A stretch of 50,828 bases of DNA, from positions 1 through 50,828 of the forward strand of contig JACPPA010000017.1 of assembly GCA_016191285.1 (NCBI GenBank). Direction: 5' to 3'. Position 1 is the first letter of the stretch; the number at the start of each line of letters is the position of its first letter. This DNA comes from Gammaproteobacteria bacterium. Lineage in GTDB: Bacteria > Pseudomonadota > Gammaproteobacteria > Ga0077536. A model generated the notes under the pieces. That model saw only the letters and a list, made by a program, of their open reading frames with translations. It had not been told where the DNA came from and did not search any database. Positions 1 through 50,828 of the stretch are shown here, piece after piece. Made by a program: the position numbers and the translations under genes.

Positions 1-1
1 C

Positions 2-178
2 ATGAAGGAGCTGGTCGATATGACTGTGCTGCCCAAGTCTCCCGGCTCGTGGTTCATGGGCGGCAATATTCCGGGAAAGCCGCGCGCGGTGCTGTTCTAC
101 TTCGGGGGCGCGGGCAATTACCGCAAGGAATGCCAAGCCGCCCGCGAGCGCGGTTATGCGGAGTTCGCTGTGGCCTGA
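2..178 (+). CDS. Baeyer-Villiger-type flavin monooxygenase, C-terminal fragment (cut by window edge)
   Basis: The frame is open from the window edge to TGA at 176-178. The visible 58 residues contain SWFMGGNIPGKPR, then FYFGGAGNYR and a closing RGYAEF. This is the usual C-terminus of cyclohexanone-monooxygenase-like FAD/NADPH enzymes, which insert oxygen next to a ketone. The methionine at position 2 is internal; the true start lies outside the window. The next gene belongs to the same family but has a diverged C-terminus, so this is a neighbouring paralogue. Confidence in the family is high; the substrate is unknown. Confidence 0.85.
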   Translation: MKELVDMTVLPKSPGSWFMGGNIPGKPRAVLFYFGGAGNYRKECQAARERGYAEFAVA

Positions 179-194
179 GCTGAAATCACGGATC

Positions 195-227
195 CGGTGC
201 GAGCTTCAGGATCGAAGCTCCGCACCG
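195..227 (+). terminator. Hairpin just after the monooxygenase stop, possible terminator
   Basis: The arms CGGTGCGAGCTTC and GAAGCTCCGCACCG pair almost completely around a six-base loop, with one bulged base. The hairpin lies 17 nt after the stop codon. It has no downstream T-run, so intrinsic termination is not certain. Confidence 0.45.
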
Positions 228-520
228 CGCTCAACCACAACCAATTGACCGGTGTGCAGAAATTATTACAAGCGGTCTCAACAATTCAAGCACCCCCTTT
301 TTATTCACTCCTTGGTACTAATGCTGGGTGGCCAACCCCAATCCGGGCCGATCGCAAAATTCGAACTGTTAGTCGGCGCGCCGGAAAGTGAAATAAGTCA
401 ACTGTCCCTCTGCATGAAATTGAGCTGTGTAGGAAGCCACCTCGCCTGTAGCGCGAATTTCCGTGGCGCCGCTTTTTCGATGAGAATAACGGAACTTCTT
501 ATAGACCAAGACTGCATCCG
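228..520. other. Non-coding gap between two monooxygenase genes
   Basis: I see no convincing gene here. Short open frames lack family similarity and ribosome sites. The gap presumably carries the promoter of the following monooxygenase, but I could not pick a clear -35/-10 pair. Confidence 0.4.
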
Positions 521-532
521 AGGAGGATGATG

Positions 533-2173
533 ATGGCTACACCCGCACCCGTTGTATCGAATACGCACTCACCTGCTCATTACGATGTGATCATCATCGG
601 CGCAGGCATTAACGGCATGCTGCAACTGATCCGATTACGTGAATTGGGTCTGTCCGTGCGAGTGTTTGAAGCGGGCACGGATGTGGGCGGCACTTGGTAT
701 TGGAATCGTTATCCGGGATGCCGTTTTGATTCCGAGTCATACACTTATATCTATTCGTTCTCACAAGAATTACTCGACGAATGGGATTGGAGCGAACACT
801 TTTCGGCGCAGCCCGAAACGCTGGGCTACTGTAATCACCTCGCGCAGAAATTCGATCTACGCAAAGACATTCAATTCAATGCGCGGGTAAAGACTGCCAT
901 TTTCGACGAGGCGCGCAACGAATGGGAAATTGCCCTTGAGGATGGCGGGCAGGCGCGTTCGCGCTTCTTCATCACCGCGGTGGGTCCGTTATCAACGCCT
1001 GTGATGCCGAACATCGAAGGCATGGCAAGCTTCAAAGGCGAGTCTTATCACACCGGGCTGTGGCCCCATACACCCGTCGACTTCAAAGGTAAACGAGTGG
1101 GTGTGATTGGTACGGGTGCGTCGGGTGTGCAGCTGATTCAAACCATCGCCAAAGATGTTAAACACATGACGGTGTTTCAACGTCGACCGAACTGGTGCTC
1201 GCCGTTGAACAACAGCCGTATCTCGAAGCAGGAAATGGCGGAGATTCGGCAGCGCTATCCCGAAATCTTTGCGCAATGCCGCGCGACTGAAGGCGGCTTC
1301 ATGCACATTGCCGATTCGCGCAAAGCCACCGAAACCAGTCCTGCCGAACGCGAAGAGCTTTTCGAGAAACTTTATCGTACCCCGGGGTTCGCAATTTGGC
1401 TCGGCAATTTCTACGACACGTTTATGGATGATGAAGCCAATCGAATTCTGTCTGAATTCATTGCGCGTAAAATTCGTGGACGAGTGAAGGATCCCAAGGT
1501 CGCGGATTTATTGATTCCGACCGATCATGGTTTCGGCACGCGCCGTATTCCGATGGAAACTGGCTACTACGAAGTGTTTAATCAGGACAATGTTGAGCTC
1601 GTATCGATCAAAGACACACCCATTGAGCGAATCACGACGACCGGCTTGCGTGTGGCTGACAGAGATTATGAATTCGATATTATTGTTTGCGCCACGGGAT
1701 TCGATGCGATGCTGGGATCTTACGACCGTATCGACATTCGTGGGATCGGTGGCCAAACCTTGAAGCAAAAATGGGCCACCGGGCCGCGCACATTTTTAGG
1801 TGTGCAGATGGAAGGCTTTCCGAACATGATGATGGTGATCGGTCCGCACACCGGCGCGTCATTTTGCAATATGCCGCGCTGTGGGGAAGAGAATGTGGAT
1901 TTCGTGACTCAACTCATTCGCTTCACCCAACAGAAAGGTTACGCACGCGTGCAGCCTACGCTAGACGCTGAAAACAAGTGGACCGAGCATGTAATCAAGA
2001 TGGCGGACAAACTGCTCATTAACAAAGTTGATTCATGGTTTACCGGCGTAAATCGCAATGTTGCGGGACGCGACAAGCGGACCGTGCTGCTCTACGCGGG
2101 CGGCGCGCCGCGTTATCGACGACGTTGCGAGGAAGTGATCGCCAGTGGTTACGCGGATTTAGAATTCACCTGA
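533..2173 (+). CDS. Baeyer-Villiger-type flavin monooxygenase (cyclohexanone monooxygenase-like)
   Basis: FAD- and NADPH-dependent monooxygenase of about 546 residues, the normal length for the family, expected to convert ketones to esters or lactones in the cytoplasm. Counting from the first ATG at 527, visible motifs are the FAD Rossmann GAGING (25-30), GGTWYWNRYPGCRFD (54-68), the Baeyer-Villiger fingerprint FKGESYHTGLWP (169-180), matching FxGxxxHxxxWP, and the NADPH Rossmann GTGASG (195-200). Three ATGs lie in a row at 527, 530 and 533. AGGAGG (521-526) abuts the first, so 533, six bases away, is the best start. An EthD-like gene follows 21 nt later. The C-terminus is less conserved than that of the upstream fragment. 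The substrate is not predictable. Confidence 0.9.
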   Translation: MATPAPVVSNTHSPAHYDVIIIGAGINGMLQLIRLRELGLSVRVFEAGTDVGGTWYWNRYPGCRFDSESYTYIYSFSQELLDEWDWSEHFSAQPETLGYCNHLAQKFDLRKDIQFNARVKTAIFDEARNEWEIALEDGGQARSRFFITAVGPLSTPVMPNIEGMASFKGESYHTGLWPHTPVDFKGKRVGVIGTGASGVQLIQTIAKDVKHMTVFQRRPNWCSPLNNSRISKQEMAEIRQRYPEIFAQCRATEGGFMHIADSRKATETSPAEREELFEKLYRTPGFAIWLGNFYDTFMDDEANRILSEFIARKIRGRVKDPKVADLLIPTDHGFGTRRIPMETGYYEVFNQDNVELVSIKDTPIERITTTGLRVADRDYEFDIIVCATGFDAMLGSYDRIDIRGIGGQTLKQKWATGPRTFLGVQMEGFPNMMMVIGPHTGASFCNMPRCGEENVDFVTQLIRFTQQKGYARVQPTLDAENKWTEHVIKMADKLLINKVDSWFTGVNRNVAGRDKRTVLLYAGGAPRYRRRCEEVIASGYADLEFT

Positions 2174-2194
2174 GCAAGAAGCGGGAAAAGGCAA

Positions 2195-2551
2195 ATGAGC
2201 AAGTCAGTAGGCCGCGTTCGCACCATGTTCCTGATTACGCGTAAGGAGGGAATGTCCTACGCCGATTTCGAAAAATACTGGCTCGAGATTCACGGCGCCT
2301 TCGCTCAGAAGGTTCCGCACTACCTCTGGTATGCGCAGCGTCATTTCCCCGCGCCTGCGGACGGCGGGTGTGCGACCGGCGAGTTCGGCATCGACGGAAT
2401 CGCTGAATTCATCTACGAAAGCGCAGCGGAGCGAGACAAGGCTTGGACGACTCCCGAGGGTCGGGCCGCTTATGACGACGTCAAGAACGTGTTCTCCCGC
2501 GTTCAAGAGTTCACCTTCGAGGAAACGGTACTAATGGATCGACGCTCCTAA
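2195..2551 (+). CDS. EthD-domain protein
   Basis: A 118-residue EthD-like small alpha/beta-barrel protein. It opens with VRTMFLITRKEGMSYADFEKYW and an IHG motif, followed by a conserved aromatic/acidic core typical of EthD (dimeric ferredoxin-like fold) proteins, here written in two parts: VRTMFLIT and MSYADFEKYW. EthD proteins often accompany oxygenase systems, for example ether degradation, but their biochemical role is usually unknown. It sits 21 nt after the monooxygenase stop on the same strand and is probably co-transcribed. Two further EthD-like genes occur in this window next to other oxygenases. Family call fairly sure; function unknown. Confidence 0.75.
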   Translation: MSKSVGRVRTMFLITRKEGMSYADFEKYWLEIHGAFAQKVPHYLWYAQRHFPAPADGGCATGEFGIDGIAEFIYESAAERDKAWTTPEGRAAYDDVKNVFSRVQEFTFEETVLMDRRS

Positions 2552-2603
2552 GGCACCGAGAGTGCCGAGCCGAACCCGCCGGGTGCCACGGTGAAGCTAT
2601 ATT

Positions 2604-2652
2604 CGCGAGGAAGTGATCGCCAGCAATTACGCAGACTTGGAGTTCGCCTCAG
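2604..2652 (+). pseudogene. Scar matching the 3' end of a Baeyer-Villiger monooxygenase gene
   Basis: This segment repeats the last ~45 bases of the monooxygenase gene that ends at 2173. The shared core is GCGAGGAAGTGATCGCCAG, and the reading EEVIAS-YADLEF is preserved in both. No other part of a monooxygenase is present. It is a leftover of a deleted paralogue or a small duplication. Confidence 0.6.
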
Positions 2653-2794
2653 GCGACACGGTGTCTTCGCAATCGTAAGCGTTCGAATTCAATGACAGTG
2701 GGGCTCGATTTCAGCGAATCGGGCGTTTATCGTGTCCGCAAATAAACTCGCGAGGCGTGGAGTTACCGCGCAAGTGCAAAGGGAGTAATTGATA

Positions 2795-3355
2795 ATGGTC
2801 AACAAAAACACAATCTGCCTCTGGTACGACAATGACGCCGAAGCGGCCGCCCGCTTCTACGCTGAAACTTTCCCGGACAGCGCCATCGGCGCCGTCCATC
2901 GCGCGCCAAGTGACTTTCCTGGCGGCAAAAAGGGCAACGTATTGACGGTCGAATTCACCGTGTGTGGCGTGCCCTGCATCGGCTTAAACGGCGGGCCGAT
3001 CTTTCCGCAGTCGGAAGCCTTCTCGTTCCAAATAGCCACCGATGATCAAGCGGAAACCGATCGTTACTGGAACGCAATCGTCGGCAACGGCGGCGCGGCA
3101 AGCGCATGCGGCTGGTGCAAGGACAAATGGGGTCTCAACTGGCAGATTACCCCGCGCGTCCTGACCACAGCGATGTCCAAGGGTGGCGATGTTGCCAAAC
3201 GCGCCTTCGAAGCGATGATGACGACGGATGGTGAGCACAGTATCTTCGAAGCGACCACTATCATCGAATATTTAGAAACTCTTCGAGATGAAATTCGCCC
3301 GGCTTGTCGACCAGGTCCTCGACGCGGACCGTCCATGGCTTGGATTTTAGAGTAG
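2795..3355 (+). CDS. PhnB-like VOC-superfamily protein with a chimeric C-terminus
   Basis: Residues 1 to about 145 look like the PhnB/3-demethylubiquinone-methyltransferase-like branch of the VOC fold: MVNKNTICLWYDND, FYAETFPDS, GFLN-type core GLNGGPIF, CGWCKDKWGLNWQI and KRAFEAMMT. ATG 2795 has GGGAG at 2781-2785; an upstream TTG at 2789 is less likely. The normal family ending is replaced. The frame passes through DGEHSIFEATTIIEYLE, which resembles a glutathione-transferase N-domain segment, then runs antisense through the truncated msrP to 3355. The last ~40 residues are therefore probably not native. Function of the family is unclear; the protein may still fold. Confidence 0.7.
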   Translation: MVNKNTICLWYDNDAEAAARFYAETFPDSAIGAVHRAPSDFPGGKKGNVLTVEFTVCGVPCIGLNGGPIFPQSEAFSFQIATDDQAETDRYWNAIVGNGGAASACGWCKDKWGLNWQITPRVLTTAMSKGGDVAKRAFEAMMTTDGEHSIFEATTIIEYLETLRDEIRPACRPGPRRGPSMAWILE

Positions 3356-3620
3356 CGCTGTAATCCGAAGGATCTGATTTCTCGGTCCCGGATTCATAGA
3401 AATTGTTGTAGGTCGTCACATCTTCCCATGGCGTTGGGTGATCATTCGGCTGCAGCCCATAGGGTTTCGCGGTACTTGGCAGCGCGGGTGCGTCGGCCCT
3501 TATCAAAGGCGCAGTCAATGCGACTACCGTCGCGCCCAGCGTGGTTAAGAAACGTCGGCGGTCGTGGTAAAGGGTCTCCGGCGTGATGTCGGAGGCTCGA
3601 GGTTCATTTCGTAGACGCAT
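3261..3620 (-). pseudogene. msrP: Truncated msrP (periplasmic methionine-sulfoxide reductase catalytic subunit), 5' part only
   Basis: The protein starts MRLRNEPRASDITPETLYHD and has a twin-arginine motif RRRFLTTLG followed by a hydrophobic stretch, then YNNFYE and KPWTVRVEDLVDKPGEF. These are typical of the MsrP (YedY) N-terminus, a Tat-exported molybdopterin enzyme that repairs oxidised methionine. The family has ~300 residues, but this frame stops after 119, before the molybdenum-binding part. The break lies near 3261-3280, where the tail of the opposite-strand VOC gene begins. ATG at 3620 has AGGGGAG upstream. It follows the YHS lipoprotein gene by 39 nt and may once have been the last gene of that operon. 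Confidence 0.75.
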
Positions 3621-3659
3621 TCACAGTGCTCCCCTAAGCGAGTTGGGTGATGGTTCCGA

Positions 3660-4160
3660 TCAGGGCGCGTGACTAAGTTCGCCGTCCGTCGGTAGCGGAA
3701 ATTTCGGGATCAGCGGCCAGTTCACGTCACCCGCGTCGATATGTCCAGGCCGGTTTTTATCCCATAGGCTCATCGCGAAGGCATTATTGTTCACATAGAG
3801 CTTGTTGTTCACGATTGCCCATTGATTGGGATCGCCCCGTGCCGTAAACCCATGCGCGGTTGCGTACGCGCAGTAGCCACCATACTGTGGCGCATACCGT
3901 TTCGGCTCGTTGATGAACGCCGCGCGGTTCGCTTCGGAACTGAACTGCCATTTCGCGCCCCGCCAAATATGAACGTATTGTGGACTGCCCTCAACCGGTT
4001 TGCCGATGATGAAGTACGCGACCGGATCGTACCCGTCCAAGGCCAGCGCGACGGGGGCATCGATCGGCGTTACGGGTTTGGTCTGGGTAACCTTGCCCGG
4101 GGTCGCGGCACAGCCCGCAATAAACATGACGACTATTAATCCAATTGCTTTAGCTCGCAT
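3660..4160 (-). CDS. YHS-domain lipoprotein
   Basis: A 166-residue predicted lipoprotein. The start MRAKAIGLIVVMFIAGCAAT is a signal peptide with lipobox IAGC at residues 16-19. ATG 4160 has GAGGG nine bases upstream; longer in-frame starts would destroy the signal. The mature part has a YHS-like core: LDGYDPVAYF, WQFSSEANRAAF, PKRYAPQYGGYCAYA. Proteins of this type are often annotated as YHS-domain, possibly metal-binding, and are expected on the periplasmic side of a membrane. It lies 16 nt after the ABC permease and closes the minus-strand operon that starts at 8012. Role in the operon is unknown; it could bind a metal or the exported product. Confidence 0.8.
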   Translation of the reverse strand: MRAKAIGLIVVMFIAGCAATPGKVTQTKPVTPIDAPVALALDGYDPVAYFIIGKPVEGSPQYVHIWRGAKWQFSSEANRAAFINEPKRYAPQYGGYCAYATAHGFTARGDPNQWAIVNNKLYVNNNAFAMSLWDKNRPGHIDAGDVNWPLIPKFPLPTDGELSHAP

Positions 4161-4176
4161 AAACTTTTTCCCTCGG

Positions 4177-5286
4177 TTAATCCAGTCGGCGCCGTAATGT
4201 CCAGTGTGCAGCGATGCCGGCCCCGACAAGAAAGATCGCCACGGGAATAAAGTGCTGTAAAACTTCCGCTGCGTGCTCACCCCGCAATAAAGCGCCGCGC
4301 GCGGCCCGCGCGAAATGCGTCAGCGGCAAAGCCTCACCCAGGCGCCGTGCCCATCCCGGCATGCCCTCGAACGGAAACAGAAAGCCCGACAGCAGCATCG
4401 ATGGCAGATAGAAAAACACGGCGAGCTGCACGGCTTGTACCTGACTCGCGGCGAATGCCGATAAGGCGAAACCGAAGACCACATGGGCCGCGGCAAAAAT
4501 GATCGTGCCGATGAGTAGCGCAGTCACCGCGCCGCGCACCGGCAATTCGAATAACTGATGGGCGAGTGCGATGACGACCACCGTTTGCAGCACGGCTATA
4601 CTCAAGTACGGTGCGAGCTTGCCGAGGATCGCCTCCAGCGCGGTCACCGGCGTTAAGAGCAGGCCTTCCCAGGTTCCTTGTTCGCGTTCGCGCACTAATG
4701 ACAGCGCACCGAGTAACAACATCGAGATCATGACAATGACCCCGGCGAGGACGGGCGTAATCGCCCAGTCTGTGCGGCCGGTAGGGTTGTACAACCACGT
4801 GACCTGAACGAGCGGACCACTGTTGTTCAGCACATCGCGCACCGCACTCCGCGCCAGTTCTACTTCGAGCGCCGCGACAGCGGGCCGCACGGCATTCGGA
4901 TCGCTGGCATCGACGATCACCCGAGTGGCGTAACTCGACTCGTCATCGGCCTCCGACGCGGTCGGTAACTCAATCCCCACCCGCGCCTGTCCGGCCGCCA
5001 CTGCTGCTGCTGCGGCGCCACTCGGCAACCGATCACCCTGCACACTGAACTGGCCGGTGGATTCGATCGCGCGCATCAGCCACCGATCATCAGTGTCGGC
5101 CGCTCGCGAGATGGCGAGCGGTACGGCCAGCGGCGTGAAATTCACGGTATAGCCGAACAACACCAGTTGCACGGCGGGTAAGGTCAGGATTAAGGCGAGC
5201 GTGCCGCGATCACGCCGGATATGCAATGCTTCAACCCGCGCGATCGCGCACACACGGGTGAAGGCACGGTGAAGATAGGTTAACAC
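4177..5286 (-). CDS. ABC-2 type transporter permease
   Basis: A 369-residue permease of the ABC-2 (YhhJ/YbhR-like) type. One membrane segment lies near the N-terminus (TLALILTLPAVQLVLFGYTV). A periplasmic domain follows at about residues 50-175, then five further hydrophobic segments. The family motif REREQGTWEGLLLTPV is present at about 203-218 and FYLPSMLLSGFLFPFEGMP near 300. It overlaps the end of the ATPase gene by 7 nt, so the pair is translationally coupled and should form a homodimeric-permease exporter. The cargo is unknown. Proximity to a KAS III-type synthase suggests a small molecule made by the same operon (inference). Confidence 0.88.
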   Translation of the reverse strand: MLTYLHRAFTRVCAIARVEALHIRRDRGTLALILTLPAVQLVLFGYTVNFTPLAVPLAISRAADTDDRWLMRAIESTGQFSVQGDRLPSGAAAAAVAAGQARVGIELPTASEADDESSYATRVIVDASDPNAVRPAVAALEVELARSAVRDVLNNSGPLVQVTWLYNPTGRTDWAITPVLAGVIVMISMLLLGALSLVREREQGTWEGLLLTPVTALEAILGKLAPYLSIAVLQTVVVIALAHQLFELPVRGAVTALLIGTIIFAAAHVVFGFALSAFAASQVQAVQLAVFFYLPSMLLSGFLFPFEGMPGWARRLGEALPLTHFARAARGALLRGEHAAEVLQHFIPVAIFLVGAGIAAHWTLRRRLD

Positions 5287-6227
5287 CGTACTCGACTCGA
5301 CTGATCGGCCTGCGCGGCGAGCACGAGGGTGGCGTCTTCAAAATTTAACGTAGTCTCAGTCACCGTGCCGGCGTGGTTCAGCTCGCGCGCGATACTGGCG
5401 CCGGCTGCCACGATCCTGAGCGCGCCGGCACTGGGATAGGCCGCGAACACATCGGCTCGCGCGGCGAGCGTATGCGCCTGCTGCAGGACTTGGTGTCCGG
5501 AGAGAATGTAGACTTTAGCCTGTGCCGCGGCCACGATGGTGCTGGGTTCGCCCTGCGCCCGCACCTGCCCATCGGCGAGCACTGTGACTCGCGCGCAGCG
5601 TTCGGCCTCGGCGAGATCGTGGGTGGCGATCACCACCGCCACCCCAGTGCCGACCAAGCGCGTCAAATGCCGCCACACCGTTTGACGCGCGAGCGCATCG
5701 AGGCCGGCAGTCGGTTCGTCGAGTAACAACACACGCGGCGCATGGAGTAGGGTGGCGGCGAGCTGCGCCAGGCGCGCCTGGCCACCCGAGAGGACGGCGA
5801 CGGGGGCCGCAAGATACTCGTCGAGACCGAATTCATCTGCCGTACGTTGCACGGTAGATGCGCTATCCGGAACATTGAACAGCGCGGCGCGAAATTGCAG
5901 ATTCTCTAACACACTGAGCTTGCCATGGAGGGCGAGGCGTTGCGGCATGTAGCCCACGCTGCCGCGAATGCGTGTGGCCGCGTGCGCCAGTTCGAAACCG
6001 TTGATGGCGGCGTGACCGGCGGTCGGCGTTAATAAGCCGGCGAGCAGGCGGAGCGTCGTGGTCTTACCGCCACCGTTGGCACCGATGAGTCCATGGATTT
6101 CGCCCGCCGCCACCGTGAGGGTTAAATCAACGACGGCGAATCGCGAACCGAAGCGTCGAGTCAAGCCGCGCGCTTCGATCACGGGCGATGCCGGTTCCGC
6201 CGCGCCGGAAATGTCAGGCGTGGACAT
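5280..6227 (-). CDS. ABC transporter ATP-binding protein (exporter type)
   Basis: A 315-residue ATPase. Walker A GANGGGKT (49-56), Q-loop Q96, signature LSGGQ (146-150), Walker B VLLLDEP (166-172) and H-loop H203 are all intact. A C-terminal extension of about 90 residues follows the nucleotide-binding domain, as in several ABC-2 drug and polysaccharide exporters. The chosen ATG at 6227 overlaps the synthase gene by 14 nt. A longer in-frame extension to 6590 is only a shadow of the synthase and is rejected. It energises the permease encoded directly downstream. Confidence 0.9.
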   Translation of the reverse strand: MSTPDISGAAEPASPVIEARGLTRRFGSRFAVVDLTLTVAAGEIHGLIGANGGGKTTTLRLLAGLLTPTAGHAAINGFELAHAATRIRGSVGYMPQRLALHGKLSVLENLQFRAALFNVPDSASTVQRTADEFGLDEYLAAPVAVLSGGQARLAQLAATLLHAPRVLLLDEPTAGLDALARQTVWRHLTRLVGTGVAVVIATHDLAEAERCARVTVLADGQVRAQGEPSTIVAAAQAKVYILSGHQVLQQAHTLAARADVFAAYPSAGALRIVAAGASIARELNHAGTVTETTLNFEDATLVLAAQADQSSRVRC

Positions 6228-7281
6228 AGCAAAAGCCGCCGTAAAGCTGTTTGGTCGCTTCCGCGCCGAGGATGAGTACGCGCGCGCCGACGTTAAGGCC
6301 GCGCCGCAGTTCGGCCAGCGCCGTCCAAATCGCGGCCGATCCCGTATTGCCGAGGCGATCCGCGTTGACGAATATCTGCCGCGGCTCCACGTGTAAACGC
6401 GGCGCGAGTAGGCGCGCGAGATGTCCATTGGCCTGGTGCGGTACGACGTAGTCAATGCGCGCGAGATCGACTGCCAGCGTCTGGGCGGCGGCGAGGCCGG
6501 CTTCGAATAAATCGACGCCGTAGCGCCGAATCGCGGCGAAGTCATGCTCGAATTCGAGCGCCTGGTCCGACGCCAGATGATCGGAGCCACCGGCTTTTAT
6601 TCGAAAACCCGCCGGCTGTGTATACCCAATCTGACCAAAAAATAACTGGCTGATCTGCGCACTCCCCGGCGTCGCCTGCGTCAGAACGATCGCGGCCGCC
6701 GCATCCCCCATTTGCACCAAATTCACGAGTTGGCCGCGGTCCTCCATGACCCGTACGGGATCGAGATAGACCGATCCCGTCTCCGAGCCGACGATCGCGA
6801 CCGCGCGTGCCCCGGGCGCATCGAGTAAGCCACGCGCTATGACGAGCGCGTTCGCAAACCCAGTACACGCTTGGCGAAGTTCGACATAGGGACCGCGATA
6901 ACCCATTAGTTCCGTAATCTGGGCCACGTTGGGCGGGATCAATTCGCCCGGTGTCGCGGTGTGGCTGATCAGGTAATCGAGATCGTTTATTCCCAGATCG
7001 GCTTCAACCAACGCCGATTGCAACGCCTGGGTTGCGAGGTCGGCATTGCGCTGCCCCGAACGCGGTGTTTCAGTACGCGCGAGAAAATCGCGGCAGACAT
7101 GCCGGGTCTGGATCCCGAGCCGGCGCGCGATGGCATTGCCGGCGCGCCGCACATCGACGTGGAAGCGTGTCGCGAGATTATCGAGCAAGGCACCCGTCGT
7201 CAGCGGTGGGCCCGGCAACGCGATGCCCATGCCGAGCACCGATAGCGCGCGCGGATCACGCCAGACCGGACTGGCGCTCAT
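6214..7281 (-). CDS. 3-oxoacyl-ACP synthase III (KAS III)-type condensing enzyme
   Basis: A 355-residue thiolase-fold condensing enzyme. The KAS III triad is visible: C139 in RQACTGFAN, H282 in VPHQANG and N312 in GNTGSAA. The fold signature NVAQITELMG precedes the nucleophile. Such enzymes start fatty acid or polyketide chains or join acyl groups. It overlaps the upstream diiron gene by 4 nt (ATGA) and the downstream ATPase gene by 14 nt, so it belongs to a dedicated operon rather than the housekeeping fatty-acid cluster. No acyl-carrier-protein gene is in the operon, so it must use a carrier protein or CoA substrate from elsewhere. Catalysis likely; product unknown. Confidence 0.88.
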   Translation of the reverse strand: MSASPVWRDPRALSVLGMGIALPGPPLTTGALLDNLATRFHVDVRRAGNAIARRLGIQTRHVCRDFLARTETPRSGQRNADLATQALQSALVEADLGINDLDYLISHTATPGELIPPNVAQITELMGYRGPYVELRQACTGFANALVIARGLLDAPGARAVAIVGSETGSVYLDPVRVMEDRGQLVNLVQMGDAAAAIVLTQATPGSAQISQLFFGQIGYTQPAGFRIKAGGSDHLASDQALEFEHDFAAIRRYGVDLFEAGLAAAQTLAVDLARIDYVVPHQANGHLARLLAPRLHVEPRQIFVNADRLGNTGSAAIWTALAELRRGLNVGARVLILGAEATKQLYGGFCYVHA

Positions 7282-8012
7282 GCAAACAATCCACGCGGCA
7301 CGTGACTCAAGCGCGCGAATAAGCGATCCGGATCGATCCCGAGTACGTCGAACGCCGTCGCCCGGGCGCGCAGTAAAGCGGTTAGGCGGGTCCGTAGCAC
7401 GTGCGCGGCCGACTCGGCATCAGGGTGCCGGCAGTACGCCATGGCCCAGCGGCGGGTGATCTCGACGTGACGCGCTTCGTCGCGGTGAATGCTGCCGAAC
7501 AGCGCCGTTAACACCGGGTCGGCGGCGAGTGGCCCGCTACGACGCCGCAGACTTCCCAGCACCACGCACACTGCTGAATCGAGACTCGCAATGCGCGCAA
7601 AATAGCGACCCGGATCGCGATCGCGCACGGTAATGAAGAAGCGCCGTACCCGGGCCATCAACAACGGATCGGGCATCGTTACCGGCAACGCGCACCGCAC
7701 CCCGTGCAAGAGCATTTCGTGGCGGCTTTCGTCCGTGGCGACCTGCGCGAATTGAAAGCGAAGTAGCGGCGGTAGCTCGCGCGCCGTGCTGAACTCGGTG
7801 AAGGCCAGGGCGGCGGATTCTTCGCCGCACAACAGTAACGGGATCACCTCGGCTAACGCCGCCGCGGACGAGTCGCGAAGCTTAAGCGTGAACGCCGGAC
7901 CTTTGCTCGCGAAAACTCCGTGAGGACGCAGAAAACACCGCGCCTCGCGGGGATCGCGTGTGATCGTCGCGGACACGGATCCGGTGTCGCGCGCTGGTTT
8001 CGATGGCGGCAT
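7278..8012 (-). CDS. Ferritin-like diiron protein, putative oxygenase
   Basis: A 244-residue helical protein with diiron-type ligands: GEES (E64/E65), DESRHE (E95, H98) and DEARHV (E179, H182). A possible further acidic ligand is D145. Two ExxH motifs in a four-helix arrangement suggest an O2-activating ferritin-like protein of the AurF/ribonucleotide-reductase-like type; I cannot name the subfamily. First gene of the five-gene operon; ATG 8012 has AAGG upstream and the stop overlaps the KAS III start. In context it could desaturate, hydroxylate or N-oxygenate the synthase substrate or product (inference). Confidence 0.75.
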   Translation of the reverse strand: MPPSKPARDTGSVSATITRDPREARCFLRPHGVFASKGPAFTLKLRDSSAAALAEVIPLLLCGEESAALAFTEFSTARELPPLLRFQFAQVATDESRHEMLLHGVRCALPVTMPDPLLMARVRRFFITVRDRDPGRYFARIASLDSAVCVVLGSLRRRSGPLAADPVLTALFGSIHRDEARHVEITRRWAMAYCRHPDAESAAHVLRTRLTALLRARATAFDVLGIDPDRLFARLSHVPRGLFA

Positions 8013-8445
8013 GAAGAGGCCTTATCTATCTTGGTATTTGTCATGGCAGCAAGGCATGTGCCAGCTCGCTGTCGGCGCCGGATTCAACGGGGCAAAGGCT
8101 TTTGGCGTCCGGTGTTAAGAAACGGAAATTGCTGGATAGTTCCCGGTTGGCGGTGGATTGCAATGCGAAGGTTGGTCGCGGTGTTAGTGGCGGCGGTAAC
8201 CCGGAATGACGCGTGCTCGCAATCACTGCGGTTGATGGCCACCGCCATTAACCGTGGTCGCCGGGCCGCGCATGCAATAAAGAAGGCGGTACTAAGCGAG
8301 CTCGCGACGAGTCCAAGCCGCCGTTGGGTATGGCTGCCGGCAATCGCGTAGTAGCATTATCCGATGCTAGGAGGCTGCCGGACTTATTCGGATGTATGTG
8401 GAAGCCAATGGGCCGGAATTTGCTGCGCAACTATAGGGGATAGAC
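8013..8445. other. Non-coding region upstream of the diiron/KAS III operon
   Basis: No supported gene. The minus-strand side presumably holds the promoter for the operon starting at 8012. No clear promoter or palindrome was recognised. Confidence 0.35.
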
Positions 8446-8538
8446 ATGAATGCCGAACAGGCGGTTAACGATTTTATTGCTGCCGTCGATCGCAAAGATC
8501 TGGACGCGGCTCCCAGGGGAACATTCGCTACCGCCTGA
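8446..8538 (+). pseudogene. N-terminal scrap resembling a SnoaL/NTF2-like protein
   Basis: ATG 8446 begins MNAEQAVNDFIAAVDRKDLD, the usual opening helix of SnoaL-like proteins. The frame ends after 30 residues because it runs into a transposase remnant. It looks like a small gene truncated by an IS91-type element. Only about 22 residues support the call. Confidence 0.35.
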
Positions 8539-8581
8539 AGACGCCGTACCGAGATGGCGCCACGGATGTCGTGTTCGAGCA
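8517..8581 (+). mobile_element. IS91-family transposase remnant (C-terminal motif)
   Basis: Read in the frame starting at 8522, the sequence gives NIRYRLKTPYRDGATDVVFE. This matches a conserved stretch near the C-terminus of IS91/ISCR-type transposases. Nothing else of the element remains here. A second, non-overlapping scrap of the same kind lies at 14916-15134. A short direct repeat, GCAGCGGGAATTCA twice, follows immediately. Confidence 0.65.
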
Positions 8582-8721
8582 GCGGGAATTCAGCAGCGGG
8601 AATTCAGGACACCCATTTTTTTGGTTGCTGATCGCGAAACTCCCGATAGTATCGACTAGCGCGGCAGGTAATCGAGGTCAAGCTGTTACCTATTTTGAGA
8701 CCTGCATGTGTGCGCACCTCA

Positions 8722-9948
8722 TCACTCGCCGCGCGAATTGCCGTCCGCGATGATTCCCTGTTTCAGCCACGCCGCCACCGTCTCGTCCGGGTAACCCAGC
8801 TCGCGGAGGATCGCGAGACTGTGTTCACCGAGGTCTGGCGGCGCGGCGCGTAGCGTCGGGCGTTTGCCGTTGATCCGCAGTGGTGTAGCTACCGCTTTTT
8901 TATCACGGCCATCTCGATCGCGATACGCGAGGATCATGTCCGACGCGACTGTGTGCGGATGCTGGTTGAGTTCGCCGAGTGTATGCACGGGTGCACAGGG
9001 AATGCCGCGCGCTTCGAGCACTGACAACCATTCATCGCGCGTGCGATCATGCAGAATTTGCGCCACCGTGGCGACTGTCTCCGAGCGATTCTGGACGCGG
9101 CTTGCGGCGGTCGCGAAACGCGGATCGATGGCCAACGCGGTGACGCCGGCGACGTCACAGAAGCTGATCCATAGGCTGTCGTTTGCGACGCCGAGAATTA
9201 AAGGCTTGTCCTTCGTTTCGAATGCTTGATATGGACACAGCGATTCGTGGCCGGAGCCGGCGCGCAGGGGTTCAATACCGCGCTGCCAGAAACTCTGCAA
9301 GAAGTAGCCAAGAAATCCCACCGCGGTATCGAACAATGACGCCTCGAGCTTCGTGCCCTGGCCGGTCTGTGCGCGCTGCATGAGCGCGCACAGAATTCCA
9401 ATGACCGCATTCATACCGGTGCCTTGATCGATTGGCGAGAACGGACTGCGCACGGGCGGACCGTCCGGTTCGCCCGTGATCGACAACATACCAGTGAACG
9501 ATTGCGCGATCAGATCAAAGCCCTTGTGATCTTTCATCGGCCCGCGCGTGCCATAGCCGGAAATACTGCAATAGATCATGCGCGGATTCAGTTCGCGGAG
9601 CTGCGCGTCCCCGATCCCAAGTCGGGCGGCGACCCCAGGACCATAACTTTCGATCACAACATCGGCGGCGGCGGCCAGGCGGCGACAGATCGCGAGTCCG
9701 TCCGGCGCTTTTAGATCGACCGCGAGGCTTCGCTTATTGCGGTTAACGGCGACAAAAACCGTACCGTCGCGGCCTTCGAAAGGCGGCCATTTGCGGGTGT
9801 CGTCGCCGCCCAAGGGTTCTATCTTGATAACGTCGGCGCCCATGTCGGCCAGATACTGCGTGCACAGTGGACCCGCCAGTACCTTGGAGAAATCGAGTAC
9901 GCGAATGCCCGCGAGCGGGTTGAACGGTATTGAGTTTTTTGATTCCAT
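8722..9948 (-). CDS. Type III (CaiB/BaiF) CoA-transferase
   Basis: A 408-residue family III CoA-transferase. It has the N-terminal GIRVLDFSKVLAGP, GADVIKIE and NRNKRSLAVDL motifs, the catalytic-aspartate region SPIDQGTG (D174), and the C-terminal HPHTVASDM/GEHS blocks. These enzymes move CoA between carboxylic acids through aspartyl-CoA intermediates and act as dimers. ATG 9948 is preferred over a GTG at 9951; AGAGA lies upstream. The gene is divergent from the double-length CoA-transferase at 10055, leaving a 106-bp shared promoter space. Donor and acceptor acids are unknown. Confidence 0.9.
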   Translation of the reverse strand: MESKNSIPFNPLAGIRVLDFSKVLAGPLCTQYLADMGADVIKIEPLGGDDTRKWPPFEGRDGTVFVAVNRNKRSLAVDLKAPDGLAICRRLAAAADVVIESYGPGVAARLGIGDAQLRELNPRMIYCSISGYGTRGPMKDHKGFDLIAQSFTGMLSITGEPDGPPVRSPFSPIDQGTGMNAVIGILCALMQRAQTGQGTKLEASLFDTAVGFLGYFLQSFWQRGIEPLRAGSGHESLCPYQAFETKDKPLILGVANDSLWISFCDVAGVTALAIDPRFATAASRVQNRSETVATVAQILHDRTRDEWLSVLEARGIPCAPVHTLGELNQHPHTVASDMILAYRDRDGRDKKAVATPLRINGKRPTLRAAPPDLGEHSLAILRELGYPDETVAAWLKQGIIADGNSRGE

Positions 9949-10054
9949 CACAATCTCTAAGCAGCGCGTTGGTCAGGTAGAATCGCCACTCGACGATCAT
10001 CCAGCGTCCAGGGCTGTTGCGCGCTGGCATCGAGTCCAGTTAAGTGTCACGCCT

Positions 10055-12472
10055 ATGCCTCATCATGACAACCGCGAGCCTCACGCACCGCCGGCGGATC
10101 GATCACGGCAAAGTTCGGGGGTGCGCGTGATCGAATACGCCGGTGCCGGCAGCGGCCTCGCTGCCGCCTATGCCGGCTGGCTACTCGCGCGTATGGGCGC
10201 AGAAATCACGCGGCTCGCTGTCCCAGACGTGCACGCGACACCGGCGACTGATTGCGATCCCGTGCAGCTTGCTGCGGAAGTGCTCACGAACGGCAAGGTC
10301 ACCCGCGCCATGCCGGGCTCACACGCGGAATTCGAGGGCTTACTTGCAGCAGCCGACATTCTATTGTGCGACGCGCCGATATCGCTTGCGGCACTTTTCG
10401 GTCCACTGAATGCACTCCTTGCCCGCGCGCCACACGTCATCATTGGCTGCGTCACGCCGTTTGGCCTCGAAGGCCCGTATGCCGGTTTCCCGGGCACTGC
10501 ACTGGACGCGCAAGCGATAAGCGCGGTGGCCTGGTCGCTCGGCGAGCCGGCGCGCGCGCCACTGACCCTACCGCCCGGTGTCACTGAGCATCAAGGCGGC
10601 GCAATGCTCGCGGCGGGTTGCCTGCTCGCGTTGGCGGCGCGCGACGATCGCGGCACTGGGCGCCTCGTCGACATCGCGCTCGCCGACGTGCTCGCAAGCT
10701 ATGTCGCCGGTAATTGCCGGCTTTACATCCATCATGGCCTGCCCTGGCAACGCAGCGGCCGTCGGCCCACGGGTTCCGGCGGCGCCTATCCGTATGCGAT
10801 CCTGCCGTGCAAGGACGGCCAGGTGTGCGTCTGCGGCCGCACGCGCGAAGAATGGAATCGGCTCGTTGCGGTCATGGGCAATCCAACCTGGGCGTGTCTG
10901 CCGCGTTATCAAGATCTGCGCACGATGGGCAAGCAGTATCCGGAGGAAGTCGATGCGCTGCTGCACCCCTGGCTCAGCGCACACACGATGGCCGAGCTTG
11001 AAGCACTGGCGCTCGAACACAATCTGATCGTCTCGCCGGTGCGTGGTTTCGCCCAAGTACTCGCGACCGAACATTTCACCGCGCGCGGTTTTCTCGCGCC
11101 GGGTCGCGCGGCTGGCCACGATGTGCGCGTGCCGGGACTGCCGTTCCGGGTAGTCGAAGCGCGCAGTGAGACGGCACCTAATATTGCCAGCGCCCTGCTC
11201 GCCGGTCCCGCGCCTGCGCGCGCGTCAAAGCCGGCTCACAAGCCGGACCGCCCGCTCGCCGATGTGCGCGTGCTCGATTTCGGCTGGGTCTGGTCCGCGC
11301 CGTGGGTCAGCACGATCCTGGCCGAACTCGGCGCGCAGGTGATCAAGGTCGAACACGCCGCGCGCCCCGACAACCTGCGGTTATCCGGCCGAATTTTTCG
11401 CGACGGCAAGCAGGTCGAAGGGCCGAGCAAGGAAATGTCGCCGATGTATCACCAGATCAATCACGGCAAGCTCGGCATCACGTTGAACGCCAAGGACCAG
11501 CGCGCGCGCACACTGCTCGAGCGACTCGCACGCATGAGCGACATCGTGATCGAGAACATGTCGCCGGGATCAATGGAACGCCTGCAGCTCGGTTTTGATA
11601 CGTTGCACGCGTGGAATCCACAACTGGTCATGCTCGCGATGTCATCGGGCGGACAGTTCGGCGCGCTGTCCACGATGCGCGCGTATGCGCCGACGATCTC
11701 ATCGTTCGTCGGCCTGGAAGCGATGATCGGCTACCGCGACGAGACCCCGATCGGCGCACTCAATTTTGGGCTGGGTGATCCAAATGCATCGGTACATGCG
11801 CTAGCGCCGCTGCTCGCCGGCCTGCGCCGCGCACGCGCGACCGGTCAGGGCTGCTACATCGATCTGTCGTTGCTCGAAGCATTGGCAGGAACCCTGCGTC
11901 CGTATCTGATCGAGACCCAGGTCAACGGTCGCCAACCCGCGCCGCCCGGCAATACGCATCCGCGCATGGCGCCACACGGTATCTATCCCGCACTCGAAGC
12001 CGACGCTTGGCTCACGCTCGCGATCGCGGACGATGCGCAGTGGCAGGCGTTTGTCCGCTTGGCACACGGCGGATCCTTTGCATGCGATGCGCGCTTCGAT
12101 CGCGCGCCTGGCCGCCTCGCGCAGGTCGCCGAACTCGATGACGCAGTGGCCAGTTGGACGTGTATGCACGCACGTGATGCGCTGGTCGCACGCTTACGCG
12201 CCGCCAACATTGCCGCGTCACCGGTGTTGTCGGTTGAAGAACAATGGCGCGACCCACACTTCGCTGCGCGTGAGATTAAGCATCGCGTGACGATCCCGAT
12301 CTACGGCGAGGAAGATCTGTTCTGCGCGCCTTGGCGCTTCTCGGATTTCGCACCAAGCATCGAACGTTGTGGACCAACAACTGGCGAACACAATGATTAC
12401 GTGTTCGGCGAACTGCTGGGTCTGCCCGCGGACGAGATCGCCGAACTCAAGGCCACGGGTGTGATCGCTTGA
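10055..12472 (+). CDS. Double-length CaiB/BaiF CoA-transferase (fusion of two family III units)
   Basis: An 805-residue protein with two family III units. The N-half (about 15-390) has VRVIEYAGAGSG and CVTPFGLEGPYAGFPG, but where the catalytic aspartate is expected it reads LPPGVTEHQGGAM, so that half may be inactive. The C-half (about 400-800) has PLADVRVLDFGWVWSAP, QVIKVE and FGLGDPNASVHA with an aspartate in place. ATG 10055 is chosen because the upstream extension is only a shadow of the divergent gene. The stop overlaps or nearly touches the following MaoC-like gene, so they are co-transcribed. Fused CoA-transferases of about 800 residues are known in steroid and terpenoid-type catabolic clusters; the substrate here is not known. 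Confidence 0.85.
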   Translation: MPHHDNREPHAPPADRSRQSSGVRVIEYAGAGSGLAAAYAGWLLARMGAEITRLAVPDVHATPATDCDPVQLAAEVLTNGKVTRAMPGSHAEFEGLLAAADILLCDAPISLAALFGPLNALLARAPHVIIGCVTPFGLEGPYAGFPGTALDAQAISAVAWSLGEPARAPLTLPPGVTEHQGGAMLAAGCLLALAARDDRGTGRLVDIALADVLASYVAGNCRLYIHHGLPWQRSGRRPTGSGGAYPYAILPCKDGQVCVCGRTREEWNRLVAVMGNPTWACLPRYQDLRTMGKQYPEEVDALLHPWLSAHTMAELEALALEHNLIVSPVRGFAQVLATEHFTARGFLAPGRAAGHDVRVPGLPFRVVEARSETAPNIASALLAGPAPARASKPAHKPDRPLADVRVLDFGWVWSAPWVSTILAELGAQVIKVEHAARPDNLRLSGRIFRDGKQVEGPSKEMSPMYHQINHGKLGITLNAKDQRARTLLERLARMSDIVIENMSPGSMERLQLGFDTLHAWNPQLVMLAMSSGGQFGALSTMRAYAPTISSFVGLEAMIGYRDETPIGALNFGLGDPNASVHALAPLLAGLRRARATGQGCYIDLSLLEALAGTLRPYLIETQVNGRQPAPPGNTHPRMAPHGIYPALEADAWLTLAIADDAQWQAFVRLAHGGSFACDARFDRAPGRLAQVAELDDAVASWTCMHARDALVARLRAANIAASPVLSVEEQWRDPHFAAREIKHRVTIPIYGEEDLFCAPWRFSDFAPSIERCGPTTGEHNDYVFGELLGLPADEIAELKATGVIA

Positions 12473-12498
12473 CGAACCCGCCCGACGGACATCAACTC

Positions 12499-13656
12499 AT
12501 GAGTAACTCTGATCCATCCACAACCACTGACAATGCCACGCAGACCCCCGCGCTGTGGGAAGGCGCGCTGGACGAAGCGCGGAGTCTCATCGGCGTTGAT
12601 CTGCGACGCACCGGCCAATATTGGAACACCGAAGCGACCCCCGACGCCGTTCGCCATTTCTGCTGGGGTATCGGCGACGACAACCCACTGTTCTGTGATC
12701 CGGCCTACGGCGCCGGTACACCTTGGCGTACCGGCCTCGCGCCGGGTTGCTTTCTATACACCGTCGATACCACCGTCGTCGCGCCAAAGTTGCGCGGCAT
12801 CCAGTGGCTCTACGGCGGCACTGACTGGGAATGGTTCGAGCCGATCCGTCATCGCGATAGCTTCACCGTGCGTGCGCGCCTGCTCGATGCGGTGGAGAAG
12901 CGCGGCAGCAAGGCCCCCGCCTTCATCGTTCAGACGGGGGAAGTGCTGTACACAAATCAACGCGGCCGTCGCGTGGCTCGCGCCCTCGGACACACCGCGC
13001 GCACGCCGCGCGCGAAAGCGAAGGACGGTCTCAAGTACGCGCCGCGCGAGACGCATCGCTACAGTGTCGAGGAGCTCGAACATATCGCCCACGCGATCGA
13101 GACGGAGGAGCTGCGTGGCGCAGCACCGCAGTACTGGGAGGCCGTGGAAGTCGGCAGCGCCATCCAACCGATGCTGAAAGGACCGCTCAACATCACGGAC
13201 ATGATCTGCTGGTATTCGGGGGGTGGCCACAGCTACCAGGCACATCGCCGCGCGCACTTGCACCGCCAACGCCATCCCGCCGATGCGTTCATCAACGCCG
13301 ACACCGGCGCGCAGGACAGCGCCGCGCGCGGCCATACCGAGGGGAAGATGGCGCGCGAGGTCGGTATGCCGGGCGGTTATGATGTCGGTCCGCAGCGCAT
13401 CTCGTGGCTCGGCCAGCTCCTGACGAACTGGATGGGCGACGGTGGTTTCCTCACCAGACTCAGTGTCCGTGTGCGACGCCCCAACATCTTCGGCGATGTC
13501 TCGTGGTGCAAGGCGCGGATCGCCGACAAGCGCATCGAAGAACGCGCGCACGTGGTCGATCTTGAACTCTCGGTAGTGAATCAACTCGGCGAGACCACCG
13601 CCGAAGGGACTGCGGTAGTCGCACTGCCGTCACGCGACAACACCGCCTCTGTTTAA
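12499..13656 (+). CDS. MaoC/FAS1-type hot-dog dehydratase
   Basis: A 385-residue double-hot-dog protein of the MaoC-like, FAS1-dehydratase-region type. Visible segments: HFCWGIGDDNPLFCDP, GCFLYTVDTT, TDWEWFEP in the first fold, and DMICWYSGG, GGYDVGPQRISWL and FLTRLSVRVRRPNIFGD in the second. It should hydrate or dehydrate an enoyl- or 3-hydroxyacyl-CoA. ATG 12499 has GACGGA upstream. A TTG at 12469, overlapping the previous stop, would add ten residues and is an alternative. It lies between two CoA-transferase genes, consistent with a beta-oxidation-like pathway. Confidence 0.85.
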   Translation: MSNSDPSTTTDNATQTPALWEGALDEARSLIGVDLRRTGQYWNTEATPDAVRHFCWGIGDDNPLFCDPAYGAGTPWRTGLAPGCFLYTVDTTVVAPKLRGIQWLYGGTDWEWFEPIRHRDSFTVRARLLDAVEKRGSKAPAFIVQTGEVLYTNQRGRRVARALGHTARTPRAKAKDGLKYAPRETHRYSVEELEHIAHAIETEELRGAAPQYWEAVEVGSAIQPMLKGPLNITDMICWYSGGGHSYQAHRRAHLHRQRHPADAFINADTGAQDSAARGHTEGKMAREVGMPGGYDVGPQRISWLGQLLTNWMGDGGFLTRLSVRVRRPNIFGDVSWCKARIADKRIEERAHVVDLELSVVNQLGETTAEGTAVVALPSRDNTASV

Positions 13657-13679
13657 CTAGTAACTGCTAAGGAGATATT

Positions 13680-14894
13680 GTGCACACCGAACATTTACTA
13701 ACGGGGATCCGGATCCTTGATTTGACTCGCGTGCTCGCCGGCCCAACCTGCACGCGGCTGTTCGCGGAAATGGGTGCGGATGTGTTCAAGATCGAAGCGG
13801 CGCCCAATGGCGAAATGGCGCGCGCGATCGGCCGGCTGCGCAACGACCGCAGCCTGCATCTCATCCAGCAAAATCTAAACAAGCGCAGTCTGTGCATCGA
13901 CCTGCGCAAGCCCGAAGGCATCGATCTGATCCGCCAACTGGTGCCGCACTGCGACGTCGTCGTCGAGAATTTCAGACCGGGGACGATGGACAGTATTGGT
14001 CTCGGTTACGCCGCGCTTCAGGCACTGCGACCGGACATCATTATGTGCTCGATCTCGGCACTCGGACAGTCCGGGCCATTGTCGTCTAAACCAGGCTATG
14101 ACCCGATCGCGCAGGCATATTCCGGCGTCTCTTCGATGATCGGCGAACCCGACGAAGTGCCCTGTCTGCCGAGTCTCGGTCTCGGCGACGTCAGCACCGG
14201 CGTGCATGCGGCGTTCGCGATCGCAGCAGCACTGCTCCATCGTGCACGCACGGGTCGAGGACAAGCTCTCGATATTGCGCTGCTCGATTGCTACTACCAC
14301 TACCATGAAGCAAGCGTCTATCAGGCGAGCGCCAGCGACGGACAGCTCGATCCCACGCGCGGCGGGCGCCACTACACGTACGTGTGTCCCACCGGCATAT
14401 TCCCGGTGAAGGACCGGGCACTCGCACTGGTCGCCTTCCTGCATCACTGGCCGGATCTCTGCGCGGCGATGAGTCGGCCTGACATGGTGACAGATCCGCG
14501 CTATGCGACCGACGCCGCCCGAGTGAAGCGCAGAGCAGAGGTGGTTGGGATCATCGAAGCTTGGTTGGACAAATTTCCGGATGTCGCCTCCGCCATCACG
14601 CATTTGGAGGCCCATAATCTGCCCTGTGCACCCGTGCTGAGTGTGAAAGAAACGCTCACGCATCCGCATTTTCTGGCACGCGGCACCGTGCGCACCGTGA
14701 CCGATCCCATTGCCGGCGCCTTTCAAATCCCCGGCATGCCAATCAAGACTTCCGATTATTCCGCCAATCTGCCGTACGTGGCGCCGCGGCTCGGCGAACA
14801 CAATGCTGAGATCCTGACCGAGTTGCTCGGAATGGGTCCGAGCGAAGTCGACGCGCTGATGACAGCGGGTGTGTTGATGTCCGGACCGAATTAG
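13680..14894 (+). CDS. Type III (CaiB/BaiF) CoA-transferase
   Basis: A 404-residue enzyme with GIRILDLTRVLAGPTCTRLF, GADVFKIE, LNKRSLCIDLRKPEG, VVVENFRPGTMD and the catalytic GLGDVSTGVHA (D170). The start is GTG 13680, supported by AAGGAG at 13668-13673 and the short spacing. It follows the MaoC-like gene by 23 nt, so it is in the same operon. It resembles the interrupted copy at 20427-21793 most closely: both share LAGPT, APNG and HFLARG-type C-terminal blocks. Substrate unknown. Confidence 0.9.
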   Translation: MHTEHLLTGIRILDLTRVLAGPTCTRLFAEMGADVFKIEAAPNGEMARAIGRLRNDRSLHLIQQNLNKRSLCIDLRKPEGIDLIRQLVPHCDVVVENFRPGTMDSIGLGYAALQALRPDIIMCSISALGQSGPLSSKPGYDPIAQAYSGVSSMIGEPDEVPCLPSLGLGDVSTGVHAAFAIAAALLHRARTGRGQALDIALLDCYYHYHEASVYQASASDGQLDPTRGGRHYTYVCPTGIFPVKDRALALVAFLHHWPDLCAAMSRPDMVTDPRYATDAARVKRRAEVVGIIEAWLDKFPDVASAITHLEAHNLPCAPVLSVKETLTHPHFLARGTVRTVTDPIAGAFQIPGMPIKTSDYSANLPYVAPRLGEHNAEILTELLGMGPSEVDALMTAGVLMSGPN

Positions 14895-14915
14895 CGGCCG
14901 TCCGCGATCAGGCTG

Positions 14916-15134
14916 GTGCGGCCACTAAGACAGCGTATAGTCAGCGGCCTGATAGCCACCAGAATCGAGCCCGGTGTGACGCGGACGACCGCGCACACTG
15001 GGGCGGTGACGTTGATTCAACGCTTCGGCAGTGCGCTCAACCTCAACATTCACTTTCACATATTAGCCCTCGACGGGGTGTACGTAACGACGGGTGAGGG
15101 GTTGAGTTTTTGCCGAATACCGCCGCCTGCTTAA
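14916..15134 (+). mobile_element. IS91-family transposase remnant (catalytic core scrap)
   Basis: The 72-residue frame contains TAHTGAVTLIQRFGSALNLN followed by IHFHILALDGVYV. This is the conserved core of IS91/ISCR-type transposases, and IHFH is the His-hydrophobic-His metal motif of the HUH nuclease fold. N- and C-terminal parts are missing. It lies between the CoA-transferase and thiolase genes and marks a past rolling-circle transposition or rearrangement. Confidence 0.8.
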
Positions 15135-15143
15135 ATTAGCACC

Positions 15144-16619
15144 ATGAATGCTCCCTCTCCTCAGCATATCCCAGTCCTCGTCGGCATTGGCGTCGCGACG
15201 TGTCGAGAAAATGATTTTGCGCGTGCACCGGAGCCTATCGACTTGATGCTTGAAGCGGTTCGCGCCGCCGGCGCAGACACAGGGAACCCGGCGACATTGG
15301 TGGGTGCGCAATACATCGCGATACCGCATGGACGCTGGCGCTATCGCAATCCCGGTGGCGCGATTGCGCGGGCCATTGGGGCGACTCACGCGCGCTCTGT
15401 GTTTGCGAGTGTCGGTGTACTCCAGCAATCGTTGCTCGGCGAAGCCTGTGCATTGATCGCGCGCGGTGAAATACACACCGCACTCGTGACAGGTGGCGAC
15501 AGTGGTCATCGATTGCTACGTGCGCAAATCGCGGAGCAGAAGCCCATTGATCGCGTGCTCGACGACGAACCGAATGTGCGACTTACATTGAAGGAAGAGT
15601 TATTTCATCCGGCGGAGAGCGCGCTGGGATTGGTCATGCCGATTGGATTGTATGCGATCATGGAAAGCGCCTATCGCGCAAAAATGGGTTGGACTGTTGA
15701 TGAACACCGCAATCGGCTCGCCGCGATGTACGCGCAGTTCAGCGAGATCGCAGCTGACAATCCCCATGCATGGAAGCGCGATCGACTCACACCCGAAAAC
15801 ATTCGTGATGCGTCGTCAAAGAATCCAATGCAAGCGTTCCCATACACGCGTTCCATGTGTTCGACGTTCAACGTTGATCAAGCCGCTGCGTTGTTGTTCT
15901 GCTCAGCAGCGCGTGCCATCGAACTCGGCATCCCGCGCGAACAATGGATCTATCCGCTCGCGAGTACCGAATCAAATCACATGGTGCCGGTCTCCGCGCG
16001 CGGCGATCTCGCGGTATGTCCCGGCGCTGCTATCGCGGGCAACGCGGCGCTTGCTGTGGGCAACTTAAAAGCAAACCAGATCGACTTACTCGATCTCTAT
16101 AGCTGCTTCCCCATCGCGGTTGAAAGCTACGCTGAAGAACTTGGCATTTCGCTTGCCCGTCAACTGACGATCACTGGCGGCATGTCATTTGCCGGCGGGC
16201 CGTGGAACAACTACGTATTTCAAGCGACCTGTCGCGCGGCCGAACTGTTACGCGCAGGTCTGGGACGTCATGCGCTGATCACCAGTGTCTCCGGCCTGCT
16301 AACTAAGCAAGGTTTTGGATTATGGTCGCGCGAAATTCCAACCCGCCCGTTCGAGTGGCACGACGTCTCGCACGAAGTCGCTCGCGCGCAGCGCGTGGTC
16401 GAGGTGCTTATGCATTATTCGGGTTCGGCCACGATCGCCGGCTACACTGTCCTCTATTCTCGCGATCAGTCGCCTACGATCCTTGCGCTGGTCGATACGC
16501 CGAGTGGCGCGCGAGCATTGGTTACCTCACAAAATTCCGATGCTATTGAGCGCGTTGAAACGGATGAATGGGTGGGTCACACGGCGACGGTGCGCGAGAA
16601 TAAATTGGGGCCTTTATGA
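15144..16619 (+). CDS. Thiolase-like acetyl-CoA acetyltransferase family protein
   Basis: A 491-residue protein of the thiolase-fold acetyl-CoA acetyltransferase/SCP2-thiolase type. It has VLVGIGVATCREND at the start, GEACALIARGEIHTALVTGG, NPMQAFPYTRSMCSTFNVDQ, LYSCFPIAV and ITGGMSFAGGPWNNY. The usual nucleophilic cysteine region reads ASVGVLQQSLLGEAC, so the active-site cysteine appears to be absent, as in several relatives from steroid or terpenoid catabolism. It may cleave or bind CoA esters. It lies downstream of the CoA-transferase operon, separated by the IS91 scrap. ATG 15144 lacks a strong ribosome site. Confidence 0.8.
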   Translation: MNAPSPQHIPVLVGIGVATCRENDFARAPEPIDLMLEAVRAAGADTGNPATLVGAQYIAIPHGRWRYRNPGGAIARAIGATHARSVFASVGVLQQSLLGEACALIARGEIHTALVTGGDSGHRLLRAQIAEQKPIDRVLDDEPNVRLTLKEELFHPAESALGLVMPIGLYAIMESAYRAKMGWTVDEHRNRLAAMYAQFSEIAADNPHAWKRDRLTPENIRDASSKNPMQAFPYTRSMCSTFNVDQAAALLFCSAARAIELGIPREQWIYPLASTESNHMVPVSARGDLAVCPGAAIAGNAALAVGNLKANQIDLLDLYSCFPIAVESYAEELGISLARQLTITGGMSFAGGPWNNYVFQATCRAAELLRAGLGRHALITSVSGLLTKQGFGLWSREIPTRPFEWHDVSHEVARAQRVVEVLMHYSGSATIAGYTVLYSRDQSPTILALVDTPSGARALVTSQNSDAIERVETDEWVGHTATVRENKLGPL

Positions 16620-16692
16620 ATTTGCACGACGCTTCGCTAATATCCACAATTCGATATTCCGATGGATCCTTTTTTTAAGGAGCTCGACTGAC

Positions 16693-17535
16693 ATGCTGCT
16701 CGGCAATTGTCTCTGCGGCACGATACGTTGGCAGTACGACGGTGCTTTTGATCTGATGACGCATTGTCATTGTGGAATGTGTCGTAAAGCGCATGGTACC
16801 GCGTTCGCGACTTATGTGATGGGTACGCGCGCGCCGTTTGCGTATGTCGCGGGTGAAGAGGCGATTGTGCGTTTCGAATCTTCCCCTGGGTTCATACGAT
16901 CGTTTTGCAAGTTCTGTGGTTCCGTACTGCCGAACCCACACTTGGGAGAGCGCATGGCCGCACCTGCCGGTGGCTTCGATGGCGATTTGGGCGTTACATC
17001 CGCCGGCCATATTTTCGCGAAATGGAAAGCGCCGTGGTACACGATTACCGACGGCCTGCCCCAGCACGACAATTATCCTGGCGCTAGTGCGCCCGCAGTT
17101 GAACATGCATCTGACGCATCATCGAAAAGCGACGTGTTACGTGGCAGTTGTTTATGCGGTGATGTCGGGTACGACGTGCTTGGCGGATTCAAAGCCGTGC
17201 ACAACTGTCACTGCTCTCGCTGTCGAAAAGCGCGCGCCGCCGCACATTGCACGAACGGCCTCACCGCGGTCGACAACTTGCATTTTATCCGTGGCGAGAA
17301 TCAGTTAGTCACTTATCACCTGCCGGATGCACGCTTTTTCTCACAAGTCTTCTGTGCGCGATGTGGGTCACCAATGCCAAGGATCGATCACGACCGTAAC
17401 TTCACCATCGTTCCTTTCGGTTCATTGGATGATGATCCAAAGCGCGGCGGCGATGATCATATTTTCGTCGGCTCGAAATCGGGCTGGTATCCAATCACAG
17501 ATTCATTGCCGCAGTTTGAAGGACCGCCGCGGTAG
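16693..17535 (+). CDS. Protein with two GFA (zinc-binding) domains
   Basis: A 280-residue tandem duplication of the GFA/CENP-V-type zinc fold. First unit: NCLCGTIRW, CHCGMCRKAHG, CKFCGS. Second unit, from about 145: SCLCGDVGY, CHCSRCRKARA, CARCGS. Each has the cysteine set expected for zinc. GFA proteins are named after glutathione-dependent formaldehyde activation, but most have no shown activity. ATG 16693 has AAGGAG ten bases upstream; the longer in-frame extension to 16315 overlaps the thiolase gene and is rejected. It lies 73 nt after the thiolase gene. Confidence 0.85.
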   Translation: MLLGNCLCGTIRWQYDGAFDLMTHCHCGMCRKAHGTAFATYVMGTRAPFAYVAGEEAIVRFESSPGFIRSFCKFCGSVLPNPHLGERMAAPAGGFDGDLGVTSAGHIFAKWKAPWYTITDGLPQHDNYPGASAPAVEHASDASSKSDVLRGSCLCGDVGYDVLGGFKAVHNCHCSRCRKARAAAHCTNGLTAVDNLHFIRGENQLVTYHLPDARFFSQVFCARCGSPMPRIDHDRNFTIVPFGSLDDDPKRGGDDHIFVGSKSGWYPITDSLPQFEGPPR

Positions 17536-17548
17536 GAGTGGAACGGTA

Positions 17549-17962
17549 CTACATGAATGGATTGGTCACTCGCAGCTCCTCAATCAGCTGTCCATGTTGA
17601 AGATCTTCCGAATAGAGTGTGGTCGCGTGACCCTCGATTGCCGCTTGAATAATCAGCCCATTCCAAAACGAAAATTTGCTTTCGCGACTTCGGTGGATCG
17701 CTGCGAGTACTAACTTGATATCTACCTGGACAATCGGCAATTCAGCGAAACTCGAAACTGCTTCGAGTGCTGCTCCAGTATCCATAGGGCGAGCCAGCTT
17801 ACGGGTCACCGTTACGTAAAATTCTTGTAACACCTGCGTGCTGAGGATGATGTTTCCCGCATCAGCATGTTCTTCGAATAATCGCCGCGAGCGTTTACGT
17901 TTCTCCGGAGCGTCACCGTCAAACAAATAGACAAGTACATTGGTGTCGAAAAAATACTTCAT
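17549..17962 (-). CDS. PIN-domain toxin, VapC-like
   Basis: A 137-residue PIN-domain ribonuclease-like toxin. Acidic residues visible: D6 in YFFDTNVLVYLFD, E47 in QVLQEFYV and D120 in YSEDLQHG. The third expected acidic residue, normally FWDAL-like, is asparagine here: FWNGLI (N101). Activity may be altered. ATG 17962 overlaps the antitoxin stop; a GTG one codon upstream is possible. Forms a toxin-antitoxin pair with the VapB-like gene upstream; the pair sits between the GFA and CoA-transferase genes. Confidence 0.85.
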   Translation of the reverse strand: MKYFFDTNVLVYLFDGDAPEKRKRSRRLFEEHADAGNIILSTQVLQEFYVTVTRKLARPMDTGAALEAVSSFAELPIVQVDIKLVLAAIHRSRESKFSFWNGLIIQAAIEGHATTLYSEDLQHGQLIEELRVTNPFM

Positions 17963-18189
17963 CACCGATATAGGTCATCGCGAACCCATTTGACCTTACC
18001 GCGTCCCGCACGAGTTGATTGGGATAAATCCAAAATTCTTCGTACTGCTTTGGCATGTGCTGGTTGCATTCCAGCGAACTGGCTTAGGTAATTGCGCAAT
18101 AACGCATTGACTGAGGTGCCCTGCTCCAAGGCGCGCCGACGCGCGCTCTTTAGAACTTCCTCTGGCACAGTTATGGTGAGATTTGCCAT
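17962..18189 (-). CDS. Ribbon-helix-helix antitoxin, VapB-like
   Basis: A 75-residue protein. MANLTITVPEEVLKSARRRA is a ribbon-helix-helix (CopG/MetJ-type) DNA-binding start; the C-terminal half should wrap the PIN toxin. Its stop overlaps the toxin start. It should bind the toxin and repress its own promoter, probably through the inverted repeat at 18205-18235. Confidence 0.8.
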   Translation of the reverse strand: MANLTITVPEEVLKSARRRALEQGTSVNALLRNYLSQFAGMQPAHAKAVRRILDLSQSTRAGRGKVKWVRDDLYR

Positions 18190-18204
18190 GTGCTATTTTC
18201 GAAC

Positions 18205-18235
18205 CTCGTGCTACACGGAATCAGTGTAGCACGAG
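18205..18235. promoter_or_regulatory. Perfect 12-bp inverted repeat, probable VapB operator
   Basis: CTCGTGCTACAC (18205-18216) and GTGTAGCACGAG (18224-18235) are exact reverse complements around a 7-nt spacer. The repeat starts 16 nt upstream of the VapB-like start codon, the usual place for autoregulation by the antitoxin. Confidence 0.65.
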
Positions 18236-18272
18236 TCGAGTCACTTAATAAATGATCCAACAAAGTGGACAG

Positions 18273-19490
18273 TTATGCTGCCAGCACGCCAATACTTCGC
18301 AAACGCGCGCGTTCGTTGTGATTCACGCCGATCGCTTCTAATAGTTCATTCGCACCAGCCCCGATTGCAGGCGGCGGGCCGGCGGGACCACTTGGTGTGA
18401 CACTGAAATCCACAGGTGTCGATGCGCTATTAAATTCCTGTGGTGCGTTTTCACCAACGGCCATTGGCACATGCGCAAACGCGCCACTTGCGATCACTTG
18501 TGGATCGACCATGATGTCGTCAATTGAATTAATCGGCGCCCACCACACATCATGCTCGCGAAATATCGCTGACCATTCATCGCGCGTGCGGCGTGCGGTC
18601 ATCGTATCGAAAATGCCTACCAGTTCTTCAGCATTGCGTCGCCGCTCACGTGCGTTGATGAACCGCTCGTCATTCAATAGTTCCGGACAACCCAAAGCTT
18701 CGAGCGTACCGGGCCAATGCCGCTGTGATTCCGCGCCCACCAACCAAAACCATTTACCATCGCTGGCGCAGTAACAATTCATCAAGGGATTTTGTGGTTT
18801 CTGCCGCGATTGTGGTGAGGCCGCACGACCAAGGCCGACACGTGCGGCTACATCCATGCCGATGCTGTAGACGCCGGCGCGCAGCAGCGAGGTCGAAACC
18901 AATTGCCCTTGACCCGTGCGTTCGCGATGAAACAGCGCGCCCATAATGCCGGACACCATCGTGATTGCCGTGACGTTGTCGCCGAGCCCACCCGGCAGCA
19001 CCGGCGGCGATGCGCTTTTCGGTGTGGCGCGTTCGGCAAGCCCGCTGCGCCCAGAGTAGGCCGCCATGTCATAACCCGGCGCATCACTATCAGGCCCTTC
19101 AAGCCCGTATGCCGTAAGACTCGCATAGATGAGTGCCGGGTGTTGCGCCAATAGTGTTGAGTGCCCGAGTCCTACCCTATCGAGAAACGTCGGTCGCATG
19201 TTGGTGAGAAACACATCGGCAGTGGTGATAAGACGCTTCTCGATCGCGAGGCCATCGGCACGATTGATATCGAGCGCGACGCTTTTCTTTCCGCGGTTGT
19301 AGAGATCAAACGGCGGGCAGCGGTCTTCATCCAAGCCATACACGGCACCGAACAATCGTCGCATTGGATCGCCGGTCGGCATTTCTATCTTCACAATCTC
19401 GGCACCCCAGTCGGCAAGCATGCCTGCGGCCGCCGGACCCGCCACCCACATGCCGAGTTCTACCACCCGGATTCCTTTGAGCGGACTCAT
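18273..19490 (-). CDS. Type III (CaiB/BaiF) CoA-transferase
   Basis: A 405-residue enzyme: GIRVVELGMWVAGPAAAGML, AEIVKIE, NRGKKSVALDI, the catalytic-site region PGGLGDNVTA (D171), and a C-terminal MVDPQVIASGAF block. It overlaps the enoyl-CoA hydratase gene by 4 nt and is its downstream partner, so the two likely act on the same acyl-CoA. It is more distant from the other CoA-transferases in the window, with WVAGPAA instead of LAGP. Substrate unknown. Confidence 0.9.
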   Translation of the reverse strand: MSPLKGIRVVELGMWVAGPAAAGMLADWGAEIVKIEMPTGDPMRRLFGAVYGLDEDRCPPFDLYNRGKKSVALDINRADGLAIEKRLITTADVFLTNMRPTFLDRVGLGHSTLLAQHPALIYASLTAYGLEGPDSDAPGYDMAAYSGRSGLAERATPKSASPPVLPGGLGDNVTAITMVSGIMGALFHRERTGQGQLVSTSLLRAGVYSIGMDVAARVGLGRAASPQSRQKPQNPLMNCYCASDGKWFWLVGAESQRHWPGTLEALGCPELLNDERFINARERRRNAEELVGIFDTMTARRTRDEWSAIFREHDVWWAPINSIDDIMVDPQVIASGAFAHVPMAVGENAPQEFNSASTPVDFSVTPSGPAGPPPAIGAGANELLEAIGVNHNERARLRSIGVLAA

Positions 19491-20302
19491 TTCGCGGCCC
19501 TCCCCCGAAATGCTGGCGGACGTTTTTCCATGAAGGCACGGGGGCCTTCGCGCGCATCGTCCATCATTGCGTTCTCCTTGGTACAGCGGGTTTCGACCGC
19601 AAAGGCTTCATCGAACGGCAGGCCGCTGGAGCACACCATCGCTTCTTTGGTTTTTTCCAATGCGACCGGCGCGCCAAGGCACATACGTCGCGCGAGATCG
19701 AGTGCAGTGGCCATCACTTGTTCTGGCGGCACCACACGATTGACAAGCCCCATCGCAAGTGCGCGTTCGGCGCCGATGGGTTCGGCCAGCAACATCAGTT
19801 CCATCGCATGCGCCCACGAGACTTGGCGCGCAATGCGCACTAGCGAGCCGCCGCTCGCAATTAATCCGCGTCGGACTTCAGTCACCGCAAGCGTGGCGTC
19901 ACTCGCCATAACGCGCAGATCGGTGGCCAACACAAACTCAGCGCCGCCAGCATGTGCATGACCATTGATCGCGGCGATCACCGGCTTGAAGAATTTTGCA
20001 TGACGCAGCAGCGCCGCATGCAATTGCTTGCGATCGGCAGCGAAGCGCGCTTCCCATTCGTCTTGCGGCTCGCGTGCACGCATCATCAATGGAATCAGGC
20101 TACCCAGATCGCCACCGGCACAAAAGGCCTGTGTGCCAGTGCCAGTCACGATAACCACACGAATGCTGTCGTCGTCGGCCGCGGCCTGCCAGAACTCGGC
20201 CAAGCGCACTACCATTTCCGGCGATAACGCATTGCGCTTGTCAGGGCGATTCAAGGTTACGATGGCGATACCATCGTGTGTTTCGGTCAAAATATGCGGC
20301 AT
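19487..20302 (-). CDS. Enoyl-CoA hydratase/isomerase family protein
   Basis: A 271-residue crotonase. The oxyanion-hole segment CAGGDL (61-66) and HAGGAE (117-122) are present, and both positions used by catalytic glutamates in hydratases are acidic (E122 and E142 in TEVRRGL). It should add water across an enoyl-CoA double bond or do a related crotonase reaction. ATG 20302 is preferred to the TTG at 20308. Co-transcribed with the CoA-transferase that overlaps its stop. Confidence 0.9.
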   Translation of the reverse strand: MPHILTETHDGIAIVTLNRPDKRNALSPEMVVRLAEFWQAAADDDSIRVVIVTGTGTQAFCAGGDLGSLIPLMMRAREPQDEWEARFAADRKQLHAALLRHAKFFKPVIAAINGHAHAGGAEFVLATDLRVMASDATLAVTEVRRGLIASGGSLVRIARQVSWAHAMELMLLAEPIGAERALAMGLVNRVVPPEQVMATALDLARRMCLGAPVALEKTKEAMVCSSGLPFDEAFAVETRCTKENAMMDDAREGPRAFMEKRPPAFRGRAAK

Positions 20303-20426
20303 GGACAAAACTCGTTTGAATTAGGGGTCGGTTGTTCTTCGGGACAATCACACATCAACAATTAATCACGATGTTAAAATAACAGTATGCTTCGTGCGAA
20401 TGAATTCGCACCTTTCATTGTGAGCG

Positions 20427-21793
20427 ATGAGCATGATGATCCTCGACGGCATCCGCGTACTCGATTTCACGCAGTATCTGGCGGGGCCCACCGTCACGCG
20501 GCTGATGGCCGAGATGGGGGCTGAGATTATCAAGATTGAAATCGCGCCCAATGGCGATCCTTCACGCGGTCTGCCGCTGGCCGATCGCAATCGCAGCGGC
20601 TATTTTGTGCAGCAGAATCGGGGCAAACAAAGCCTTGGTCTCGATCTGCGACAGCCCGAAGCACTCAATATTGTGCGTGAGGGAATCTCTGCAAAAGGCA
20701 GAGATTCCTGCGGCGCAGGGATGTGCCGCCATTTTCAATGGTCGCAGACCGTTGAAAATGAAGGAAAACAAAAATCACACTTTTTGTTTTCCGTACTCTG
20801 AAAAGTCCAGGAGGGACTTATTCAGAGTTTCCTGAGCTCGTCACTAAGGTTGATGTAGTGGTCGAGAATTTCGGCCCCGGCGTGATGGAAAAGCGCAGCC
20901 TCGCGTACACGGATCTACGCGCGATAAAACCCGACATCAGCATGGCGTCGGTATCTGCTTATGGGCGCGAGAGTCCGTTGTCGCACAAAACCGGATTCGA
21001 CTGGGCGGCACAAGCGTTCGCGGGCTTAATGCACATGACGGGCGATCCCAATGGTCCGCCGATGCCGATGGGCTATGCGGTCGGCGACATCGGCAGTGGT
21101 GTGCATGCGTTTTCTGCAATCGGCTTTGCGCTATTTCATCGCGGCCGCACCGGACAAGGCCAGTGGTTGGACCTCAGCATGGTCGATGCAATGTTTCACA
21201 TGCAGGACATCGCACTACAAGCCCACACATTAAGTAAAGGCGCGTTCACATCGAATCGCATGGGCAATCATCATGCGTTGGTGTGTCCCTTCGGAGTGTT
21301 TAAAGGACCAAGCGGTTATGTGGCAATCCTCGCGTTACAACCGCAATGGAAAAACGTGTGCGCGGCACTGGGACGGCCTGAGCTCGAACACGATGAACGC
21401 TTCGCGCTAGCCGATCGTCGTGCTGCGAATCAACGTGACGTAATTGCCATCATTGAAGAATGGCTCGCTCATTTTCCAAACAATGACGCCGTGATCGCAC
21501 ATTTAGAACAGCATCGTGTGCCCTGCGCGCCGGTACTGAATCCCGTTGACGCCCTGCGGCATCCGTATTTTTTAGAACGCGAAATGGTGCGCTTCATCGA
21601 GGATCCGATATTAGGCTCACTTGCGATACCGGGCTTTCCGCTGCGCTTTTCTGTGCAGCCCGAACGGCCTGATCTCGTCGCACCCTTGCTTGGTCAACAC
21701 AACGCGCAGGTGTTGTCGCAATTGTTGAGCTACGATGCGCAACGGATTTCCGCGCTCACGCAACGAGGCGTCCTGGTCGCTGGGGAGCGATAA
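20427..21793 (+). pseudogene. Type III CoA-transferase interrupted by a 151-bp hairpin element
   Basis: The 5' part encodes GIRVLDFTQYLAGPTVTRLM, GAEIIKIE and NRGKQSLGLDLRQPEA (85 codons to 20681). After the insertion the same frame resumes with LVTKVDVVVENFGPGVME at 20837 and continues through the catalytic AVGDIGSGVHA to 21793. Removing 20682-20832 and one copy of the flanking TGAG restores a continuous 403-codon gene. As it stands the first part ends in foreign sequence at 20801, and the second would need a new start. It was likely a functional enzyme until recently; no other frame damage is seen. Confidence 0.88.
20682..20832. mobile_element. 151-bp hairpin-array element (MITE-like) inserted in the CoA-transferase gene
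   Basis: The element starts GGAATCTCTG and ends CAGAGTTTCC, imperfect terminal inverted repeats, and is flanked by TGAG on both sides (20678-20681 and 20833-20836). It consists of five consecutive hairpins: 20682-20708, 20710-20729, 20730-20760, 20763-20792 and 20795-20828. It encodes no protein. A second copy lies at 23068-23205 with compensatory base changes in the stems. It should be mobilised, if at all, by a transposase encoded elsewhere. Confidence 0.8.
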
Positions 21794-21869
21794 AGTGTCG
21801 ATGCAATCGGCCACTTGATTGACGTGGCGTTGGCGTTACGAAATCAAAACTCTACACCGGAATCATGAT

Positions 21870-22575
21870 ATGCGTGCGGCAGTATTTCAGAAACCAACCG
21901 CAATGCTCACCCTCGCCGATGTCCCCACGCCGCATTGCGAAGGCGCTGATCTCATTGTGCAGGTTAAGTGCTGCGGGATTTGCGGCTCCGATCTGCACAT
22001 GGCAGACATACATGATCGCCGCGGCGCGATGGCGCCGTTGCCGCCTGGCACGATCATGGGCCATGAATTCTGCGGCGAAGTAGTCGACATCGGACCTCTC
22101 GCAGCGAAAAACTGGAAAATGGGTGAGCGCGTCACCGCATTGCGGTATATCGCGTGTGGTACATGTCGTGCTTGCTTGAATGGCATGGGGTATCACTGTG
22201 CGAGTGTGCGCTACTGCGGCTTGGGCAACTTGCCCGGTGCTTATGCGGAATATATTCGCGTTGGCGCGGCAGAAACATTGCGTTTAACGCCCGGCGTTGA
22301 TTGGCAACGCGGCGCGTTAGTAGAACCCCTGACGGTGGCATTGCATGCTGTCGAAGCGGCGCGCTTCACACCGGGCAAAAATGTATTGATTCTCGGCGCG
22401 GGTCCGATTGGGCTTGCGGTTGCACTGTGGTGCCGATACTTCGGCGCGCATCACATCATTGTCTCAGACAAAATACCCACACGCCTCGCTCTCGCCCACG
22501 CAAGTAGGTGCGACCGCAACGATCAATGCGGGCATCGAGAATGTGATTGAACGCTACAAAAACATCGCGCTGCGT
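21870..22575 (+). pseudogene. Zinc-dependent alcohol dehydrogenase (MDR family), frameshifted and truncated
   Basis: MRAAVFQKPTAMLTLADVPT starts a medium-chain dehydrogenase. The catalytic zinc site CCGICGSDLH and GHEFCGEV, and the structural-zinc cysteines CGTCRAC, are intact. The NAD-binding VLILGAGPIGLAV is also intact. Near 22500-22505 the frame is lost: AHAS continues in another frame as VGATATINAGIENVIERYKN up to about 22575. After that, similarity ends in hairpin-rich DNA. The family has ~340 residues; about 235 remain. It probably oxidised a secondary alcohol in the neighbouring CoA pathway. Confidence 0.8.
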
Positions 22576-22800
22576 GTTTTTTGCTGCTGTTACTGCTACG
22601 CGCTACGGTTCGGCTCTGCACGATCCGAAGGGCCGTCCTTGTCCCTACCCTCATGAGGTAGGGACAAGGACGGAATCGTGGGCTGCGATAACGACTTTCG
22701 CGGCTTCAGCCGAGGGAAGACGTAAGTATGACGTCTGCAGATCGAACTTCCGCTGCCCAGAACGATAGTGCGGGCGCGAAGGCGCGCCACTCTATTTTGA
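22576..22800. repeat. Hairpin-rich segment ending the dehydrogenase pseudogene
   Basis: It holds a perfect 17-bp inverted repeat, CCGTCCTTGTCCCTACC at 22633-22649 and its complement at 22657-22673. Shorter hairpins follow: CGGCT/AGCCG at 22701-22712 and AGACGT/ACGTCT at 22718-22736, and a GC-rich one near 22768-22792. No protein is recognised. It may be a different type of structured repeat that truncated the dehydrogenase gene. Confidence 0.5.
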
Positions 22801-23067
22801 TTTAGGAAACGCGGATCGAGAATCTACGCTACTGTCGCACATGCGAGTGGGCACTTCAGGTCCAGCGTCGGCATCGAAGGGTCCACCGCGTCGCCGGTGA
22901 TCAATCAGGGCATGGTTCGCTAACAAGAATCGCGTCAGTCAAAAATCGAACGTATTTTCTCGCGGCGCCACGGCTCGCTTCAAGGCATAAACGCATTGTG
23001 CTGCCGGCAATCCGGGCCTCTTCGCGAAATAATTCGCGCAACGATAAAAATATTTTTGAGTATTTAG
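22801..23067. other. Non-coding stretch between two hairpin repeats
   Basis: No gene recognised. Minus-strand frames exist at about 22901-23164, but they lack family similarity and run into the repeat at 23068. Possibly the remains of an older gene. Confidence 0.3.
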
Positions 23068-23205
23068 GGAAGCTCTGCAAAAGGCAGAGCTTCCCGCGGC
23101 ACAGGGAGGTGCCGCCATTTTCGATGGTTGCAAACCATTGAAAATGAAGGGAAGCAAAAATCATACTTTTTGCTTCCCGTACTCTGAATAAGTCCAGGAT
23201 GGACT
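23068..23205. mobile_element. Second copy of the hairpin-array element, 3'-truncated
   Basis: Same order of hairpins as 20682-20832: 23068-23094, 23096-23115, 23116-23146, 23149-23178, then half of the fifth ending near 23205. Stem changes relative to the first copy are paired: GGAATCTCTG/CAGAGATTCC becomes GGAAGCTCTG/CAGAGCTTCC, and GGAAAACAAAAA becomes GGGAAGCAAAAA with the matching change on the other arm. The right terminal repeat is missing. Confidence 0.75.
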
Positions 23206-23649
23206 ACAATTTTCTCCACGGAATTCATGCGTGGCCACGACGCTTATCGTGGCATCCAGGCATCATCGGGATCTAGGAATGATGCGGCAGTCGTAAGACT
23301 GTGGTCGCTGTTCGGATGAATGCTGGTCGTTCGTCCATTACCTCTCACGCGAATTGAACAGGCCTATGCTCAGGTTTTGGTCTCTCCGTTCGCGTTCTCC
23401 ACTCTCGGGATCACTCCCGTGCTTCACCGCGTACGCAAGTACTGCGTCGAGTTGTTACGTGCGTTGGTTGCCCGCAAGGGGTAGTTGGGATGGTGTGGCG
23501 CCTTTCCTCCACGAGGAAGAACCACATTGCCGAAGACCGGCATCTTGAGGTCTTGGGGAGTCGTGTCCCCGATCATTCACGCGTAAGCGTGCTCAAGTGG
23601 CTACGGCCCTTGGGAGATCATTAACACTTACCAGAATTTTTCGAGACAC
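23206..23649. repeat. Hairpin-dense non-coding region upstream of the first integrase
   Basis: No gene recognised. From 23406 to 23591 short perfect hairpins follow each other: CGGGA/TCCCG (23406-23419), TTCCTC/GAGGAA (23504-23518), AAGACC/GGTCTT (23533-23554), GGGGA/TCCCC (23555-23570) and CACGC/GCGTG (23578-23591). An upstream one, CCACGA/TCGTGG, is near 23234-23251. It may be a structured RNA or another repeat type. Confidence 0.4.
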
Positions 23650-24517
23650 ATGAGAGCCCTCAACTACCAACTGCGACAACTTTGTTTGAAGAACCGCGAT
23701 GGGAGCTACGCGACCCAGGCCGCAGCGACTGTGGTTGCTGTCGCGCATCGCGAACCAGCTGCATGAACTCGGGTATCGGCAATTGGAAGCCGATTCCCTG
23801 AAACCGAAACACGTTGAAGCGCTCACTAAATTCTGGCTCGCGGAGGAGCTCGCGATTGCAACGATCAAGAACCGGATGGCGGCGTTGCGTTGGTGGGCGA
23901 TGGAGGTCAATCGTCAGAACGTCATCGCCCGGACGAATGATCATTACGGCATTCCCGACCGGGTATTCGTCACCAATGAGAGCAAGGCGCAGACGCTCGT
24001 CGCCGAGTCGCTCACCAAGGTTCGCGATGAACATGTGAGGATGAGTCTCGAACCGCAAGCCGCGTTCGGACTCCGCCGGGAGGAGGCCATCAAGTTCATT
24101 CCTAGCTATGCCGATCGCGAGGAAGTTTTGGTTTTGAAAGACACTTGGACGAAGGGGGGCAAGGCGCGCGAGATCCCGATTCGAACGCTTGAACAGCGAA
24201 ACTTACTGGATCGCGCGCACAAACTTGCGGGACGTGGCTCGTTGATTCCGGCAGGTCGCAACTACGTGCAGCAACTCCGGGTGTACGAAGGCCATACTGC
24301 CCGCGCCGGACTCTCGAAATTGCATGGCCTGCGGCATGCCTACGCCCAACAGCGTTATAAAGAGCTGACCGGATGGTTGTGCCCGGCTGCCGGCGGTCCT
24401 GAGTCAGACGCACTGACGCCGGACCAGAAAGCCCGAGACACAGAGGCGCGACTAACTATCAGCCACGAACTCGGGCATGAACGGGAAGGCGTGACAGCAA
24501 TTTATCTTGGTCGCTGA
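23650..24517 (+). pseudogene. Tyrosine recombinase, integrase-domain type, copy A (frameshifted near its start)
   Basis: Starting at ATG 23650 the protein begins MRALNYQLRQLCLKNRDGSY ATQA, then the frame is lost at about 23721. It resumes in the frame QRLWLLSRIANQLHELGYRQ and continues to 24517. The rest is intact and has a recombinase layout: FGLRREEA, HGLRHAYAQQRY and ELGHEREGVTAIYLGR, giving R, HxxR, H and Y. A two-base loss, or a one-base gain, explains the break. The excisionase-like gene follows after 13 nt. Copy B at 27602 is about 85% similar in the overlapping part by eye. Confidence 0.8.
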
Positions 24518-24530
24518 TCCCGATTCGAGC

Positions 24531-25115
24531 ATGCACCGACAACCCAACATCGCCCCGCGGCTTCTTCGCTTCCGCGATGCCCCGCGTTACCTCGGCATGG
24601 ACCGGAACCGCTTCAACGTCGAGGTGCGGCCGCAACTTACCGAAATTCGCATCGGCCGCCAGGGCGTGGCCTTTGATCGTCTTGAACTTGACCAATGGGT
24701 CGACCACTATAAGTCCCGCAACGGACGTCCCGGTCAATTCAAAGGAGATTTGACACAAGAGTATCAACCTGGCGTTAGGGGTGGCGCGGCATATCTTGAA
24801 CCTGGCAGCGTCGGAATGGCTGGACGAGCGCAACCTGACCTGGTTGCAATCGCCGCCGAAGATCAAACTGCTGAAGGTGACGGATGCGCGGCAGCCTTAC
24901 CCGCTGTCGCGGGACGAGCAGGTGCGACTGTTTGCGGCCGTGCCGAAACACCTGGCGCGGATGGCGCTGTTCAAGGTCAATACTGGCACGCGCGACAAGG
25001 AGGTTTGCTTATTGCGATGGGAATGGGAAGTGCAGGTACCGGAATTGGACACCAGTGTGTTCATCATTCCGACAGAGCGGGTGAAGAACGGCGAGGAGCG
25101 TTTGGTGGTGCTTAA
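24531..25115 (+). CDS. Excisionase-like DNA-binding protein, copy A, with an out-of-place tail
   Basis: ATG 24531 starts MHRQPNIAPRLLRFRDAPRY LGMDRN, then IGRQGVAFDRLELDQWVDHY. This is an AlpA/helix-turn-helix excisionase-like domain of about 70 residues, nearly identical to copy B at 28269. After RNGRPG (about residue 73) similarity to copy B stops. The frame then runs through the shadow of the deleted second integrase to 25115, so the last ~120 residues are not native. Such proteins direct excision by bending DNA near att sites or act as regulators. Confidence 0.6.
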   Translation: MHRQPNIAPRLLRFRDAPRYLGMDRNRFNVEVRPQLTEIRIGRQGVAFDRLELDQWVDHYKSRNGRPGQFKGDLTQEYQPGVRGGAAYLEPGSVGMAGRAQPDLVAIAAEDQTAEGDGCAAALPAVAGRAGATVCGRAETPGADGAVQGQYWHARQGGLLIAMGMGSAGTGIGHQCVHHSDRAGEERRGAFGGA

Positions 25116-25488
25116 TCGAGCGGCCAGATCGGTGATCGACAGCGTGCGCGGCGAACACGCGGACTATGTGTTCGCCCTGCGCGGGCGTCCGATCCAGGCG
25201 GTGGGTAATTCGGCATGGAACGCTGCGCGCGTGCGCGTCGGCTTGCCGCAGGTTCGAGTGCACGATTTGAAGCACACATTCGGTCGACGTTTACGCGCTG
25301 CCGGTGTGAGTTTCGAAGACCGACAAGACCTGCTCGGTCACCGCTCCGGACGGATCGCCACGCATAACTCAACAGCAGAATTAGAGAACCTGATTGCAGC
25401 GGCCGAGAAGGTGTGCGGAGGAAATCCCCACAATGGTTTTGCTGAAACAAAACGCAGCTTTGGGGACCGCTGTGAGTGCTTGAAATAA
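24757..25488 (+). pseudogene. Second tyrosine recombinase, copy A (N-terminus deleted, catalytic Tyr lost)
   Basis: Similarity to copy B starts abruptly at KSINLALGVARHILNLAASE (24757) and runs to 25488. About 125 N-terminal residues are missing, lost in the same deletion that removed the excisionase tail. Catalytic residues visible: R in NTGTRDKEV, HxxR-type HDLKHTFGRR, and H in LLGHRSG. Where copy B has HYSAPE, this copy reads HNSTAE, so the nucleophilic tyrosine is asparagine. It should be inactive. Its stop lies 10 nt before the tRNA-derived att repeat. Confidence 0.8.
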
Positions 25489-25498
25489 CTTAAGAATT

Positions 25499-25670
25499 TG
25501 GCGCGCCCGGGGAGATTCGAACTCCCGACCCCCTGGTTCGTAGGCCGGGAAGCGCGTCAGGGGATTTTATTTATCAACAACTTGCGACACCTGCCAGTGT
25601 GCTAATGAGCTTCGATGACACAAAAATGAGTCCGAATATGGCAGTGCACTAGCACACTTTTGAGCACACC
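25499..25670 (-). repeat. Attachment-site-like repeat, copy 1: tRNA-Arg(ACG) 3' end plus arm region
   Basis: On the minus strand 25499-25543 is the 3' 45 nt of a tRNA gene: CTACGAACCAGG (loop with anticodon ACG), the T-arm GGGAGTTCGAATCTCCC and an encoded CCA. The 5' half of the tRNA is absent, so similarity begins in the anticodon loop, a common crossover site for tyrosine recombinases. The remaining ~125 bp contain CAGTGTGCTAATGAGC, GCACTAGCACAC and GCACACC, possible arm-type integrase sites. The same 172-bp arrangement recurs at 29614-29785. Confidence 0.75.
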
Positions 25671-25695
25671 TGATTTCAGCGGATATGTTCGAATC

Positions 25696-25977
25696 TCACA
25701 AGCCGAGCTCACTATGTGAGCCAAGGCGCACGAGCTGCAATACCGCGTCATTTGGTTTTCGATAGATCAGCACCAGATCGGGTTTGAGATGGCAATCGCG
25801 GTGATCTTTCCATTCGCCGCTTAATGGATGGTCGCGATACTTCCCGGCCAATGGCCGATCATTCACGAACGCCGTTAAGACCGCCAGAAAATCACTTTCC
25901 AATGTCGCGCGATGCAGGCCTTTAGCCTCGCGGTTATAGTCTCGTTTGAATTGGCCCGTGCGCTCAATCGTCCGCAT
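25696..25977 (-). CDS. yafQ: YafQ-family mRNA-cleaving toxin
   Basis: A 93-residue RelE-superfamily toxin of the YafQ branch. Catalytic-type residues are present: H50, H63, D67 and H88, in DCHLKPDLVLIYR and LGSHSELGL, matching E. coli YafQ positions within one. It should cut mRNA on the ribosome when released. It overlaps the DinJ-like antitoxin gene by 14 nt. It lies immediately after the att repeat, in the place of mobile-element cargo. Confidence 0.88.
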   Translation of the reverse strand: MRTIERTGQFKRDYNREAKGLHRATLESDFLAVLTAFVNDRPLAGKYRDHPLSGEWKDHRDCHLKPDLVLIYRKPNDAVLQLVRLGSHSELGL

Positions 25978-26227
25978 TCAAATCCGCCAAGAGTGCTTTT
26001 GCGGTAGCGAATGACGGTAATTTGCCGCGGCGCGCTTCCTTCATGGCTTTGATCGTTTTCGCATTTGGGATCAACGGTTCGAATGGCAGGGCCTTATCGT
26101 GGGCGACGCGCGTCAGCAGGATGCGAAACGCGTCCGACACGGTTAAACCCATTGCCGCCAGCACGACGGTGGCCTCTTCTTTGATGCGCTCATTGATACG
26201 TGCGCGCACCACTGCATTTTCAGACAT
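25964..26227 (-). CDS. dinJ: DinJ/RelB-family antitoxin
   Basis: An 87-residue antitoxin. The N-terminal RARINERIKEEATVVLAAMG and LTVSDAFRILLTRVAHDKAL segments are the ribbon-helix-helix domain of DinJ; the C-terminal half should neutralise YafQ. The start ATG at 26227 is clear. It overlaps the toxin gene and is expected to repress the shared promoter. Confidence 0.88.
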   Translation of the reverse strand: MSENAVVRARINERIKEEATVVLAAMGLTVSDAFRILLTRVAHDKALPFEPLIPNAKTIKAMKEARRGKLPSFATAKALLADLNADD

Positions 26228-26238
26228 GGTTCAATTCT

Positions 26239-26252
26239 CTCAAGGGTTTGAG
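26239..26252. promoter_or_regulatory. Short inverted repeat upstream of dinJ
   Basis: CTCAA-gggt-TTGAG lies 12 nt upstream of the dinJ start codon, where DinJ-YafQ complexes usually bind. The arms are only 5 bp, so the assignment is weak. Confidence 0.3.
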
Positions 26253-26372
26253 GTACAATGTAGCCCATGCTAGCCAGAACAAGCAAGGACCTGATACGGC
26301 CCGATTGTGTAGCGCTGAACCATGTTCGAACGGTTGAGCGCTAACTCACCGCAGTAACGATGTGTCTTCACC

Positions 26373-26378
26373 TATACT
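26373..26378 (+). promoter_or_regulatory. Possible -10 element before the DUF433 genes
   Basis: TATACT, in the context CCTATACT, lies 30 nt before ATG 26408. The same CCTATACT occurs at 29833-29840 before the antitoxin gene at 29883, so both cargo operons may share a promoter type. A convincing -35 was not found. Confidence 0.3.
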
Positions 26379-26407
26379 GCGAATAGAGCCTTGTACGCGA
26401 ATGTACG

Positions 26408-26599
26408 ATGAACAACCGCATCACGATTGATTCCGCTATTTGCCACGGAAAACCTTGCATTCGAGGTCTACGTTATCCTGTCGAATCGGTGCTCGAGTGG
26501 TTGGCGGGTGGCATGACCATCGAGGAAATCCTGAGCGACTATCAGGACCTTGAGCGCGAGGATATTTTCGCGGCACTGGCATACGATGCGGAGCAATGA
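26408..26599 (+). CDS. DUF433 protein (antitoxin-like), first of two
   Basis: A 63-residue protein. ITIDSAICHGKPCIRGLRYP is the DUF433 signature, a winged-helix domain often found as the antitoxin of PIN/DUF5615-type toxins. EEILSDYQDLEREDIFAALA is the conserved C-terminal half. No DUF5615 toxin lies beside it, so it may be an orphan or pair with a neighbour. The next gene is a second DUF433, 4 nt downstream. Confidence 0.8.
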   Translation: MNNRITIDSAICHGKPCIRGLRYPVESVLEWLAGGMTIEEILSDYQDLEREDIFAALAYDAEQ

Positions 26600-26603
26600 G
26601 CGT

Positions 26604-26804
26604 ATGAATGCTCACTTTGATCGCATCACCGTAAATCCAGAGCTCATGAATGGGCAGCCGTGCATCCGGGGAATTCGGTCGACCGTAAGGCGCGTGCTCG
26701 AAGCGGTCGTACTCTACACGGATCGCACCGAACTGAAAGGCGAGTATCCGGAACTCGAAGATGAAGATATCGTGCAGGCATTAGAATTCGCCGCGCGCAA
26801 TTAA
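26604..26804 (+). CDS. DUF433 protein (antitoxin-like), second of two
   Basis: A 66-residue protein. FDRITVNPELMNGQPCIRGI and EYPELEDEDIVQALEFAARN are the DUF433 halves. ATG 26604 is used because it starts 4 nt after the first DUF433 stop. The two copies are clearly diverged, so this is not a recent duplication. Role as for the first copy. Confidence 0.8.
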   Translation: MNAHFDRITVNPELMNGQPCIRGIRSTVRRVLEAVVLYTDRTELKGEYPELEDEDIVQALEFAARN

Positions 26805-26820
26805 ACCAGGGGTTTGCAGC

Positions 26821-27078
26821 ATGAATGCGATTGTGATCGAGCACGTGAAAATCACCGAGTTGCCCGAAGCTTGGCGCACCAAGCTAGCCCAGGTACCCGG
26901 CACCACCGTGACGGTGCGTATCGAGGCAGAAGCTCAAGGCGCCGTTCAGACCGAAGGGTTTCTAACCGAAGATTCATTGTTTGGTATGTGGCGCGACCGA
27001 GAAGACATGGCGGACGTGGCGAATTACATTCGTTCAATCCGCACCTCGCGCTTCAACAACGATGGCACGCAGCGCTAG
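26821..27078 (+). CDS. Putative antitoxin of the downstream PIN toxin
   Basis: An 85-residue protein with a C-terminal LFGMWRDREDMADVANYIRS IR motif, common in small antitoxins that precede PIN-domain toxins, where it wraps the toxin groove. The N-terminal half is a short beta-rich segment of unknown DNA binding. The PIN toxin begins 5 nt after its stop. Starts at ATG 26821. Confidence 0.65.
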   Translation: MNAIVIEHVKITELPEAWRTKLAQVPGTTVTVRIEAEAQGAVQTEGFLTEDSLFGMWRDREDMADVANYIRSIRTSRFNNDGTQR

Positions 27079-27083
27079 CGGCC

Positions 27084-27473
27084 TTGTCCCCGATCCTGAT
27101 CGATTCGGACGTACTGGTGTGGCTCACGCGCGGGTATGCGACCGCAGCCCGGCGACTGAATGCGATCGATACCTGGCACATCTCGGTGGTGACCTACATC
27201 GAACTCGCCCAAGGCTGTCGCGACAAGGCTGAACTCGCGCGGCTGAAGAAGGGACTTACAGCGCGCCGTACCGAGATCATCCCTGTCACGCCGGCCATAT
27301 CGCAGCGCGCTTCATTGTTGATCGACGGATTGGCGCTTTCCCACGGACTTCGCCTAGCCGATGCGTTAATCGGCGCTACCGCGATGGAACATCAGCTCAC
27401 ACTCCTCACCGGCAACGCCGCGCACTTCGCGCCTATCGCAGGCCTCAACATCGAGACCTTTGTGCCGGAGTAG
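27084..27473 (+). CDS. PIN-domain toxin, VapC-like
   Basis: A 129-residue PIN domain. Acidic residues: D7/D9 in ILIDSDVLVW, E in TYIELAQGC and D in RLADALIGATA, followed by TGNAAHF. The first in-frame start is TTG 27084, six nt after the antitoxin stop; no ATG is in reach. It should cleave RNA. It ends ~125 nt before the truncated second integrase module. Confidence 0.75.
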   Translation: MSPILIDSDVLVWLTRGYATAARRLNAIDTWHISVVTYIELAQGCRDKAELARLKKGLTARRTEIIPVTPAISQRASLLIDGLALSHGLRLADALIGATAMEHQLTLLTGNAAHFAPIAGLNIETFVPE

Positions 27474-27601
27474 ATCAACCCCAGGTGGCATAAGCATGGA
27501 ACCTTCGTTTGGCTTCTGGAATGTTGAATCTCGACTCCGGGAAGTCGGACGGGATTAATAAAGTAAAAAAAAAGCCGGCGTGATTTATTTTGGGTCATCC
27601 G

Positions 27602-28255
27602 ATCAAGAATCGGATGGCCGCCTTGAGGTGGTGGGCCATGAAGGTTAACCGACAGAACGTCATCGCCCGGACGAATGATCATTACGGCATTCCCGACCGG
27701 GTGTTCGTCACCAATGAGAGCAAGGCGCAGACGCTAATCGCCGAACAGCTTGCCAAAGTTCGCGATGAACATGTGCGGATGAGTCTCGAACTGCAGGCAG
27801 CGTTCGGACTCCGCCGCGAAGAAGCGATCAAGTTCATTCCGACCTACGCCGACCGTAAAGACACGCTGGTTCTGAAGGACACCTGGACCAAAGGTGGCAA
27901 GGCGCGCGAGATGCCAATCCGAACGGAAGCCCAGCGCGAGGTCCTCGAACGCGCACATCGCATGGCTGGGCGTGGCTCCTTAATTCCAGCTGACCGGAAC
28001 TATGTCCAGCAACTCCGAGTGTATGAAGGTCACACCGCAAGGGCTGGCCTGTCGAAGCTGCATGGTCTGCGCCACGCCTATGCCCAACAGCGTTATAAAG
28101 AGCTGACCGGATGGAGGTGTCTGGCTGCCGGTGGCCCCGAGTTCGGCGCACTGACGCCGGAACAGAAAGCCCAGGACAAGGAGGCGCGGCTGACCATCAG
28201 CCGCGAACTCGGGCATGAAAAGGAGGGCGTGACAGCGATTTATCTTGGTCGCTGA
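27602..28255 (+). pseudogene. Tyrosine recombinase, integrase-domain type, copy B (N-terminus missing)
   Basis: Similarity to copy A begins abruptly at IKNRMAALRWWAMKVNRQNV (27602), so about 75 N-terminal residues are gone. The remainder is open and intact to 28255: FGLRREEA, HGLRHAYAQQRY and ELGHEKEGVTAIYLGR carry R, HxxR, H and Y. The break coincides with a GGGTCATCCG motif at 27592-27601. The excisionase-like gene follows after 13 nt, as in copy A. Confidence 0.8.
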
Positions 28256-28268
28256 TCCCGATTCGAGC

Positions 28269-28619
28269 ATGCAGCGACAACCCAACATCGCCCCACGACT
28301 CCTCCGTTTCCGCGATGCCCCGCGTTATTTGGGCATGGACCGCAACCGCTTCAATGCGGAAGTTCGGCCAAGCCTCACTGAAATCCCGATTGGTCGACAG
28401 GGCATTGCGTTCGACCGCCTTGAACTGGACGCCTGGGTGGACCACTATAAATCCCGCAACGGGCGTCCCGCCTCTGACGAAAGAGGAGACAGATTATGGG
28501 ACGCAAACGATTTCCAGGGCTACGTGAACGCGCCGGGATCTGGCATATCGAGAAGCAGATCTTCGGCCGCAAGATTCACGAAAGCACTGGCACAGGCGAC
28601 CTCAAAAAAGCGGAGCTGA
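28269..28619 (+). CDS. Excisionase-like DNA-binding protein, copy B
   Basis: A 116-residue protein. The AlpA/helix-turn-helix type domain, RFRDAPRYLGMDRNRFNAEV and IGRQGIAFDRLELDAWVDHY, fills the first 75 residues. A serine- and lysine-rich tail ends in LAQATSKKRS. The gene overlaps the start of the second integrase by 124 nt in another frame, an unusually long overlap. Copy A has lost this tail. Expected to bind att DNA and steer excision (inference from position). Confidence 0.7.
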   Translation: MQRQPNIAPRLLRFRDAPRYLGMDRNRFNAEVRPSLTEIPIGRQGIAFDRLELDAWVDHYKSRNGRPASDERGDRLWDANDFQGYVNAPGSGISRSRSSAARFTKALAQATSKKRS

Positions 28620-29598
28620 TGCTGGCCCGCCGGATTGAGGAAGTCCGACAGGCGAAAGTGTTTGGGCTCCGGCCGGCGAGGACCTTTCGAGAGGCGGCGA
28701 CTCGCTTCCTTGAAGAGAACCTGGCGCTTCGAAGCATTAGCGACTATGCGATGCATCTAAAGCAGTTAGATCCGTATATCGGCTGCGTGGCATTGGCGCA
28801 GGTACATCTCGGCACGCTGAAGCCATTCATCGAAGATCGGCAGGCTGCGGGATTGAAGCATAAGAGCATCAACCTCGCATTGAGTGTGGTGCGGCGTATT
28901 TTGAATCTGGCGGCACGTTTGTGGCGCGACGAGTCGGGTCACACCTGGCTTGAGACCGCGCCGCTGATTCAACTGTTGCCGACGACCGATGCACGAAAGC
29001 CGTATCCGATCTCGTGGGACGAGCAGGCGACGTTGATGCGGGCACTCCCGGACCATCTGGCCCGAATGGGTTCGTTCAAGGTTAATACGGGATGCAGGGA
29101 GCAGGAGGTTTGTCAGCTGCGTTGGGAGTGGGAGATTACGGTCCCGAACTGGATACCTCGGTGTTCATCATTCCAGGGGTGGTGATTAAGAACCGAGAGG
29201 ATCGATTGATTGTGTTGAACCAGGTCGCGAAGTCTGTGGTGCAGGAGCGGCGCGATAAACATGCTACGCATGTTTTCTCGTTCCAAGGCCACTCGCTGAC
29301 CGGGATCAACAACAGCGCATGGAAACGCGCGCGAGCAACGGTCGGTCTGATCCAAGTTCGGGTGCATGACTTGAAGCACACCTTCGGTCGACGACTGCGC
29401 GCTGCTGGCGTGCCGTTGGAGACGCGGAAGGTGCTACTCGGTCACCGCAACGGAGACATCACCTCGCACTACTCAGCGCCTGAGCTTGCCGAATTATTGG
29501 AGGCGGCAAACCGTGTTTGTGCGAGTGAGTCCGGCAAAACTCCGGCACTGGTTGTATTGAAACAAAAAGCGCTTATCGAGACCTCGATAACTGCTTGA
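28496..29598 (+). pseudogene. Second tyrosine recombinase, copy B (one-base frameshift)
   Basis: ATG 28496, with AGAGGAGA just upstream, starts MGRKRFPGLRERAGIWHIEK, followed by an Arm/core-binding domain. The catalytic domain begins with NTGCREQEVCQLRWEWE. Comparison with copy A shows a missing base at 29146/29147: copy A reads CCGGAATTGG, this copy CCGAACTGG. After that the frame shifts and continues with ELDTSVFIIPGV to 29598. HDLKHTFGRR, LLGHRNG and HYSAPEL keep H, R, H and Y. If the base were restored the ~366-residue enzyme would be complete. Its stop lies 15 nt before the att repeat. Confidence 0.82.
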
Positions 29599-29613
29599 TG
29601 CGTAATGGCTAGT

Positions 29614-29785
29614 TGGCGCGCCCGGAGAGATTCGAACTCCCGACCCCCTGGTTCGTAGGTCGGGAGACGCGCTACAGGCGTTTATCAATCAATAGTTTGC
29701 GGCACCTGCCAGTGTGCTAATGAGCGTCGATAACAGGGAAATGAGTCGAGATATTGCGGGGCACTAGTACACTTTTTGGCACACC
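29614..29785 (-). repeat. Attachment-site-like repeat, copy 2: tRNA-Arg(ACG) 3' end plus arm region
   Basis: Same layout and same length (172 bp) as 25499-25670. On the minus strand 29614-29658 carries CTACGAACCAGG, the T-loop TTCGAAT and the encoded CCA. Similarity continues beyond the tRNA part through CACCTGCCAGTGTGCTAATG and GCACTAGTACAC. The tRNA 5' half is again absent. Confidence 0.75.
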
Positions 29786-29882
29786 GATGTGCGGCCTTGA
29801 GCTGGACGATTAGTGCGCCCGAAGGTCGCTCGCCTATACTCCGACCGTAAGTCATCAATCGGATCTCTACGGACAGGCAGCT

Positions 29883-30086
29883 ATGACCCCGCCCGATACG
29901 AATGCTTTATTGGCGAAGCTCAAGTCGCTTCCGCCGCAGCGCCTTGCTGAAGTGGAGGACTTCGTCGATTTTCTGCGCAGCCGAGATGACGACAGTCGAT
30001 TGACGACGAGCGCCAGTGCAGCTTCACAGGCGAGCTTTGCCGAGGTGTGGGATAACGACGACGATGCCGAGTATGACCACCTATAG
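29883..30086 (+). CDS. Putative antitoxin of the PemK/MazF-type toxin
   Basis: A 67-residue protein with LKSLPPQRLAEVEDFVDFLR, a motif common in small antitoxins (DUF2281-like), then an acidic tail DNDDDAEYDHL. It overlaps the toxin gene by 14 nt. A TATACT box at 29835-29840 may serve as -10. It is the first cargo gene after att repeat copy 2. Confidence 0.7.
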   Translation: MTPPDTNALLAKLKSLPPQRLAEVEDFVDFLRSRDDDSRLTTSASAASQASFAEVWDNDDDAEYDHL

Positions 30087-30441
30087 TTTCGGCGATGTCG
30101 TCCTGGTCCAGTTCCCGTTCACAGATCAATCGAGCACCAAGCAGCGGCCCGCAATAGTTATCAGTTCGGAACGCTACAACACCGAGCGCCCGGACGTGGT
30201 CATCCTGGCGGTTACCAGTCGGATGCGAGAAACGCTCGGGTACGCGGAACATTTGCTTACCGATTGGAGCGTCGCGGGGTTGCTCAAACCTTCGGTTATC
30301 AAACCGCTCATTGCAACGATAGATAAATCGCTCGTGCGGAGAGTACTCGGGCAGTTGGGGTCGAGTGATCTCGGTTCAGTTGAGCGCTGTATCGAGGAAA
30401 TTGTTGGGCGTGATCCACGCTCGCGAAGGCAGCCTGGGTAG
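30073..30441 (+). CDS. PemK/MazF-type toxin
   Basis: A 122-residue protein. SFGDVVLVQFPFTDQSSTKQ RPAIVIS is the start of a PemK/MazF beta-barrel; KPSVIKPLIATIDKSLV and LGQLGSSDLG are family blocks. Such toxins cut mRNA at short sequences. ATG 30073 lies inside the antitoxin gene end and is preferred to the longer in-frame start at 30016. Confidence 0.8.
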   Translation: MTTYSFGDVVLVQFPFTDQSSTKQRPAIVISSERYNTERPDVVILAVTSRMRETLGYAEHLLTDWSVAGLLKPSVIKPLIATIDKSLVRRVLGQLGSSDLGSVERCIEEIVGRDPRSRRQPG

Positions 30442-30507
30442 AGTGGGTGCCGCCCGCGAATGGCCCGTGGGATGAAGCTGCGCAAGCAGTCAACAGCCCG
30501 CAGCTAA

Positions 30508-30585
30508 ATGGATCCGATGAGCATCCGTATCACCAGCGACCCTGCAATCTGTCATGGCAACCACCTCGTCGATGCAGTCCTTTAG
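30508..30585 (+). pseudogene. DUF433 remnant
   Basis: ATG 30508 gives MDPMSIRITSDPAICHGNHL V, then a stop at 30585. It matches the first 20 residues of the DUF433 gene at 26408 (ITIDSAICHGKP). It shows that the same kind of cargo followed both att repeats. Confidence 0.55.
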
Positions 30586-30662
30586 CGGATCAGCGCAGTG
30601 CGGATCATCACTTGTACGTAGTGGATAGCACTTGGATCTGCGCAATCCGTTATGGCTCATTT

Positions 30663-31412
30663 TTACGATGCGTGGTCGTTGGCAACGAACAGAAAGTCGA
30701 ATATCAGCTCGATCGTCTGCTGAAGTTCTTCTGGCGCAAATACATTCCGCTTCGTGAGAATCTCGAACTCGGTCGAAACGGATAGCACGGTTCCGGCAAG
30801 ACCAATGACCGCGTAGTACAAGCGAGCCGGATCGCCAGGCCTCACGCGACGCTCGTCCTGACCGTGGCGAATCATCCCGCATACGTTCTCAAAAGACGCT
30901 CTCAAATAGCCGTCTATCAACCACTGAATTCGATCACTTCCTTGCGTGCTCTGCTGGATCATGATCCGATGGAGTTGGGGAACTTGAGCTGAGAACTCCA
31001 CGAAGTTCTCAATAAACGCTTTCAGGCCGGCGACCGGATCAACGGTTCCTGCGGTCGACAGCCGTGCCTGCAGGTTGTCCTGGTATCGGCCGATGATGCT
31101 TTCCATCATCTTCAGCCAAAGTCCGTCCTTCGATTCGAAGTGGTAAAGCAACAGCGGATGGCTCACGCCAGCGCGATCCGCGACCGCTCGGGTCGAGGTA
31201 CCCGCGAAGCCGAATGCGCCGAAGCACTCGAGCGCTGAATTCAGCACCCGCTCTCGAACCTCCAGGCCGGGCGAGCCGATGCCTGGGACCTTTATCTTCC
31301 TGTCCTGATGTCCGGTGGTAAGACGAACCGCATGACTCTGACGCCGACCGCGTTCGTTCGACGTCGCGGTGGCCGTTTTGGTCTTCGGCTTTACAGCTTT
31401 CTTTAACGCCAC
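30663..31412 (-). CDS. TetR-family regulator, first of two paralogues
   Basis: A 249-residue regulator. A basic N-terminal tail (GRRQSHAVRLTTG) precedes the helix-turn-helix: ALECFGAFGFAGTSTRAVAD and RAGVSHPLLLYHFESKDGLW. The ligand domain contains QLHRIMIQQSTQGSDRIQWL and GDPARLYYAVIGLAGTVLSV. GTG 31412 is preceded by AAGGA. It is closely similar to the regulator at 40118. It is divergent from the VOC gene at 31624, and the intergenic space holds the 21-bp operator array, so it probably represses that operon and itself. Confidence 0.88.
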   Translation of the reverse strand: MALKKAVKPKTKTATATSNERGRRQSHAVRLTTGHQDRKIKVPGIGSPGLEVRERVLNSALECFGAFGFAGTSTRAVADRAGVSHPLLLYHFESKDGLWLKMMESIIGRYQDNLQARLSTAGTVDPVAGLKAFIENFVEFSAQVPQLHRIMIQQSTQGSDRIQWLIDGYLRASFENVCGMIRHGQDERRVRPGDPARLYYAVIGLAGTVLSVSTEFEILTKRNVFAPEELQQTIELIFDFLFVANDHAS

Positions 31413-31520
31413 TTGATTTCCTTTGCGATTTCCACGTGCCCGCGCATTCAGCGTCCAGCTACGCAGTATGTCTGATTGTCGCCAATCGACCTTGAAAGAC
31501 CGTCTTGCATCGTGTGCTGT

Positions 31521-31572
31521 CCAAGTGGTAAAGTCAACTGACCATATGGTAAATATGATTGACCAAATGGTA
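31521..31572 (+). promoter_or_regulatory. Operator array: three CCAWRTGGTA sites at 21-bp spacing
   Basis: CCAAGTGGTA (31521), CCATATGGTA (31542) and CCAAATGGTA (31563) begin exactly 21 bp apart, two helical turns. The middle site is the perfect palindrome ACCATATGGT. TTGACC overlaps the third site and could be a -35. The array lies between the TetR gene and the VOC gene at 31624. The same TGACCATATGGTAAATAT occurs at 42430-42447 before the decayed VOC paralogue. Confidence 0.7.
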
Positions 31573-31623
31573 GTGAAGACCGGTCGGAGCCCACGCCTCG
31601 AACGTAGCTAACAGGGGAAAACC

Positions 31624-32247
31624 ATGAGCATTGCCCAAATCCAAACCACGGCCGGCGACCTCAAGAGCCACGTCGTTCCCAGCAAGCTCGCGCATTATGT
31701 GATTCGAGCAAAACACTTTCAGGAGATGCTGGCCTGGTATCGCAAAGTGTTTTATTTGCACACCTCGTTCGAAGCGCCCGTGATCGCGTTCCTCACCTAT
31801 GACGAGGAACACCATCGCATCGCCTTCTTAAACACAGAGCATCTTCCCGCCCCGGACATGATGCGGACGGGTATTGATCACGTGGCCTTCACCTATGGGA
31901 GCTTGGGAGATTTACTCCACACCTGGGCGCGGCTGAAGGCCGAGAACATTGAACCGTTCTGGTGCATCAATCACGGGATGAGCACTTCCATGTATTACCG
32001 TGACCCGGATGGTAACGAGATCGAACTGCAGGTCGACAACTTCGCCACCATGGAGGAGTGCAAGGGCTGGTTCGCGTCCGAGCACTTCGCAGTCAATCCC
32101 CTCGGTGTCGATTTCGATCCGGGCGCCATGTTGGCCAAGTTGCAGAGCGGCGTTCCCGAGGCCGAACTGCTTCGTCAGGGAGCGGCGCCTGTGCCGCCCG
32201 AGGGGACCTATCGCTACACGACGCTGCCGCCGCCTGCGAGCGCCTGA
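31624..32247 (+). CDS. VOC-family, biphenyl-diol dioxygenase-like protein
   Basis: A 207-residue VOC protein. Metal-ligand-type residues: H24 (LAHYVIRA), H86 (GIDHVAF) and E134 (DPDGNEIELQ). The repeated glyoxalase motif and size fit the single-repeat relatives of extradiol (biphenyl-2,3-diol 1,2-) dioxygenases; cleavage of a catechol-like ring is plausible but not shown. A ribosome site, AGGGGA, precedes ATG 31624. It is the first gene after the TetR operator array. A decayed paralogue is at 42478. Confidence 0.8.
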   Translation: MSIAQIQTTAGDLKSHVVPSKLAHYVIRAKHFQEMLAWYRKVFYLHTSFEAPVIAFLTYDEEHHRIAFLNTEHLPAPDMMRTGIDHVAFTYGSLGDLLHTWARLKAENIEPFWCINHGMSTSMYYRDPDGNEIELQVDNFATMEECKGWFASEHFAVNPLGVDFDPGAMLAKLQSGVPEAELLRQGAAPVPPEGTYRYTTLPPPASA

Positions 32248-32370
32248 CGGGTTAGCGGTAGTCGACCGACCCGATAAAACACCCCGATCACCTGGCGCTG
32301 ATATTGCGCGCATGGCGCATTTACTCACGTACGGTCGTCACCAGGTCATAAGTATTTCAAGGGCCGCATC

Positions 32371-35061
32371 ATGAAGGCAGAAACCGAAAGCGTCGGACTC
32401 ATCACTATCGATGGTGGCGACATCGATCCGACCGAAACTGCGGAATGGCTGGCCTCGATTGATGACGTGCTCGGTAATGGCGGCAGCGAACGGGCGCAAT
32501 TCCTTCTGCAGCGACTACAGGCGAGGCTGCGCGAGCATGGATCGGTTTCGCTAACCCAGCCGTACTCCGCCTATCGGAACACCATTCCGCTCGAAATCCA
32601 GGGCGTCTACCCGGGTGATCTAGCGATCGAGGAGCGAATCGTGGCGATTCTGCGTTGGAATGCGTTGGTCATGGTGATGCGCGCCAATACTGCCTACGGC
32701 GACCTCGGTGGGCACGTGGCGAGCTACGCTTCGGCAGCCGAGATTTTTGAGGTCGGCTTCCAGCATTTCTTCCATGCCAGGGACGAAGCGCATGGTGGCG
32801 ACCTAGTCTACTTTCAGCCGCATTCAGCGCCCGGTGTCTATGCCCGCGCGTTTCTCGAAGGTCGGCTAGACGAAGCCCAGCTCGCGAACTATCGGCAGGA
32901 AGTCGGTGGCAACGGACTCTGCTCGTATCCACACCCCTGGCTGATGCCCGAGTTCTGGCAGTTCCCCACCGGCTCAATGGGTCTGGGTCCGATCAGCTCG
33001 GTATATCAAGCTAGGTTTCTGCGTTACCTGCGCGACCGCGGTCTCGCGCAGACCGATGGCCGACATGTCTGGGGCGTATTCGGCGACGGCGAGATGGATG
33101 AACCCGAATCCATCGCCGGTCTCACGCTTGCCGCACGCGAGAAACTCGATAATCTGACCTTCATCGTCAACTGCAATCTACAGCGTCTCGATGGACCGGT
33201 GCGTGGCAACGGTCAAGTCATCCAAGAACTTGAAGCGTTGTTTACTGGTGCTGGCTGGAACGTGATCAAGGTACTGTGGGGCTCCGACTGGGATGCGCTA
33301 TTTGCGCGCGACACCGAGCACACCCTTCTGCGCATCTTTGCGGAGACTCCCGACGGCGAGTACCAGACGCTCGGGGCGAAGGACGGCGCCTATAACCTCG
33401 CCAACTTCTTTCAGCAAGATCCCAAGCTCGCTAAGCTTGTTGCCCATATGACCGACGCGGAGATCGATTCGCTCAAGCGCGGTGGTCACGATCTGCGCAA
33501 GCTGCACGCGGCCTTCGCCGCTGCGAAGGCTCACAAGGCCCGGCCGACCGTGATTCTTGCGAAGACGAAGAAGGGCTACGGGATGGGCAGCGCGGGCGAG
33601 TCCCGCATGACGGCACACCAGTCTAAGAAGCTCGACGTGGACGGACTAAAGGCGTTTCGTGATCGATTCCGCCTGCCGATGTCCGACGCTGAACTCGAGG
33701 CGCTGAAATTCTACCGCCCGGCTGACGACAGCGCTGAGATGGGTTACCTGCGGAAGCGTCGTTCAGCGCTCGGCGGCTATCTGCCGACGCGCCGTAAAGA
33801 AGCGGCTCCAGTGATCGTGCCGCCCATCGACAAGCATTCGGAATTCGCAATCAAGGCCGATGGCAAGCAGATGTCGACCACCATGGCTGCGGTGCGCATC
33901 TTGGGCAACCTGCTCAAGGACAAGGCCCTTGGGCCACGCATCGTGCCGATCGTGGCCGATGAAGCACGCACCTTCGGCATGGCGAACCTCTTCCGACAGG
34001 TCGGTATCTATTCACCGGTAGGTCAGTTGTACGAGCCTGAGGATGCCTCGTCAATTCTCTCGTATCGCGAAGCCGTCGATGGGCAGCTTCTAGAGGAGGG
34101 CATCACCGAAGCCGGCGCCTTGGCGTCATGGACGGCCGCTGCAACGTCATACAGCGTCAATGGAGTCGCGATGCTGCCGTATTACATTTACTACTCAATG
34201 TTCGGCTTCCAGCGCGTGGGCGATCTGATCTGGGCGGCTGCGGATCAGCGCTCACGCGGATTTCTTTTGGGTGCCACGGCGGGCCGTACAACGCTAGGCG
34301 GTGAAGGCCTGCAGCATCAGGACGGCACCAGCCACATCGTCGCCGCCACCGTACCGAATTGTCGCGCCTACGATCCGGCTTTTTCTGGCGAGCTTGCGGT
34401 GATCCTCGATCACGGCGCTCGCGAAATGATGGAACACCAAAATGACGTGTTCTACTACGTGACCGTCATGAACGAGAACTATGCGCAGCCCACTTTGCCG
34501 GATGACGTGCATGACCAGATTATCAAGGGGATGTATCGTTTCGGCGGACACATCCCGAAGAATGCCCAGGCGAAAGCGCGCCTCATGGGGTCCGGCACAA
34601 TCTTCCGCGAGGTGATCGCGGCTGGTGAGCTGCTAGCGCAGGATTGGAGCGTCGCTTCAGACATCTTCAGTGCTACTAGCTTCAGCGAACTGGCGCGAGA
34701 CGCCGCCGCCTCTGAGCGTTGGAACCGCTTACACCCTGAGGGCAAGCGCCGCGGTAGTCACATCGCGGCCCTGCTACCGGACGATAGCGTCACCGTGGCA
34801 GCGACCGACTATGTGCGGGGCTATCCGCAGCTTATCGCACCGTACTTGCGAGGTCGCTTCGTCACGTTGGGAACCGACGGCTTCGGTCGTAGTGATACGC
34901 GCTCTGCATTGCGCAGCTTCTTTGAGGTTGAGCGTCACAGCATCGTGATCGCGACACTCAGCGCGTTAGCCGATGAAGGCAAGCTTGAGCGGAAGATCGT
35001 GTCAGACGCCATCGAGCGTTACGGCGTTGCCACCGAAACGGCAGCGTCCTGGACGACTTGA
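32371..35061 (+). CDS. aceE: Pyruvate dehydrogenase E1 component, homodimeric type
   Basis: An 896-residue AceE, the usual length. It has the substrate/N-terminal PYSAYRNTIPLEIQGVYPGD, the thiamine-diphosphate motif GDGEMDEPES...NCN at about residues 237-268, KTKKGYGMGSAGESRM, and the pyrimidine-domain QVGIYSPVGQLYEPED and LGGEGLQHQDG blocks. It decarboxylates a 2-oxo acid, normally pyruvate, and transfers the acetyl unit to lipoyl-E2. The E2 gene follows after 4 nt. No E3 gene is in the window. Lying within an oxygenase cluster, it may process pyruvate from ring cleavage (inference). Confidence 0.93.
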   Translation: MKAETESVGLITIDGGDIDPTETAEWLASIDDVLGNGGSERAQFLLQRLQARLREHGSVSLTQPYSAYRNTIPLEIQGVYPGDLAIEERIVAILRWNALVMVMRANTAYGDLGGHVASYASAAEIFEVGFQHFFHARDEAHGGDLVYFQPHSAPGVYARAFLEGRLDEAQLANYRQEVGGNGLCSYPHPWLMPEFWQFPTGSMGLGPISSVYQARFLRYLRDRGLAQTDGRHVWGVFGDGEMDEPESIAGLTLAAREKLDNLTFIVNCNLQRLDGPVRGNGQVIQELEALFTGAGWNVIKVLWGSDWDALFARDTEHTLLRIFAETPDGEYQTLGAKDGAYNLANFFQQDPKLAKLVAHMTDAEIDSLKRGGHDLRKLHAAFAAAKAHKARPTVILAKTKKGYGMGSAGESRMTAHQSKKLDVDGLKAFRDRFRLPMSDAELEALKFYRPADDSAEMGYLRKRRSALGGYLPTRRKEAAPVIVPPIDKHSEFAIKADGKQMSTTMAAVRILGNLLKDKALGPRIVPIVADEARTFGMANLFRQVGIYSPVGQLYEPEDASSILSYREAVDGQLLEEGITEAGALASWTAAATSYSVNGVAMLPYYIYYSMFGFQRVGDLIWAAADQRSRGFLLGATAGRTTLGGEGLQHQDGTSHIVAATVPNCRAYDPAFSGELAVILDHGAREMMEHQNDVFYYVTVMNENYAQPTLPDDVHDQIIKGMYRFGGHIPKNAQAKARLMGSGTIFREVIAAGELLAQDWSVASDIFSATSFSELARDAAASERWNRLHPEGKRRGSHIAALLPDDSVTVAATDYVRGYPQLIAPYLRGRFVTLGTDGFGRSDTRSALRSFFEVERHSIVIATLSALADEGKLERKIVSDAIERYGVATETAASWTT

Positions 35062-35065
35062 AATC

Positions 35066-36409
35066 ATGGTCACGATGCTCGATGTGACGGTCCCAGACAT
35101 TGGGGACTTCGAGGACGTGCTAGTCATCGAGGTGCTAGTCGCGGTCGGCGACTCGATCGACAAAGACTCGCCGCTGATCGTCCTGGAGACGGAAAAGGCG
35201 TCCATGGAGGTGCCGTCACCAAGCGCAGGCGTGATTGGGTCCATCGCGGTCAAGGTCGGAGAGCGCCTCGTCAGGGGCGGGGCTATTCTGACGCTCAAAA
35301 CCGAAGCGGCTAAAGATTCAACGGCAGCACCTGAAGGCGCCGCTGCAGCGCTCACTCCTCAGCCAACAGTCGGGGACCGGTCTCCCTCGCGGGTCGCCGT
35401 GGCGATGGCTGTAGCGCCTCAACCGATTGCCTCAGTGCAGGTTACCGAAAAGCCGCCTGCCCCGGCTGTTGTCGAGTCTTCCCCTCCGAATTTCAATCAG
35501 ATCCGGGTTCTCTCCTCGCCAAGCCTGCGAAAGTTGGCCCGTGAGCTGGGCGTTAACCTGGCACGCGTGACCCCGACCGGTCCTCGTGGACGCTTAGTGC
35601 GGGAGGACGTCGAGAGCTTCGTGCGGACCGAGCTATCGAAGCCAGCGTTAGCCCTCGCGCGCCCACCAGGCGTTTTCGCGGGGATGCTCCCTTGGCCCAA
35701 GGTGGATTTCGCGAGGTTCGGTACGGTAGACAGGCGACCACTTTCTCGCCTGCGCAAGATCTCGGGCGCGAACCTCGCGCGCAACTGGGTGATGATTCCG
35801 CACGTCACCAACTTCGATGAAGTAGATATCACCGAACTCGAAGCCTTCCGCGTACAGGTCAACCGAGATCAGAAAGCAGACGAGCCTAAAATTACGATGC
35901 TCGCGTTCCTGATCGTCGCGAGCATCGAAGCACTGAAACGCTTCCCGGAGTACAACGCTTCGCTCGATGGCGAAGAGTTGGTCTTGAAACATTATTTTCA
36001 TATCGGATTCGCTGCGGACACACCTAACGGACTTGTCGTTCCGGTGATCCGCGATGCGGATAAAAAAGGCATCCGCGAGATCGCCAGGGAAGCCAGCGAA
36101 CTTGCAGCGCTCGCGCGCACGGGGAAGCTCAAGCCCGAACACATGCAAGGCGGCTGCTTCACGGTGTCATCGCTCGGTGGCATCGGCGGCACTGGCTTCA
36201 CCCCGATCATCAACGCGCCCGAGGCTGCGATCCTTGGGGTAACGCGCTCAGAGCTGAAACCCAAATGGGACGGCAAGCAGTTCCAGCCGCGACTGATTCT
36301 CCCGCTAGCCTTGTCGTGGGATCACCGCATCGTCGATGGCGTAAGCGCCGCGCGATTCCTCGTCACTCTCGCTTCGCTGCTCTCGGACGTAAGGAGAATG
36401 CTTCTGTGA
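35066..36409 (+). CDS. aceF: Dihydrolipoamide acyltransferase (PDH E2)
   Basis: A 447-residue E2. One lipoyl domain with K44 in LETEKASMEVPSPS, a peripheral subunit-binding domain at about 150-185 (SSPSLRKLARELGVNLARVT), and a catalytic domain ending LSWDHRIVDGVSAARF with H420 and D424. E. coli AceF has three lipoyl domains; one is common elsewhere. ATG 35066 begins MVTMLDVTVPDIGDF; a second ATG at 35075 is possible. Coupled to aceE. E3 must be shared with another complex. Confidence 0.92.
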   Translation: MVTMLDVTVPDIGDFEDVLVIEVLVAVGDSIDKDSPLIVLETEKASMEVPSPSAGVIGSIAVKVGERLVRGGAILTLKTEAAKDSTAAPEGAAAALTPQPTVGDRSPSRVAVAMAVAPQPIASVQVTEKPPAPAVVESSPPNFNQIRVLSSPSLRKLARELGVNLARVTPTGPRGRLVREDVESFVRTELSKPALALARPPGVFAGMLPWPKVDFARFGTVDRRPLSRLRKISGANLARNWVMIPHVTNFDEVDITELEAFRVQVNRDQKADEPKITMLAFLIVASIEALKRFPEYNASLDGEELVLKHYFHIGFAADTPNGLVVPVIRDADKKGIREIAREASELAALARTGKLKPEHMQGGCFTVSSLGGIGGTGFTPIINAPEAAILGVTRSELKPKWDGKQFQPRLILPLALSWDHRIVDGVSAARFLVTLASLLSDVRRMLL

Positions 36410-36488
36410 ACAGATCCTGACGCTGCGAAATTTTAAATTGTCCGTCCATGGACGCGAGCCTATTCGAGGTGAGCGTGCATCAACAAAT

Positions 36489-36498
36489 CACCTAGGTG
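36489..36498. promoter_or_regulatory. Palindrome CACCTAGGTG upstream of the flavin hydroxylase
   Basis: A perfect 10-bp palindrome 28 nt before ATG 36527, in the short gap after aceF. It has the ACC...GGT edges of the TetR-type sites at 31542 and 42432, but a different centre. It could be a diverged operator. Confidence 0.3.
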
Positions 36499-36526
36499 GT
36501 GTTCATTGCTTACGGTAGGAGATCGC

Positions 36527-38296
36527 ATGAAAACGTTTGAAACCCCTGTACTGATCTGCGGTGGCGGTGGCGCCGGACTAAGCCTCTCGGTGTTCCTTTC
36601 GGCGCAGGGCATTGAATCGATCTTGGTAGAGCGACACGAGACTACTTCGAATCTGCCCAAGGCGCATTACTTAAACCAGCGAACCATGGAGATCTTTCGC
36701 GAACACGGCATCGCGGACACAATCTATGCGCGCGGCACGCCGTTCGAAAACATGGGGCACGTGGCCTGGCTGACCTCCCTCGGCGGCGATGGCCCGTTGG
36801 ATAGCAAGATGATCTACAAGATGGATGCGTTCGGCGGCGGAAAGATGCAGGCGATCTACGAGGCCGACAGTCCGACCCGTTCCGGAAACCTGCCGCAAAT
36901 GCGTCTCGAACCCATCATTCGAGAGTTCGCCGAGAAGAGTCCCCGGGCCGAGGTCCTGTTTAGTCACGAACTGATGAGCTTCACGCAGGACACCGGGGGG
37001 GTCACCTCGCGCGTGCAAAATCTAAAAACCGGGGAGTCGTTCGAAGTTCGATCACAGTATCTGGTCGGGGCCGACCACGGTCGGACCGTTGGTCCTGCGA
37101 TAGGGATCGAGCTTCAGGGTCAGACAAATCTAATCGACATGGTCAGCACGCACTTTACTGCGGACCTGTCTAAGCACATCGTCGACGATCAACCGCTGTT
37201 GCGCTGGTTCATCAATCCGGAGGGCGGAGGTGGGTGGGGTAGCGGTGCGATGGTGGCGATGGGCCCCAAGTTTTGGGATCGGCGCTCCGAAGAGTGGGTG
37301 TTCCATTTCGCCTTCCGTCCAAGCGACCCGGACTTCGATGAAACCCTCATCGTTCCGCGCATTCGCGCCCTTCTGAAGCTACCGAATCTGGAAATCAAGG
37401 TCCATAAGGTGAGCCACTGGCTCGTCGAATCGGTGCTCGCGAGCAAGTACCGCGAGGGTCGATGCGTAGTCATCGGCGACGCAGCCCATCGCCACCCTCC
37501 CACCACCGGCCTCGGCCTGAACTCCGGGATCCAAGATGCGCACAACCTCGCCTGGAAACTGGCCTTACTGACCCGGGGCCAAGCAGGCGAAAAGTTGCTG
37601 GACACCTATGAACAAGAGCGCAGACCGGTCGCGGCCCGTAACACCAAGTGGGCGCTTTTTACGTTCATGAATCATTTTGTGACCGACGCTGGGTTTGGCT
37701 TGATTCCGGGGGCGCCTCCAGAGATGCAGACGGCAGCCTTTCAGACCTTGCTAGCTGACGGTTACGAAGGAGACTGGACGCGCGCGCGCATGCATAAGGT
37801 GCTCATGACCCAGCGCATGGAGTTCTGTGCGCACGACATGGAGCTCGGCTTCCAATACGAGGGGTATGCCGTGGTGGCCGACGGCTCGCCTGCGATCCCG
37901 CGGGCGCCGATGGGCGACATATACACGCCGAGCACGCGGCCGGGTCATCGACTGGCACACGCCTGGCTTGAAAAGGAAGGCGAGAAAATCTCGACCCACG
38001 ATCTCTGCGGACGCAGTCATTTCACTCTGCTTACCGGTACGGCGGGTGCGGTTTGGGTGGAAGCCGCGCAAACCGCAGCCGAGCGCGCAGGGGTGAGCAT
38101 TGCCGTGCATCAAATCGGAGCCCCGGGACACTATGCCGATCGCGACGGTGCCTGGAAGAAGGTCCGTCAGACCGAAGAGGACGGTGCGATCTTGGTGCGA
38201 CCCGATACGCACGTAGCATGGCGATCCACCGCCAAGGCTGCGAATTCTACCAACGAGCTGACGTCTGCACTCACGAAAGTCCTGTGTAAATCTTGA
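36527..38296 (+). CDS. FAD-dependent aromatic hydroxylase, TfdB/PheA-like
   Basis: A 589-residue flavoprotein monooxygenase of the phenol hydroxylase (TfdB/PheA) type. FAD motif GGGGAG at 12-17; the second dinucleotide-associated motif reads VGADHGRT, with H in place of the usual G; and GDAAHRHPPTTGLGLNSGIQ DA near residue 320 binds FAD. A C-terminal thioredoxin-like domain begins at about 420. Expected to hydroxylate a phenolic ring with NAD(P)H and O2. ATG 36527 has AGGAG five bases upstream. It follows aceF by 117 nt and precedes an EthD gene. Confidence 0.88.
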   Translation: MKTFETPVLICGGGGAGLSLSVFLSAQGIESILVERHETTSNLPKAHYLNQRTMEIFREHGIADTIYARGTPFENMGHVAWLTSLGGDGPLDSKMIYKMDAFGGGKMQAIYEADSPTRSGNLPQMRLEPIIREFAEKSPRAEVLFSHELMSFTQDTGGVTSRVQNLKTGESFEVRSQYLVGADHGRTVGPAIGIELQGQTNLIDMVSTHFTADLSKHIVDDQPLLRWFINPEGGGGWGSGAMVAMGPKFWDRRSEEWVFHFAFRPSDPDFDETLIVPRIRALLKLPNLEIKVHKVSHWLVESVLASKYREGRCVVIGDAAHRHPPTTGLGLNSGIQDAHNLAWKLALLTRGQAGEKLLDTYEQERRPVAARNTKWALFTFMNHFVTDAGFGLIPGAPPEMQTAAFQTLLADGYEGDWTRARMHKVLMTQRMEFCAHDMELGFQYEGYAVVADGSPAIPRAPMGDIYTPSTRPGHRLAHAWLEKEGEKISTHDLCGRSHFTLLTGTAGAVWVEAAQTAAERAGVSIAVHQIGAPGHYADRDGAWKKVRQTEEDGAILVRPDTHVAWRSTAKAANSTNELTSALTKVLCKS

Positions 38297-38442
38297 GTTT
38301 GACAGGTCAATGAGACACGAACTGAGTGAGCGCGACAAGCGAGCGTTGATGAGGACGCTCGCTAACCGCTTCGGTAGATTGCCTACGTCGTCGACGCTGG
38401 AAATACTTACCTGCACGCCATCAACCACAGAGCAGTTGTTAC

Positions 38443-38838
38443 ATGATCAAAATGGTAGTCGAAGTCTGGAAGAAGGCAGGCATGTCCGACGAGGCATTCG
38501 CCCAGCGTTGGCTGGTCGATCACGGACGGCTAGTTCTCGCACACGCGAAGGCAATGGGTTTTGTTCGATACGTACAGAGTCACAAGCTTCCATCGCCTGA
38601 GATCGAAGCGTTCGCAAGCGGCCGTGGATGGAAGACACCTCCGGACGCACTGACCGAAATCTGGTGGGAGAGCAAAGAGTCGATGGTCGCCGCAATGGGC
38701 ACGCCTGAAGGCCAGGCCGCAAGCGCGATTCTCGCTGAGGACGAGGTGCAGTTCATCGAGTCAAGCAAGATCAGCGCATTCTTGTCGGAAGAAAAGGTGA
38801 TCTTTGATTTTGTTGGCGATAATGGCTCCGATGCCTGA
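38443..38838 (+). CDS. EthD-domain protein
   Basis: A 131-residue protein. MVVEVWKKAGMSDEAFAQRW, DHGRLVLAHAKAMGFVRYVQ and ALTEIWWESKESMVAAMGTP are the EthD-like ferredoxin-fold segments; DHG aligns with the IHG of the protein at 2195. ATG 38443 lacks a strong ribosome site; ATG 38452 is an alternative. It lies 146 nt after the flavin hydroxylase. Function unknown. Confidence 0.7.
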   Translation: MIKMVVEVWKKAGMSDEAFAQRWLVDHGRLVLAHAKAMGFVRYVQSHKLPSPEIEAFASGRGWKTPPDALTEIWWESKESMVAAMGTPEGQAASAILAEDEVQFIESSKISAFLSEEKVIFDFVGDNGSDA

Positions 38839-39204
38839 GTTTCGCGTTGAGCTTGATGACCCCCCCCCAATTTTGCCGAAAAACTGGTAACCAGGCACTC
38901 GCGTTGAACAATGAAGGAGACCAAAGCTTTGTCGACCACCTCCTCGTTAACAAACGGACCGAAGCCTTCGGCAGTGTCGAAGAAAGCTTACACCGCGCTC
39001 AGCGGCCGTCTGGATTGAAGCGCATGCGGTCGTGTTGTCTGCAGCAGATCCCGAACCACGGATTGGGCCCAAGTAGCCCAGCCGACGGTCTAGGCCTGAA
39101 GGTCGCTGTGCCCGGGCTTTCGCGTCAGCGTTGTAGGTCTCTTGGCTACAGTTCAAAAAGCAGTATCGTTCCCTCTGGATTCAGAGACAATGAAGGAAAA
39201 GGTG
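38839..39204. other. Non-coding region with a nine-C tract
   Basis: It contains nine consecutive C at 38860-38868, a likely slippage site. A 35-codon frame at 38911-39018 (MKETKALSTTSSL) has AAGGA-like sequence near it but no recognised family. Nothing else is supported. Confidence 0.35.
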
Positions 39205-39816
39205 ATGTCACTTAATTCGTCAGTAACCCAATCCCCTGGCAGGGTCCACCCGGAATTAACCCCTGTCATGCTCAATCACGCCGCATGGGTGACCCCCGAT
39301 GCTGAACTAACGGCGGATTTCTACACTCGAATTCTGGGCATGGAGATAGCAAGTACCGTCTTCGATATTCATGCACCCGTAGGGGGAGAGCAGATTCCCT
39401 TTTTTCATATCTTCTTCCGAATGAAAGATGGATCGACGTTGGCATTCTTCGAGGCGCCTGGCCTACCTCCCCGGCCTCACCCCAGCCATCCTGCTTACCA
39501 CATATTTGACCATATTGCGTTACAAGCAGAGAGTCGCGAAGAAGTTATAGAGTGGAAGTCCTGGCTTGAGTCGAATGGTGTGGCAGTCTTCGGTCCCACA
39601 GATCACAAGGGACTTATATTCAGTATTTATTTCGACGACCCAGTGGGGATCAGGCTAGAAATTACCACGCCACTAGACCCGGACTGGAATCGACATACGG
39701 AAATTGGGAAGGCAGACCTTGCGATGTGGAGTGCGACGAAGCGGAAGGCGCAACTGGAAGGGTGCGATGCGCGCGCTGCCTTGACCGAATTGGTCCGTGA
39801 GCTGCGCAAACGCTAA
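39205..39816 (+). CDS. VOC-family protein (glyoxalase/dioxygenase-like)
   Basis: A 203-residue VOC protein. Likely metal ligands: H in VMLNHAAWV, H in IFDHIALQ and E in IRLEITTP. The fold is a single VOC module of ring-cleaving or lyase type; the exact reaction is open. ATG 39205 is preferred, with AAGGA seven bases upstream; ATG 39190 and TTG 39142 would lengthen it. It sits between the EthD gene and the second TetR gene, which is on the other strand. Confidence 0.75.
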   Translation: MSLNSSVTQSPGRVHPELTPVMLNHAAWVTPDAELTADFYTRILGMEIASTVFDIHAPVGGEQIPFFHIFFRMKDGSTLAFFEAPGLPPRPHPSHPAYHIFDHIALQAESREEVIEWKSWLESNGVAVFGPTDHKGLIFSIYFDDPVGIRLEITTPLDPDWNRHTEIGKADLAMWSATKRKAQLEGCDARAALTELVRELRKR

Positions 39817-40117
39817 CAACGTTGTTATATTTCGCACGCCATACGCATAACCTGCATGAAGCGTTGGGCGATACAGGAGTGTTACACCAGGCTCGCTGAC
39901 CCCCACGAAGTCGTCCTCTAGGGTGCAGGTGCGCGTGTCCAGCGCAGACGAGGTCAGCGTGAATGCTGCTTTCTTTAGTACAGCGGCGACCAAGTCATCA
40001 TTTATTTGGCGCATTCCTTTCGGTTGGCCGTCGCTGCCCCGAGAGAGGGGTTGTTATTCGAATATGACAGTCCTATTGCGGAACTTATAGTCCTTGAGAG
40101 AACGCGATAAAAAACTG
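39817..40117. other. Convergent gap between VOC and TetR genes
   Basis: No gene supported. Both flanking genes end here. No clear terminator hairpin with a T-run was seen. Confidence 0.3.
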
Positions 40118-40831
40118 CTAGATGAATAGGAATCGATGAATCATATCAATGGTTTCTCGCAATTCCTTTCGCTTAAACACGTCGCGCCCTGTCACTAGAC
40201 GAAATTCAGTCGATACTGAAAGCAGTGTACCCGCCAAACCGATGACGGCGTAGTAGAGTCGCGCGGGATCGCCGGCGCGCACTCGTCCCATTGCCTGGGC
40301 CTGCACAATTAACCGACAGACGTTCTCGAAGGACTCGCGCAGATGAGTGTTGAGCAGCCAATGGATTCGCTCACTGCCTTGCGTACTCTCCTGAGTCAGG
40401 ATGCGGTGCAATTGCGGTGTGCTGGCAGAAAACGTGACGAAATGATCAATAAAGACATCAAGGCCGGCAGCCGCATCATCGGGCGCTTGTCGTGCCAACC
40501 TCTCATACAGGCTGCCACGGTAGCGACCTACCACGTGCTCCATCGTACTCGACCAGAGCTTATCCTTGGATTCGAAGTGATACAGAAGTAGCGGGTGGCT
40601 CAAGCCCGCGCGGTCAGCCACGGCCCGCGTTGATGTGCCCTCGAATCCAAACGTTCCGAAACATTCAAGTGCAGCGAGTAGTACGCGTTCTCGCGCTGAA
40701 TCGCCGCGCTCCCTCTTGATTGGACTAGATTTTGCCGGCGGGACGAGCTGTTTGGTAGTCAGACGTGCCGCATGACTCTTGCGCCTTCCTCGGGCATTTG
40801 CGCCCTTCGCTGATTTCTTCACTTCTTGCAT
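40118..40831 (-). CDS. TetR-family regulator, second of two paralogues
   Basis: A 237-residue regulator. Basic tail GRRKSHAARLTTKQ, then the helix-turn-helix ALECFGTFGFEGTSTRAVAD and RAGLSHPLLLYHFESKDKLW. The ligand domain shares QLHRILTQESTQGSERIHWL and GDPARLYYAVIGLAGTLLSV with the regulator at 30663. The two share nearly identical recognition helices, so they could bind the same site. ATG 40831 lacks a strong ribosome site. The nearest similar operator is at 42432, upstream of the VOC remnant. Confidence 0.87.
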   Translation of the reverse strand: MQEVKKSAKGANARGRRKSHAARLTTKQLVPPAKSSPIKRERGDSARERVLLAALECFGTFGFEGTSTRAVADRAGLSHPLLLYHFESKDKLWSSTMEHVVGRYRGSLYERLARQAPDDAAAGLDVFIDHFVTFSASTPQLHRILTQESTQGSERIHWLLNTHLRESFENVCRLIVQAQAMGRVRAGDPARLYYAVIGLAGTLLSVSTEFRLVTGRDVFKRKELRETIDMIHRFLFI

Positions 40832-41468
40832 GGCTAGGAGCGCAGCTGTTCGAGTTCCAGACCTAATAAAAGGCCAGTTTTCTCAGGGATTGTTTCGCAG
40901 GTCGATGACCGATCTAGTGCCCGAGAATCTAGCGGCGTACGGATATCAAATCGTCCGTCGGTTGTTCGCCCGCAGTGCCAGATCGCAAGCCAACGTGGGC
41001 GTCGGGCTTACCAGAACCACGCCATCTTCAACGATCTCTTTCAAGCGCATCCCAAAGCCCTCACGAACCTCATCGCCTTTACCACTGCCAACGTTAAAAC
41101 CACCCACGTATACGCCGGGAAGCTTTTCGACCCTTTTCAATGCGCGCTAGTCAGCACGCGGCGTTGGTACTGATTCTTTGCACAAAACGGCTCCGCCCAC
41201 CAAAGTCTTGCGTCGATATCTACTTTCCGATCTACAGCACCTAGGCACGCCGCAAGTGATAGCCGGGTCAGTAAGGGGGATATAAATATCGTCCTTCTGA
41301 ATTCGCGGCAGCAGCTGTAAACCGTCAGACCCTAGAGTGTTACCAGCGTACAGAAGGTATTCCGCCTAGAAATTTAAGTAGACTTCACGAAGATACGAGT
41401 TAGATCGCATCCCGAGAACTTTTTACTTAAAAGGTTGCTCAACTGAATGAGCGGGAAAACTCGACGTT
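40832..41468. other. 637-bp intergenic region with an unidentified minus-strand frame
   Basis: On the minus strand 40946-41140 encodes 64 residues with GVYVGGFNVGSGKGDEVREG and VVLVSPTPTLACDLALRANN. It reads like the end of a real protein, but I do not recognise the family and no upstream part is present. The remainder shows no gene. Confidence 0.3.
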
Positions 41469-42329
41469 TCACTCATCTTCGGCGATCACACGATTCTCGA
41501 TCGCACCGACGCCATCAATCTCGATCCGCACGACATCACCGACGGTGAGGAAGCGAGGCGGTTTACTGAGAGCGCCGACGCCTGAAGGTGTGCCCGTAAG
41601 AATCAAATCGCCTGGTTCGAGGGTCATCGCCTGCGACAGGTGTTCGATCATAGTGTAGATGTCGAACACCATTTCTCGTGTGTTCGAGTTCTGGCGCATC
41701 TCGCCATTGACGATGCATCGAATGCCAAGCGCGTGCGGGTCAGCAATTTCATCGGCAGTGACGATCCAGGGGCCAAAAGGGCAATGCGTATCAAAAGATT
41801 TACCTACAACAAACTGAGAGGTACGCAGTTGCCAGTCTCGTACGCTCACGTCGTTGGCTACGCAATAACCCGCGATCACTTCACGCGCCTGTTCTCTTGT
41901 TACATGCCTAGTGCGCTGGCCGATCACGACTGCCAACTCGGCTTCGAAGTCCAACTTCGCTGAAACGCGTGGCAAGTGAATGGCCGCGAAAGGTCCATTG
42001 GTTGAGGTGGTCATCTTTGCGAACCAGGTCTGGTGTTCTGGCAGTGCCATATTGGCTTCTAATGCATGGTCTCGATAGTTGAGTCCGAGGGCCAAAATCT
42101 TACCAGGACGCAAAACCGGGGCGGAAAGGGACACATGCGCTATGGCGTGATCTGGAGTCTGTTCTGAAAGCCGCTCGAAAGCCGGCCGTAGTGCGGGGAG
42201 GTCTTCGAGTATTTCTGCCATTGTTACAGACGGGCGACCCAAGCGGGCGCGAATGTCAAAGACAAACTCATCGACAATGAGGCCTGGACGAGCGGCGCTA
42301 CCGACCGTATGAAACATGCCGAGGCGCAT
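41469..42329 (-). CDS. Fumarylacetoacetate hydrolase (FAH) family protein
   Basis: A 286-residue FAH-family enzyme. ALGLNYRDHALEANM holds the catalytic-type histidine. Metal ligands are E..E in KLDFEAELAVVIG and D in CVANDVSVRDWQ. SFDTHCPFGPWIV and LTGTPSGVG are further family blocks. Relatives hydrolyse acylpyruvates or hydrate/decarboxylate oxo-dienoates from catechol ring cleavage, releasing pyruvate. ATG 42329 has GAGGGG upstream. It lies divergent from the VOC remnant and downstream of the second TetR operator site. Confidence 0.87.
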   Translation of the reverse strand: MRLGMFHTVGSAARPGLIVDEFVFDIRARLGRPSVTMAEILEDLPALRPAFERLSEQTPDHAIAHVSLSAPVLRPGKILALGLNYRDHALEANMALPEHQTWFAKMTTSTNGPFAAIHLPRVSAKLDFEAELAVVIGQRTRHVTREQAREVIAGYCVANDVSVRDWQLRTSQFVVGKSFDTHCPFGPWIVTADEIADPHALGIRCIVNGEMRQNSNTREMVFDIYTMIEHLSQAMTLEPGDLILTGTPSGVGALSKPPRFLTVGDVVRIEIDGVGAIENRVIAEDE

Positions 42330-42429
42330 TGGATCCCCTCAGAATTGATCGTGTGTGTTCATGTACAGGCTCGAGGCCGTAACTCCAGGTCATACGACGT
42401 GCTGGTGTTGCCTAGCTTCGAATTGATAT

Positions 42430-42447
42430 TGACCATATGGTAAATAT
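42430..42447. promoter_or_regulatory. TetR-type operator copy before the VOC remnant
   Basis: TGACCATATGGTAAATAT is identical over 18 bases to the middle site of the array at 31539-31556. ACCATATGGT is palindromic. A preceding TT makes TTGACC, a possible -35. It lies between the FAH gene and the VOC pseudogene and may control either or both. Only one copy is present here. Confidence 0.6.
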
Positions 42448-42477
42448 ATGCACAATGCAAGTCGACTCTGAACAATT

Positions 42478-42965
42478 ATCGGACCAAGCGATGAGTACAA
42501 GCAGTGGGACTTCGCTCGCATCCCGCGTCACAGCATTTCGCTTTTTGGTGCTGGGCATTTGCAGGTCCCTGACGTAACGCGACCCGGCATCGAATACGTA
42601 GCATTTGTCTATGCGGATCGGCCTGCACGGCTGGAGGCCCAGCAACGTCTGGAAGCCGAAGGAATTTCGCCGTTCTGGTGTATCTATCAAGGGATGACAA
42701 CGTCGGTGTACTACGGGGATCTGGATCGCACGAGATTGATCTGCAGGAAGATGGCTTTCCCAGCATCGGAGAATGCCAAGCTTTGTTTGAGATGGAAGCC
42801 GTTGCCAGTAACCCCTTCGGGCGCGATGTTGACTCAAGCATATTGCGCAAAAAGCTCCACAAGGCTCTGTAGGTAACATTGCTTTTGGAGCAAGGTGCCG
42901 CGCCGGTACCGCCTAGCAAAGCAAACAAATACACGACGCTTCTGCCTCAGCCAAGTCCAAGATGA
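42478..42965 (+). pseudogene. Decayed paralogue of the VOC gene at 31624
   Basis: In the first frame DEYKQWDFARIPRHSISLFG, then PGIEYVAFVYADRP and EGISPFWCIYQGMTTSVYYG match the VOC protein at 31624. The frame shifts near 42720 to GSHEIDLQEDGFPSIGECQA. It shifts again to end GAAPVPPSKANKYTTLLPQP at 42965, matching GAAPVPPEGTYRYTTLPPP. The N-terminal ~55 residues are missing. At least two frameshifts: a pseudogene. Confidence 0.8.
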
Positions 42966-42981
42966 GAGAGGTTACAGGACC

Positions 42982-43380
42982 ATGAGTGATACTGAGAAAG
43001 CCCGGATTGCCTGCGAAGCCCTGATACACAATTTCTGCCGCTACGCGGACAACGGGGAGGCGGGCGAGCTTGCTGAACTCTTTACTGCGGACGGCGTTTT
43101 TAATCGACTAGGTCAGACATTTTCAGGACGCGAAGTGATCCGCGACCTCATAGCGAATCGCCCGCGCGACGTGTCTCAGACGCATGAGGTCTCAAATTTT
43201 GTATTCGAACTTGCAGCGGATGGATGCAGTGCAAAAGGGCAATCGGATTTGCTCCTGCGGCGAAGCCATTCGGGGGATCCGACAAATCAAGAGATCGTAC
43301 GCGCTCGCTACCAGGATGAGTTCGTGCTGAGCGATGATAGCTGGCGTATTGCCACACGCGAAGTCGTGCTTCTTCCTTAG
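42982..43380 (+). CDS. SnoaL-like (NTF2-fold) protein
   Basis: A 132-residue protein. EALIHNFCRYADNGEAGELA ELFTADGVF and the C-terminal RARYQDEFVLSDDSWRIATR are the SnoaL_4-type NTF2 fold, the same fold as small subunits of ring-hydroxylating oxygenases, isomerases and dehydratases. ATG 42982 follows the VOC remnant by 16 nt. Exact role unknown; it may be a subunit or an isomerase in the aromatic pathway. Confidence 0.75.
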   Translation: MSDTEKARIACEALIHNFCRYADNGEAGELAELFTADGVFNRLGQTFSGREVIRDLIANRPRDVSQTHEVSNFVFELAADGCSAKGQSDLLLRRSHSGDPTNQEIVRARYQDEFVLSDDSWRIATREVVLLP

Positions 43381-43943
43381 CATTTCCTTTGCGGGCTCAG
43401 CTCTTGGGCGCGGAGCTAAACACTGATACTTCCCGCAGCGTAGCGTCCCTGCCAGCATTTCGGTTGCTGGAGAGATTGAAGGTGGGGTCCGCGACCGTTT
43501 TGTCCGGCCGGCGACGCTGACGCAGGGAATCGGAGCATTGGGAACGAATGTGATCACGCCGTTTCTGTAACAGGGGCGAAGTTAAACTGCGAGAGCGCCA
43601 TTCCCTCGACGCCTACCGGTCTCAGGATGGTGACTACCGAGCAGGTGTCAATCGCACTGCCGATAAAGAGCATCAGTTCGCGTATCACTCTGGCTGCTCG
43701 GCAGGAGATCTCCATTGCCCTTTTGCGAAAACGAAGAAATGCTGAGCTGGGCGGATGCTGCTGCATACTTCTGCTTGCGGTTCTGTAATGACCTGGACTT
43801 TCACATCGAAGAAACGATCTGAAAGGTAATAGTCCTATGACCCGGTTAGCGACCGAGCGCGCACATTAGAGAATGGCAACTACCTGATAGCACTCGCTCC
43901 GCCTGTCATCGTTATTCTGGCAACGAGAGGACGCAGATCGAAC
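43381..43943. other. Intergenic region upstream of the MalT-like regulator
   Basis: No gene is convincingly supported. A 70-codon minus-strand frame at 43554-43766 is not recognised. The region must contain the promoter for the gene at 43944. Confidence 0.3.
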
Positions 43944-46706
43944 GTGGTAAAGAGGCCGCACTCGGAGTTCCCCAAACAAGGTCCGTTGCACAATTCGCGT
44001 AGTCACGGTCCGCCGAACTTTATGTTCAAGCCGGTGCGCACGCGTTTGCTGCAAGAACTGAATGAGAGCGCTAATGAGAGACCCAAGGTCCTCAGCGTTG
44101 TGGCTCCGATCGGCTATGGAAAGACTGTTTTCATGTGCGAGTTACATACTCACCTGCGCCAGTCAGGCGAGCACTGTTTCTGGGTCGGGCTCGACGAAAG
44201 GGACGCGAGCGTAATGCGTGTGCTGAATTCGTTGGGAGCTTCCGTCGCCGGCAAAGCTATTGATGTCCATCCCACGCAAATGCTGCTGCGCGGAGACGAG
44301 TCCATCGATAGCCGGGTGGATGAAATGATCGGTGTCATCGCAAATCTTATAGCTCCATCAACTATTTTTATTGATAATCTCAACAGCTGTACCGACGAAT
44401 CTCTAGCGGGACTTCTTGACGCATTGATGTTCCGTACGCCCGACTCGGTCCGCTTCGTGTGGTCCAGCACGACCCACCTCGCGGTCAACCTCAGCCGCGC
44501 TAAGCTTGAAGGCTTGATCCACCAAGTCCAATTCTCCGACTTGAGCTTCAATTCGAAAGAAGCGACAGAGCTACTTGGGGCCGACCTGGAAAAGCACATC
44601 GGGCCGTCTGGAGTCGAGATGGTCCTGCGTCACACCGAAGGCTGGCCAGCGGCTGTTCGCATGGTGCAGATCGTTCTGGCCAATTCGACTCATCCGCTGG
44701 CGGCGCTGGAGGCCTTTTCAGGGTCGGATGAAGATGTCGCCGCGCTGCTCAACCGACAAGTGCTGCGGGGCTTCAGCCCAGGGTTGCGCGATTTTCTGTT
44801 GTGCTTAGCCCAGCTGCGCGTCTTCAGCATTGAACTGTGTCGACATGCAATCGCTACAGAAGACGCGAAACACCACATCGATCTTCTTCTGCGCCGCAAT
44901 GCCTTCATCATTCCGCTCGACCGGAACCGCACGTGGTATCGGCTGCATGGATTGTTTCGCAAATATCTGCTCAGCGAAGCGGATCGGTCCCTAGACCGGG
45001 AAAGAAAGCGGGAGATCCTGAAGCGCGCCGCCGGCTGGTGCGCGCGCAACAGCGAGTGGCGTGACGCCATCGACTACGCGTTGGCCTCAGGCGAGGCCGC
45101 CGCCGCGAGCCAGATACTAGATCGCACTGCAACAATCTTCCTGCGCGACCGTGGCGACAGCCAGCAATACATTGATTGGGCTGCGCGCCTAGACTCAGAG
45201 AACGTCGAGCTTGGATGGGAAGCTCACTTCTGGTACGTCTGGGCACTGGTGTTTTGCCGACGCTATGAGTTCGCCCGGATGCAGCACGAGAGAATTGCCG
45301 AACGTCTGCGCCAGTTTTCCGGCACAGGGAATGTGCCACCCGATGACCTGTCGGAACGAATTGAGCACTTGCGCATCTGTATCGACTTGTTCACGGACAG
45401 ACTGGCGGATTCTGATGCCGGCGCGGCTCGCTGGCTGACAGTGGTGAAGACACACGACCCTTACAATCTCGCGTCTATTCACTGCATCAAGAGCTGCTGC
45501 CTGGCAAGCGCCTTTAAGTTTGCCCAAGCGCGAAAATCTATGAGCATTGCCGAGCCGATCATGCTTGAGGTCTCCGGCGCTTATACGCGCGGCTGGATCG
45601 GTCTGATCTACGGAACTCTATCAATTTACCAAGGCGAGTATGCCCATGCTCGAAGCGAACTGCTCGCGGCTCTAGCGTGCACTGGGGAAGCACTAGGTGA
45701 GGAGTCGGGGTTATGTGGCAACCTGTCGCTTACGGCAGCCAATTGTGCAGTTGAAATGGGCTTTGATGATGAAGCCCGCGACATGATCCTCTCAGGCTTG
45801 CATTCGGCGCATAGTCACGGCCTTGTAGGCATCATTGCCTGTGGCTTCGATGCCGCTGTCAAACTTTGGCGTGGTGGCTCGGATGAATCTATTTCGATCA
45901 CTCAACTGCGCGATATCGCCCGCAGCTACCCGCCACGTCTTTCTCTAACTTTGTCCTGTTATCTGGCTCGACGTTTGTTACAGCTTGGACTGCTGAATGA
46001 GGCATTCACGGAGGCCGCACGTGCGGGATTGGGGCCGAAAGCCGAAGGAATTCGCGAGCCCGACAGTGAAGCGCTCGCTGTTTCCCACTACCTCGATTTA
46101 TTTACGGCGACTGCCATCGACTTGCATATCGCCGCTGGCGAGCTCAAGCAAGCGGAAGTCCTGATCGCTGACTGTATTCCGGCCGCGCGGGCAGAGGGCC
46201 GCGCAGCACGTCTAGTGGAGCTCGGATTGGCAAAGGCCACGATCGCGATGCGGACAGGAAACTCCAGACTGGCAACCAGGGAATTGATCCTCGCCGTCAG
46301 CACAGCGACTCAAGGATACATTGTTCGGCCTTTTCTCGACCGTGCAGAAACTATCGTGGCCTTAGTCGATGACACTAAAACATCGTCGTGGCCATTTGTG
46401 CGCAGTGACGAACGAGAGTTCTTCGCCTACATTTGCCGTCGCCTGCCGATCAGCAATCGCTTTTTACACGAACTCTCGGTGTTCTCAGGCGCCGTTCAAG
46501 GGGCGTCGGTCAAGCCAACAAAACGAGAAGTGGAGCTGCTACAACTCATTGATCTGGGATTGTCTAATGATCAGATTGCCGACCGCACCAATGCTTCAGT
46601 CAATACTATTAAATGGCATCTCAATAACCTGTATAAGAAATTCGGTGTATCGAATCGCTCCGCAGCGCTAGCGCGTGCAAGGGCCTTGAGTGTGTTGCCA
46701 AAGTAG
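43944..46706 (+). CDS. MalT-like LuxR-family transcriptional activator
   Basis: A 920-residue large ATP-binding LuxR regulator. Walker A is APIGYGKT (54-61), with IGYGKT where MalT relatives have AGYGKT. A STAND-type NTPase domain follows, with FIDNLN and FVWSST resembling Walker B and sensor strands. A helical repeat region spans about 390-840, and a C-terminal LuxR helix-turn-helix is at about 858-915: TKREVELLQLIDLGLSNDQI and NTIKWHLNNLYKKFGVSNRS. Such proteins activate catabolic operons on inducer binding. The GTG at 43944 is the furthest start with a purine-rich site 14 nt upstream. Directly upstream of the Rieske oxygenase genes, its likely target. Confidence 0.88.
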   Translation: MVKRPHSEFPKQGPLHNSRSHGPPNFMFKPVRTRLLQELNESANERPKVLSVVAPIGYGKTVFMCELHTHLRQSGEHCFWVGLDERDASVMRVLNSLGASVAGKAIDVHPTQMLLRGDESIDSRVDEMIGVIANLIAPSTIFIDNLNSCTDESLAGLLDALMFRTPDSVRFVWSSTTHLAVNLSRAKLEGLIHQVQFSDLSFNSKEATELLGADLEKHIGPSGVEMVLRHTEGWPAAVRMVQIVLANSTHPLAALEAFSGSDEDVAALLNRQVLRGFSPGLRDFLLCLAQLRVFSIELCRHAIATEDAKHHIDLLLRRNAFIIPLDRNRTWYRLHGLFRKYLLSEADRSLDRERKREILKRAAGWCARNSEWRDAIDYALASGEAAAASQILDRTATIFLRDRGDSQQYIDWAARLDSENVELGWEAHFWYVWALVFCRRYEFARMQHERIAERLRQFSGTGNVPPDDLSERIEHLRICIDLFTDRLADSDAGAARWLTVVKTHDPYNLASIHCIKSCCLASAFKFAQARKSMSIAEPIMLEVSGAYTRGWIGLIYGTLSIYQGEYAHARSELLAALACTGEALGEESGLCGNLSLTAANCAVEMGFDDEARDMILSGLHSAHSHGLVGIIACGFDAAVKLWRGGSDESISITQLRDIARSYPPRLSLTLSCYLARRLLQLGLLNEAFTEAARAGLGPKAEGIREPDSEALAVSHYLDLFTATAIDLHIAAGELKQAEVLIADCIPAARAEGRAARLVELGLAKATIAMRTGNSRLATRELILAVSTATQGYIVRPFLDRAETIVALVDDTKTSSWPFVRSDEREFFAYICRRLPISNRFLHELSVFSGAVQGASVKPTKREVELLQLIDLGLSNDQIADRTNASVNTIKWHLNNLYKKFGVSNRSAALARARALSVLPK

Positions 46707-46871
46707 CCATCTCCTCAGTGCCTGACGGTGCCCGTAAACCACCTTAAAGTATGGGTATATGTTCGGGGCTGACCTCTAGAATAGTTCGTGCTGGACCGTT
46801 GATTTCCGGTGAACTTACTGTCATCGGTTGGTTTGGCGAAGTACCGTCGCGAGTGGGTTGGGGGAGAATCT

Positions 46872-47280
46872 GTGTTTAAGGCTACGGCGCTGCTCAGGCG
46901 CAAAAGTGGCATGTCGGTGCCCGACCTCGTCGACCATTACGAGTCCAATCATGCGGTCTTGGCCGTGAAAGACGTGTCTAGCCTCAAAAACTATGTGCGT
47001 CACTACCTGACAGCTTTCGGCAACGTCGAATATGGCGTGAGTGAACTTCCTTATGACGCTATCACCGAAATCTGGTTTGAAGATTAAGGCCGATTTTGAG
47101 CACGACATGGCAGAATTGGGCGCACGCGCAACCCGGGCGGCGGTCATCGCCGATGAGATAAATCTGTTCGACAAAGACCTGATCCGCTTCGTGACTTTCG
47201 AAGATCGCGAGTCCGAACTCGGCAAGGGCTATTCATACACCGCGTTATCTACCTGCGAGGAGATGCAACATGCGCGCTAA
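46872..47280 (+). pseudogene. EthD-domain protein broken by a single extra T
   Basis: From GTG 46872, with GGGGAG seven bases upstream, FKATALLRRKSGMSVPDLVD and YDAITEIWFED are EthD-like. The frame stops at TAA 47085-47087. Dropping one T at 47084/47085 lets it continue KADFEHDMAELGARATRAAV and IRFVTFEDRESELG to 47280. The coding sequence on both sides is undamaged, so the break is recent, a sequencing error, or a programmed shift. It overlaps the Rieske start by 11 nt. Confidence 0.75.
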
Positions 47281-48514
47281 CTTCACAGATGCAGCAGGAC
47301 TAGGCAAGGGCCCAGTGTCCATGGAGCCATATCGTTCCGCCGCTTATTTCGAGATGGAACGCGATAAGGTGTTCGCGCGCACGTGGCTCATCATGGGACG
47401 CACTGAGGATGTGGCTAACGTCGGCGACTTCATCGTTAAAGAAGTCGAGATCTGCGGTGCGTCCATTCTGATTACCCGAGCCGCGGGTAATGAGATTCGC
47501 GCATTTCACAATGTCTGTTCGCACCGTGGCAACCAAGTGGTGTGGGAAGAGAAGGGCTCGCGCAAGACAATGTTTCGCTGCCCGTATCACAACTGGACCT
47601 ACGGCAATGATGGCCGCCTGCTCGCAATCAGCGACGAGAAAATGTTTTTCGGGGTCGACAAGAGTAAGTGCGGCCTTGAGCCGATTCAATGCGATGTTTG
47701 GGATGGCTGGATCTTCATTAATCTCAATTCGGACAACAAGGTAGGGCTTCATGCCTATCTGGGAGAAATGGGTATCTTCCTGTCCGACATCCCCTATCCC
47801 AACGCCGGCCGATCGATCAAGATCCAGGCATACCTGAAATGCAACTGGAAGTTCCTTATCGACGCTTTTAGCGAGTCGTACCATATCCCGGTGCTGCACT
47901 CAAAGACGATCGGCCCGTCATTTTCCGGCCTGAACGATCCGGCAGGCCATCTGCAAAACGCCGAGTTCTTCGGCCCGCATCACTCCATTTCTCTTTTCGG
48001 GAATCCCGACTACGCACCGACCGAAGCGCAACTCGTTGAGCGCCTCGCTTATAAGGGCATGGCGTCTGAAAGCGTGTTGGCGGCCAATCAGAGCGACGAG
48101 ACAGAGGCTCTGCGGGCACATAAATCGGTCAATCCCGCTAAGTCTGCAACATGGTCGATGGACATCAACGAAATATTTCCGAACTTCCATTTAGACGTTG
48201 CAGGCGGCGGTTTCTGGACCCATGAGATCTGGCCAATAGCGCCGGATTACTCTCGCTACGAAATGCGCTTCTTTGTGCCAAAGCCGGAGAGCGTGCGCTC
48301 GGCCTTTCATCAGGAACACTATATTGCCCGTTTAGCTGATGTGGTGCTGGAGGATCTCGCGAATGTGGAGCGGACGCAGAAGGGTGTCGCATCCCGCGCC
48401 AAGAACTTCATGATTTTGCAGGACAACGAGGTGCTCATTCGTCGAATGATGGACACGCTAGACAAATTTGTCGTTTCCGACACGCTGGAGAAAGCCCTGG
48501 AGGGTTGCGCATGA
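47270..48514 (+). CDS. Rieske ring-hydroxylating oxygenase, alpha subunit
   Basis: A 414-residue oxygenase. The Rieske [2Fe-2S] ligands are CSHRGN (C83, H85) and CPYHNWTY (C104, H107). The mononuclear iron histidines lie in FSESYHIPVLH (H205, H210). It should dihydroxylate or hydroxylate an aromatic or related ring, with electrons from a ferredoxin and reductase. ATG 47270 has GAGGAG eight bases upstream. The next genes are a small unknown protein, overlapping by 4 nt, and a [2Fe-2S] ferredoxin. No classical beta subunit is adjacent; the substrate is unknown. Confidence 0.92.
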   Translation: MRANFTDAAGLGKGPVSMEPYRSAAYFEMERDKVFARTWLIMGRTEDVANVGDFIVKEVEICGASILITRAAGNEIRAFHNVCSHRGNQVVWEEKGSRKTMFRCPYHNWTYGNDGRLLAISDEKMFFGVDKSKCGLEPIQCDVWDGWIFINLNSDNKVGLHAYLGEMGIFLSDIPYPNAGRSIKIQAYLKCNWKFLIDAFSESYHIPVLHSKTIGPSFSGLNDPAGHLQNAEFFGPHHSISLFGNPDYAPTEAQLVERLAYKGMASESVLAANQSDETEALRAHKSVNPAKSATWSMDINEIFPNFHLDVAGGGFWTHEIWPIAPDYSRYEMRFFVPKPESVRSAFHQEHYIARLADVVLEDLANVERTQKGVASRAKNFMILQDNEVLIRRMMDTLDKFVVSDTLEKALEGCA

Positions 48515-48873
48515 GGAACTTGGCGACTGTACCGGCAGGCGAACGCGCCTTGCCTGTCGGATTTGAAGGCCTGGAAGAGTTTGTCGCCTACTGGGCGGTT
48601 CCCGGACAGAACGAGCGCCGCTATCAGCGCTGCGATACGACCTTCGACGAGATCAAGCGCTTCTACGATGCGATGTATTCGCGCGCAGATGAAGCGATGA
48701 CGTATCTCGACAAGTTCCCGTTACGCGATATGCCTGGCCCTGAGGCACGGCTGATGAGGATGGTCCTTTCGCTAGCGCAAGCATCGATGGCGGTCGAGAT
48801 ACAAGGCGCCCCGCGCGTCCCCAACGCTCCCTGGCCGGATTCTGTGAAAATCCTAACGACTGAAACTCTCTAG
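48511..48873 (+). CDS. Small protein of unknown function coupled to the Rieske oxygenase
   Basis: A 120-residue protein starting at ATG 48511, which overlaps the Rieske stop (ATGA), so it is translated with it. It contains GFEGLEEFVAYWAVPGQNER R, FDEIKRFYDAMYSRADEAM and a helical C-terminus with PEARLMRMVLSLAQASMAVE. I recognise no family. No metal motif or signal peptide is seen; it looks cytoplasmic and helical. It could be an accessory or small subunit of the oxygenase (inference from coupling). Confidence 0.7.
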   Translation: MRNLATVPAGERALPVGFEGLEEFVAYWAVPGQNERRYQRCDTTFDEIKRFYDAMYSRADEAMTYLDKFPLRDMPGPEARLMRMVLSLAQASMAVEIQGAPRVPNAPWPDSVKILTTETL

Positions 48874-48945
48874 TTCCCGATAGCGCTTGAGTCTGTCGAG
48901 GAGGACTCAAGCAACTTCGCTCTGATTGGAATGGTCGTTTAAAAC

Positions 48946-49260
48946 ATGCTCAAGCTCAATATCACCAATCGAAATGGCGAACTTGTGTCGGTCGTCGCCG
49001 CAGCGAACCAAACGCTGATGGAAGTCCTGCGCAATCGGGGCGATGTGGAAGGCTTATGTGGCGGGCAGCGCGCGTGCGCGACCTGCCATGTGCACATCGA
49101 CACAGCTTGGATGGGCGTCGTAGGCGAGCCCGGAGAGGAAGAGGCAGCGCTGCTGGATTTCAGCATGGAAAAGCAATCGAACTCGCGCCTGAGTTGCCAA
49201 ATCGATTTGCTGGACGCGATGGATGGTTTGGCTCTCACCGTCGCTGCTGCCGAGGGTTAA
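48946..49260 (+). CDS. [2Fe-2S] ferredoxin, adrenodoxin type
   Basis: A 104-residue ferredoxin. The ligands C38, C44 and C47 (LCGGQRACATCHV) and C84 (RLSCQI) give the CX5CX2C...C pattern of adrenodoxin/putidaredoxin-type [2Fe-2S] proteins. It would pass electrons to the Rieske oxygenase encoded 430 bp upstream. No ferredoxin reductase gene is in the window. Ribosome site weak. Confidence 0.9.
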   Translation: MLKLNITNRNGELVSVVAAANQTLMEVLRNRGDVEGLCGGQRACATCHVHIDTAWMGVVGEPGEEEAALLDFSMEKQSNSRLSCQIDLLDAMDGLALTVAAAEG

Positions 49261-49452
49261 ATAGGCAGGTTCGCCTAATATCTCGCGTACCACGCTGATT
49301 ATTCATCAGTAGCTACAGCGAGCCGAAAAACAGCCAGACGATGGCTCAGTTTTGGGTCTTCGCCAACAGTTCTGGGCCGGTGTCAGCAGAAATTGCGACC
49401 TGAAAAGTCGCGTGAGTGACACTCTTAAACGTGCCTGTGGACCAATACCGAG

Positions 49453-49827
49453 TTAATCACAACCGTAGGGATGATCAATGATATAGAGCCATGTTCCATC
49501 AACCTGCTGCCGCACGACTTCGCTGGTATTCCCGCCCATTGAGAGCGGCTGCCCATCGGGGCCGGTGCCTGTGAGGTGCCACTGCGCGCGCAAAAGGGCA
49601 ATGTCGCCGGTCTGGATCACATAGGTAATTTCTACCCTGACTTGCCCCTGGAGGGCGAGAAAGCCCTTGAAGGCCTCCCGGATGGCAGCAGGTCCTATAA
49701 CGACCTGCCCCAGTTGCGGCACTAGTCGGGCGTCGGGCGCATACAAGGCGACGAGGGACTCTAGATCGCCCGCATTGAAGGCCTCAGTGAACAGTCGCGG
49801 CACATCCTCGGGTTTGCTTGCAGTCAT
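49453..49827 (-). CDS. SnoaL-like (NTF2-fold) protein
   Basis: A 124-residue protein. RLFTEAFNAGDLESLVALYA PDARLV and IREAFKGFLAL are the SnoaL-like opening; DGTWLYIIDHPYG closes the fold. ATG 49827 has AAGGAG seven bases upstream, so the longer in-frame start at 49878 is rejected. It points opposite to the Rieske genes. Such proteins may be isomerases or cyclases; the role here is not known. Confidence 0.78.
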   Translation of the reverse strand: MTASKPEDVPRLFTEAFNAGDLESLVALYAPDARLVPQLGQVVIGPAAIREAFKGFLALQGQVRVEITYVIQTGDIALLRAQWHLTGTGPDGQPLSMGGNTSEVVRQQVDGTWLYIIDHPYGCD

Positions 49828-50328
49828 AGTGATCTCCTTTGTTCCTCGGTTTTGCGGCGAGACTGGTTTGACAGGCATTGCTCATCGCGAGCCTGACCCG
49901 GCCCACGTTGACGGTGACCACGGCGCCTACCTTCAACAACCGTAGACGCATCGTTTTGGCACAGGCACGGGCGAGCGCCATTCCGGCCAAGCCAATACGT
50001 CGCGAGGTTGCACACGCCCGTAACGGTAGTTACGGATTAAATTCTGTCCCATTCTTCAGTAGCGCAATCCACACCCGCGCGCGCAGCCCCGACGCAGCGT
50101 CATTGCCGGTCAATAAACGCGTCCCACATCGCGTCCTTGCGATACCTTACGCGCGAGTAGTCTAGCCGGACGGCAAACACCGTGACCAGTCCCGACCCGA
50201 AGGTGCCCGTGTCATTAGCAAGCAAAGCGCGGTAATGACGCGGGCGGATTCCTGAGCACAGTCACGAAGTTAGTGCAGCGATCTTGGGATGACGGCCGAA
50301 TGACGGCGTCGCAAATTCTGAACTCCGC
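49828..50328. other. Non-coding region, no supported gene
   Basis: Short frames on both strands lack family similarity. The stretch begins with the upstream region of the SnoaL-like gene at 49827 and ends at a short-chain-dehydrogenase scrap. Confidence 0.3.
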
Positions 50329-50382
50329 TCACCGGCCACCGCTCACGTTCAGCACCTGACCGTCAATGTCGAGGATCTCCAT
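50329..50382 (-). pseudogene. Scrap of a short-chain dehydrogenase C-terminus
   Basis: Read on the minus strand, MEILDIDGQVLNVSGGR is followed by a stop. GQVLNVSGG is the usual end of short-chain dehydrogenases (ITGQVLxVxGG). The rest of the gene is absent. Confidence 0.4.
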
Positions 50383-50390
50383 CGACAAGG

Positions 50391-50512
50391 GAAGTACGCC
50401 TGGACGAGTCAAGGGCGGGCGCTAGCCCGGCGCAGCGAACCCTTGACGCGGCACTTCTAAAAATACGCTCAATCATGGCTGCAAGCGCGGCATGGTCGTG
50501 CTTGCAGCCATG
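50391..50512. repeat. Nested hairpins near the window end
   Basis: GTCAAGGG (50408-50415) pairs with CCCTTGAC (50440-50447) around an inner GGGC/GCCC hairpin, and GAAGT (50391) with ACTTC (50453) outside them. A separate perfect 13-bp inverted repeat, CATGGCTGCAAGC (50474-50486) and its complement at 50500-50512, follows. No protein is encoded. It resembles in style the hairpin arrays near 20.7-23.6 kb but has a different sequence. Confidence 0.5.
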
Positions 50513-50693
50513 CAAACCTGCGCTCTTCTTCATCATGAAAGCAATCCAACACGACGACGCGCATCGATCTAACGTGATTAGAAGTGATCCGCGGTGAGCC
50601 AACAACATCCAGTGTGATACGACGTGCTACGTGTTGCTACAACATGCACTTTCCTCGGAGAAAATCGAGATAACGCGCTGAAAATATTTTTTA

Positions 50694-50828
50694 GGGTCAT
50701 CCGGACTTAGTGTGGGTAAAACTTGATCATTTATCGCTCAAAGCTTAGGCAGCATGCAGGTAAGGATCTTCAATCGAAGGTACTCTTCGTCACGCAGTCC
50801 GTAAGCGCGACGCTGCAACACTCGGATT
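50694..50828 (-). mobile_element. ISL3-type insertion sequence, right-hand edge (cut by window)
   Basis: On the minus strand 50738-50828 encodes VLQRRAYGLRDEEYLRLKIL and TCMLPKL then stop. This resembles the C-terminus of ISL3-family (IS204/IS1001/IS1096/IS1165) transposases. Outside the stop, GGGTCATCCGGACTTAGTGT (50694-50713) looks like the terminal inverted repeat. The rest lies outside the window. Confidence 0.55.

Follow-up and report, generated by a model that had tools for sequence, protein, structure and literature searches.

What is the 151-bp run of five hairpins at positions 20682..20832 (+ strand) of the window (the whole 50,828-nt stretch of DNA analysed here), and what is it kept for? 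The sequence-only reading had described a 151-bp element with imperfect terminal repeats (GGAATCTCTG / CAGAGTTTCC), TGAG on both flanks and five back-to-back hairpins, and all of these are present. The left terminal repeat is GGAATCTCTGCAAAA (20682..20696, + strand), the right one is GGAAACTCTGAATAA (20818..20832, - strand), and the target duplications TGAG occupy 20678..20681 and 20833..20836. The interrupted gene (20427..21793, + strand) encodes a CoA-transferase of family III, and its frame contains 15 stops with the element in place. Judged from the sequence, the element is a real and fresh insertion, since in-silico excision of the element together with one TGAG restored a single open 403-aa CoA-transferase frame. 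Elsewhere in the window, a separate near-perfect palindrome (CCGTCCTTGTCCCTACC..., 22633-22673) lies downstream of an alcohol dehydrogenase frame ending at 22550, and two repeat pairs with 83-85% identity were noted (23862-24161 / 27600-27899, 300 bp; 25498-25670 / 29613-29785, 173 bp).

The element is repetitive in the source genome (G000; 5.10 Mb, 60 contigs). Of 1698 candidates, 85 were scored with a covariance model (R1), and at least 84 of them matched (E <= 1e-5), truncated copies being included in the count; in a BLAST search of the genome with the element, 40 of 134 candidates were scored. The YTAR tetramer plus the end pattern (one mismatch allowed) was matched 175 times (107 forward, 68 reverse), and the reversed control gave 0 and 0. 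Full copies in this genome mostly have an identical YTAR tetramer at both flanks, the window copy itself having TGAG. In another genome, G159, 42 full copies were read in 40 regions taken from its best-scoring matches, with exact 4-bp duplications at 38/42 and YTAR at 31/42. The check proposed with the first description of the element (many copies, covarying stems and TGAG-like duplications) was thereby run and all three were found, covariation being treated below; the many copies and the 4-bp duplications agree with its suggestion that the element is a miniature inverted-repeat transposable element (MITE). Two IS5-type elements of the source genome have ends and the YTAR duplication in common with the MITE and lack the hairpin array: one at C48 (1191 bp, CTAA duplication, transposase frame broken) and one at C40 (1158 bp, TTAG duplication, intact 317-aa transposase), the latter transposase matching NCBIfam IS5_4 NF033581 with 337 bits (cutoff, 140) and Pfam DDE_Tnp_1 and DUF772. 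The left end of the C48 element is identical to that of MITE subfamily b over 15 bp (16 bp), and the window copy agrees with it at 14/15 (15/16) positions; the right ends are similar only. Past the 16 bp of the left end, the longest aligned match between the MITE and either IS5-type element was at most 11 bp, and the array is therefore no simple deletion derivative of the interior of either element. Three features by which IS5-family MITEs are recognized (IS-like terminal repeats, a 4-bp YTAR duplication and a resident IS5-family transposase) were found, and transposases of the IS5 type most likely mobilise the MITE in trans.

A second copy in the window (subfamily b; 23064..23203 including its TTAG, + strand) had been described as keeping every stem, with paired changes in hairpins 1, 2, 3 and 4. 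Four stems are indeed kept; hairpin 5 is not, the copy being cut inside it with the last 15 bp absent (possibly by an assembly fault at the cut), and paired changes were found in hairpins 1, 3 and 4, hairpin 2 being changed on one side only (G-U versus A-U). Truncated copies (positions 1-136 or 16-151 only) were considered as a biological form and rejected, their end counts being skewed by contig orientation: of the unpaired genuine ends at loci L001-L064 of the source genome, 21 faced left and 4 faced right relative to the contig, and all YTAR-plus-end matches were 107 versus 68 (p = 0.004). Since biology should be blind to contig orientation, an assembly fault is suspected in the copies of this genome that are 15 bp short, mostly without the right end in contig orientation. 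Note that contig joins at such copies (e.g., window 23068-23203) may be wrong. In the one-contig genome G159, 42/43 copies read were full-length, a weak control given that its 40 regions came from the best-scoring of 130 matches. Variant forms were also seen: long forms in which hairpin 5 is enlarged by about 73 bases that form further hairpins in a run (L131, L132 and L133 on contigs C31, C50 and C33, and L030 on C52), and one element apparently nested in another (L005:1446-1652).

The five hairpins of the window copy, all on the + strand, are hairpin 1 (20682..20708; the left end and an inverted copy of it, covarying), hairpin 2 (20710..20729; apical loop AGGGAU, that is, ANGGAN), hairpin 3 (20730..20760; the stem varying most), hairpin 4 (20763..20792; loop YCRCRY, whose first and fifth positions covary) and hairpin 5 (20795..20828; apical loop AGGAG). 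Folded as RNA, the copy had a minimum free energy of -82.6 kcal/mol, against a mean of -36.5 for shuffled sequences (z = -11.5), and 0/200 shuffles were equally stable.

The spread of the element was surveyed with a covariance model (R2) built from 19 representatives (match threshold, E <= 1e-8). Matches were found in 9/36 genomes of the family of the source (these 36 also being the order as sampled), in 68/369 genomes (50/272 genera) of a draw from the class, and in 47/398 genomes of a draw from the phylum (Proteobacteria, to judge from the named relatives), of which 43/47 were outside the window's class. Matches per genome amounted to 130 in G159, 83 in G054 and 41 in G295, and to 53 in RHO3_bin_19, 32 in B4_bin.12, 22 in Centralia_MAG_32 and 21 in CoA_2_bin.44, with 3 in Candidatus Thiosymbion oneisti; as to the range of copy number, 32 matches were counted in a 1.4-Mb draft and 130 in a 3.2-Mb single-contig genome. 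Four elements (L250, L265, L270 and L272) have the same hairpin layout with different terminal sequences, which suggests that the hairpin array rides on other ends too. A single query against each of plasmid, phage and viral sequences gave no match.

Selection on the structure was evaluated in three alignments, all fitted to the structure: A5 (the 19 representatives, including two of some lineages), A6 (28 other genomes of the class, spanning 20 families) and A7 (29 genomes taken from the phylum draw; 24 of them are in one family, so that they do not make 29 independent cases, and one, L272, is from the window's own class). For A6 and A7, the highest-scoring genomes were used (28 of 66 other positives in A6, 29 of 46 in A7), each represented by its best element. 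The fraction of paired cells was 97.2% in A5 (77.8% when shuffled), 97.7% in A6 (80.9%) and 94.2% in A7 (70.9%), both sides had changed at 36/55, 40/55 and 51/55 pairs, and the covariation score was 0.545 (0.164 shuffled), 0.464 and 0.583, respectively; in the controls with shifted pairing it was at most 0.123 in every set. For hairpin 3, arm identity between 12 lineages was 0.49 and pairing with the own arm 0.99 (computed on elements with five called hairpins, after removal of two of L130, L076 and L078). In a MAFFT alignment of the copies of the source genome, double changes occurred at 6/55 pairs. The earlier proposal that structure and not sequence is selected is supported by strong covariation in three sets of genomes and its collapse in the shifted controls: as read from these alignments, the five-hairpin fold is under selection, and compensatory changes maintain it in different genera and classes.

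Two of the five loops are conserved in sequence as well. GGA was present in the loops of hairpins 2 and 5 in 51/57 and 54/57 genomes, and in loops 1, 3 and 4 in 0, 2 and 0; this retention in hairpins 2 and 5, and not in 1, 3 and 4, is the new observation here. In the 28 genomes of the class, loop 2 was ANGGAN in 27 and AGGAU in 1 (A, G, G and A fixed; second base G, C, T or A), loop 5 contained GGA in 28/28 and A(N)GGA in 23, and loops 1, 3 and 4 had GGA in 0, 2 and 0. Among the 29 phylum-draw genomes, GGA was found in loop 2 of 23 (A(N)GGA in 22) and in loop 5 of 26 (A(N)GGA in 24), and in none of loops 1, 3 and 4; the stems of hairpin 5 differ widely among these genomes, the GGA loop being mostly kept. 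One search pattern for other lineages demanded GGA in hairpin 5, so that loop 5 of the lineages found with it is biased, and the tally was therefore taken from the 28- and 29-genome sets, for which it should be noted that R2 includes the GGA consensus and slightly prefers GGA loops. Within genomes, GGA was present in loop 2 of 34/34 and loop 5 of 33/34 full copies in the source genome (own copy L130 excluded), and in both loops of 25/25 full copies in G017 and 42/42 in G159. GGA was gone from loop 2 in G001 and in 3/5 copies of G008, and from loop 5 in 2/5 copies of G008, in G006 and in all 5 old copies read from G013 and G014. The source genome also has five short forms (L054, L055, L058, L313 and L314; 86-88 bp), which consist of hairpins 1, 2 and 5 only and keep both GGA loops (5/5 read); the spacing from GGA to GGA is 26 nt in the short form versus 91 nt in the window copy, and the minimum-energy fold of L054 is without hairpin 2. 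The hairpin 4 loop (YCRCRY in A5 and A6) is a second conserved motif beside the GGA loops, with positions 1/5 being T with A in 14, C with G in 12 and other in 2 of the 28 genomes.

The loops of hairpins 2 and 5 match the site of the CsrA/RsmA protein, and binding is predicted at 20717..20722 (site 1, hairpin 2 loop; GGA in 28/28 and 23/29 other genomes) and 20809..20813 (site 2, hairpin 5 loop; GGA in 28/28 and 26/29 other genomes), both on the + strand. In the accessible part of PMC7652899, the CsrA site obtained by SELEX is RUACARGGAUGU, in which AC and GU usually close a loop of six bases, CAGGA(U/A/C)G is the repeat found in CsrB, and RsmE binds ANGGAN hexaloops. The lineage L165 has exactly GUACAGGGAUGU, and the presence of at least two hairpins with GGA in the apical loop, by which RNAs of the CsrB/RsmZ type are recognized, was found here. 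SELEX ligands mostly had no more than four contiguous pairs, and high stem stability may be a disadvantage (PMC7652899, accessible part); the stems of hairpins 2 and 5 are longer than this and may weaken CsrA binding, which is a real point against the CsrA reading.

The folding strand was assessed from pairs other than Watson-Crick pairs. When stems were called by Watson-Crick pairing alone in 70 of 77 extracted elements (148-155 nt), the exceptional cells comprised 93 G·U, 7 A·C and 32 others, and the top strand is taken as the folding strand since G·U exceeds A·C there. States common within a lineage, or from lineages of one or two copies, were G·U 23, A·C 1 and other 10, and states private to a single copy were G·U 14, A·C 6 and other 21 (L130, L076 and L078 being filed under the label of the nearest query, not under their own genome). 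Because the ratio is 23:1 for shared and 14:6 for private states, lineages appear to be filtered for the top-strand fold and single copies to decay more freely. At interior pairs, G·U versus A·C was 23 to 4 (A5), 23 to 8 (A6) and 33 to 11 (A7) by cell, and 13 to 4 (p = 0.049), 14 to 8 (p = 0.29) and 22 to 10 (p = 0.050) by distinct state; with two register-uncertain pairs excluded, the 28-genome set gave 33 to 13 by cell and, when each distinct state was counted once, 19 to 12 (p = 0.28). The sense fold was stabler than the antisense fold in 16/19 (A5), 26/28 (A6) and 23/29 (A7). On these comparisons, the folding molecule is likelier to be RNA than top-strand single-stranded DNA. The sequence-only reading had offered a folded DNA strand and a structured RNA that travels; the latter is favoured by the excess of G·U over A·C and by the CsrA-motif loops, with transcription presumed, and for the former no positive evidence was obtained.

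The explanation that we favour, with a probability of roughly 0.7 on the sequence evidence, is that the element is a non-autonomous IS5-type MITE whose sense transcript is selected. IS5-type transposases would move it in trans, sense read-through transcripts of its copies would be the selected molecule, and hairpins 2 and 5 of the transcript would bind the host CsrA/RsmA dimer; the element would then serve as a mobile decoy resembling CsrB/RsmZ, or recruit CsrA to the transcripts into which it inserts. As to orientation relative to genes, ++ and -- copies were 8 and 12 of 37 (G000), 2 and 7 of 31 (G017) and 9 and 10 of 42 (G159); with a home-made codon score as the gene caller, no sense bias of the copies was found in these three genomes. 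Host-level cis regulation by each copy as the main selection is disfavoured by this lack of sense bias. For the same reason titration in trans is preferred to a per-copy role in cis, and our first guess is that a pool of read-through transcripts titrates CsrA.

The best of the rival explanations, which we regard as unlikely, is a plain IS5 MITE whose hairpins act as top-strand single-stranded DNA at replication or transposition, the GGA loops being contacted by a DNA-binding factor or the transposase. G·T is milder than A·C in DNA as well, so the excess described above would suit it; the top strand of the window copy also folds strongly as DNA (z = -12.4), and the insertions are indifferent to gene orientation. 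It is opposed by the two IS5-type relatives, which have the ends in common and no array, and by the loop pattern ANGGAN, which is that of a known RNA site (PMC7652899, accessible part). Still less probable is that the RNA fold matters and its partner is not CsrA, read-through transcripts being protected or processed (by RNase III, as for Correia elements) or Rho polarity prevented. The very stable fold would agree with this, as would the reported cleavage by RNase III of transcripts with Correia MITEs (PMC10969869, accessible part). Such a role needs neither GGA in two fixed loops nor short forms from which hairpins 3 and 4 in particular are absent. Template switching between hairpin arms (quasipalindrome correction), a process known for hairpins that would alter both arms together and so make compensatory changes with no selection on a transcript, may speed up double changes and is very improbable as the explanation, since it predicts G·U to equal A·C, against lineage-level states of 23 to 1 and a one-strand G·U excess that was seen in the first set and, counted by cell, also in the remaining sets, and leaves two constant GGA loops beside three drifting loops unexplained.

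The csrA gene was found in 12/12 genomes tested of the source family, including the host G000, whose CsrA protein we take to be close to E. coli CsrA. In the phylum draw, csrA was present in 220/398 genomes, namely in 45/47 element-bearing and 175/351 other genomes (Fisher, 9e-11), an association that is confounded by phylogeny; the two element bearers without csrA are assemblies that are 74% and 69% complete. Among the class positives it was found in 58/66 (54/57 among good assemblies), the 8/66 in which it was not found including 3 of the 57 good assemblies. Two element bearers, G506 and G280, have 9 and 8 CsrA-family matches, respectively.

To our knowledge, little is known of the selected content of bacterial MITEs. 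Here a single architecture is kept by one MITE family in different genera and classes, and the loops that are conserved in it implicate a particular host protein. We consider the odds somewhat better than even that this is a transposable family, widespread in the phylum, whose sole conserved content is a CsrA/RsmA-binding RNA under structure-level selection, either a selfish or a domesticated mobile sponge. If so, the number of CsrA sites in a cell would depend on how many copies of a mobile element it has, and, if the sponge reading is true, the element would rewire a global post-transcriptional regulator while amplifying.

For comparison with known systems, Rfam gave no match for the window or for 20 loci at the gathering threshold, nor a credible one for the element at E 10 (best, 0.84), and a literature search, largely without subscription papers, found no description of the element or of a CsrA-binding MITE. 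The TwoAYGGAY RNA, recorded for human gut, gammaproteobacteria and Clostridiales (PMC2864571, accessible part), is similar in having, to judge from its name, two AYGGAY loops; no Rfam family so named matched the window element. Closest in concept are the structured MITE transcripts of Coxiella and an IS200-derived RNA. The QMITE1/2 elements and small RNAs of Coxiella (PMC5896051) are likewise bacterial MITEs yielding structured transcripts, whereas QMITE1 has a length of 300-400 bp and repeats of 2-4 bp, and full-size QMITE2 has repeats of 7-9 bp; the accessible text of that paper has 0 occurrences of CsrA. The IS200 5'tnpA RNA of Salmonella is a transposon RNA acting in trans with 3 GGA sites, and its authors name CsrA among the proteins worth testing; unlike the present element, it is part of the IS200 transposase mRNA, and the accessible part of the source (PMC12594629) makes no claim that GGA hairpins are selected. 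With IS5-family insertion sequences and the MITEs derived from them, the element shares the 15-bp ends, the 4-bp YTAR duplication and resident IS5-type elements with related ends, whereas its interior is a conserved fold and did not come from one of the two resident IS5 elements by deletion. With CsrB/CsrC and RsmX/Y/Z it shares several hairpins per RNA with GGA at the apex (PMC7652899, accessible part); it differs from them in having no Rfam match, in carrying two sites per unit, and in being mobile and present in tens of copies.
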